From Desulfosporosinus nitroreducens (GTDB lineage Bacteria; Bacillota; Desulfitobacteriia; Desulfitobacteriales; Desulfitobacteriaceae): a stretch of DNA of 37,654 bases. The DNA is taken from the NCBI RefSeq assembly GCF_023897015.1, contig NZ_JAMHFY010000037.1, positions 1-37,654 on the forward strand. Reading direction: 5' to 3'. A program made the position numbers and the translations under genes. Below, piece after piece: positions 1-37,654 of the stretch (positions are counted from its first letter, which is position 1; each line of letters starts with the position of its first letter). Below the pieces are notes generated by a model. It was given only the letters and a program-made list of their open reading frames with translations, was not told the origin of the DNA and made no database searches.

Positions 1-100
1 TCATCAAGATGTTAGTTCTCTTTGTATTTCTACAAATGTCTAAACTTTTCATTTAGAAACGTGTCGCACATATAGCACTATCAAGCACTCCACTAATAAC

Positions 101-133
101 TTGACAAAGTATATTATGACATAATGTTGTCGA
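101..133 (+). promoter_or_regulatory. possible promoter/operator dyad
   Basis: A consensus-like -35 box TTGACA lies at 101-106. An imperfect inverted repeat, TTGACAA (101-107) and TTGTCGA (127-133), overlaps it. TATAAT-like sequence follows at 145-150. This could be a regulated promoter for the NTF2-like/alkC region, but no single -35/-10 pair has good spacing, so the call is weak. Confidence 0.25.
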
Positions 134-163
134 GTTATATACTTTATAATTTTACATGAGGTG

Positions 164-423
164 ATGATATGCAGATCAGCAAATTGTTTCAATTCAGATT
201 ACTTTTCAGAGGATGCAGTCGTGCTGGATGAAGGACAGAAAAGGCATGGTAAATCAGCAATCAAAAAATGGAGTGATGAATACCAGTTTGCAACAAACGT
301 AAGACTAGAACCTAGAGAAGTGGAACAAAACAAAGACGAATTACCGTGACCTTTAAAGTAGATGGAGATTACGATAAGATTATTGAGTTATCCATTTATT
401 CATCAGGAGATTGGAGGAGATCT
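164..423 (+). pseudogene. NTF2/SnoaL-like domain remnant, frameshifted
   Basis: The 62-residue frame to 349 contains a segment typical of SnoaL/NTF2-like folds (YFSEDAVVLDEG, then HGKSAIKKW). It stops after NKDELP at 349. The adjacent frame from 346 continues with VTFKVDGDYDKI, which resembles the final strands of the same fold. The simplest reading is one NTF2-like gene broken by a one-base frameshift near 346 and shortened at its N-terminus. The second half then runs in frame into the AlkC-like gene. A GAGGTG ribosome site precedes ATG 164. Function unknown; family level only. Confidence 0.5.
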
Positions 424-1536
424 ATGGGTGATGCATTAAAGGATATCTATACCGCAGAATTTCTACATGGATTTAGTGCCAAGGTACACACTGCTTATAA
501 GGATTTTGATTCGGAACAATTTGTAGTATCCGTGCTGACGCATCCATGGGATGAATTACCGCTCAAAGCCCGTATGCACAAAATTGCAGAGATATTGGGC
601 GAATATCTTCCCAAGCGTTTTGAAGATGCTTTGCGTATTCTATTCTCTATCGATGAGAGCTGCAACGGGTTCCCATACCTGTTCTTCCCTGACTTTGCAG
701 CCACTTATGGGCAGCAGGAGGAATATTGGGAGCTTTCAATGAATTCCTTGGAACGTTTCACACAGCGGTCATCTTCAGAGTTTGCAATTCGTCCGTTTTT
801 ACTGCGGGAACCGGAACGTGTCATGGAATATATGCTCCGGTGGTCATTACATCCAAACGAGCATGTACGGCGTTTTTCCAGTGAAGGCTGCCGGCCTCGT
901 CTGCCCTGGGGTATCGGGCTTCCAATATTTAAAAAAGATCCGTCACCCGTTTTTAAAGTTCTGGAACGCCTGAAAGCTGACCCTTCCCTTTATGTCCGCA
1001 AAAGTGTTGCCAATAACCTGAATGATATTGCAAAAGATAACCCGGATGCTGTTTTGAGAACAGCACAACGATGGATCGGTCATAATCCGGATACGGACTG
1101 GATTCTACGGCGAGGCTGCCGCACCCTGATCCGGAAAGCCAATCCCGAAGCGATGACGCTCTTTGGCTATACGGACTTTTCAGAGGAAAAACCCCTATTT
1201 AAGAACGCATCCCTGTCGGTTAAGCCGGACGGGCTCCAAATTGGGGATAGCTGTAAGCTGCACTATTCACTCGACATAGTTGGGAATGCTCCGGCACATA
1301 TCCGTTTAGAATACGGTATCGACTTTATAAAATCCAATGGAAAACCATCTCTCAAGCTGTTTCTGTTATCGGATAAAACCGTATCCGGCGGCGCACACTT
1401 GTCGGGAACACGCCTGCATAGTTTTGCGGAACTCACCACCCGCCGGCATTACCCCGGAGTTCATCGGATTGCACTGCTGCTCAATGGGCAGGAAATTGCA
1501 CAAACCATGCTCAACATCACAGGAGATAAAACATGA
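424..1536 (+). CDS. AlkC-like DNA alkylation repair protein
   Basis: About 370 residues. The start is placed at ATG 424, seven bases after a GGAGG ribosome site (TTGGAGGAGATCT). The protein then begins MGDALKDIYTAEFLHGFSAKV, the usual start of AlkC-type DNA alkylation repair proteins. The frame is open back to 346, but those 26 residues look like the tail of a broken NTF2-like gene. The middle is helical and HEAT-like, with several WSLHPNEHVRRFSSEGCRPRLPW-type elements, as expected of the AlkC/AlkD superfamily that excises alkylated bases. The C-terminal ~100 residues (SVKPDGLQIGDSCKLHYSLDI onward) are beta-rich. Stop is TGA. Substrate cannot be read from sequence. Confidence 0.75.
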   Translation: MGDALKDIYTAEFLHGFSAKVHTAYKDFDSEQFVVSVLTHPWDELPLKARMHKIAEILGEYLPKRFEDALRILFSIDESCNGFPYLFFPDFAATYGQQEEYWELSMNSLERFTQRSSSEFAIRPFLLREPERVMEYMLRWSLHPNEHVRRFSSEGCRPRLPWGIGLPIFKKDPSPVFKVLERLKADPSLYVRKSVANNLNDIAKDNPDAVLRTAQRWIGHNPDTDWILRRGCRTLIRKANPEAMTLFGYTDFSEEKPLFKNASLSVKPDGLQIGDSCKLHYSLDIVGNAPAHIRLEYGIDFIKSNGKPSLKLFLLSDKTVSGGAHLSGTRLHSFAELTTRRHYPGVHRIALLLNGQEIAQTMLNITGDKT

Positions 1537-1571
1537 TTGTTAACAATTTGCTTTTAAAGCTATCCAATCCA

Positions 1572-1604
1572 ATCCAATCCCCTCTCGATGTGAAGGGATT
1601 GGAT
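1572..1604. terminator. hairpin between convergent genes
   Basis: ATCCAATCCCCT and AAGGGATTGGAT form a 12-bp stem with a 9-base loop. It sits between the ends of the alkC-like gene (+) and the repeat-protein gene (-). No clear T-tract is seen, so termination is inferred from position. Confidence 0.4.
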
Positions 1605-1626
1605 AATGGAGTATTTGGTAACCACT

Positions 1627-2505
1627 TTATTGTTTCGAAGATTTCATTTCATTTGTAAACAAACTTTGAACAGCATCTGCCTGAGCTTGAGTTATAGTTT
1701 CTGCCGTTACGAGACTATCCAAGACACTGGAAAACCCGCCTTTGCCTCTTTTCTGATCTACACTATTATCCGGATCACCTGTAGGTTTTGCTGCTTCGAG
1801 AGCCGTTTGAATCGCATCTACTTGAGCCTGTGTTATTGTTCCTGCTGTTACCAGACCATCTAAAACGCTTGCTGAGTCTGAGGGTTTCGCTGCCTTGAGG
1901 GCTGTTTGAACCGCAACTTCTTGAACTTGTGTTATCGTTTCAGTTGTTACGAGACTATCCAAGACATTTGAAAACCCGCCTTCACCTCTTTTCTGATCTC
2001 CACTTTTATCCGGATCACCTGTAGGTTTTGCGGCTTCGAGAGCCGTTTGAATAGCATCTGCCTGAGCCTGTGTTATCGTTCCTGCTGTTACTAGACTATC
2101 TAAGAAGCTTGCCGAGTCTGAGTCTGAGGACTTCGCAGCCTTGAGGGCTGTTTGAATCGCATCCGCTTGAACTTGTGTTAAAGTTTCAGCTGTTACGAGA
2201 CTATCCAAGACACTGGAAAATCCGCCTTTGCCTCTTTTCTGTCCACTTTTATCCGGATCACCTGTAGGTTTTGCTGCTTCAAGAGCCGTTTGAATCGCAT
2301 CTGCCTGAGCCTGTGTTATTGTTCCTGCTGTTACTAGACTATCCAAGTTGTTTGCAAATCCACCTTGTGGTGCGGCTGACTGTATTTGAGCTAAGAAGTT
2401 TTGAGTGGGTACAGTGGCTCTGCTTGACTGATTTGCATAAACACCTGCTGTGGACATAAGTGTTGCTATAGCAGTTAGGATTACAATTGATTTTACTTTT
2501 TTCAT
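1627..2505 (-). CDS. secreted six-repeat protein
   Basis: 292 residues from ATG 2505, which follows an AAGGAGGG ribosome site; the open frame continues 21 codons upstream without one. Residues ~1-25 (MKKVKSIVILTAIATLMSTAGVYA) are a Sec signal peptide with an AxA-type cleavage site. The mature part is six units of the type LDSLVTAGTITQAQADAIQTAL, alternating with two kinds of linker: a long one (AAKPTGDPDKSG.QKRGKGGF) and a short Ser/Asp one. So the gene is three tandem copies of an ~80-residue double unit. Each unit reads as a helix-turn-helix-like pair rich in Ala, Thr and Gln. No catalytic residues are visible. Surface or matrix role is a guess. An 11-bp-spaced repeat array lies upstream. 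Confidence 0.7.
   Translation of the reverse strand: MKKVKSIVILTAIATLMSTAGVYANQSSRATVPTQNFLAQIQSAAPQGGFANNLDSLVTAGTITQAQADAIQTALEAAKPTGDPDKSGQKRGKGGFSSVLDSLVTAETLTQVQADAIQTALKAAKSSDSDSASFLDSLVTAGTITQAQADAIQTALEAAKPTGDPDKSGDQKRGEGGFSNVLDSLVTTETITQVQEVAVQTALKAAKPSDSASVLDGLVTAGTITQAQVDAIQTALEAAKPTGDPDNSVDQKRGKGGFSSVLDSLVTAETITQAQADAVQSLFTNEMKSSKQ
1680..2390 (-). repeat. tandem ~240-bp coding repeats
   Basis: The DNA encoding the secreted repeat protein contains about three near-identical copies of a 240-246 bp unit (for example the blocks beginning near 1707, 1947 and 2193). High nucleotide identity suggests recent duplication or gene conversion; copy number may vary between strains. Confidence 0.75.
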
Positions 2506-2669
2506 TAGGTAGACCCTCCTTAAATTTAGCTTTGTTATCATTGAGCTGGACAAATCTTTATGTAGCAACCCATTTGTCAGAGATGATTCCTGTATATGTG
2601 TGTAACATACCTAAGAATCAACGCTTTCACTCGAAATGATTGAGTACAATGTTATTATGCAATATCAAT

Positions 2670-2729
2670 CTGAAATTGGTCTGAATCTTACCTGAAAGTT
2701 TACTGAAATTCATCTGAATGTATCCTGAT
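2670..2729 (-). promoter_or_regulatory. six 11-bp-spaced direct repeats (OmpR/PhoB-type array)
   Basis: On the + strand CTGAA occurs at 2670, 2681, 2692, 2703 and 2714, and CTGAT at 2725, exactly 11 bp apart; on the minus strand this is TTCAG every 11 bp. Direct hexamers with an 11-bp period are the usual binding pattern of OmpR/PhoB-family response regulators. The array points at the secreted repeat-protein gene (start 2505); a -10-like CATAAT follows on the minus strand near 2653-2658. The rest of the 2506-3041 gap holds no gene that I can support. Confidence 0.6.
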
Positions 2730-3041
2730 CTTGTTGGACACCTTGTCCGACTGAAGGAGTTACCGCAGTTCTGGTTCCACAAGATTAACGATTTATTTAA
2801 TCTACTCAATTCTTAATTTAATTGAAGTCTCACAATAAGGTAACCGCAATGAGCCCTGTAACCATATAGCGCTATAAATTTATTGGGCCATATTCCCGTT
2901 GCCAGACCTCCTTGCTATAATGGTTATGTGAATTTTTAAAACACAGTCCACATTAAACGAAATAGCTATAAATGAAGGACCATATTCTCGATCTCTAATT
3001 TGACACCTAAAGAAGTTTATGTAATAAAAAGGAGCTTCTAA

Positions 3042-3635
3042 ATGTTAGCGGAGTTTAAAATTATTAATGACCCCTTGCGTCCTAGTATTTGTACCAATCT
3101 TTGTTCAGTTTGTTACCGAAATAGTAAGAATGGGAGTAAAAGCATCGGCTGCTGTTCTTATGAACCAGAATTCTGTCTTTTCGATTTAGTATTTTTATAT
3201 CTTCATTACCCTAAGTTTTATAAGTTGATCTTAAAAAAAGGTCATATAATTAAGGGATATAACGGAATAATGATAGAAATGAAATCCGGCTTCAACCATT
3301 GCCCCTTCGCAAGTGACTCGGGTTGTGTCTTACCAAGGGATGCCATAACGCCTCTGTGCCGGTTATTCATATGCCGGGAAGCGGCCATCTTTGGACCAGA
3401 CATAGTCGAAGAAAAATTCGATGAATATTTTTCCAGCAAGGAATATGACTTAAATCTCTTTTTGAATAGTAAATTGGTACATGACAAGGATTTTACCAAG
3501 GCAAGACTACACAATTTTATAGTGGAATTTTCCCCAACAATAAACACTATGATTGCAGGAATCAATAGAATTAACCCGCCGATAGAAACTTTCAATATAG
3601 AAATGAAGCTTGAGGATTTTGGAATACTCCTATAG
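3042..3635 (+). CDS. cysteine-rich protein, putative metal-binding (YkgJ-like)
   Basis: 197 residues; ATG 3042 follows an AAAAAGGAGCTTCTAA ribosome site. Cysteines cluster at the N-terminus (C17, C21, C24, C37, C38, C45) and again in CPFASDSGCVLPRDAITPLCRLFIC around residues 87-111. That pattern resembles the cysteine-cluster (YkgJ-type, putative Zn/Fe-chelating) proteins, though I cannot confirm the family. No membrane segments or signal peptide. The gene ends in TAG; read-through would add 12 residues before TGA. It stands alone, facing away from the upstream array, and converges on the direct repeat at 3648. Confidence 0.5.
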   Translation: MLAEFKIINDPLRPSICTNLCSVCYRNSKNGSKSIGCCSYEPEFCLFDLVFLYLHYPKFYKLILKKGHIIKGYNGIMIEMKSGFNHCPFASDSGCVLPRDAITPLCRLFICREAAIFGPDIVEEKFDEYFSSKEYDLNLFLNSKLVHDKDFTKARLHNFIVEFSPTINTMIAGINRINPPIETFNIEMKLEDFGILL

Positions 3636-3647
3636 TATTTGGTGTAC

Positions 3648-3786
3648 CCACTAAAAAACCCCTATAATAGATGATGATTTTCTATCATAGGGGGCATCTA
3701 TTTCACTTTGGGGTTAGGTTCATCACATCGGTGGCTCTCCAGACTAACGTTCCTTCCACACGACAACAAAATGTTATATTTAGTGG
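3648..3786 (-). repeat. direct repeat copy A (MITE-like, CCACTAAA ends)
   Basis: This ~139-bp sequence is about 90% identical, by eye, to 9330-9465, in the same orientation. It is bounded by CCACTAAA (3648-3655) and its inverted complement TTTAGTGG (3779-3786). It includes a hairpin-terminator on the minus strand and a conserved GTTAGGTTCAT...GGCTCTCCAGA...CGTTCCTTCCACACGACAAC core. No open frame. It could be a non-autonomous mobile repeat carrying a terminator, or a small structured RNA. Confidence 0.55.
3653..3693 (-). terminator. intrinsic terminator inside repeat A
   Basis: On the minus strand CCCCTATGATAGA pairs with TCTATTATAGGGG and is followed by six Ts. It would end the operon whose last gene is the CcdC-like one. 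Confidence 0.65.
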
Positions 3787-3890
3787 CATAACCTAACCCA
3801 AGGTTCCTAGAGTCATGCCACGTTTACTTGTTGCTTTTCTGATTCCTCTCAGCAATAACCCTCTTTCACTTTGAGTAAGCTCATAGAGAA

Positions 3891-4379
3891 TTATGCGTTG
3901 TCGAGTTGTCTTTTTAATTTTCTAAACCCAATATACATACTAATACGCCATGGCAGGATCATGCTAAAGGCCAAGATGAAAAAAATGCCGCTCATTTGGG
4001 CAGGATCGATATGTATGGTCTCAGCAAGGATAATTTTCCCGATCATTCTTAAAGTAACTAAACCTATCAAAGCCACTATAAACAGCTTTGATCTTTGGAG
4101 ATAGATTTGGTTGTCCCGAATTTCAAATTTAGAAGTTTTTATTAAGACGATAGAGAAAAGCATTCCCATTACAACGGAACTTATCAGCTCAGGTAATGTC
4201 GGTCTAAACATTGGTAAGATAAACATACTCGCACCAGTTGCCATGAAAAGCGGTGGCAAAATAATCTTTTTCGCTACAGCAGGTTTTTTTGTGTTTCTCA
4301 ATCGTACCAAATTAACGATAACAACCATTAACAACGACACGATAATTGATGCTATGACTAAAAACTGTTTTGTGAACAT
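3891..4379 (-). CDS. CcdC-like integral membrane protein
   Basis: 162 residues with about five hydrophobic segments: 5-25, 40-60, 65-85, 100-120 and 130-150. The order and the short polar motif RNTKKPAVAKKIILPPLFMATG match the CcdC/DUF1453 family of membrane proteins found beside cytochrome c maturation genes in Bacillus. There is no thiol-redox motif in this family and its role is poorly defined. It is the last gene of the minus-strand block that starts with the response regulator, 148 bp after the permease, and is followed by the terminator in repeat A. Confidence 0.6.
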   Translation of the reverse strand: MFTKQFLVIASIIVSLLMVVIVNLVRLRNTKKPAVAKKIILPPLFMATGASMFILPMFRPTLPELISSVVMGMLFSIVLIKTSKFEIRDNQIYLQRSKLFIVALIGLVTLRMIGKIILAETIHIDPAQMSGIFFILAFSMILPWRISMYIGFRKLKRQLDNA

Positions 4380-4527
4380 AATTACCTTTCTATCGTCCAG
4401 TCTTATACCTATTATAATATAACTCTTTGCCTTTAAAATATAGCAAAGAGTTATATTATTGCAGAGTTAAAGAGATATCGAACTCTTCTCTCATGCTTGC
4501 TATTGTTCAATTTTTTAGAATTTCTTT

Positions 4528-5382
4528 CTAAGTGATATCTTTACTAGAAAATTTCCGTATTGCTAACATCACAAATCCGAGCATGTAAATGGCTATATAG
4601 ACAAACATCCATAGACTTGCTGGTTTGCCACTGCCCGATAAACTGGCAGCAGACATTGCACTTGCTGCCAGCTCAGAATTCGGAACCATGACCCGTTCCA
4701 TCGTACTATAAATCGTTTGGAACGGTGAAATCAAGCTAATAAAAATTCCAGTACCAATGACTGAGTTGTTACTCACGTACTGCCCAATCATCTCGACCAT
4801 TCCCCCAACATTACCTAAAATGTAAATGAAGATCATTAAGATTCCATTGGACACTGCTTTTAAGGACACAGATCCAAACAATGTCAGGCAAAGGACTGCG
4901 ACTGGCAGCAATAGATACAACAACCATCCTGTAATGATTTGAGAGAACGTTAGACTGGTTATCGTGCTAAGCCCAAAAAAGGCTCCGATGACCAGAATTA
5001 ATGAGAAAAGCAATGTTGCGTAGGTACAGGCTAAAATAACCAATCCGCCAAGTTTCCCAAGGATATACTGATAGCGTTGAATGGGACGAGAGAGAATCCC
5101 TTGAATGAGTCCTGACTCTAGTTCTGAGGCAATTGCACCCGATCCAAGCATAATAGTCAGCAAAGCTATTAACATGGCCGAAAACTGAAAACCCATTTTC
5201 GTAACCATTTGAATCGCAAAAGGCTTAAATTGATTTCCCATGCCATGAGTCACTGATGTGTTGGGAAAATAATTAAGCATTAATGTCCAAAATACCAAGT
5301 ACAAAAAGGTGACAATCCCCATTATGATAAACGTTTTTTTACGAATAGCTTCATTTAGCGTTGTGATTAATATAGCTACGAT
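4528..5382 (-). CDS. ABC-2 type transporter permease
   Basis: Membrane subunit partner of the ATPase next door. From the first ATG (5322) it has 264 residues with about six membrane segments, ending TAG. That ATG lies inside the expected first segment. The frame continues upstream as VAILITTLNEAIRKKTFIIMGIV, a normal start for ABC-2 permeases. The upstream codon with a GGAGGG site at the right distance is ATC (5380-5382), overlapping the ATPase stop. So either a rare ATC start is used, or an ancestral ATG has mutated and a shortened protein is made. The substrate is unknown; gene order resembles small membrane-stress or peptide exporters beside two-component systems. Confidence 0.7.
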   Translation of the reverse strand: MVAILITTLNEAIRKKTFIIMGIVTFLYLVFWTLMLNYFPNTSVTHGMGNQFKPFAIQMVTKMGFQFSAMLIALLTIMLGSGAIASELESGLIQGILSRPIQRYQYILGKLGGLVILACTYATLLFSLILVIGAFFGLSTITSLTFSQIITGWLLYLLLPVAVLCLTLFGSVSLKAVSNGILMIFIYILGNVGGMVEMIGQYVSNNSVIGTGIFISLISPFQTIYSTMERVMVPNSELAASAMSAASLSGSGKPASLWMFVYIAIYMLGFVMLAIRKFSSKDIT

Positions 5383-6284
5383 GATTGTCCCTCCTCGCCA
5401 ACAATCTGCATAAACACAGTTTCAAGCGTCTCTCGATGCGGCGTTAACTCATATAGTGTTACACCATTGGAGACAAGACTAGATGCAAGGGCAGGAATTT
5501 CCTCGTAATCGTTTAAAGATACTGTTAGACTGCCATCTGCTAGTTTTTGCAATGATTCGTGTTGTTTATTCATCTTTGCAAACAATTCTTCAGTTAGGCC
5601 ATTGGCCCGGATTGTTAACAATATTTTAGTCATTAGTAACTCATCCATCCGCGCGGATTTAACAACTTTACCTTTGTGAATAAAGGTAACACTGTCACAA
5701 ACTGCTTCCACTTCACTTAAAAGATGACTGTTTAAAAAGACCGTTGTTCCTTCATCTTTCAAAGAAACAATAATGTCTCTGACATCTTTACGACCAAACG
5801 GATCCAGAGCAGATGTTGGTTCATCTAGGAAGATCAGTTGTGGATTAGGCAACAGCGCACAGGCTAACCCGATGCGTTGCTGCATGCCTTTACTATATGA
5901 ACCCACTTTGTAGTTTTCTTGCCCAACGAGTCCTACTAACTTTAAGACCCTGCTAATTTGATCCTTCTTATTTTTCAATTTGAATAATTGGGCGTGGAAA
6001 CTCAGCAAATCCAAACCAGTCATCCAGTCTTGATAACGGAAAAGCTCAGGGAGGTAACCCATCTTTTCTCTCGCAGAAACATCACCAAGGGGTTTGCCAA
6101 GTACTGTGCCGCTTCCGGATGTCGGGAATACAAGACCCGTTAACATCTTAATACAAGTACTTTTCCCAGCACCGTTACGGCCAAGGAATCCATAAACTTG
6201 CCCAGCTTCTACTGAAAGGCCAATTTGGTCACATGCCGTTTTATTGCCATACTTTTTAGTAAGAGCATGTGTTTCGATGATCAT
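5376..6284 (-). CDS. ABC transporter ATP-binding protein
   Basis: 302 residues. Walker A GRNGAGKS at ~35-42, signature SKGMQQ near residue 135, and Walker B LIFLDEPTSALD followed by the His of the H-loop (LNSHLLSE). A C-terminal ~90-residue extension follows, as in ABC-2-type drug, lantibiotic or Nos-type exporters. ATG overlaps the TAA of the exported-protein gene (TAATG at 6282-6286), so translation is probably coupled. It ends with TAG. With the permease it should form an exporter controlled by the adjacent two-component system. Confidence 0.88.
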   Translation of the reverse strand: MIIETHALTKKYGNKTACDQIGLSVEAGQVYGFLGRNGAGKSTCIKMLTGLVFPTSGSGTVLGKPLGDVSAREKMGYLPELFRYQDWMTGLDLLSFHAQLFKLKNKKDQISRVLKLVGLVGQENYKVGSYSKGMQQRIGLACALLPNPQLIFLDEPTSALDPFGRKDVRDIIVSLKDEGTTVFLNSHLLSEVEAVCDSVTFIHKGKVVKSARMDELLMTKILLTIRANGLTEELFAKMNKQHESLQKLADGSLTVSLNDYEEIPALASSLVSNGVTLYELTPHRETLETVFMQIVGEEGQSS

Positions 6285-7309
6285 TACCGAACACTCCTAG
6301 CGATTTTTGCAAGCTCAGCATCCGTTTTATTACCCATTAATCCATACAAATTGCCATCTTTGGTCCAAATCAGCACAGAAGCGTTCTCCATATTGGGCAT
6401 TTCTTCTGCAGCGATTTTATGAGCTTCTTTCATAGCAGCAAATTTTTCTTCACCGTATTTGCTAATCAATTTTTTGCTCATTTCATCCATAGCTGCGACC
6501 TGCGACTTACCATTTGATCCTTCAAGAGCTTGACTATGTGATCCTGGTGCTATCATATCTTGAGGAATTGTTTCAGTAAATCCTTTTAAATCAGACATAG
6601 TGTAGACGTAACCATTTTTCCCTCCCAAATCCACTTCTCTTCCGAAACCAACTAGGACAGGAAGATAGATATCAGAAGTATCTTCCTCGATTTCAGCAAG
6701 TTGTTGACGAAGATTCGTAGGAATTAACGGCAAATTTAGCATGACATCTCGTAATTCTTTTTTTGCGGCTTGCGGTGCATCTAAATAGGATTTCTGGGTT
6801 GCTACGAATAGGACATCATCATATTTTGCGTAGGCAGCAGCTGAAGATACCATAGACATTTCGACATTGTTTAGATCACTGGAAAGCAGTTTTGGACTAT
6901 TAACCGCTTTCAGCAGTACATTGCTAGCATCCACATCTAACGTGAACGTCATTTTGCTAGAATCCATCGCAGAGATCTCAGGCTTTTGAGATTCTAGTTC
7001 CCGTGGCAAACGAAGTTTAAAAGCACCAAACTCCTCGGCCTCTTGCAGTTTTGTTACTTCATGTTGTGGGTGTGAAACAACGTTGATCAGAGAGCTGTGT
7101 TCAAAGTTCTTTCCTTTAAAATCTTCTTTCAGATTAGAAATGGTTTGCATTCCTTCTTGCAGATCCGCAATTGTAATTTCAAGGGTTTTCACATTGTTTA
7201 CACGGAAAATCGATAGAGTATCTAGCGCTAAAGTTTGCACTGGTTTTACAAACGTAATAAGTCCCAACATAAGCACTAGTGAAGCCCCGATTACTATTTT
7301 TCGTTTCAT
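6284..7309 (-). CDS. exported protein of the ABC operon, DUF4367-like tail
   Basis: 341 residues from ATG 7309, preceded by AAGGGATCTGATGGT; an ATG six codons upstream is also possible. The N-terminus (MKRKIVIGASLVLMLGLITFV) is a signal peptide or membrane anchor without a lipobox Cys. The rest is extracytoplasmic. The last ~50 residues (SVLIWTKDGNLYGLMGNKTDAELAKIARSV) resemble the C-terminal module of DUF4367/anti-sigma-type proteins. It is translationally coupled to the ABC ATPase and lies between it and the histidine kinase. It may be a substrate-binding or sensing component; function not recognised. Confidence 0.6.
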   Translation of the reverse strand: MKRKIVIGASLVLMLGLITFVKPVQTLALDTLSIFRVNNVKTLEITIADLQEGMQTISNLKEDFKGKNFEHSSLINVVSHPQHEVTKLQEAEEFGAFKLRLPRELESQKPEISAMDSSKMTFTLDVDASNVLLKAVNSPKLLSSDLNNVEMSMVSSAAAYAKYDDVLFVATQKSYLDAPQAAKKELRDVMLNLPLIPTNLRQQLAEIEEDTSDIYLPVLVGFGREVDLGGKNGYVYTMSDLKGFTETIPQDMIAPGSHSQALEGSNGKSQVAAMDEMSKKLISKYGEEKFAAMKEAHKIAAEEMPNMENASVLIWTKDGNLYGLMGNKTDAELAKIARSVR

Positions 7310-7388
7310 ACCATCAGATCCCTTCATAATATAATTTCGCTCCTCCTCTTTTTACATCAAGATTATGTCCTCAATGTGACCGTTTTTA

Positions 7389-8441
7389 TTAATTTCTAAA
7401 TGGCAATTTAACAACAAATGTTGTCCCTTGTCCAATTTCACTGGTAAAATCTATTTCTCCATCGTAGATTTCCACGATCTTCTTAACGATTGCTAAACCA
7501 AGACCGCTCCCCTCTTTGGAATGGGATTCATCGACTTGAAAAAATTTCTCAAAGATTCGTCCTTGATCGATTTTGGATATACCGATACCTTGATCCTTGA
7601 TCTCGGCAACGACCTTGTTCGAAGTTTTTCTCGCTTGAATAAAAACAGTTCCGGACTCAGCAGAGAATTTAATAGCATTCTCAATTAAGTTCAACCAAAT
7701 CTGTTGGATCAGGGCTTCGTCACCAGTGTAAACTATTTCATCTAGATCTATGTCGAGTTCTAAGTTTTTCTTAGACCATTTTTCCTCTAGAAGGACAATC
7801 GTCCTCCGAATTTGCTCATCTAAAGAAAACTGTTTCGTGCTCTCTGGGATGAATTGATGATCCAGCTTAGAAAGTCGAAGCATATTTGAACTTAAATGGC
7901 TTAATCTCTTGGTCTCATCAATGATGATGTTTGTGTAAGCCTGAAAATTTTCTTCCGACAGCTCCTTATCTTGAAGCATTTCAGCGAAGCCTTGGATAGA
8001 CGAAATAGGTGTTTTGATCTCATGGGACACGCTGCTAATAAAATCTTTGCGGAGATACTCCATATTACCGAGTTCAGTCGTCATTAAGTTGAAATTCTGG
8101 GTCAAAACCCCTATTTCATCATTGCTCTTATAATCCATCTTGATTGAAAAATCACCCTTAGCAACTTCTTTTGTTGCATTGCTGATCCGAATGATAGGGT
8201 CAGAAATTTTCCGAATCGCGAAGAATAATAGTGAGCCTCCCAAGGCTACACATAAGATCAATGTCACGAACATGAAACTTCCAAAAACTGCATGCGCTTC
8301 GCTAATACTCAGATCACCATGATAGAGCACTAAGAAAAGAATCGTCATCAGAGAAAAAGAAACAAAACAAGAGAAAAACAAGATTCCGATGGCAATCAAA
8401 GTACCTTTGGCCCGAATTGAATTTGACAATTTCTTAACCAT
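7389..8441 (-). CDS. sensor histidine kinase (HAMP-HisKA-HATPase)
   Basis: 350 residues from ATG 8441, which overlaps the last codons of the response regulator (ATGGTTAA) and follows GGCGGAG. Two membrane segments (~14-40 and ~52-77) bracket only a short extracytoplasmic loop, so it probably senses the membrane or a partner. HAMP ~75-130; phospho-acceptor His140 in SVSHEIKTP; N box NLIENAIKFS; G boxes DQGIGIS and GSGLGLAIVKKI. This is the compact intramembrane-sensing type often paired with ABC exporters. It should phosphorylate the regulator encoded immediately upstream. Confidence 0.88.
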   Translation of the reverse strand: MVKKLSNSIRAKGTLIAIGILFFSCFVSFSLMTILFLVLYHGDLSISEAHAVFGSFMFVTLILCVALGGSLLFFAIRKISDPIIRISNATKEVAKGDFSIKMDYKSNDEIGVLTQNFNLMTTELGNMEYLRKDFISSVSHEIKTPISSIQGFAEMLQDKELSEENFQAYTNIIIDETKRLSHLSSNMLRLSKLDHQFIPESTKQFSLDEQIRRTIVLLEEKWSKKNLELDIDLDEIVYTGDEALIQQIWLNLIENAIKFSAESGTVFIQARKTSNKVVAEIKDQGIGISKIDQGRIFEKFFQVDESHSKEGSGLGLAIVKKIVEIYDGEIDFTSEIGQGTTFVVKLPFRN

Positions 8442-9111
8442 AAATTTTCTCCGCCTTATAACCAAGTCCCCGAATCGTTATGATTTTAAACTCTGGCCTG
8501 TCTTCGAACTTCTTACGAAGCTTTTTAATGTGGCTATCCACCGTTCGTTCATCGATATCCGTATCCAGCCCCCAAATTTCAGACATAAGCTGTTGCCTTG
8601 TAAAAATTCGCTTTGGATAGCTCAACAGTTTAAATAGTAGCAGAAATTCTTTTTTGGGCAATTCAATATAAAGGTCTGGCCCATTTATGCTCAAATTATC
8701 ATAGTCCAGTACGATTTCACCTATCACAATTTTATGTTCATTGGTAATTTTAGCTCGTCTTAGCAGAGCCGCTACTCTCAAAATCATCTCGTTCATATCA
8801 ATTGGCTTTACCATATAATCGTCTGTACCCAGTCTAAAACCTTTCTCCTTGTCCTCAAAGCCCTCTTTAGCGGTCACCATTAAAATAGGCATGCTATAAT
8901 TTGCTTCTCTAAGGCTTTCAATAAGTTCGAAACCATCCATAAGTGGCATCATGATATCACTAATAATTAAATCGACATGTTGATCTTCGAGGATTTTTAG
9001 AGCTTCTTGACCATTTTGGGCTTGTAAAACTTTATAACCGGCTTGTTCCAAACGGGTTTTCATTAACATACGTAAGTTTTCATTATCTTCGACAACCAAA
9101 ATTGGAAACAT
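8434..9111 (-). CDS. OmpR-family response regulator
   Basis: 225 residues. Receiver domain 1-115 with acidic E8/D9, phospho-acceptor D52 (IISDIMMPLMDG) and the conserved Lys in DYMVKPID. A winged-helix DNA-binding domain covers ~130-225 (ELPKKEFLLLFKLL, RTVDSHIKKLRKKF, TIRGLGYKAE). First gene of the minus-strand block, with a TTGAAA/CATAAT promoter upstream. It overlaps the kinase gene by 8 bases. Likely controls the ABC exporter; the 11-bp repeats at 2670-2729 are the kind of site such a protein binds, but no link is shown. Confidence 0.9.
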   Translation of the reverse strand: MFPILVVEDNENLRMLMKTRLEQAGYKVLQAQNGQEALKILEDQHVDLIISDIMMPLMDGFELIESLREANYSMPILMVTAKEGFEDKEKGFRLGTDDYMVKPIDMNEMILRVAALLRRAKITNEHKIVIGEIVLDYDNLSINGPDLYIELPKKEFLLLFKLLSYPKRIFTRQQLMSEIWGLDTDIDERTVDSHIKKLRKKFEDRPEFKIITIRGLGYKAEKIYG

Positions 9112-9180
9112 GGCAAACCTTCTTTCAAAAGATTACATGCTTATTGTTCATCGTTTGTTGTTTTCACAATTCACTAGGAT

Positions 9181-9209
9181 ATTATGCATTGTTAAAATCC
9201 TTTTTTCAA
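9181..9209 (-). promoter_or_regulatory. sigma-A-type promoter of the two-component/ABC block
   Basis: Minus-strand TTGAAA (9204-9209), 17-bp spacer, CATAAT (9181-9186), 70 bp before the response-regulator start. Confidence 0.5.
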
Positions 9210-9329
9210 ATTTACCGTTTTGAGAAGAGTGTAACTTAATAATGTGACTTAAATGTGTCCAAATCACAATGGATAACATTTGTTTTGGCAGTTTTTACAA
9301 TCCCTAGACTATTGCATTGCTCGTTTTAC

Positions 9330-9465
9330 CCACTAAAAAACCCCTATAATAGATGATTCTATCATAGGGGGCATTTATTTCACCTTGGGGTTAGGTTCAT
9401 TACATCGATGGCTCTCCAGAATTAACGTTCCTTCCACACGACAACAAAAATGTTTTGTTTAGTGG
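9330..9465 (-). repeat. direct repeat copy B (MITE-like, CCACTAAA ends)
   Basis: Second copy of the element at 3648-3786, same orientation, 136 bp, with CCACTAAA (9330-9337) and TTTAGTGG (9458-9465) at its ends. Similarity continues a few bases beyond each end. It lies between dapA and the response-regulator promoter, again downstream of a minus-strand gene. Confidence 0.55.
9335..9370 (-). terminator. intrinsic terminator inside repeat B (after dapA)
   Basis: Minus-strand CCCCTATGATAGA pairs with TCTATTATAGGGG across a 4-base loop and is followed by TTTTTT. It would terminate dapA. Confidence 0.7.
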
Positions 9466-9538
9466 CATAACCCCCCAGAGATAACTAAGCTACCCTATTG
9501 CCGTATTGATTTGCTGGTCTCGTCCCTAATGACCTTCC

Positions 9539-10429
9539 TTAAACGTTTAATCCATGTGCTTTCATAAGAGAGAATAACTTTTCACGGTATATATCCTCCA
9601 TTGTAGTGAGAGGCGATCTGAGATAATCCTTGCAGAAACCCATAGCTGCCATAGCAGCTTTGACCGGAATAGGGTTTACTTCACAAAACAGTGCGTCTAT
9701 AAGGGGGTAAAGTTTATATTGCTGCTCTGCACTGCCTGTAATGTCACCATTAAAGAAACGGGTGCAAATCTCACGTGTCTGTGCCGGCATAATGTTAGAA
9801 AGCACAGAAATGCCGCCAACTCCACCAAGCGCCATAAGTGGAACTAACTGATCGTCGTTGCCTGAATACAAATCAAGCTTGCCATGCACACGCGCCATCG
9901 TTTCAACAATTTTAGAAATGTTGCCATTTGCCTCTTTAATCCCTACTATATTTTCGTGTTCAGCTAATACTTCGTAGGTTGCAGGCTCAATGTTTATACC
10001 TGTCCTTGAAGGCACATTATAGAGAATGATAGGCTTAGTACTCTTGTCGGCAATTTGAGTAAACATTTTAATCAGGCCTTTTTGTGTAGCCTTGTTGTAA
10101 TAAGGGGTAACTACGAGCATTGCATCCGCACCTGCTTCGCCGGCACTACGAGTAAGGTCATGCGCGTATTCGGTGTCATTGCTACCTGTGCCTGCAATGA
10201 TCGGCACTCTGCCTTCTGCGTGCTGAGCTGCAAATGTAATTGCTGCTCTGTGCTCAGCATCAGTTAGGGTGGACGCTTCACCTGTGGTTCCACAAATCAC
10301 CAGAGCATCAATCCCCTCAGCAATTTGCCAATCGATCAATTTGCCAAACTGCTCATAATTAATTCCCGTTTCGTCCATAGGAGTGATGAGAGCAGTGGCA
10401 ATACCTTTGAAAACAGTGTTCTTTTTCAT
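9539..10429 (-). CDS. dapA: 4-hydroxy-tetrahydrodipicolinate synthase
   Basis: 296 residues, full length. Condenses pyruvate with aspartate semialdehyde, the first committed step to lysine and diaminopimelate. Schiff-base Lys165 (GIKEANGN), Tyr137 (YNVPSRTG) and Thr48/Thr49 (CGTTGEAST) are present, as is the GTGSNDT loop. ATG 10429 follows AAGGAGAT. The leader carries a lysine riboswitch plus terminator, so transcription should fall when lysine is plentiful. It stands alone rather than in a dap operon, next to methyltransferase genes. Since pyrrolysine is built from two lysines, an extra lysine-regulated dapA near pyl genes is notable, though not proof of a link. Confidence 0.95.
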   Translation of the reverse strand: MKKNTVFKGIATALITPMDETGINYEQFGKLIDWQIAEGIDALVICGTTGEASTLTDAEHRAAITFAAQHAEGRVPIIAGTGSNDTEYAHDLTRSAGEAGADAMLVVTPYYNKATQKGLIKMFTQIADKSTKPIILYNVPSRTGINIEPATYEVLAEHENIVGIKEANGNISKIVETMARVHGKLDLYSGNDDQLVPLMALGGVGGISVLSNIMPAQTREICTRFFNGDITGSAEQQYKLYPLIDALFCEVNPIPVKAAMAAMGFCKDYLRSPLTTMEDIYREKLFSLMKAHGLNV

Positions 10430-10450
10430 ATTATTCTACATCTCCTTAAT

Positions 10451-10479
10451 ATAAAAAATAGCTGATACGGAATCAGCTA
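10451..10479 (-). terminator. riboswitch-controlled terminator
   Basis: Minus-strand TAGCTGAT pairs with ATCAGCTA over a 5-base loop and is followed by a T-rich run (10451-10458). It lies between the lysine aptamer and dapA. A second hairpin (10491-10508) just upstream may belong to the competing antiterminator. Confidence 0.85.
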
Positions 10480-10520
10480 CTAGATTACCATATGATTTTC
10501 CAATCATATCTGTAATATAG

Positions 10521-10686
10521 ATAGCTCTCCGCAAACGCGACAGTTGAACAAATCTTATTTTGTTCAACCAGCCCAGTCCCTACGTAATTGGGACCAACTT
10601 CGGCATCTACACCTTTCACAGAAGCTACGGTCTTACGTAAACCTTAACAACTTCGGGTACTGATTGTACGATGCACCTCTATCAAT
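10521..10686 (-). promoter_or_regulatory. lysine riboswitch (L box) upstream of dapA
   Basis: The minus strand has the conserved L-box blocks in order: AGAGGTGC near the 5' end (10671-10680), CTGTGAAAGG then GATGCCGAAG in the middle, ACTGGGC, and the closing GTCGCGTTTGCGGAGAGCTAT (10522-10542). It is followed by a terminator and then dapA, the standard arrangement. Binding of lysine is expected to favour termination. Confidence 0.93.
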
Positions 10687-10693
10687 TCTATTA

Positions 10694-10723
10694 AGTGTAT
10701 TCATATATCGCTATACTTGTCAA
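10694..10723 (-). promoter_or_regulatory. dapA promoter
   Basis: Minus-strand TTGACA (10718-10723), 18-bp spacer, TACACT (10694-10699), just ahead of the lysine aptamer. Confidence 0.55.
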
Positions 10724-10780
10724 GCCCAAATTAAAAGCACACGGAGACATGAGTACAAGGGAGCGTCAAAGATTGAGTAC

Positions 10781-11002
10781 TTATTTGGTGGAGCTCATAG
10801 CTCTAGCTGACATCATGACCTCAGGAACAAACATTTCTCCTGATTTAAACTTCGGAGCTACTATATTCATCCCCTCAATCAGACCCTGATTAATAATTTC
10901 AATTGGATCGGTGCCACCCTCAATTAGCTGCTGGGTAATATCCTTGACTCCCAAAAAATCCCCTTTAAACACGGCATCTGCCAGTTGGGTTAGTGTACTC
11001 AC
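10781..11002 (-). pseudogene. truncated corrinoid protein (MttC/MtgC-type)
   Basis: 73 residues corresponding to positions 1-70 of the intact MttC at 30163-30798 (same IIEINQGLIEGMNIV and FKSGEMFVPEV elements). It then ends SSTK-stop. The whole Rossmann-like B12-binding domain with DxHxxG is absent, so it cannot carry a corrinoid. It follows the non-pyrrolysine methyltransferase by 70 bp, the normal position for its partner. The break lies close to the dapA promoter, suggesting a deletion that joined the two regions. Confidence 0.8.
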
Positions 11003-11072
11003 AGTAAATCCTCCATTTATTATAAAAAAATGTTTTTATCGCCCTTGCATCTTCAATTAGAAATTATCTTGT

Positions 11073-12494
11073 TTAAATGGAAGCCTTCTCGATATACCTC
11101 TGTAAATCTTTATCTAGATCCTTGTCAATCAAGGATTCTGGAGCATTGTTTAAGATTTCCTTGTATTTTCTATTCGCTCGAACAACTACATCCTCGGAAC
11201 CCTGGGTTACCCATTCATCATAAGAACCCCACTCCGAAACGGTTGGTGTCCAACTTTCCCTGAAGTGTTCGAAGGTATTGGTGTGCATTAGATATGATCC
11301 GTTCTGACCCATTTCTTGAATGATATCAACTGACAAAGCCTCATCAGAAGTATCAATACCTTTATAAATGTGTAAAACTCTGCGAATCATCTCTTCATCA
11401 AGGATGAATTTTTCATAGGAAGTAGCCATGATGGCATCTAATACCCCTAAGCATTGAACAGCAATATGAGCACCACTCATCATTCCCATCATTAGACTCA
11501 TCATCGACTCATATCCCGCCTGAGCATCTAGGATCTTTGATTCGGTAATACCACACATAGTTCTTGTGGGTAAGTTGTAGAATTCCAAGCCCATTTGGAT
11601 GTTAGAAGTATTGATCATCATGGCTTCAGGAGTACCGGCACAAAAGCTAGCACGCTTGAAATAAGATCGAGTGGAAGCGTTGCCATATACAACTGGAGTG
11701 CCGGGACCCACTAATTGGCTAAAGACTAAACCTGCCAAGAATTCTGTATTTTGGAGAACGCTAGTCCCCAATAGGCTGATGGGGGCTGTTACTCCCGCCA
11801 TGATACAAGGGGCCAACAACAGAGGCTGTCGAAGTTTAGCGTACTCCCGCATGGTTTGGATAGTTTCCGGAGCGTATGCTAAGGGGCTCAAGGGATTTAC
11901 CAATACTCCTACACATGGATTCTCTGCTAAAAACTGCTGTCCGCCCACAGCCATAGCAACCATATCCAATTGATGCTTAGCCTGTAACCCTTCTGTACAC
12001 ATTCCGATTATCGGCTTATCTGTATTTTTGATAATCTCATACATCATACTCAAATGCTTATTTTCGCTGGCTACATCACTAGGATCTACCGGAATACTTC
12101 CCACCAGATTGATCACATCGCTGGCCTGACATAGTTTTTGGATATTTGTATAGTCTTGCAAGGTAGCCAAGCGTCGTCCCTTATCCATATCCTGGATATA
12201 CACAGGACCTACGTTAGGCTGTTGAATAAAACCATCCCCAACAATTACAGACTGTTGATCATTTCTAGCCGACCATTTAAACTTGCTCGGTGTAGTTGCC
12301 AAGGCCTTTTCCACTAATTCGCGGGTAATGTAAACCACTTTACCATTAACTCTTGCCCCGTGTTTTTTAAAGAGTTCCACGGCCTCATCATCATGAAAAG
12401 CTACTCCTGTTTCCGCCAAAATCTTTAGAGATGCTTCATGGATTCTGGTATAATCTTCTTTTCCAATAAACTCAAGTCTAGATCTTAATGCCAT
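11073..12494 (-). CDS. MttB-family corrinoid methyltransferase without pyrrolysine (MtgB-like)
   Basis: 473 residues, full length and uninterrupted. It is an MttB-superfamily enzyme that moves a methyl group from a quaternary or tertiary amine to a corrinoid protein. Around residue 320 it reads MCGITESKILDAQAGYE. Aligned with the amber-containing mttB here (AGT-Pyl-ADSKLSDAQAGYE), the pyrrolysine position is Ile. So it belongs to the non-Pyl branch, whose studied members demethylate glycine betaine (MtgB) or related quaternary amines; which substrate is not readable. ATG 12494 follows GAAAGGAGAGA. The operon remnants (BCCT transporter before it, truncated corrinoid protein after it) support a betaine-type substrate. 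It may now depend on a corrinoid protein encoded elsewhere. Confidence 0.85.
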   Translation of the reverse strand: MALRSRLEFIGKEDYTRIHEASLKILAETGVAFHDDEAVELFKKHGARVNGKVVYITRELVEKALATTPSKFKWSARNDQQSVIVGDGFIQQPNVGPVYIQDMDKGRRLATLQDYTNIQKLCQASDVINLVGSIPVDPSDVASENKHLSMMYEIIKNTDKPIIGMCTEGLQAKHQLDMVAMAVGGQQFLAENPCVGVLVNPLSPLAYAPETIQTMREYAKLRQPLLLAPCIMAGVTAPISLLGTSVLQNTEFLAGLVFSQLVGPGTPVVYGNASTRSYFKRASFCAGTPEAMMINTSNIQMGLEFYNLPTRTMCGITESKILDAQAGYESMMSLMMGMMSGAHIAVQCLGVLDAIMATSYEKFILDEEMIRRVLHIYKGIDTSDEALSVDIIQEMGQNGSYLMHTNTFEHFRESWTPTVSEWGSYDEWVTQGSEDVVVRANRKYKEILNNAPESLIDKDLDKDLQRYIEKASI

Positions 12495-12521
12495 TGTCCT
12501 TCTCTCCTTTCAAATAACTTA

Positions 12522-12657
12522 CTAATTCCAATCTTTTTTAATGGACTTCAGAAAACTCAGTAATACCATCATGGTAATAGGAATCATTGGCACAGCGGCC
12601 ACGATCAGTGCCCCCATTGCTAAGGCCCATAAAATCCGGACCCAACCGGGTGGTTCA
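12522..12657 (-). pseudogene. C-terminal remnant of a BCCT (betaine/carnitine/choline) transporter
   Basis: A 43-codon frame ending TAG at 12522 encodes WVRILWALAMGALIVAAV and PITMMVLLSFLKSIKKDW, matching the last membrane helix and tail of BCCT transporters. A TGA directly precedes it in frame and nothing upstream continues it. Twenty-seven bases before the MtgB-like gene and downstream of a sigma-54 promoter, it shows that this operon once included the uptake system. Confidence 0.65.
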
Positions 12658-12698
12658 TCTCAAGATTTTATAATGTTTTTCGACAAATTATTTTAATA

Positions 12699-12714
12699 GC
12701 AATTCTGATGCCAA
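12699..12714 (-). promoter_or_regulatory. sigma-54 (-24/-12) promoter, MtgB-like operon
   Basis: Minus-strand TTGGCATCAGAATTGC has GG and GC exactly 10 bases apart, matching TGGCA-N6-TTGC, and is nearly the same as the promoters at 25461 and 30905. It points to the BCCT remnant and the MtgB-like gene. The adjacent activator gene (13011-14398) is the likely partner. Confidence 0.75.
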
Positions 12715-12866
12715 CTTTCTAATTATTCCAAAATATCTTTTAAAATAGAAAATTTAAACATTAACTCCGATTTTTAAGGATATCTAATCCCCTAACCAAT
12801 ATTTTGTGGCATATTTTGGTGCAGTAGGAAGTACATTATTTCAAATAATGCCCTTAAACTAGAATT

Positions 12867-12906
12867 AAGTAATTCAAATATGAATTACTTTCATTCAATC
12901 CTGAAT
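12867..12906. promoter_or_regulatory. two tandem dyads, likely activator-binding sites
   Basis: AAGTAATTCA-AATA-TGAATTACTT (12867-12890) is a perfect 10-bp dyad. A second, ATTCA-ATCC-TGAAT (12893-12906), has its centre 21 bp away, two helical turns, with the same ATTCA-N4-TGAAT core. They lie about 150-190 bp upstream of the sigma-54 promoter, as enhancer sites should. The rest of the 12715-13010 gap shows no gene. Confidence 0.55.
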
Positions 12907-13010
12907 TATTTTTAGTTTTCTCTTCTTCCGGCTCCACCATGCCCGAAAAAAAACTGACCCACCTCAAATAATATGGATACCCAATAAATGTGGAAAACCC
13001 CGAATTTTCA

Positions 13011-14357
13011 TCAGGGTAATTCATGCACATATTTACTTATCAATCGCCAAGCCGTGGATTGACTAACTTGTAGTGATTCTGCCACTTTATAGGTTGTTTT
13101 GTACTGTTTATAAGCGTCAATCACTAGGTTCTTTTCTACTTCTTGGAGAGCTCCCGCCAGAGAAAAATCTCTAATATTCAATCCGGTATCAACCCCATGC
13201 AAGTCATTTCTGAGACTTTTGGGTAAATCCATAAGCTTTATAATACCCTCCGGATTGGTTATAACCAATCTTTCCACAAGGTGCTCTAATTCGCGAATAT
13301 TACCCGGCCATTGATGTTGTAATAACACATCTAGGCAATCTTGAGTAAATTGATGAGCAGTTTTATACTTTTTATCATATTTATTTAAGAAAAAGTATAT
13401 CAATGGCAGGATATCACCCAGTCGTTTTCTAAGCGGGGGTATTTCTAATTCGATCACATTTAATCGATAATAAAGATCTGCCCTAAACTTACCTGCTTTC
13501 ACTGCCTCATTCAGATCTGAATTAGTGGCAGCGATAATACGACAATCCACACTCTTAGATTCTCTTCCTCCAACAGGGCTGTATTTATATTCCTGAATTA
13601 CATGCAAAATCTTAGCTTGTAAACCCAACGGTATTTCTGCGATTTCGTCAAGAAAAAGGGATCCACCAGTTGCTAGCTCGATTAGCCCTATTTTCCCCTT
13701 TTTGTCGGCTCCAGTAAAAGTGCCCGAGGCATACCCAAACAATTCTGATTCCAGCAATTGGTCGGGAATCGCCGCACAATTTATCGTGATAAATGGTCCA
13801 TCTTTTCGAGAGCTTAGTTTATGTATATGTTTAGCTATGACTCCTTTACCGGTTCCTGACTCCCCAAGAATTAGAACGTTCGATTCAACAGGGGCAATCC
13901 TCTGGACTAGTTCCAGTAGATCTAGCATTGCTTTATCTCGGGCAACAAGATTATGATTGATAAATTCCTTTCTCCTCAGCAGCTCTACTTCTTCTTTATA
14001 CTTATCTACTAATTCTAGAGTTTGGGCTATATCATGTTTTACTTTGTTTATTTGATAAATGTCACGCACATTCATAATAATTAACTCTAAATCTCCATTT
14101 TCGCTAAAGACTGGTTCGGCTGTTGTGACGATCCTCCTTCCCGTAATCGTTTCCTGCTCTAAGGTTACCCTCTGCTTTTCCTGGAGAATTATGGGGGTAA
14201 TTGGTGGGAAACAATACCTTTCTAAAGCCATCTGTCCCGCTGTTTGCCCAATCAATCCCTCCGGCACTACTCCGTAGTTTCTTTGACAGGCTGGGTTAAC
14301 ATATATAGTAACTCCATCTTTATCAGTGACAAAAATCTCATCATAAGAATGATCCAA
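13011..14357 (-). CDS. PAS-type sigma-54-dependent activator, 5' frameshift
   Basis: 448 residues in the open frame from TTG 14357. PAS domain ~1-110; AAA+ sigma-54 domain ~135-370 with Walker A GESGTGKG, Walker B GGSLFLDEI, and GTFTGA in place of the usual GAFTGA loop; Fis-type HTH at the end (YKVAESLQVSQSTAWRLI). TTG 14357 has no ribosome site. A strong AAGGAGGG site precedes ATG 14398, whose frame reads MNSSSCPLDRETRYW and then leaves the PAS frame near 14355. One missing base there explains both. The gene is thus either recently broken or weakly started at TTG. It lies upstream of the MtgB-like operon and its sigma-54 promoter, so it probably controlled it. Confidence 0.8.
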   Translation of the reverse strand: MDHSYDEIFVTDKDGVTIYVNPACQRNYGVVPEGLIGQTAGQMALERYCFPPITPIILQEKQRVTLEQETITGRRIVTTAEPVFSENGDLELIIMNVRDIYQINKVKHDIAQTLELVDKYKEEVELLRRKEFINHNLVARDKAMLDLLELVQRIAPVESNVLILGESGTGKGVIAKHIHKLSSRKDGPFITINCAAIPDQLLESELFGYASGTFTGADKKGKIGLIELATGGSLFLDEIAEIPLGLQAKILHVIQEYKYSPVGGRESKSVDCRIIAATNSDLNEAVKAGKFRADLYYRLNVIELEIPPLRKRLGDILPLIYFFLNKYDKKYKTAHQFTQDCLDVLLQHQWPGNIRELEHLVERLVITNPEGIIKLMDLPKSLRNDLHGVDTGLNIRDFSLAGALQEVEKNLVIDAYKQYKTTYKVAESLQVSQSTAWRLISKYVHELP

Positions 14358-14668
14358 TATCTAGTTTCTCTATCTAAAGGGCAGGAACTGCTATTCATGA
14401 TTAATCCCTCCTTAGGCAATACCTTCGGCAAAAACGGCTTGTCTTTTTTCAGTTCAATCATATTATATTCTCCATGGTTAGGCTTCATTATGAAAATCAT
14501 ACAGTCAAAACTTCTTAATCTCAAGGCTTTTAATATTTAAGCACACATTTCTCTCTAAACGCAAATTTTGAATAATCTTTAGAGTCCTTCTTTGAAGTAA
14601 AACCTTTTAACGAAAGGTAGAAATTTTGCCTAAGAGTGGTGCATCATTTAACAAAGGTGCAGAAAACA

Positions 14669-14693
14669 CAAAAAGCACCGCCTAAACGATGCT
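14669..14693 (-). terminator. terminator of the YfiT-like gene
   Basis: Minus-strand AGCATCG pairs with CGGTGCT (one G-T pair) over a 6-base loop and is followed by TTTTTG. Confidence 0.6.
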
Positions 14694-14746
14694 CTATCTG
14701 CCCTAAAAAGTCCAAAATATCACAGATTGGAAGCAATTCTTAATGG

Positions 14747-15271
14747 CTAAAGACCGATACTCTTTCTGAAATTCATAATATGCGCCAAGTGGTGATTGCC
14801 ATGCCAAGCGTATAACGCTGTTGTCTTTCTAATACTTAGATCACCGGCATCAGGGTGACGAAACTGACGATTGAGTTCAGCAGGTGATAACGACCTCAAT
14901 AAAAAGACCCATCGAAAATGAAGAGTTTCAATAAGCTTAAGGGATACATCGACTGGTAAGGCACGAGCATCTTCAAGTTCAGCCCATAATGCTTCGTTGA
15001 ACGGTATTATTGTGGGGAAGTCCTCAGTCAAGGCAAGTTTAACTCTGATGTATGCGTTCATATGACTATCTGCTAGATGATGAATAACTTGCTGAATTGT
15101 CCACCCTCCTGGTCTATAGGGAGAACTTAATTGTTCATAAGACAAATCTTTAACTGAATCGGCAAGTAATTTTGGCACAGCCTCAATTTGGGCAATAAAG
15201 TTATCAACCTGATCCAAACTAACCTCTTCTGAAATATTAAATTGCCCGATGGGATACCTTAGTTTATCCAT
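14747..15271 (-). CDS. DinB/YfiT-family metal-dependent protein
   Basis: 174 residues. Four-helix DinB-like fold with the metal triad of the YfiT type: His in QVIHHLADSH and the HGNHHLAHIM pair near the C-terminus. The N-terminal motif LRYPIGQF and the PYRPGGWTIQQV element are characteristic of YfiT proteins, described as putative metal hydrolases or bacillithiol-type thiol transferases. The gene is single, has a terminator after it, and ends in TAG; read-through would add 8 residues to a TGA. Its chemistry here is not proven. Confidence 0.8.
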   Translation of the reverse strand: MDKLRYPIGQFNISEEVSLDQVDNFIAQIEAVPKLLADSVKDLSYEQLSSPYRPGGWTIQQVIHHLADSHMNAYIRVKLALTEDFPTIIPFNEALWAELEDARALPVDVSLKLIETLHFRWVFLLRSLSPAELNRQFRHPDAGDLSIRKTTALYAWHGNHHLAHIMNFRKSIGL

Positions 15272-15431
15272 GTTCCAATAGGCCCCCTTTATTCACTTTT
15301 CTTTTCTTAGGAAAAATCCCAGCAATTTAGCCTTTGTATGATTCTCTCAAACCCTTAATTGTGTATTTCAATTATTTTGAGAAATATCCTCCTATTTGCC
15401 TAGTTTTCGTTAAAAATGGCAATCCGATTCC

Positions 15432-15578
15432 ATGTCAACATGCAACATAGTATTTGTGACATCTACAGATGATTATGATCAATTCAGGCAGATCCAGCCT
15501 TTACAGGTAGTATGCAAGCCCGGTACCCAGGAGCGTATTGATGAAATATTAGACACGATTCTGGTTTTATTTATATAA
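15432..15578 (+). pseudogene. fragment of a response-regulator receiver domain
   Basis: A 48-codon frame starting MSTCNIVFVTSTDDYDQF and including QVVCKPGTQERIDEILDTI. This matches the last third of a receiver domain: strand 4 with the conserved Thr/Ser, then the Lys-Pro of strand 5. The phospho-acceptor half and any output domain are missing. No ribosome site. It looks like a leftover of a deleted gene. Confidence 0.45.
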
Positions 15579-15612
15579 TCAGATGAATAGAGCTGAATTG
15601 CTTGACCAATCC

Positions 15613-15792
15613 TCAACTTTGGGAATCAAGGTCTGGATTAGCAGCGATTAGCTCTGAAAGAGACGTGTTATTGGCACGAGCTATTTTGCAAAATGTATCA
15701 CCCGGTTTGTTAATGTAAATTTTACAGGTTGCAATCAGACGCTCTAAATACCCCCATGTTAGTGGTCCTACTATTGTCCTAGGACCCGTAAA
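15613..15792 (-). pseudogene. LysM-domain gene fragment
   Basis: A 59-codon frame bounded by stops reads GPLTWGYLERL, then IYINKPGDTFCKIARANNTSLSELIAANPDL. The second part is a near-complete LysM peptidoglycan-binding repeat. No start codon or ribosome site is present, so it is a remnant of a wall- or spore-associated protein gene. The surrounding 15290-15870 stretch holds no intact gene. Confidence 0.6.
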
Positions 15793-15873
15793 TTATGTGT
15801 TAATAAGGGACAGAATAATTATAGCATGCTTAATCGAAGAGTGAAATACGGAGGATAATTGGGAGTAATGAAC

Positions 15874-16548
15874 TTAGATAATTATGGCTTTTCCTTTCCC
15901 AATCGTCTCCCCTTTATCTAAAATCACGACCTGATCAGCGATACTCTTGGCATCTTCCCTATCATGAGTCACAAAAATCGAAGTCATCCCAGTATCCTTC
16001 AAAATTCCGTTTAACTCTTCCCGAATCGATTGACGCAAATGGGCATCTAAATTACTAAAGGGTTCATCAAGCAAGAGAATCGATGGCTTCGGAGCAACCG
16101 CTCTGGCAATCGCCACCCTTTGCTGTTGTCCTCCACTTAATTCGTAGGGGTAACGCTTAGCATAATCCTCTAAATGTACAAGTTCCAACATTTCACGGAT
16201 TCGTTCGGTTTTTTCTTGTTTACTCAAATTCGTTAAACCAAACCGGATATTCTCCTCCACCGTCATATGGGGAAAGAGTGCATAGTCCTGAAAAACCATC
16301 CCAATCCCTCGTTTTTCCGGAAGCACGAATTTATCTTCATTAAATAGTATCTTTCCATTGATTTGCATTTGACCATTCAGAGGAAATTCAAGTCCAGCGA
16401 GAAGTCGCAAAACTGTACTTTTTCCACTTCCACTTTCCCCTAAGATGCAGGTAACTTCACCCTGATTCATTTCTAGATTAAAGTCCTTAACGTTATCTAC
16501 AGATGAATTCTTATATCTAAAGGACAATCCTCGTATTTCGGCAAACAT
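15874..16548 (-). CDS. iron(III)-type ABC transporter ATPase
   Basis: 224 residues. Walker A GESGSGKS at ~37-44, Q-loop FQDYALFPHM, signature LSGGQQQR, Walker B ILLLDEPFSNLD, and H-loop THDRED. The sequence is closest to the FbpC/FutC (ferric iron, CUT1-like) branch. It ends about 15 residues after the ABC core, so it lacks the C-terminal TOBE domain usual in ~350-residue FbpC proteins. ATG directly follows the TAA of the permease. Last gene of the Fur-type iron operon. Confidence 0.85.
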   Translation of the reverse strand: MFAEIRGLSFRYKNSSVDNVKDFNLEMNQGEVTCILGESGSGKSTVLRLLAGLEFPLNGQMQINGKILFNEDKFVLPEKRGIGMVFQDYALFPHMTVEENIRFGLTNLSKQEKTERIREMLELVHLEDYAKRYPYELSGGQQQRVAIARAVAPKPSILLLDEPFSNLDAHLRQSIREELNGILKDTGMTSIFVTHDREDAKSIADQVVILDKGETIGKGKAIII

Positions 16549-18192
16549 TTAGATTCCCTCCTTTTCTCCAAGTTTATTTAGCAAATACACGGAAGCAATG
16601 CTGACTAGAATAATCAACAAGGCAGGAATCGCAGCCTCATGAATCATTTCATCCGTGGCATACTCATAAGTTTTAGTAGCTAGCGTATTAAAATTATACG
16701 GTCTTAGGATAAGGGTCAGCGGAAGCTCCTTAACGATATCGACAAAGGTTAAAGCGAAAGCACTGATAACCGCCGGCTTAATCATAGGGAGGTCAACTCT
16801 AAAGAACGTTTTGGTTACCCCGTTTCCAAGTATACGAGAGGCTTCAAAAAACTTCTTCCCCACTTTTTCAAACCCTGCTTCAATGGATTGGTATCCTACG
16901 GCTAAGAAACGAACGGAATAGGCAAAGATTAGCATAACAACACTCGAACTGAGAACCAAAGTGATCGAGTTAGGGTTCAATGCTTTATAGAACCACTCTA
17001 GCTTACGATCAAAATCTACAAAGAAAAGAATCACTCCCATAGAAATAACGGCTCCTGGAATCGAATATCCAAGCAAAGTGACCTTTGAGAAAAGCTTCCC
17101 AACCCAGTTTTCTTGAAGCCTAGAAAAATTCGCAATAATCACAGCAACCCCCAAGATAATTAACGCTGCCACCAGCGCTACAACGACCGAATTCCCGAGC
17201 AACTTAAGAAATGCTATATTAAGAACCTTTTTATAAGTTAAGGTACTCCAAACAAGGAGTTGAAGGACTGGAATTATGAACCCTAAACTAAGAAACATAA
17301 AACTGACGAAAAAAGCCCAAAACCCCTTCAGCCCCCTAAGCCGAGTCCGTACAATTGGCCTTACTTTAGAGGTGGTATAACTGTATTTTTTTCTCCCTCT
17401 CAATCCTCTTTCAAGCAGTAATACACTAATGACAATAGTCATCAAAACTCCTGAAAGCTTAACGGCAGTGTCGATATCCCCCATAGAGAACCATGCCTTA
17501 AAAATCGCAGTACTAAATGTTTGCACTCCAAAATAAGAGACTACTCCGTAATCATTGAGTACCTCAAATATAACGAGAGTCATCCCACCTAAGATAGCCC
17601 CCCTCGAAATAGGAAGAACAACCTGACAAAAAATTTCTAACGAGTTCTTCCCTAACAGCCTAGCGTTTTCAATGAGAGACGCTGATTGGTTGGATAAAAA
17701 CGCACGAGTGACTGTATAGACATACGGAAATAAGAAGACAGCGAAAATGAATATTGCTCCCTGAATGTTCATAATATCCAACCACTTCGGACTGACTTGA
17801 ACTTCCAAGACATTTCTGAGAAGCCTTTGTACGACTCCAGTATAGTTTAAAATCCCATTATAAGTGTACGCCCCAATATAAGTCGGAATTGTTAATGGTA
17901 GAATCAGAGCCCAATTAATAATCTTTCTTCCCGGAAAATCATAAGCGGAGATCAACCATGCCAGCCCGCTTCCAACCAAAACTGTAAATACACCAGTAAA
18001 ACCAATGATTACCAAAGTGTTGGTAATATAATCTTTAAGCAAATAGGTTTTTATGTGATACCAATTTTCATTCGGTTGAACAAACAAATTCCCAAATAAG
18101 TCAACATTAGGCAAGATAATCAGTGCAGCGAAAAACGCACTTAACATTCCCCATAGGTTAAAGCTCCGTTTGATACTGCTACCACTCCTCAA
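16549..18192 (-). CDS. iron(III)-type ABC transporter permease (fused, two halves)
   Basis: About 547 residues from TTG 18192, preceded by AAGGGCGG at good spacing; the frame stays open to ATG 18231, which has no ribosome site. It is a tandem fusion of two binding-protein-dependent permease domains, ~12 membrane segments, as in FbpB/ThiP. EAA-loop motifs occur in each half (ENARLLGKNSLEIFCQVVLP; EASRILGNGVTKTFFRVDLP). A strong hairpin separates it from the binding-protein gene upstream. It should form the membrane channel with the ATPase that follows. Confidence 0.88.
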   Translation of the reverse strand: MRSGSSIKRSFNLWGMLSAFFAALIILPNVDLFGNLFVQPNENWYHIKTYLLKDYITNTLVIIGFTGVFTVLVGSGLAWLISAYDFPGRKIINWALILPLTIPTYIGAYTYNGILNYTGVVQRLLRNVLEVQVSPKWLDIMNIQGAIFIFAVFLFPYVYTVTRAFLSNQSASLIENARLLGKNSLEIFCQVVLPISRGAILGGMTLVIFEVLNDYGVVSYFGVQTFSTAIFKAWFSMGDIDTAVKLSGVLMTIVISVLLLERGLRGRKKYSYTTSKVRPIVRTRLRGLKGFWAFFVSFMFLSLGFIIPVLQLLVWSTLTYKKVLNIAFLKLLGNSVVVALVAALIILGVAVIIANFSRLQENWVGKLFSKVTLLGYSIPGAVISMGVILFFVDFDRKLEWFYKALNPNSITLVLSSSVVMLIFAYSVRFLAVGYQSIEAGFEKVGKKFFEASRILGNGVTKTFFRVDLPMIKPAVISAFALTFVDIVKELPLTLILRPYNFNTLATKTYEYATDEMIHEAAIPALLIILVSIASVYLLNKLGEKEGI

Positions 18193-18235
18193 ATTTACAC
18201 CGCCCTTAATCTTAACTATATAACTGACCATACCA

Positions 18236-18267
18236 AACGAAGGCAGCCTCTCTAGGCTGCCTTCGTT
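18236..18267 (-). terminator. 13-bp hairpin between binding protein and permease
   Basis: AACGAAGGCAGCC and GGCTGCCTTCGTT form a perfect stem with a 6-base loop, just after the binding-protein stop. Only a weak T-tract follows, so it is probably a partial terminator or RNA stabiliser giving more binding protein than permease. Confidence 0.6.
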
Positions 18268-18278
18268 GACTCAAAGAA

Positions 18279-19364
18279 TTACTTCCAACCCACTTGACTA
18301 AAGATCTGTACAGCGTTCTTATTATTCTCGCCTAGTTTCGTGAGATTGATAGTCTGTGGTTTAAAAGTTCCCCAGGACTTCAAAAGGTCTGAAGGCTCAA
18401 CAGCAGGGTTAGCCGGGTATTCGAAGTTTGCTTCGGAAAATTGCTTCTGGGCCTTTTCGCTAGAAAGGAATTCAACCAATTTGATCGCATTTTCTTTATT
18501 CTTTGCGGATGCAGTTACACCAGCTCCACTTACATTAATGTGAGTACCGGTTGTGGTTTGATTTGGGAAGAAGACCCCGAGTTGTTTAGCGACCTTGACT
18601 TCTTCAGAATCCGAAGAATTTAGGAGGAGGCCATAATAATACGTGTTCATGATGGCGACATCTCCTTCGCCAGCAACCACAGCCTTTGCTTGATCCCGAT
18701 CCGATCCTTTGGGAGTACGAGCCATATTGTCAACAATTCCTTTAGCCCATGCTTTCGCCTTTTCTTCCCCGTTCACAGCGATAAATGAAGCGAGTAAGGA
18801 TTGGTTGTAAATACTGTCTGAACCACGGACAAGAATTTTCTTATTCCATTTAGGATCCGTCAGATCTTCGTACGTTGATAATTGGGATGGGTCTACCCGA
18901 TCCTTGGCATAAACCAAGACCCTCGCCCGAACCGTTAAACCATACCATTGATTGTCCTTATCTTTTAGATTCTCAGGAACGTTTTTAGATAAGGTATCCG
19001 ATTCTGCAGATTGTAATAACCCTTGTTCTTTTGCCCTATGAAGTCTTCCGACGTCTGCTGTCACGAGAAGATCCGCTTGAGAATCTTTCCCTTCCCGAGC
19101 AAGACGCTCAATCAATTCATCGGATTTCCCTTCGATGACATTGACCTTGACCCCAGTTTCCTTAGAGAACTCCTCTAAGAGCAGCTTATCCGTCTCATAA
19201 TGTCGGTCAGAATAAATATTGACAACTTGACTTGTTTTTTCCCCTTGCGGTGAACTGGATTTCGTTTGAACTGATGTAGTCGATGAAGTTGCTGAACAAC
19301 CCGTAAGTACTGCTCCGGCTAAAGTAAGTACAGCAAGCATTCCTGCAAAGCGACGTTTTTTCAT
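18279..19364 (-). CDS. iron(III)-binding lipoprotein of the ABC transporter
   Basis: 361 residues. Lipoprotein signal MKKRRFAGMLAVLTLAGAVLTGC, lipobox LTGC with Cys23. The mature part is a class of periplasmic-type binding protein like FbpA/FutA: VVNIYSDRHYETDKLLLEEF at the start and the Tyr pair/triple in MNTYYYGLLL that binds Fe3+ in this family. First gene of the operon, behind a promoter whose start region carries a Fur-like box, supporting iron as substrate. Confidence 0.85.
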   Translation of the reverse strand: MKKRRFAGMLAVLTLAGAVLTGCSATSSTTSVQTKSSSPQGEKTSQVVNIYSDRHYETDKLLLEEFSKETGVKVNVIEGKSDELIERLAREGKDSQADLLVTADVGRLHRAKEQGLLQSAESDTLSKNVPENLKDKDNQWYGLTVRARVLVYAKDRVDPSQLSTYEDLTDPKWNKKILVRGSDSIYNQSLLASFIAVNGEEKAKAWAKGIVDNMARTPKGSDRDQAKAVVAGEGDVAIMNTYYYGLLLNSSDSEEVKVAKQLGVFFPNQTTTGTHINVSGAGVTASAKNKENAIKLVEFLSSEKAQKQFSEANFEYPANPAVEPSDLLKSWGTFKPQTINLTKLGENNKNAVQIFSQVGWK

Positions 19365-19440
19365 AATGTGTTTCTCCTCCCAAAGTTGTGACTATTTCAT
19401 AATCCTAAAACTTTCAATATCTTGCACGCGTTCAAGGTAT

Positions 19441-19489
19441 TGAAAATCATTCTCAACTATGAGTATACGGATTTTAGATATTTTGTCAA
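19441..19489 (-). promoter_or_regulatory. promoter with Fur box, iron ABC operon
   Basis: Minus-strand TTGACA (19484-19489), 16-bp spacer, TATACT (19462-19467), then TGAGAATGATTTTCA (19441-19455). The last is a 7-1-7 dyad matching the Fur consensus TGATAATNATTATCA at all but two bases. Expected to repress the operon when iron is sufficient. Confidence 0.75.
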
Positions 19490-19668
19490 CAACTTTTTGG
19501 ATAATGTGTGCTAAAAGAAGAGTAACCTAGATATTTTATTGATTGAAAGGGAACATAATTTCTCCTATATCTAATAATGGTTATCACTAGATAACCGAAG
19601 GACTTAAACTAACCTGAAAGCAAGATTTCGGTGCCGAAAGCCTATCTAGACCCAACTCTATGCCTACT

Positions 19669-19745
19669 GCCCCCAGCTTCCGAATGTTTAATGGCATTGT
19701 CCAACAAATTCTAAGAACCTGTTTTAATCGATAGATATTTGCCAC
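19669..19745 (-). pseudogene. histidine-kinase fragment, frameshifted
   Basis: Two frames join as YRLKQVLR and NLLDNAIKHSEAGG, the start of a HATPase domain with its N box. A frameshift separates them and no catalytic G boxes follow. It lies directly downstream of the response-regulator fragment, so both come from one dead two-component operon. Confidence 0.55.
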
Positions 19746-19770
19746 ACGGTAATAGTTTGCTCTGGGGTAA

Positions 19771-19920
19771 TTACGCACAAGAACGGTGTTCCGCCAAGGC
19801 TCGATCTAAGGCGAGTTGCCCCTCCTCCGCTGTCTCCACATCATAGCCGGCTTTACTTAATGCCCGTTCCAAAACCCAGCGCATATTCGCTTCATCATCC
19901 GCGAATAGAATCCTCCGCAT
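19771..19920 (-). pseudogene. N-terminal fragment of a response regulator
   Basis: 49 codons from ATG 19920 behind GAGGAGG. MRRILFADDEANMRWVLERA and AGYDVETAEEG are the start of an NtrC-type receiver domain with its acidic DDE. It stops before the phospho-acceptor Asp. Intact start signals with a missing body point to a deletion. Confidence 0.65.
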
Positions 19921-19980
19921 GTCCATCCTCCTCAAAAGTGCACGGCCATAAAAGCATTGTCTCGACTTCTTTGGAAGTTT

Positions 19981-20112
19981 TTAAATACATAAATTTACAT
20001 TTGCTTCTTCAGCTTTACCTAAGTAATAGCTAATTCCAACAATCTTTACTCCATCGATAAGCTCTTTTTGTTTTAAACCCATTACATCCATGGACATAGT
20101 CCCATACTCTTC
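19981..20112 (-). pseudogene. C-terminal DsrE-family fragment
   Basis: The frame after the methyltransferase remnant's TAA reads EEYGTMSMDVMGLKQKELIDG, then VKIVGISYYLGKAEEANVNL. This resembles the end of DsrE/DsrF-type (YchN-like) small sulfur-relay proteins. No start or ribosome site of its own. Confidence 0.5.
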
Positions 20113-20318
20113 TTATGGTTCAGCAATAATGAGTTTTAGGATTTTAAGGTGTTGGTCCTCAACACTTTTTATACGGAGGCCCGCTTTATCAATATTTTCT
20201 ATAGTTCGCCGATTAATATGAGGACCCATCATCCGAACAGTCAGTGGGTCTAATATATCCATGATCTTTCCAAACACTAGATTATCACTCCGAACGTGTT
20301 CCAGGAGAACGCATAAAA
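20113..20318 (-). pseudogene. C-terminal SAM-methyltransferase fragment
   Basis: The frame reads CVLLEHVRSDNLVFGKIMDIL, then MMGPHINRRTIENIDKAGL, then LKLIIAEP-stop. This is the final third of a class I (UbiE-like) SAM-dependent methyltransferase. The SAM-binding N-terminal part is missing and the 5' end overlaps the azlD remnant in another frame, so the two were fused by deletion. Confidence 0.55.
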
Positions 20319-20392
20319 ATCAAAGGAATGAGTCTGATCATATATGTAACGCCCGCCATTACCAGAATATAGAGATAGACATTACCGCTCAT
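20285..20392 (-). pseudogene. azlD: azlD N-terminal fragment
   Basis: 35 codons from ATG 20392: MSGNVYLYILVMAGVTYMIR then LIPLIF. This is the first membrane helix and VTYxIR motif of AzlD, the small subunit of branched-chain amino-acid exporters. It overlaps the azlC remnant stop (TAATG), the normal gene junction, but ends early inside the methyltransferase remnant. Confidence 0.6.
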
Positions 20393-20531
20393 CGGCAACC
20401 TCCTTCACAGGAAACAGGAGAGCTGCAATTCCTGCTATCAATATCGTTAAAATAATAATTTTGAATCCTTGGGAGATTTGACTGAGGATGGGCAGTTGGG
20501 CAAATAACAAACTCAGCAGCATGGATGGACT
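20382..20531 (-). pseudogene. azlC: azlC C-terminal fragment
   Basis: About 50 codons (MLLSLLFAQLPILSQISQGF, then IIILTILIAGIAALLFPVKE) matching the last membrane helices of AzlC. The N-terminal ~180 residues are missing; the 16 residues upstream in frame come from unrelated sequence at a 46-bp inverted repeat. Confidence 0.5.
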
Positions 20532-20556
20532 TCCTAAGTCGTCTTTAGAAAGGAAT

Positions 20557-20602
20557 GAGCGGCCTGTTGAATCGTACACGTATACGATTCAACAGGCCGC
20601 TC
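20557..20602. repeat. 20-bp perfect inverted repeat
   Basis: GAGCGGCCTGTTGAATCGTA (20557-20576) and its exact complement (20583-20602) flank a 6-base centre. It lies at the junction between the azlC remnant and the region downstream of pylSn. It may be a terminator for the pyl operon (no T-tract) or a fused pair of element ends. Confidence 0.7.
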
Positions 20603-20713
20603 GCCAACACATCAGAAGTTCGGCTTGAACATCTTACCGCAGAAAGGGCTCTTCTCACAACCCCTATTAACACAAAAATTAAACTTATGTGAACTGAGCG
20701 GATTAATTTTTTT

Positions 20714-21040
20714 TTATAGATGTGCTCCATAATGTTGGTTCATCACCGTCGATGAATACTTCTGAAGCTTCCATTCCGGAACCTTACATATCGGGCAAAC
20801 ACCTGTAAACCATTTGTTCCTCATCCATCGAGCAGCCCGGCCATGTCTCGAATTATAGATACTAAAACGTCGATTACAGTGGGTTACAATCTCCGCCATA
20901 TCCCCTCTTCGAGTCAAAGACTTGATCCCATGCAATTTGCCACTACGGGAGGGCCATAGTTTAATTTTTTCTACTAAATTACAGAAATCTACATTTTTAC
21001 GATAATACCTTCTCTTTTCTTTAAGGGCCGCTTGGGACAT
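20714..21040 (-). CDS. pylSn: pyrrolysyl-tRNA synthetase N-terminal protein PylSn
   Basis: 108 residues. Stand-alone tRNA-Pyl-binding domain found in bacteria with split PylS. The stretch KRRYYRKNVDF, LVEKIKLWPSRSG, LHGIKS and ARWMRNKWFTGVC is typical. His37, Cys55, Cys82 and Cys85 (CPIC) probably form the zinc site known in archaeal PylS N-domains. It grips the unusual tRNA and lets PylSc charge it. Last gene of the operon starting at 25203, 60 bp after pylD; ATG 21040 follows AAGGAGGTGGGAATCAA. Confidence 0.93.
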   Translation of the reverse strand: MSQAALKEKRRYYRKNVDFCNLVEKIKLWPSRSGKLHGIKSLTRRGDMAEIVTHCNRRFSIYNSRHGRAARWMRNKWFTGVCPICKVPEWKLQKYSSTVMNQHYGAHL

Positions 21041-21100
21041 TTGATTCCCACCTCCTTAAAATATATCTCTATATGCAATTCGACAAGTTTCTTTTAACAG

Positions 21101-21925
21101 CTATTTGTTTAAAAGTTCATAAAGCATAGTCGCTACTCCCAATTGGAGTGGATCATGAACCAAACGAGATGAGATTTGATCTAAAGCATCAGAATGGACA
21201 CCTAAGGGTACTCCTGGGGCTGCAATAAAACTATCAGAATAAAGATGGTCCTGGGTTATAAACCCTGCTTCGGGGCAGGCATCCACGATTGCTCGATGAT
21301 TTTTTATAGCCGAATCAAAATCCTTCTCAAGGTGAACATATTGTCCGCTCTGACTAAAAATGTCTTGGGCTAGTTTTTCCCTTACTTTTGAGTCCTTATC
21401 ATAAACGGCGATTTTTCCTCCGAAGTTGAGAACAGAAAAGGCTGCAGAGCGTCCCACCGGACCCGCGCCCAGTATCAGCACACACCGGTCCTTAAGCCCT
21501 CCTGTCATATAATCGAGAGCTGCTACATATCCCTTCCCAGTTGCCTCACTATTATCTGAGCAGTACCCTGTTTTCAGGTGTGCTGCGATAAAACGGTCAT
21601 CGTCAGCCATAAAGACGATTTCCGCCTTACGCTCCATGGCTTCTGCAAACCCTTTAGCATCTGGGGAGGAAGGAACAAAGGTACTCACTCCAAGGAAACT
21701 TAATATTCCTGCAACAGTTTCAGAAAACCCGCCGATCACTCCCTGTCCGCAGGTCATGGGTAACACAGCAATAGGCCCTGGATCAGGAACGTCTGTATAG
21801 TGCATGCCAATAGCATGCGCAGCGATTTCGGAAAGTGTATGACCGGTCTTTCTCACTAACTCTTCGTTGTACTCTTCCATTTGTTGTGCTATCAAATCGA
21901 TATCGTTTTCCTCTAAACGAGTCAT
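21101..21925 (-). CDS. pylD: pyrrolysine biosynthesis protein PylD
   Basis: 274 residues. NAD-dependent dehydrogenase that oxidises the lysine-methylornithine dipeptide; ring closure then gives pyrrolysine. The C-terminal Rossmann fold has VLILGAGPVGRSAAF (~149-163) and the acidic YDKDSK end of strand 2. The N-terminal part with MTCGQGVIGGFSETVAGIL is characteristic. ATG 21925 follows TAAGGAG. The pylC frame overlaps its first 143 bases (see pylC). The stop is TAG, unusual for a gene working in the amber-decoding pathway; read-through would add 14 more codons before TAA. Confidence 0.95.
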   Translation of the reverse strand: MTRLEENDIDLIAQQMEEYNEELVRKTGHTLSEIAAHAIGMHYTDVPDPGPIAVLPMTCGQGVIGGFSETVAGILSFLGVSTFVPSSPDAKGFAEAMERKAEIVFMADDDRFIAAHLKTGYCSDNSEATGKGYVAALDYMTGGLKDRCVLILGAGPVGRSAAFSVLNFGGKIAVYDKDSKVREKLAQDIFSQSGQYVHLEKDFDSAIKNHRAIVDACPEAGFITQDHLYSDSFIAAPGVPLGVHSDALDQISSRLVHDPLQLGVATMLYELLNK

Positions 21926-23111
21926 AGCAATTCAGCTCCTTATTCAAGCTCGAAGGATAGGGATCTATCACTATAGGGATTTTTAATTCCTCCTGAATCC
22001 TCTGAAGGACTTTTTCTCTTTTTTTCCAAGCATCTTTGAAGTCCGAACTTCGAGTGATTAAGGTCAATACCCACTCCTTCTTTTCGGGAGTATAGTCAGT
22101 CAAAACCTCATCGGTTCCTAAGAAATCAGTTAATAAACTTAACGGGCCGACTTGGGACAGGATGTGTTCACCGGAAGCCTCAATTTTCTCTGAAGTCACT
22201 AGAAAATGCTCATAAATGACATATTGATCGTTCTGTACAGCCTGCTTAGGAAGGGAGGAGTATAGACTTCCCTGTACACAGGTATTACCCAAGCACTCGA
22301 CCATATTAATTCCGGACGAATGATAGACTGCCGTTGGAGTCTGGCTTGGTAACCGAGCATCAATCTCTAAGACTTTAAGCCTTCCATTATGGAGAATCGT
22401 CTCCACATCCATGATCCCGTTTAGCGTAATCTCACGAGCTATTTTAAGAGCAAGCTCTTCAAATTCCTTGATTAGTGAGTATTTAAGCTCCGCCGGGGCA
22501 AGAACCCGCTTACAATCATACTGCTCATCCATTTCTAATTCTGAAATCTGAAATACCCGGTATTCTCCAGCAAATCCAACAACTTCGATCGAATAGGAGG
22601 GCCCCTCTAGATACTCTTCAATGATCCACTCTTCATCCGGGTTATTAGTTTGGATCGTTTCTAACTCTTGTTTCGTATAAATTACTTGAACCCCTTCACT
22701 TCCACTCCGACTCGAAGGTTTTAGAAGAATCGGAAAGTCACAGTCCGGCCATGGGAGGGGAGACGGAACGTCTATATCATGAAATAATCGGTTAGAAATA
22801 CGTTTTGAGGAAGAAATGGAATAAGCAGCGCGGTCAAAAGCTAATGGGATTGAGGTCATTTCTGAAATTCCCTGTAGAGCCCTTAGCACCTCTATATCCT
22901 CAATCGCTGGTAGAATCAAATCGATTCCTCTAAGGCAAGCAATGAATTCTTGCGAACATGTAAGAATATCCATACAGTAGAATCTATCAGCCAAACGTGA
23001 CGCTTGAGCAAGTGGTCTACGATCAAATAGAACGACTTCCCAACCCGCCTTCTTTGCCAAATAAGTGGCTTCAACCCCTTGTAACTTCCCTCCGATAATC
23101 GCTACCCGCAT
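21783..23111 (-). CDS. pylC: pyrrolysine biosynthesis ligase PylC
   Basis: 442 residues as read. ATP-grasp ligase joining 3-methylornithine to the side-chain amine of a second lysine. N-terminal VAIIGGKLQGVEATYLAKKA; ATP-grasp core with FPILLKPSSRSGSEGVQV, EEWIIEEYLEGPSYSIEV and the metal-binding LKVLEIDARLPSQTPTAV. ATG overlaps the pylB stop (TAATG). PylC proteins are ~360-390 residues. The last ~55 residues here are pylD DNA read in another frame. A one-base shift near 21950 would instead end PylC at TAA 21940, within the pylD ribosome site, giving 390 residues. So the tail is probably from an indel (real or sequencing). Confidence 0.93.
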   Translation of the reverse strand: MRVAIIGGKLQGVEATYLAKKAGWEVVLFDRRPLAQASRLADRFYCMDILTCSQEFIACLRGIDLILPAIEDIEVLRALQGISEMTSIPLAFDRAAYSISSSKRISNRLFHDIDVPSPLPWPDCDFPILLKPSSRSGSEGVQVIYTKQELETIQTNNPDEEWIIEEYLEGPSYSIEVVGFAGEYRVFQISELEMDEQYDCKRVLAPAELKYSLIKEFEELALKIAREITLNGIMDVETILHNGRLKVLEIDARLPSQTPTAVYHSSGINMVECLGNTCVQGSLYSSLPKQAVQNDQYVIYEHFLVTSEKIEASGEHILSQVGPLSLLTDFLGTDEVLTDYTPEKKEWVLTLITRSSDFKDAWKKREKVLQRIQEELKIPIVIDPYPSSLNKELNCYDSFRGKRYRFDSTTNGRVQRRVSEKDRSYTFRNRCACYWHALYRRS

Positions 23112-24202
23112 TAAATTACTCCTTTCTCGGGGGAAGTGATGTGTGCTTTTCGGAAGTTCACCCAGGCTTGATATTCTCTAGATGTTGCAGCTTCTACCCT
23201 GTTGGCCTTCAGAATAGGGAGCACCTGCTTAATCGACCGGTTTCCATCATCGATATCCAGAGTACTCTGAGATACTCCGGCCATACCCGCTGAAGGTGGA
23301 ATGATTGATGTGATGACGTTTGCTCCGGAATTCAGCCGTTGTTCTAACCCCTTTAAACCATCCACATCTAGAGACGCAGGAATCAAGCGATCGGGCATGA
23401 CCAAACGCATGATAGCAATGATCAACAACTCACGAAAGTGAGAATTGGTTTTCCAATTTGCTAGGGGTGTATTTTCCTGAGGAACAAAGCTCATGACCCG
23501 AACTTGGTCCGCTCCGATTCTTGTCATTGTCAGAATAGAATCTGCGATATCTTCATTGGTATCACCGACTCCGGCCAACAATCCTTCTTCAATTAAGTAT
23601 CCCATTTCTTTAGCCAGGATCTTCCGATTCATCCGTTCCTCATAACTCTGCTCGATGCGTAATCGATTATAAAGCGTCTTATTGTGAGTTTCTTGGTAAC
23701 ATGCATACCAGTCGGCACCGGCTTCTTTGAATTTCCAAAGAACTTCCGGAGAAACGACCCCAGGTGAAATCATAATCGGCGTTTTCGTGTCTCTTTTTAG
23801 ATCTTTAACTATTTTCAAAAGATCATTGAATCCATGGATTGAATGATGATACAGGGGATCCTCACCCATTGTCAGGTCTAAAAGGTGCACCCCAGAATCA
23901 ACCAAACAGTGAGCAGTCGACACGATTTCTTTACGATTTTTTCTATAACGAGGATAGTTTCGATTGGATTTTCTGTAGAGACAAAAGGTACAATCGTTCC
24001 GACAGTATGTAGAAAAATATACAAAGCCATAAAGAAATACTTTGTTCTCAAAATACCGTTCACGGAGCTCCCTCGCAACTTGCGAAACTTTACCTAATTC
24101 ATTTTCCGAGGTTATATCTAGTAATCTCAAGATTTCCTCACGGCTAAGCGGAGATTCTTGTCTCGCCTTGACGAGAATCCCGTCTATTTTAAAATCCTGC
24201 AT
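23111..24202 (-). CDS. pylB: 3-methylornithine synthase PylB (radical SAM)
   Basis: 363 residues, normal length. Radical-SAM mutase that turns lysine into 3-methylornithine, the first step of pyrrolysine synthesis. Cys67, Cys71 and Cys74 (CRNDCTFC) bind the [4Fe-4S] cluster, in the biotin-synthase-like order; TMGEDPLYH and EGLLAGVGDTNEDIADSI follow as expected. ATG 24202 follows GGAGGCAGCTATA. Stop overlaps pylC start. Second gene of the operon, 203 bp after the MtgA-like gene, with a strong hairpin in that gap. Confidence 0.95.
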   Translation of the reverse strand: MQDFKIDGILVKARQESPLSREEILRLLDITSENELGKVSQVARELRERYFENKVFLYGFVYFSTYCRNDCTFCLYRKSNRNYPRYRKNRKEIVSTAHCLVDSGVHLLDLTMGEDPLYHHSIHGFNDLLKIVKDLKRDTKTPIMISPGVVSPEVLWKFKEAGADWYACYQETHNKTLYNRLRIEQSYEERMNRKILAKEMGYLIEEGLLAGVGDTNEDIADSILTMTRIGADQVRVMSFVPQENTPLANWKTNSHFRELLIIAIMRLVMPDRLIPASLDVDGLKGLEQRLNSGANVITSIIPPSAGMAGVSQSTLDIDDGNRSIKQVLPILKANRVEAATSREYQAWVNFRKAHITSPEKGVI

Positions 24203-24309
24203 TATAGCTGCCTCCTTGCTTCGTCTGATTGATTATGATCATTATGTTTATGTTTTGTCTCATTTACTTTCGAGATATTGGAGATGACTCTTTGTTTAGT
24301 TTTAATATG

Positions 24310-24346
24310 AACTAACAAAGGAACGTTGATCGTTCCTTTGTTAGTT
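24310..24346 (+). terminator. 16-bp hairpin between mtgA-like gene and pylB
   Basis: AACTAACAAAGGAACG and CGTTCCTTTGTTAGTT form a perfect stem with a 5-base loop. The T-tract (TTTTTTAG) is on the + side, so on the + strand it is a textbook terminator. On the minus strand, the operon direction, only a weak T-rich stretch follows; there it may act as an attenuator or processing site between the mtgA-like gene and pylBCD-pylSn. Confidence 0.6.
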
Positions 24347-24405
24347 TTTTAGTGTTTTACTTATCTCAGTCTTTTGGACTTGAGATACTAACTATATTTG
24401 TCTTT

Positions 24406-25203
24406 TTAGAACTCAAATAATAGTGAACGGTAGGCGTTAAGGTAGTTCATGCAGAAATTGTCACGTCCAAATAAGGTTTCCGCCGTGACGAGGCCTGCCA
24501 TCATTCTTTTATCTAATGGATTGATAATTAAACCATCTAGACCTTTAGCAATGGCCATAATTGCAAAGGCTTGATTGATAAATTTACGGTTAGGTAATCC
24601 ATAGGAAATGTTTGACAATCCGCACATGGTGTGGACTCCCTTGAATTGCTTGGAAATGGCCTCAATGGCATTGAGAAATTCTATTCCAAAATCTTTATTT
24701 GTCGCGACAGGTTGCACCAGAGGATCGACATAAATATTATCTATCGGGATATTGTTTTGTACTAATCCATTGATGAGTCGATCAGCAATTTTCAGTCGTT
24801 GGTCAGTCGTCTCGGGCATACCTTCATCACTCATGCAAAGAGCAATGACCTTGAGATCAGTTCCAGCAACTACAGGAACTAAGGAATCAAAACGGCTCTT
24901 TTCCAAAGATATGGAGTTAATCATGGCTGTGCCTTTATGTACAGATAGTGCCGCAAGAATCGCATTTGGATCCGGACTATCGATGCAACAAGGTGCGTCC
25001 GTAGCCTCTTGAACAGTCTTTACTAGCCACTGGAGGTAATCCGCTTCTTTCCCCACGAAAATTCCGGCATTCACATCGATAAAATTGGCACCTGCTTCGC
25101 GTTGGTCAACTGCAACCTTTTTAACCGCCTCCGCATCTTGTGCCCGAATGGCTTCACCAATTGCCTTTCGACTCGCATTGATGAGTTCTCCTACAATTAA
25201 CAT
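24406..25203 (-). CDS. methyltetrahydrofolate:corrinoid methyltransferase (MtgA-like)
   Basis: 265 residues. TIM-barrel pterin-binding methyltransferase (the DHPS/MeTr fold of AcsE, MtgA and MetH). Markers: AGANFIDVNAGIF with the pterin-contacting Asp-Asn equivalents, CCIDSPDP, MINSISLE, and MCGLSNISYGLPNR (the SNxSxGLP loop). It should move the methyl group between a methylcorrinoid protein and tetrahydrofolate, linking amine demethylation to one-carbon metabolism. First gene of the sigma-54-driven operon with pylBCD-pylSn. No corrinoid protein is encoded in this operon, so MttC at 30163 is the probable partner. Confidence 0.85.
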   Translation of the reverse strand: MLIVGELINASRKAIGEAIRAQDAEAVKKVAVDQREAGANFIDVNAGIFVGKEADYLQWLVKTVQEATDAPCCIDSPDPNAILAALSVHKGTAMINSISLEKSRFDSLVPVVAGTDLKVIALCMSDEGMPETTDQRLKIADRLINGLVQNNIPIDNIYVDPLVQPVATNKDFGIEFLNAIEAISKQFKGVHTMCGLSNISYGLPNRKFINQAFAIMAIAKGLDGLIINPLDKRMMAGLVTAETLFGRDNFCMNYLNAYRSLLFEF

Positions 25204-25326
25204 CTCATTCGCCCCCTAAATAATATCCTCACCCTATCCCACTTCCCATATCTTCTACACATAGACTTTCTTCATTTTTGCTTTTTCAACTCGTGAAATC
25301 TTTAAACCAAATTTCGACTTAAGTAT
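25204..25326 (-). other. leader reading frame with three in-frame amber codons
   Basis: A strong AAAGGAGG site (25329-25336 region) has no gene after it. The frame that follows it reaches the MtgA-like ATG without any TAA or TGA. It is broken only by TAG at 25255-25257, 25234-25236 and 25216-25218. Usable starts would be ATA 25326 or ATG 25281 (MKKVYV before the first TAG). In a pyrrolysine-decoding cell it could be a leader peptide or an N-terminal extension read through amber. Coincidence remains possible. Confidence 0.3.
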
Positions 25327-25460
25327 TTTCCTCCTTTCCGTTTAATTACAATTTAACTGATAAAGTAATTAATTAAAATAATTTTAGGAATAGTCGAAAT
25401 AGATTCAAAGTTGTCGAAATATTTTGTCTTGATTGAATGTATTAATCAATATATAATTTA

Positions 25461-25478
25461 AAGCAAGTTTCATGCCAA
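25461..25478 (-). promoter_or_regulatory. sigma-54 promoter of the mtgA-pylBCD-pylSn operon
   Basis: Minus-strand TTGGCATGAAACTTGCTT: GG and GC 10 bases apart, near-identical to the mttC promoter. It reads into the 258-bp leader before the MtgA-like gene. Confidence 0.85.
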
Positions 25479-25501
25479 TTTATATGAAGACATTAAAAAC
25501 T

Positions 25502-25518
25502 AGACAGTAGAAGGGTTT
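25502..25518. promoter_or_regulatory. conserved block upstream of sigma-54 promoter
   Basis: AGACAGTAGAAGGGTTT lies 23 bp upstream of the -24 element. The mttC promoter has AGACAGCAGAAGGGCTT at the same distance (30945). Possibly a protein-binding or bending site. Confidence 0.5.
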
Positions 25519-25560
25519 CGATGTTTATTTAATATGAACCAAACAAAATTGATCCATATC

Positions 25561-25578
25561 TGTAAACGTTTGTTTACA
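25561..25578. promoter_or_regulatory. 18-bp palindrome, likely activator (UAS) site
   Basis: TGTAAAC-GTTT-GTTTACA is a perfect 7-bp dyad, 82 bp upstream of the sigma-54 promoter. A matching dyad occurs at 31003-31020, 81 bp upstream of the mttC promoter. It lies between divergent transcription units, so it may also serve the activator gene at 25713. Confidence 0.65.
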
Positions 25579-25712
25579 ATTGGTTGATACTTACTCTATA
25601 TAAATGTAATATAATTTTTCTATGAAAAAAATAATTACAGTTCAGATCTATCAAACTCTGCCTCTACGGGAAAAGCGACCATTTAAAAAGCTTGATTTTG
25701 GAGGATTTTTTA

Positions 25713-27185
25713 GTGGATAAGAAAGTTTATTTCAAAATCGAAGAACTTCAAAAGGAAAATGAAAACTTAAAGAAAGAGAATGAATTGCTTAGAACCGTTA
25801 TTGATAGTGTTCATGAATCTGTATATGTAGTTAATGAAATAGATGAAATCATTTTGTATAATACCGAATCAGAAAAAATGGAAGGTCTTGATAGGAAAGA
25901 TATTTTGGGAAAAAAGGAAGAGGATGTATTTGCACAGCCTTACTACTTTTCAGAGGAAGTAACCAAAAAAATACTAAAAACAGGGAAACCCCTAATTGAA
26001 CAGCCCTATTGGTATAACTTGAATTGTGGAAGAAAAACTAATATGATTTTTAGTGCATATCCTTTTTATTACAAAGGTCAAATCATAGCAGTTTACGTTA
26101 TCTTTCGCAATATGAATCAGATGAGTGATTTTATAGCCATAACTTTAGAGATGCATAAAAAGTTTATTAAACAAGAAACTAATCATCATGATGGAGCTAT
26201 GTTTCTTCTCGACGATATAATAGGAATAACCAGCAAGATGAAGAAGATTACGACAGAAGCACGAAGAATTGCCTTTCGTAAATCCCCGGTATTAATCGTA
26301 GGGGAAACTGGAACAGGCAAAGAACTATTTGCTCAGGGGATTCATAATGCTAGTTTATATTCGAAAGGTCCGTTTATTCCTGTGAATTGTGCGGCTATTC
26401 CAGATACACTTTTGGAAAGCCTTCTCTTCGGAACCGTAAAAGGTGCTTTTACTGGTGCTATAGATACGCCCGGCCTATTTGAACAAGCCGAAGATGGAAC
26501 TATTTTCTTAGATGAAATTAATTCGATGTCCTTTTCCCTGCAGGCAAAACTACTAAGAGTACTACAGGATAAATCAGTACGGAGACTTGGAAGCAAAGTT
26601 CAAATACCACTAAATTGCAGAGTCATAAGTGCTACAAATATGGATCCTATTGAGGCAGTTAAAAAACAAGTCATTCGCTCTGACTTATACTTCCGTTTAG
26701 CTACCATTACCCTAAATATTCCTCCCCTGAGGGAAAGAAAAGAAGACATTGAAGTTTTGGCTAGGCATTTTATAAGAAAATGTAATACTGAATTTGGGCT
26801 ATTTATTAATGATATTTCAGAGGAATTAATCAATTTTTTTGAACGATATGATTGGCCAGGCAATGTTCGAGAATTAGAAAACTTTATTGAAGGTGCTATG
26901 AACTTTGTTCTAAATAAAGATAAGATACTAAAACTACACCATTTACCTGAATATTTTGGAGAAAGACTTTTTCTTCTTAAAGATACTCAAAACCATAAAG
27001 ACTCTCAAAGCACAGTAATTGATAATAGGACACTTCAGAGTGCTTTGTTGGAAACTGAAAAAAGTATAATTGAAAGCACCCTAATGCGAAATAAAGGGAA
27101 TATCAGTAGATCAGCCCAAGTATTGGGTATTTCTAGGCAAAATTTACATTATAAACTTAAAGCATTGGGAATTACTAATAAATAA
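25713..27185 (+). CDS. PAS-type sigma-54-dependent activator of the methylamine/Pyl regulon
   Basis: 490 residues from GTG 25713, which follows TGGAGGA; the frame is open to TTG 25692. Layout: a short Lys/Glu coiled coil (residues ~8-30), a PAS domain (~35-130), AAA+ sigma-54 domain (~165-400) with Walker A GETGTGKE, GAFTGA loop, and Walker B GTIFLDEI, then a Fis-type HTH (RSAQVLGISRQNLHYKLKAL). No receiver domain, so it is probably switched by a ligand or redox signal through PAS. Divergent from the mtgA-pyl operon and convergent with the mttC operon, both with sigma-54 promoters; it is the obvious regulator. Confidence 0.9.
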   Translation: MDKKVYFKIEELQKENENLKKENELLRTVIDSVHESVYVVNEIDEIILYNTESEKMEGLDRKDILGKKEEDVFAQPYYFSEEVTKKILKTGKPLIEQPYWYNLNCGRKTNMIFSAYPFYYKGQIIAVYVIFRNMNQMSDFIAITLEMHKKFIKQETNHHDGAMFLLDDIIGITSKMKKITTEARRIAFRKSPVLIVGETGTGKELFAQGIHNASLYSKGPFIPVNCAAIPDTLLESLLFGTVKGAFTGAIDTPGLFEQAEDGTIFLDEINSMSFSLQAKLLRVLQDKSVRRLGSKVQIPLNCRVISATNMDPIEAVKKQVIRSDLYFRLATITLNIPPLRERKEDIEVLARHFIRKCNTEFGLFINDISEELINFFERYDWPGNVRELENFIEGAMNFVLNKDKILKLHHLPEYFGERLFLLKDTQNHKDSQSTVIDNRTLQSALLETEKSIIESTLMRNKGNISRSAQVLGISRQNLHYKLKALGITNK

Positions 27186-27188
27186 TAA

Positions 27189-28430
27189 TTATAGTCCTTC
27201 ACAGTATTCCTTTCCATTTTCCTTATTGGTCTTCCTTTCATGTTCTTCGGCAATTCTGATGGCTTGGGGAACCGATAACTTATCTGCTATGAAAATACCC
27301 ATAATACCTCCACATAATTGTCCGATGAATACAGGGACAATCAAGGTTGGTTGGAAATTTGCAGTGAAGGACAAATAATCTCCCAAAAGGTAACCAGCAC
27401 AAACGCTGTAGGCGATGCACTTAACCTTGTCCTTAGGAGGCATATCTTTAACCGTGGCAAACATAGCCAAGACATTGGCTGAAGCTGCTACGAGCCCAGC
27501 ACTACCAGCATAAGTCAACCCTAATTTTGTCCCGATTTTTGTTAAGGGTTTCTGCAAATACTTTTTCAACAGATAGACCATGGGAAATGCTCCAGCCAAC
27601 ATAATTCCAATAATACCTGTGATTTCCAATGCCCTAAAGCGTTCTTCCTCATCCGCAATAAATGGATCAAAACCCCATCCGCCTAAAACTGTGGAAAATA
27701 CCCCAGTAAAGTATTCAATGATCGCAAAAGCCACCACTAGTTTTAAGGCTGCCATGAGTATCTTTCCATAGATCATAAAGCCTTTAATCATCTTTTTAGG
27801 TATCAACTTTAGCCCCAGAGCAAATAAAACGCAGATGATTATTAAAGGAAGAAGATTAATAAAAATACTAACTAATCCGAAGGATAATACATAAGTAGCA
27901 TCGGCATTGGTGGAAATAGCTTCTCGAACCGGAATATGGGAAAAGAAGAGGATCATACATGTTACAAAAACCCCAAAAGGAACTGCCAGCATTCCGGACA
28001 TCATGCCCAAGGCTAAATATTGGTGATCTTCTTTTTCTAACATGGTTAAACCAATAGGAATATTATACAGAATTGTCGGGGCAGCCATAATGCCCACCAC
28101 CATAGACATGATCCAAGCTTCAGGAGATTGAGCGAGGGCTTGGGCTAAGACGTATCCTCCTATATCGCTAGGGATAAAAGTCGTCGCTGCTATCGCCAAA
28201 TCCGCACCTATAAAACTATAGATTGAACCAAAAACTTTCTCAATAAAGATCGTTAGATAGGGAATAGAGATCATAATTCCTGCTATAGGAAGAAAAATAG
28301 TTCCTATCGTTTCTATACCATTGATAAATGACTGTCCTAATTCAGAATCCTCTTTAACAGCTGACGCAACAGCTCCCGCTAAACAACAGGCCATAATAAT
28401 AGAAATCATCAATTTACCGAATATAACCAT
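27189..28430 (-). CDS. EutH-family permease in the trimethylamine operon
   Basis: 413 residues, 10-11 membrane segments. The sequence is of the EutH (ethanolamine permease) family: IGTIFLPIAGIMISIPYL, FIPSDIGGYVLAQALA, ILYNIPIGLTML, and the GYLLGDYLSFTANFQP motif. ATG 28430 follows AGGAGGAGATAAT. It is third in the mttC-mttB operon, after a 200-bp gap with a hairpin, and no ethanolamine genes are near. I infer that it brings in a methylated amine, a job usually given to other families (MttP/BCCT). Ends three bases from the activator gene on the other strand. Confidence 0.85.
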   Translation of the reverse strand: MVIFGKLMISIIMACCLAGAVASAVKEDSELGQSFINGIETIGTIFLPIAGIMISIPYLTIFIEKVFGSIYSFIGADLAIAATTFIPSDIGGYVLAQALAQSPEAWIMSMVVGIMAAPTILYNIPIGLTMLEKEDHQYLALGMMSGMLAVPFGVFVTCMILFFSHIPVREAISTNADATYVLSFGLVSIFINLLPLIIICVLFALGLKLIPKKMIKGFMIYGKILMAALKLVVAFAIIEYFTGVFSTVLGGWGFDPFIADEEERFRALEITGIIGIMLAGAFPMVYLLKKYLQKPLTKIGTKLGLTYAGSAGLVAASANVLAMFATVKDMPPKDKVKCIAYSVCAGYLLGDYLSFTANFQPTLIVPVFIGQLCGGIMGIFIADKLSVPQAIRIAEEHERKTNKENGKEYCEGL

Positions 28431-28481
28431 TAATTATCTCCTCCTGACAAGAGTTTTTGAACCGTTTGACCACAGAAGATG

Positions 28482-28517
28482 AAAACGGAGGAAATGCACC
28501 TACATCTCCTCCGTTTT
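28482..28517 (-). terminator. hairpin between mttB and the EutH-like gene
   Basis: AAAACGGAGGA and TCCTCCGTTTT form an 11-bp stem, with T-rich flanks on both strands. It may lower expression of the permease relative to mttCB. Confidence 0.6.
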
Positions 28518-28632
28518 TCTACCAGTGTCTTGGTCACTAAATAAGATGGCACCTACCACTAATCTAGTAGTCAAATCACTGTTTATCTTTCGAGAATGCC
28601 TCACATTGGGTTTTATGAGGTTTTAATAAAGG

Positions 28633-30105
28633 TTATTTTTCTACTTCTTCGATGATATTTCTGAGTTTTTGTTGTACTTCCTTATCTAGCGGTTCGGGTT
28701 TGTATTCGTTAAGAATTTCCCGTGCCCTTTCTGAAGCACGCTCAGCAGCATCTTTGCCCCCGGTATCCGCTTCCCAAATCAGGCGCATTTTGCGGTCAAA
28801 GAGTGATGCCCTAGACTGTTCTTGCTTCACAAAGTCCATGGTATGCTTTTCTAACAAATAGTGTTTACCACTACCTCCGCCTACCCGCTTAATTAGGTCA
28901 ACAGCCAAGGTTTCATCGTTAATTTCCACACCACGAATCACTCGTTTTACCATCTGTGCTATTTCGTTATCGATAAGTAGTTGGGCATAGCTGAAGGTTA
29001 CCCCTAACTCCAGCATTCCCATCCCATAAATCAGGTTAACCCCTGACAAGGCTGGCAACAAAGCCGTCATTGTTTTTTCATATCCTGCCTGAGCATCGGA
29101 TAATTTGCTATCTGCCTACGTCCCTGCTGTAAAGCTCGGCAGTAAGTAGAACTGAGCCAGAGCCGCCACACCCGCACTACACATCCCAAGCTCCGGCGAA
29201 CCCACTGGAGCAGTAGCATATTGCAGGTCAAATGTCGTAGTGGAACTGCCGTACATCACAGGTGCACCCTTGGCAGCAAGCTGAGATAAGGTAATCCCTG
29301 CGAGAACTTCCGCATTGTGCACAACAAGTGTTCCAGCAATGGTTACCGGTGTGGTAGCCCCAGACATAGCCATTGACAATATATTGCAAGGTACACCCGC
29401 CCGGGCAAATTCCGTGATAATATCACAGCACTCTTTATGAAGCTGGAGTGGACTTTGTGGACAGGTTAGAGCCGATAAAAGCGGCCGCTTCCTGAGATTA
29501 TCCCAACCATCGGCAATAATTGCACCCATTTCAAGATATTTTTTGGCATGATCGCCAGAGGTAAGGTCAATGTGCATAGCATGTTTACTAGTATTACTCA
29601 AAAAAGCTTCGGCTTCATGTAAATCAACCGATATTTTAGGACAGTCTCTGGCTGAAACTGCATGAGAATAAACGTCAACTCCATCCAGATAATCGGCAAC
29701 TAAGGCAGTTCCAGCAACGTCCGCCTTGGTTGTTTTTCTCAAAGCACCTGTTACAGGGTCGATAATGTTTACTCCAGCACCAAAGGTGGTAAAACTTACC
29801 CGGCTGCCCTCTAATACACAATCGTTCTTTGGATTACGACCGGCAAGGGTAATAGTACTCGGAGCAGACCTAATCGCATCTTCTACAAGGTGCGCAGGAA
29901 TACGTACAACAGATTCAGTTCGATCTACCATAGCTCCAGCATCTTGGAAAAGATCTAGGGCCTCTTTAGAACTGATATGAACCCCTTCCTGCCAAAGGAC
30001 TTCCAGAGTTGAATAATGAATTTGTCTTAATTCATCATCTGTAAACATGTTCAGACTGAAACCATGCTTTTGAGGATTATTAGACCGAGGATTTCTTATG
30101 GTCAC
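28633..30105 (-). CDS. mttB: trimethylamine:corrinoid methyltransferase MttB with in-frame amber (pyrrolysine)
   Basis: 490 residues if UAG 29116-29118 is read as pyrrolysine; otherwise two pieces, 329 residues and a remainder with its first Met at 29070. Both sides stay in the same frame and the downstream 160 residues continue the family sequence: LLPSFTAGT-Pyl-ADSKLSDAQAGYEKT. Residue 330 matches the pyrrolysine position of known MttB proteins (334 in archaea, as I recall). The barrel start is GTG 30105 behind an AAGGTGG site. It transfers a methyl group from trimethylamine (or a close analogue) to Co(I) of MttC. Order mttC-mttB-permease behind a sigma-54 promoter. The true stop is TAA. 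Confidence 0.95.
29116..29118 (-). other. UAG codon read as pyrrolysine
   Basis: TAG within mttB, flanked by GGGACG and GCAGAT. Conserved protein sequence continues on both sides, and pylT, pylSc, pylSn and pylBCD are all within 9 kb. Confidence 0.95.
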
Positions 30106-30162
30106 CTTTCATTCCACCTTTCTAAGATTATATGTTTTATGCCAAGCCCTGAATTGGATAGG

Positions 30163-30798
30163 TTACTTAGCAAGTAAACTTTTTGCGAGGTCACAAGCGG
30201 TAGCAGCATCAGGTGCAAAACCGTCGGCACCAATTTCATCAGAATATTCCTGAGAGATCGGAGCTCCCCCTATAATAATGCGTACCTTATCCCTTAGGCC
30301 ATCTTCTACAAATAATTCTACAGTGTCTTTCATCGCTACCATAGTAGTAGTAAGCAGTGCAGACATAGCGATCATATCAGCTTTGTGTTCCTTTGCAGCT
30401 TCTAAAAACTGTTCTGGTGAAATATCAACACCTAAATTAATGACCGTAAAGCCTGCGCCCTCCATCATCATAGCTAACAGGTTCTTTCCGATATCATGAA
30501 GGTCACCTTTTACTGTACCAACCAGCACTTTACCTATTGAGGGGATATCCGTTTCAGACATGAGTGGTTTAACCAAATTAATACCTGCTGACATCGATCT
30601 AGCTGCCATGAGTACTTCAGGAACAAACATTTCTCCTCTTTTAAACCGTGCTCCAACTATGTCCATACCTGCAATCAGACCCTGATTAATAATTTCCAAA
30701 AGATCAGTCCCGCTATCAATCAAGGATTTAGTTATAGATACTACCTGATTATCATTACCACTTAATACCGCTTTTGACAACTCTTCAAAGTTCGCCAT
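30163..30798 (-). CDS. mttC: trimethylamine corrinoid protein MttC
   Basis: 211 residues, full length. N-terminal four-helix cap (~1-85; EIINQGLIAGMDIVG, FKRGEMFVPEVLMAARSM) and a Rossmann-like B12 domain with the base-off motif Asp99-x-His101-x-x-Gly104 (GDLHDIGKN), then GAGFTVINLGVD and a C-terminal GGAPIS. His101 would ligate cobalt. Accepts the methyl group from MttB and hands it to a methyltransferase, here probably the MtgA-like one. ATG 30798 follows AAGGAGGTAATATT. First gene of its operon. Confidence 0.95.
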   Translation of the reverse strand: MANFEELSKAVLSGNDNQVVSITKSLIDSGTDLLEIINQGLIAGMDIVGARFKRGEMFVPEVLMAARSMSAGINLVKPLMSETDIPSIGKVLVGTVKGDLHDIGKNLLAMMMEGAGFTVINLGVDISPEQFLEAAKEHKADMIAMSALLTTTMVAMKDTVELFVEDGLRDKVRIIIGGAPISQEYSDEIGADGFAPDAATACDLAKSLLAK

Positions 30799-30904
30799 AA
30801 TATTACCTCCTTGTCTTTACTTTTGCTCTATAAATTCTGACTTATTATTAGAAGATGCTTGTATTCCTCCTTTTTCTTTCACTTTGTATACACTAATATA
30901 AATA

Positions 30905-30921
30905 TGCAAGTTCAATGCCAA
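30905..30921 (-). promoter_or_regulatory. sigma-54 promoter of the mttC-mttB-permease operon
   Basis: Minus-strand TTGGCATTGAACTTGCA: -24 GG and -12 GC at the standard distance, ~107 bp before mttC. Confidence 0.85.
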
Positions 30922-31002
30922 CCTTATGAAAATTCAGAAAATCCAGACAGCAGAAGGGCTTTACAAGTTGAGTTTCTTTTAATAAAATAACACCATCCGA
31001 AC

Positions 31003-31020
31003 TGTAACCCTTTGTTGACA
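31003..31020. promoter_or_regulatory. UAS-like dyad inside a larger inverted repeat
   Basis: TGTAACC-CTTT-GTTGACA resembles the perfect palindrome at 25561-25578 and sits at the same distance from its sigma-54 promoter. It is the core of a longer inverted repeat, 30989-31034 (AACACCATC...GATGGTGTT arms), which could also form an RNA hairpin. Homologous AGACAGCAGAAGGG sequence is at 30945. Confidence 0.65.
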
Positions 31021-31100
31021 GTTCAGATGGTGTTCACTTCTAAAATAGGTGTAACTGAATTTTTCTATGAAAAAAACAATTACAAGTAAATCTAATATAT

Positions 31101-31139
31101 AAAAAGAGCCATGACCCTCACTGATGGTTAGTCATGACT
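31101..31139 (-). terminator. terminator after pylSc
   Basis: Minus-strand AGTCATGAC pairs with GTCATGGCT (one G-T) and is followed by TTTTTAT. It ends the pylT-pylSc unit before the mttC control region. Confidence 0.75.
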
Positions 31140-31175
31140 TAAATCATATGAAACTTACTCAGGATTTTATCATAG

Positions 31176-32015
31176 CTATTTTATATTCAGCCTAACTCCA
31201 TCCAGATAGGTTAAGCTCCTGGCCATACTCTGAACATTCTGTTTACCTTCTCGAATCATAAGAAGCCTTTCCAATCCAAAACCTATGCCAACCCAAGGAT
31301 CGAAAATTCCCCATTTCTCGTCCAAAAAATGAGGTCCCATAGCGCCTGATCCCAGCTCGAGCTCACCTTTCATCACATCCACAGTATCTCCGTAGACCAC
31401 AGACGATTCGGTAAGAAGCCCATAACCTTCAATTCCTGCTGCCTCCATGACCCATTGAGCCATTTCTTCTAACCGTTGATATCGCTCTTCGAGCGGGGTG
31501 CCCAGTTCTGTCAGGTTAAGCATTGTAAATTCATTCAGATGTTGCGAGCCCTGTGATTCTTTTCGATAGCAGGTTCCGATTTCAAATATACGAATAGGTT
31601 TATCCCAAAGACGTATAAGGTCTCTCCACAGTGTATAAAGATTCGGAGCCAACATCGGTCGCAGGCATCGTTTAGCATCTAACCAAAAGACTTGTGAAAA
31701 TAGCGGGTGATCGTCTGAAATCGTCATTTTTGCCAATGAAGTCTTTGAAATAATTGTCGGTGTAACGACCTGAACAAATCCCTTTTGGCATAATGCGATC
31801 GCCAATCGGTCTTCAAGCTCGAGTAAGGCAGGCCGATGCTTCTCATCACGTAATTTTTTAAGTTGTGATTTCCCATGCTTAACTAAGCTATGTTCAACAT
31901 CTTGAAACGCGCGGTCGCGGTTTGATGTCTCAATAAAGTTCATATCTAGTTGTTCAGAGGATGCGTTAAGTTCTTTTAACCGTTGTAATTGAACCGTCGA
32001 CCATGAAATACTCAA
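31176..32015 (-). CDS. pylS: pyrrolysyl-tRNA synthetase catalytic subunit PylSc
   Basis: 279 residues from TTG 32015, eight bases after AGGAGGAG; the open frame continues 21 codons upstream into the tRNA-side DNA. Class II aminoacyl-tRNA synthetase core: motif 1 region QVVTPTIISK, motif 2 FEIGTCYRKES, motif 3 GIGFGLERLLM. Pocket elements PMLAPNLYTLWRDL, LNEFTMLNLTELG and SSVVYGDTVDVM are those of PylSc of Desulfitobacterium hafniense as remembered. It charges tRNA-Pyl with pyrrolysine; the tRNA-gripping N-domain is the separate PylSn. The stop is TAG, followed one codon later by TGA. Directly downstream of pylT. Confidence 0.96.
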   Translation of the reverse strand: MSISWSTVQLQRLKELNASSEQLDMNFIETSNRDRAFQDVEHSLVKHGKSQLKKLRDEKHRPALLELEDRLAIALCQKGFVQVVTPTIISKTSLAKMTISDDHPLFSQVFWLDAKRCLRPMLAPNLYTLWRDLIRLWDKPIRIFEIGTCYRKESQGSQHLNEFTMLNLTELGTPLEERYQRLEEMAQWVMEAAGIEGYGLLTESSVVYGDTVDVMKGELELGSGAMGPHFLDEKWGIFDPWVGIGFGLERLLMIREGKQNVQSMARSLTYLDGVRLNIK

Positions 32016-32054
32016 GAGATGAACTCCTCCTGTCAAAACACTTAGACATAAAAA

Positions 32055-32126
32055 TGGCGAGGAGTACGGGAGTTTCACCCGTCTGCACGAATTTAGAGTC
32101 CGTGTGATCTATTCGATCTACCCCCC
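32055..32126 (-). tRNA. pylT: tRNA-Pyl (anticodon CUA)
   Basis: 72 nt with CCA encoded. Acceptor stem GGGGGGT/ACTCCTC (two G-U pairs), a single base (A) before the D stem GATC/GATC with a 5-base loop, a 6-bp anticodon stem CACGGA/TTCGTG, loop CTCTAAA with CUA anticodon, a 3-base variable region CAG, and T stem ACGGG/CCCGT without the normal TTC loop. These are the distinctive features of tRNA-Pyl and it closely matches the Desulfitobacterium one. The PylSc start lies 40 bp downstream. Confidence 0.97.
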
Positions 32127-32160
32127 ATGTGATTTTTAGACTACCATTAATTCCAATCTT

Positions 32161-32178
32161 ATGCAAGCTTTTTTCCAA
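32161..32178 (-). promoter_or_regulatory. possible sigma-54 promoter of pylT-pylSc
   Basis: Minus-strand TTGGAAAAAAGCTTGCAT keeps GG and TTGC at the -24/-12 spacing seen in the other two regulon promoters but lacks the CA after GG. Start would be ~25 nt before the tRNA. Competing option: TTGCAT (32161-32166)-17 bp-TAGTCT, a sigma-A promoter starting at the tRNA. Confidence 0.4.
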
Positions 32179-32197
32179 TCTGTGCCTCTACCAGATC

Positions 32198-32225
32198 TTT
32201 ACGCAACTTTACCGCGTTGCGTAAA
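32198..32225. promoter_or_regulatory. 10-bp dyad upstream of pylT
   Basis: TTTACGCAAC-TTTACCGC-GTTGCGTAAA is a perfect inverted repeat about 20 bp above the pylT promoter candidate. Could be an operator or the end of a transcript. Confidence 0.5.
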
Positions 32226-32264
32226 AAACGTGCCGAATATCCTTTAGACTTTGCGCAGTATTAA

Positions 32265-32354
32265 TGTGTAAGAGTACCAGGATGCAGCTTGCTAGCGCAT
32301 ACTGACCTCAATTCGGCAATGTCACATAACGTCCTGATTGTATGCGACGCACCC
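32265..32354 (-). promoter_or_regulatory. lysine-riboswitch-like fragment upstream of pylT
   Basis: Minus-strand GGTGCGTCGCATACAATCAG aligns with GGTGCATCGTACAATCAG at the start of the dapA lysine aptamer, and a GTGACATTGCCGAA follows where the dapA one has GTGAAAGG...GCCGAA. The closing GAGAGCTATC block is not seen. It is probably a decayed L box; a functional one seems unlikely. Confidence 0.3.
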
Positions 32355-32379
32355 CAACCGCTTTCATATTGGTGAAGTG

Positions 32380-33043
32380 TCGTGAAAACTCTGTTGTGCT
32401 AAATCGTTTAACTGTAATTTATTAATACTATTTCCTTTTTCTCGATCTTCAACATTAGCAATTGGGGTGGCAAACAAGATTTTCGTAGCTAATTTAATGA
32501 AGAGTGTTGATTGGTGGATAGATATCATCAAGTTTTAAATATAACCTGGCCCACTAAATAGGTATTTTAGTGGGCTAGGTATGCCAGATTACTGACATCA
32601 TTCCATACAGAAACGAGCTGTTAGAAATGTCCATCGATACAGGCGGTGACGAATGCCTGGTGGGTCCTGAGAGTTCAACTCAATACAATTTACTCAAACT
32701 GGTTGATGACGTGAGTGTGAGATGACAAAGGTTTCGTTAGTGTAAGAAGTTTGTACTAATGGAGATCTTAAGAGGAGACCTTGGTGCCCTTGCAATTGTT
32801 AGAAATGATTAAGGATAAGACTATGTCTTCACTTTATAACCCCCTTTCATGACTAAATGTTTCGGTAATTACACTGTAATATATATGCAATAATCATGCC
32901 AAGGCATAATGATAATGACTAATAATTAGAAAATGGCTGTTTCTAAGGTTTAATAAGCAATAACTTGTTTTAAAATATAGAAGAGAAAGTTACGCTATAT
33001 TGTTGAAAAACTCCAACAAAGAGAAAAAAATGACTTTCTCTTA
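32380..33043. other. gene-poor stretch with one hairpin
   Basis: No intact gene is supported. A 14-bp hairpin at 32546-32580 (core GCCCACTAAA/TTTAGTGGGC) has the same end sequence as the direct repeats at 3648 and 9330. A 45-codon + frame near 32584-32724 is unrecognised and has no start signals. GAGAAAGT/ACTTTCTC inverted sequence near 32985-33040 may be the left edge of the IS110 remnant. Confidence 0.4.
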
Positions 33044-34101
33044 TCAAAATAAAAGAAAGTTATTGAATATGAGGGTCCGGCAGCTTGAAACAGATACCAT
33101 TGTTACGGCAAGAAAGTAAAATAATCCGTGCAGCTCACGGTTGCCCTGCTTGTTGCTCTCGTCCCTGCCTTTTCCGGCGGAACTAAAGCTTTTCGGGGCA
33201 ATTCCGGCGAAGCAGGCTAGCTTATCAGCATTAGGAAAACGGCGTATGTCGCCTATTTCTGCAATCAGCTTGCTGGCGATTGCGTTACCGACACCGGGCA
33301 TAGTGGTCAGCTTGTAATCAAAGGCTTCCAGCATTTTCTCAATTTCCGTATCAATTTGTGCCAGCTCAACTGCCTGATGCTCTAAATCCCTGACAAGGCT
33401 CTGGGTGATAAAGTCCCTTGATTCCTGATAGTCGCGGATGGTATTGCCATCATTTTGCACACATTCAAGAATCAATTCAGCCTTGCTTTTCAAAATGTTT
33501 AGGGAGATAGCCTTCAGTTCTCCCGCTAATTCTTCTGCTGATTTGTTTTTCAAGTGACCGGGTGACGGATAGGTTTTCCAAAAGTATAATGCCGTTTTCC
33601 GGTCGATTTCACAGAAGAATTTTTTGTAGCTTGGGTAAGTAGCCGATACCTGTCATGTAATGCGTTTTTAAGCCTTATACCATCTTTCACAAGGGTATCC
33701 CGGCGGTTAACAAGCTGGGACAGTGTCCAATGGTTATCCTCCGGCTTTGCGTCGGGCAGGGTATGCAGCTGGTTGATCAGCACCGTTGCCACGCAATAAG
33801 CGTCGTGCTCATCGTTTTTCTTCATCATGGGCGCGCTTTTGCGCTGGTCGTAGGCTAAGGATGGATTTACATCTTTCACCGTATAACCTTTTTCAATCAG
33901 CCATACGGCAAGGCTCCTGCCGTAGCCATAGGCGTTTTCCAAGCCATAAATCGGGGACAGTCCCAGTTTTACAGCCATCTTGTTTACTCGTTTTGCCAGC
34001 TTATTGAATTCGCTGGGCTTGTTTTCGATAACAATTACATCTAATTTCTCATTCCAGCAATTCACCATTACGGCGGTATGGGTTTCTTTATGCAAGTCCA
34101 T
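33044..34101 (-). pseudogene. IS110-family transposase, frameshifted and 3'-truncated
   Basis: The first part (34101-33550) is the DEDD-type RuvC-like N-domain: GMDLHKETHTAVM, YGLENAYGYGRSLA and NDEHDAYCVATVL. The second (33553-33044) is the transposase_20 domain: LTTMPGVGNAIASKLIAEIG, KLACFAGIAP, SSAGKGRDESNKQGNREL. The join near 33630 is out of frame: the natural YPSYKKFFCEIDRKTALYFW continues in the other frame. The protein also ends ~60 residues early after FLAVTMVSVS. The element is therefore dead as it stands. No terminal inverted repeats are expected for IS110. Confidence 0.85.
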
Positions 34102-34968
34102 ACCGACATAGAGGTAGTTTTCTCTTTTCTGCGTATCATCCCTTCTTTTGTCCTGCCATCCACATAAAGCCCGAGTACCGGCAACCTCAGATGATAGCCT
34201 TCGTTCTCAGAACGGGCAAGGGCGCGACAGCCTATCTACCGCAAGACTTACAGTTTCAAACAGGTTATTTGCTTTGGTGTGTGATGTTAACTCTGTCTGA
34301 AAAGTATTGCAAGTCATTTCTGCGCTTATATCAAAACTGTCAACTGCAGAAAAGAAAAAGCGGGGGATTTTCGTACCCCCTTATACCCCCCTCTGGCGCA
34401 AATTTTACCACAGAACAAATTTCCTGTAAATCCATGGTTCACCATGAACCATGGGGTACAAGCCGATTTATATGTTCGTTACCGGCAGTCTACAGAAGCT
34501 GTGCGTTTCATGTATGCCCTCGTTATCCGGCACACAAATGTTTGATGCCAATGGCAAGTTTGCTAATATTGTTGTCTGGTACGTGAGCCACTGTGTGCCG
34601 CTGTGTCGCGTTTTGTTAACAGACTTAAGGTGTTTGCCCATTCAGCAAAAATAAAATCGGATTTGGCGGCTTTCTGCGAGACGTCCTGCACCCAAAAGCA
34701 CAGACTCTAAATATGGCTTATTCCCTCAATAGCAGGGTGAACCATGGGGTCGAAAACCGTGCAGGTTAAAGGAGCGGGGTCGCAGAGCTTCCACGCTCCG
34801 GCTCACACCGCCCCGCAATGCGGGTCTGAGAGAAATTTCCTTCGGGGTCAGATTTCTTGCCTTGGGTCACAACCGGGGTTATGGTTTGCGAAAATCCGCA
34901 TTTATCAAGGAACATGTCGGAGTCATTGCTGACCCTTATGTTTTTCCGAGGGTCAAGTTTTTGTATGT
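34102..34968. other. unassigned mobile-element DNA
   Basis: About 870 bp. Open frames on the + strand (for example 34191-34586 and 34744-35107) overlap each other, lack ribosome sites and show no recognisable domain. Base composition is more GC-rich than the chromosome around it, and G- and C-tracts form GGGGG/CCCCC hairpins near 34361-34385. It looks like non-coding flank of an inserted element. Confidence 0.35.
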
Positions 34969-35451
34969 CTACGCCCAGCGGTTTCGCCGGTTTTCTAAAT
35001 ACCGCAGCAATCTGCCGAGTAGCCGTTCTGTCGTTGAATCTGATGAATTTGTCTCTGATTCTGATGTAGGCATGAAACTAATAAGATTTTTTACCTCATC
35101 AGGATAGTTTATTTCATCACATAAAATATCAACTACTTCAATTGGATTGCAATAATCATCCTTGTGTTCATATACCCAGTTTAATGAAACATATAAAAAT
35201 TTCTCTCTCGAATCGGATGCATTGTCTGGGTTATGTGATGTTGCCAATTTATTGACAAGTTGATAAACATCATATGGAAGTTTTGCTTCACCCTGTAACA
35301 TGAATGCCAATTCTAAAACTTCCTCTGGTACGTTCTCATTTTTTTGTACAGCTTCTAGGGCATGTTCAATTGCAGTTTGGTGTGCTAAAAAGTTATTTTC
35401 AATTGCAAAAAGTATATCATTCCAATTTAACGGCACTAAATTTGTTACCAC
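34969..35451 (-). CDS. DUF2247-like protein, possible immunity protein
   Basis: 160 residues from GTG 35451; no good ribosome site. LNWNDILFAIENNFLAHQTAI near the start and KFLYVSLNWVYEHKDD, VDILCDEINYPDEVKNLISF and MP near residue 130 fit the DUF2247 family, small proteins often found as immunity proteins beside polymorphic toxins. The last ~30 residues (ERLLGRLLRYLENRRNRWA) come from the unassigned element sequence, so the natural C-terminus is probably replaced. The stop is TAG. Confidence 0.55.
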   Translation of the reverse strand: MVTNLVPLNWNDILFAIENNFLAHQTAIEHALEAVQKNENVPEEVLELAFMLQGEAKLPYDVYQLVNKLATSHNPDNASDSREKFLYVSLNWVYEHKDDYCNPIEVVDILCDEINYPDEVKNLISFMPTSESETNSSDSTTERLLGRLLRYLENRRNRWA

Positions 35452-35467
35452 GGCTGGTAACCACGTT

Positions 35468-35564
35468 CCCAGTCAAGTCGGTAGGTGACGGGCGGTGCAT
35501 CCACATCATCGCGGACAAGGACACCTACGAGGTACTAGAGATCGTGGAGATAGTGGACGAGTGA
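35468..35564 (+). pseudogene. GC-rich C-terminal coding fragment, unrecognised
   Basis: The + frame VGDGRCIHIIADKDTYEVLE, then IVEIVDE-stop, ends at 35564 and is directly followed by a good terminator. Codons are much more GC-rich than in neighbouring genes. The upstream part of the frame is antisense to the DUF2247-like gene, so this is the tail of a foreign gene cut by insertion. Confidence 0.4.
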
Positions 35565-35566
35565 CA

Positions 35567-35616
35567 AATTAGGAAGAGTTGTCCTCAAAAATGGGCAACA
35601 CTTCCTAATTTTTTTT
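35567..35616 (+). terminator. intrinsic terminator
   Basis: AATTAGGAAG pairs with CTTCCTAATT, extended by imperfect GTTGTCC/GGGCAAC, then TTTTTTT. It belongs to the truncated + strand gene ending at 35564. Confidence 0.75.
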
Positions 35617-35684
35617 GAACTTCGACAGCGCCCTCATTGACTTGCTCGCTACAAAATGCGGCTGAATTCACTGCAAAAGAAAAT

Positions 35685-35711
35685 GGGTCCAGCTGACTTT
35701 TCGCTGGACCC
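35685..35711 (-). terminator. terminator of the toxin-immunity operon
   Basis: GGGTCCAGC pairs with GCTGGACCC over a 9-base loop; on the minus strand it is followed by ATTTTCTTTT. Confidence 0.65.
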
Positions 35712-35804
35712 TTATGCTACATCGGTTTGTTAGAATCGTTGTACCGTAAAACTTGCTGCAGAATTATCATATTCTGTAGTTAGTTTCGTCTACTTTCAAA
35801 CGTT

Positions 35805-36323
35805 TCAGCTAAGCTTAGAAAGCAATTTTATCTCTTTTTTTGCTTTCAAGCGAATCTTCTGAGATACCCATTTGGCTATGCTTACTTTTACTAGTGAGTC
35901 TAACAATTTTCCCTTCATCTCATTAGTCATTTCTTCAAGCCATTTAAACGCTAATTCAGCCCAATATTGGGAACCTTGCTCAAGTCCAACTTTGACTATT
36001 TCGACAAATGGAAATGCTTCATTAACATCAATTTCGGATTCTACTGAGTCAAAAAACTCTTTAACCTCTTTGCGGACATCATTTATAGGTCGTTCCAATA
36101 TTACCATTACATAAATAAACGCATCTTCATTATCTAGTAAGAATAATCCATTTTTTCCTTCAACTACCCACATCCCGTCATCTTTTAATCCCATAAGGCT
36201 ACCATTGTTACATTTTACTATAGGTGCCCATTTTACTTTTTCATTTGATGGAACCAAGCTAGAAATTTTTAGTTTTTCAGATGTTGAACTTGAGGTAAAC
36301 ATTGATTTTATTTTATTTGTCAT
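35805..36323 (-). CDS. probable immunity protein of the RHS toxin
   Basis: 172 residues, no recognised family. Acidic middle (DNEDAFIYVMVILERPINDV, SVESEIDVNEAFPFVEIV) and a Lys-rich helical C-terminus. ATG 36323 lies two bases after the toxin stop, with GGGGGT overlapping the toxin's last codons, so the two are translated together. Position straight after a polymorphic-toxin C-terminus is the usual place for the cognate immunity gene. A terminator follows at 35685. Confidence 0.6.
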   Translation of the reverse strand: MTNKIKSMFTSSSTSEKLKISSLVPSNEKVKWAPIVKCNNGSLMGLKDDGMWVVEGKNGLFLLDNEDAFIYVMVILERPINDVRKEVKEFFDSVESEIDVNEAFPFVEIVKVGLEQGSQYWAELAFKWLEEMTNEMKGKLLDSLVKVSIAKWVSQKIRLKAKKEIKLLSKLS

Positions 36324-36325
36324 AT

Positions 36326-37654
36326 TTATTTACCCCCATAATGAATAACTGGCAGACCATAGTTCTGCATAACACTTTGGAATTGTTCTCTAACTCCCGG
36401 TGTCCAGTTTTGCCAATAATGTCCACTAGCCTCATTTGTAATAATTTCCCCATTTGCTCCACGACTAAACATTCCACCAACTACACTTGATTCGTCCGCT
36501 CCAATTGTTTGTGCTAACTGCTGGTGTGGTGAACCAGTGAACATTCCTGATTTTGGAGCACCAGATACGAAAGTTTTCGTTTTCGGATCGAATACATACT
36601 CTATACTACCGTTTCTAGGATAATAGTTTTTGAGTGCACCTACTGATTCTGAAGCAGGATTTACCCCCAGTACTCCTGGTGCGGGACCCGAACCTTTCCA
36701 AGCATTACCCGCCCCCTTAATAGCTCCCTTTCCGATACCTCCTACTCCAAACGGCATTATCCCAAGCGCATACTGTTGAGTATTTCCATTTTCGTCCACA
36801 TATGTTGGTGGAACAACTAATCCATATATAACCTTTTCGGCAAAGTTTAAGTCTTTGGGATTACTATTTACAATTCTCTCCACGATATCACAAAATGGTG
36901 GTTGTAAAGTCCCTATTGGGTGAGCTTGCATATCTTTTTGCATAGAATTTGCAAGCTCATTTAATTTTTTTAAATCAGCTTCACTCGTCCCCTGAGAAGA
37001 TATATCCTTCCCACTACATTGAACCGTATTATAATTCGGCTTCTTCGCAGATGCTTGATCTGCATATGACTTAGAATCTGTCACTCTAACACTATTGCTG
37101 ACGCTATTACTTATCGTCGGTCCAACCGATGAATTTTCTGGAACAACGTGGGGATTTTGAAAAGAACGCATAACTTCGGTAATCGTCATAGGCTTAATAA
37201 CCGTAGGCTCAGGCCTAGAGTTCATTGGAGAGTATTGTAAAAACTGTTCCGCGAGCGTAGGCTTATATGAATATGCTTGAAAGGTGTCGGGATTTGGTAT
37301 ATGCCCGCTCGGATCAGAATACATCACCGGGTTATTAGCCGTATACACATACCGATTTAGACTCAGCGGGTTCATAATCTCTCCCAAATAACTGTCCCTA
37401 GTCTGAAACCTCCCCATGCTCGGGTCATAATACCTGGCCCTTAAGAACTGCAGGCCGGAATCAATATCATGAGCCTCACCGTTGTAGCCATAGGGGTTGT
37501 TGAATAGTCTAGTATTCGGGCTTAATTTCCCGCCAGGCATAGGAGTACCAAAGGGGTCATAACGGTATTTATCCCTTACATGCCCTGCTGAGTTAATCAT
37601 CTGGGTTACGCTGTTATGCCCATCATAGAGGTAATAGAGGGGATCGTTGGGGAC
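36326..37654 (-). CDS. RHS-repeat polymorphic toxin, C-terminal part (partial)
   Basis: Runs off the window end; 442 codons are visible (the frame begins VPNDPLYYLYDGHNSVTQ before the internal Met at 37600). RHS core domain: YDPFG, YGYNGEAHDIDSGLQFLRARYYDPSMGRFQTRD and LNRYVYTANNPVMYSDPSG, where the protein is normally cleaved. A variable linker (~250 residues, including PFGVGGIGKGAIKGAGNAW) leads to a C-terminal toxin of ~110 residues: SPHQQLAQTIGADESSVVGG, then ITNEASGHYWQNWTPGVREQ. The toxin resembles the family called polymorphic toxin type 43, as I recall; its activity is not established here. Delivered to competitors; the next gene should protect the producer. Confidence 0.85.
   Translation of the reverse strand, partial: VPNDPLYYLYDGHNSVTQMINSAGHVRDKYRYDPFGTPMPGGKLSPNTRLFNNPYGYNGEAHDIDSGLQFLRARYYDPSMGRFQTRDSYLGEIMNPLSLNRYVYTANNPVMYSDPSGHIPNPDTFQAYSYKPTLAEQFLQYSPMNSRPEPTVIKPMTITEVMRSFQNPHVVPENSSVGPTISNSVSNSVRVTDSKSYADQASAKKPNYNTVQCSGKDISSQGTSEADLKKLNELANSMQKDMQAHPIGTLQPPFCDIVERIVNSNPKDLNFAEKVIYGLVVPPTYVDENGNTQQYALGIMPFGVGGIGKGAIKGAGNAWKGSGPAPGVLGVNPASESVGALKNYYPRNGSIEYVFDPKTKTFVSGAPKSGMFTGSPHQQLAQTIGADESSVVGGMFSRGANGEIITNEASGHYWQNWTPGVREQFQSVMQNYGLPVIHYGGK

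Follow-up and report, generated by a model that had tools for sequence, protein, structure and literature searches.

The stretch of DNA analysed here, called the window, covers 37,654 nucleotides of Desulfosporosinus nitroreducens and holds a gene for a DUF2680 protein that is preceded by six phased copies of the word TTCAG. This locus raises the question of which regulator would read such an array, and whether it would switch the gene on or off. On the plus strand, CTGAA stands at 2670, 2681, 2692, 2703 and 2714, and CTGAT at 2725; read on the minus strand from 2729 to 2670, the array is ATCAG followed by five TTCAG words, oriented towards the gene at 2505-1627. Direct reading of the letters confirmed an earlier sequence-only reading, which had placed six phased words here without a slip, at every position. 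The six-base spacers of the array differ from one another, and the TTCAG words are kept. The longest exact 11-bp-phased run in the window is 5, compared to longest runs of 1 (278 times) or 2 (22 times), and never more, when the window was simulated 300 times with a first-order Markov model. Likewise, the three-copy pattern with at most two mismatches matched 5 times in the window versus 0.08 expected, and four of these five matches are the six-copy array at 2670-2729.

The genome search that had been proposed, for at least three TTCAG words at an 11-bp period, bore out the pattern beyond the window. In the organism's own genome (5.46 Mb, 95 contigs), exact three-copy arrays gave 7 matches at four places (Table 1), compared to 1 match in the control. 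With up to two mismatches allowed, 33 matches were found versus 10 in the reversed control, which implies that many of the weaker matches in this genome are due to chance.

Table 1. Arrays, promoter elements and genes in the window and elsewhere
Feature	Location	Strand	Remarks
TTCAG array, exact	window 2670..2729	minus	six head-to-tail repeats, 11-bp period; before DUF2680 gene
-10-like hexamer CATAAT	window 2654..2659	minus	10 nt after last TTCAG
Ribosome-binding site AGGAGGG	window 2514..2520	minus	8 nt before ATG (from sequence)
DUF2680 gene, putative target	window 1627..2505	minus	292 aa; ATG at 2505; DUF2680 repeats (PF10925)
OmpR-type response regulator	window 8434..9111	minus	judged not to bind the TTCAG array
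OmpR/PhoB-type response regulator (C27 regulator)	C27:9980-10660		candidate binder; array upstream
Histidine kinase	C27:8478-9980		after C27 regulator gene
Exact array	C27:1579		before FlxA-like gene
Exact array	C27:10730		before response regulator-kinase operon
Exact array	C12:86283		before VTC, DUF4956 and Cthe_2159 operon
Six-copy array, inexact; weak-word order	C27:6934-6993 (own genome, G000)		before PepSY_TM gene
Inexact array	C7:33713-33761
Inexact array	C33:116616		before DUF4405 gene
Weak-word-order array	L094:13647
Weak-word-order array	L097:2952
Weak-word-order array	L098:12339
Weak-word-order array	L099:17843
Weak-word-order array	L105:14344

At the usual 17-nt spacing from the CATAAT hexamer, the window promoter has AGACCA, which agrees with TTGACA at 2/6 positions. 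Such a poor -35 is as expected of an activated promoter, and it is the reason that a plain sigma-70 and terminator scan of the window called no promoter on the minus strand. If transcription starts about 7 nt downstream of the -10, the leader would be about 140 nt long. The encoded protein has a signal-like N-terminus, as read by eye, and its repeated DUF2680 units likewise fit the description of a secreted repeat protein given in the sequence-only reading. Pfam matches of DUF2680 repeat proteins to families such as CARD, TFIIA_gamma_N and Tail_P2_I were discounted as products of the repeats; the CARD match of L186 even scores above DUF2680. The bases around and beyond the -10 (window 2640-2665, TATTGCATAATAACATTGT) are also alike in the DUF2680 promoters of several species, and an extra promoter element is possible there. 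On the plus strand, the window has a 197-aa frame at 3042-3635 that is cysteine-rich near its start and gave no Pfam match.

The layout recurs in relatives. Among 40 genomes, own included, the exact three-copy pattern gave 103 matches in 23 genomes versus 4 in the reversed control, where overlapping matches within one array were counted separately. We examined 62 distinct arrays, own genome included, of which 46 have four copies, 6 have five, 5 have six and 5 have three. A TATAAT-like hexamer peaks 10 nt after the last word, with a mean match of 4.39/6 compared to 3.16 at the next best offset, and the key -10 positions are strongly kept (A in 94%, final T in 92%). Since the arrays were picked by word matching, conservation of the words is built in, whereas the -10 lies outside the selection; L082 and L084, which have no coherent promoter, were left out of this set. 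The base after TTCAG is most commonly C (46%). The arrays of this set thus have both head-to-tail repeats of about 11 bp (three to six copies, six in the window) and a fixed position relative to the core promoter, as looked for in an operator of the OmpR/PhoB type. The sequence-only reading had proposed a multi-site operator of this type at a promoter, and had named beforehand a period that is not kept in relatives as evidence against it; the period is conserved and the distance to the -10 is fixed, both of which back the proposal. By these sequence comparisons, the window array is a conserved operator of an already known kind. The tight environmental control of the protein that was also proposed stays conjectural. 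It is fair to infer that its six copies would hold three tandem dimers, as had been suggested; cooperative binding of PhoP can extend to trimers and tetramers, according to the part of the structural account used here (PMC4832192).

Some six-copy arrays with weak third and fifth words, of nearly the same form in each, recur from Clostridia to Bacilli (Table 1). Their order is TTCAG, TTCAG, CTCAA/T/C, TTCAG or CTCAG, TTTAG or TTAAG, and TTCAG. In the own genome, an array of this form precedes the PepSY_TM gene; most of the others lie upstream of YkcB-type genes.

The sequence-only reading assigned the array to an OmpR/PhoB-type regulator, a class that appears right, and named the window regulator 8434-9111 as the candidate, a choice that is very probably wrong. 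That regulator is of the OmpR/PhoB type, lies about 6 kb from the array, and belongs to a family that reads direct repeats of about 11-bp period. However, its own promoter lacks a TTCAG array; the single 13-of-15 match at its locus, at 8073, is inside the neighbouring kinase gene. It is 33% identical to the regulator encoded at C27:9980-10660 (the C27 regulator), and its recognition helix reads R..D.H, in contrast to N..E.Y in the C27 regulator and PhoP. Across genomes, moreover, the arrays follow the C27 regulator. We consider it highly improbable that 8434-9111 reads the array, and rejected it as the binder. The two-component system at 7389-9111 adjoins an ABC-2 permease (4528-5322) and an ATPase (5376-6284).

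Among the 24 OmpR-type regulator genes of the own genome, whose loci extended up to 1.5 kb to each side of the matched domain except at contig ends, C27:9980-10660 alone has an upstream array. At E<=1e-80, the 40 genomes (own included) gave 22 copies of this regulator, and each is preceded by an array that scores 14 or 15 of 15; their shuffled upstream DNA never scored above 12/15. The best relative of the regulator is 97% identical, and its relatives place the group in or next to Desulfosporosinus. The C27-type regulator is common to Desulfosporosinus, Desulforamulus, Moorella, Paenibacillus, Brevibacillus and other genera. In 25 Firmicutes orthologs, a three-copy match of at least 13 letters lay on the regulator's strand, no more than 300 bases upstream, in 17 cases, and on the opposite strand only in 3. 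The other five (L110, L111, L113, L115 and L117) lacked an upstream three-copy match on both strands; a TTCAG pair with 9/10 letters is present in four of them, and L117 has nothing above chance. In 441 kb of Firmicutes ortholog loci, TTCAG gave 42 arrays at >=13/15 letters, compared to 0-2 for four scrambled words.

Exact arrays occur in 20 of the 22 genomes with the regulator versus 3 of the 18 without it (p=2.5e-6; 40 genomes). In the two genomes that have the regulator and lack exact arrays (G006 and G007), the regulator promoters score 14/15, and the three with an exact match and no regulator found are G013, which is 67% complete, G035 and G038. In 299 genomes sampled across the phylum, exact arrays were present in 10/14 genomes with the regulator versus 6/285 without it (p=5.5e-12). 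Both p-values overstate independence, because the species share ancestry. All six exceptions in the phylum sample, and one of the ten arrays that accompany the regulator (that of G060), consist of tandem repeats whose spacers are equal or almost equal; with these set aside, the counts become 9/14 versus 0/285, where the seven were called simple tandems only after inspection. Pure 11-bp tandem repeats that contain TTCAG do occur and mimic the pattern in regulator-less genomes (G127:C1:786578, G193:C89, G241:C140 and others), as would be expected if the window repeats, too, had arisen by chance or by mutational tandem duplication without any binding protein. However, the six-base spacers of the window array differ and the TTCAG words alone are kept, and relatives have arrays before homologous genes, so that we regard this origin as having a negligible chance of being correct. 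Taken together, the sequence comparisons strongly favour the array as an operator for the C27 regulator, which would bind in cooperative tandem fashion and activate the DUF2680 gene along with other envelope genes and the regulator's own operon.

The direction of control is suggested by the promoter geometry. The pho box of E. coli PhoB consists of 11-bp direct repeats that end about 10 bp before the -10 and replace the -35. The TTCAG array likewise consists of 11-bp direct repeats, with the last 10 nt before the -10 and the -35 missing; by contrast, its word and its regulator differ, and the C27 regulator falls below the cut-off of the PhoB model TIGR02154 (211.9 versus 296.2 bits). NCBIfam gave no name to either partner: none of the best 25 of 106 models for the regulator, or of the best 25 of 96 for the kinase, reached its cut-off. 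Judged from the sequence, the geometry matches an activator standing in for the -35. The same regulator on the same sites could instead use the array as a repressor operator, in which bound dimers obstruct RNA polymerase at the promoter of the DUF2680 gene; a last repeat 10 nt from the -10 is near enough to block, and a fixed spacing to the -10 fits a repressor too. Repression is nevertheless unlikely, given the poor -35 of the window promoter and a fixed 10-nt spacing, which is what activators such as PhoB need. Moreover, B. subtilis YclJ, a possible counterpart of the C27 regulator, is described as an activator in the sections of its published account used here (PMC7961091).

Activation by the C27 regulator could then proceed as follows. 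Each TTCAG, within a wider TTTCAGC word with a 4-bp gap, would be occupied by a single DNA-binding domain, all on the same face of the helix, so that six copies could accommodate as many as three head-to-tail dimers. The last copy lies 10 nt from the -10, and its neighbour reaches the position where the -35 is missing, which implies that RNA polymerase is most likely recruited by the phosphorylated regulator, with expression of the DUF2680 gene as the result. It would also switch on its own operon and other envelope genes. Physical binding, activation over repression, the dimer count, phosphorylation and an envelope-related signal are all parts of the mechanism that we infer.

We compared the recognition helix and box to those of Mycobacterium tuberculosis PhoP, whose chains fill the top rows when the C27 regulator is compared to solved structures (9ji3, E 5.3e-57; 3r0j and 5ed4, E 5.5e-57). 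In the part of the structural account used here, the PhoP box is TCACAGC-N4-TCACAGC, Asn212 and Glu215 contact the CAGC half, and Val213, Tyr217, Tyr220 and Ser216 contact the other side or the middle of the box (PMC4832192). Both systems have 7-bp words at an 11-bp period, and the C27 regulator would bind as a tandem head-to-tail dimer as PhoP does. The C27 regulator keeps Asn212, Glu215 and Tyr217, and its box keeps CAGC. In contrast, Val213 is replaced by Ile, Ser216 by Val and Tyr220 by Ser, and the box is TTTCAGC compared to TCACAGC (TTT for TCA). The phylum and the target genes also differ, and the arrays mostly have four to six copies. With 3/6 base-reading residues of helix alpha-8 identical (positions 212, 213, 215, 216, 217 and 220), the regulator is best described as PhoP-like and was not filed as PhoP. 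The box points the same way, with TTTCAGC in the array.

Helix and box vary together across relatives for which enough upstream DNA was available (25 Firmicutes orthologs, 32 actinobacterial relatives and 22 of 23 other paralogs). The helix of the Firmicutes orthologs is NIVEVYIRSLR or close to it, and 22 of the 23 readable ones carry NIVEVY. Exact TTCAG pairs were found upstream, on either strand, in 20/25 Firmicutes orthologs versus 0/32 actinobacterial relatives, whereas exact CACAG pairs were found in 0/25 and 7/32, respectively. Three actinobacterial relatives have TTCAG pairs with 9/10 letters, and the 22 other paralogs have neither exact pair upstream. L117, a 65% ortholog from Paenibacillus prosopidis, has an altered helix, NNVEVYIRYLR (Asn213 and Tyr220), and alone among the orthologs has no TTCAG pair that exceeds chance. 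Asn212 is changed to Gly in several actinobacterial relatives, one of which (L130) has exact CACAG pairs, which implies that the rule linking helix to box is not strict.

The genes behind the arrays indicate what the regulator might control. A script picked downstream frames for 65 arrays, 4 of which had none. Clustered by similarity, the remaining 61 frames comprise 21 response regulators, 8 FlxA-like, 6 DUF2680-like, 4 HlyD-like and 3 VTC proteins; the rest are 13 singletons, of which several may not be true frames, and three pairs from other families. The response regulators are mostly of the C27 type; the exceptions are in three relatives, with arrays upstream of other regulators (L066, which resembles L184, and L176, which differs), and could mean a regulatory cascade. 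Pfam placed DUF2680 above cut-off in 5/5 relatives' proteins tested, confirmed HlyD in the one tested, and matched DUF4405 in two frames, one just under cut-off. YkcB-type GT-C genes stand behind arrays at L097 and L210 (G030), both with a YkcB_C domain by Pfam (2/2 tested), and further such genes are alike by their first residues only. Weaker arrays precede genes for a trypsin/PDZ protease (L099), YceI (L108), ApbE (L118) and HlyD (L116). The list of putative targets (the regulator itself, DUF2680, FlxA-like, HlyD, VTC and YkcB-type) suggests envelope remodelling, and the array appears to be a switch common to related bacteria for joint control of several surface and envelope genes.

Control of DUF2680 genes was assessed in homologs of the window protein. 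The set was built from 47 match rows at 30 loci, of which 25 were used, since five were second matches to genes already counted; L281 was dropped for want of a readable start, leaving n=24, and several further homologs had no locus and lie outside the set. An upstream array of >=13/15 letters was present in 12/24, the window gene included, compared to 0.01 expected from shuffles, and the remaining 12 fell below 13/15. L283, which reads through stops, is a poor case in this set. In a 91% ortholog, one array word is weakened to TTAAG. Array control is thus probably common, and not universal, in the DUF2680 family. A promoter like this one also persists in G012 (82% identity over 160 bp), where a different gene lies some 600 bp further on.

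YkcB-type genes also connect the arrays to Bacillus subtilis. In the sections of the published accounts used here, YclJ is an activator of ykcBC and yngABC that increases under low oxygen by way of ResD (PMC7961091); the YrkP regulon is also said to include ykcBC, and the similar ykoST is under YkoGH control (PMC5836110). Because arrays precede YkcB-type glycosyltransferase genes in other Firmicutes (there are none in the window), a YclJ-like role of the C27 regulator is plausible by analogy, and YrkP and YkoG are equally open counterparts. By contrast, DUF2680, FlxA and VTC targets go unmentioned in these sections. A search of open-licence papers found no account of a TTCAG-array regulon, although one could be in print elsewhere.

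As a tentative proposal, these arrays may mark an undescribed envelope regulon across several Firmicutes families. In this proposal, the box of a PhoP-type regulator would differ from that of PhoP (TTTCAGC versus TCACAGC) owing to two or three helix residues, promoters would form a graded series set by how many strong and weak repeats they have and in which order, and DUF2680 proteins would be a main secreted output in the genus. The order TTCAG-TTCAG-CTCAA-TTCAG-TTTAG-TTCAG changes little between Clostridia and Bacilli. The match between helix and box (TTCAG versus CACAG) would provide a natural experiment on specificity change in OmpR-type regulators, with L117 as a natural helix variant of the C27 type. 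The DUF2680 family, whose function is unknown, gains a candidate regulator, site and promoter model, which would tie its proteins to a two-component system whose regulator is common to several Firmicutes genera.
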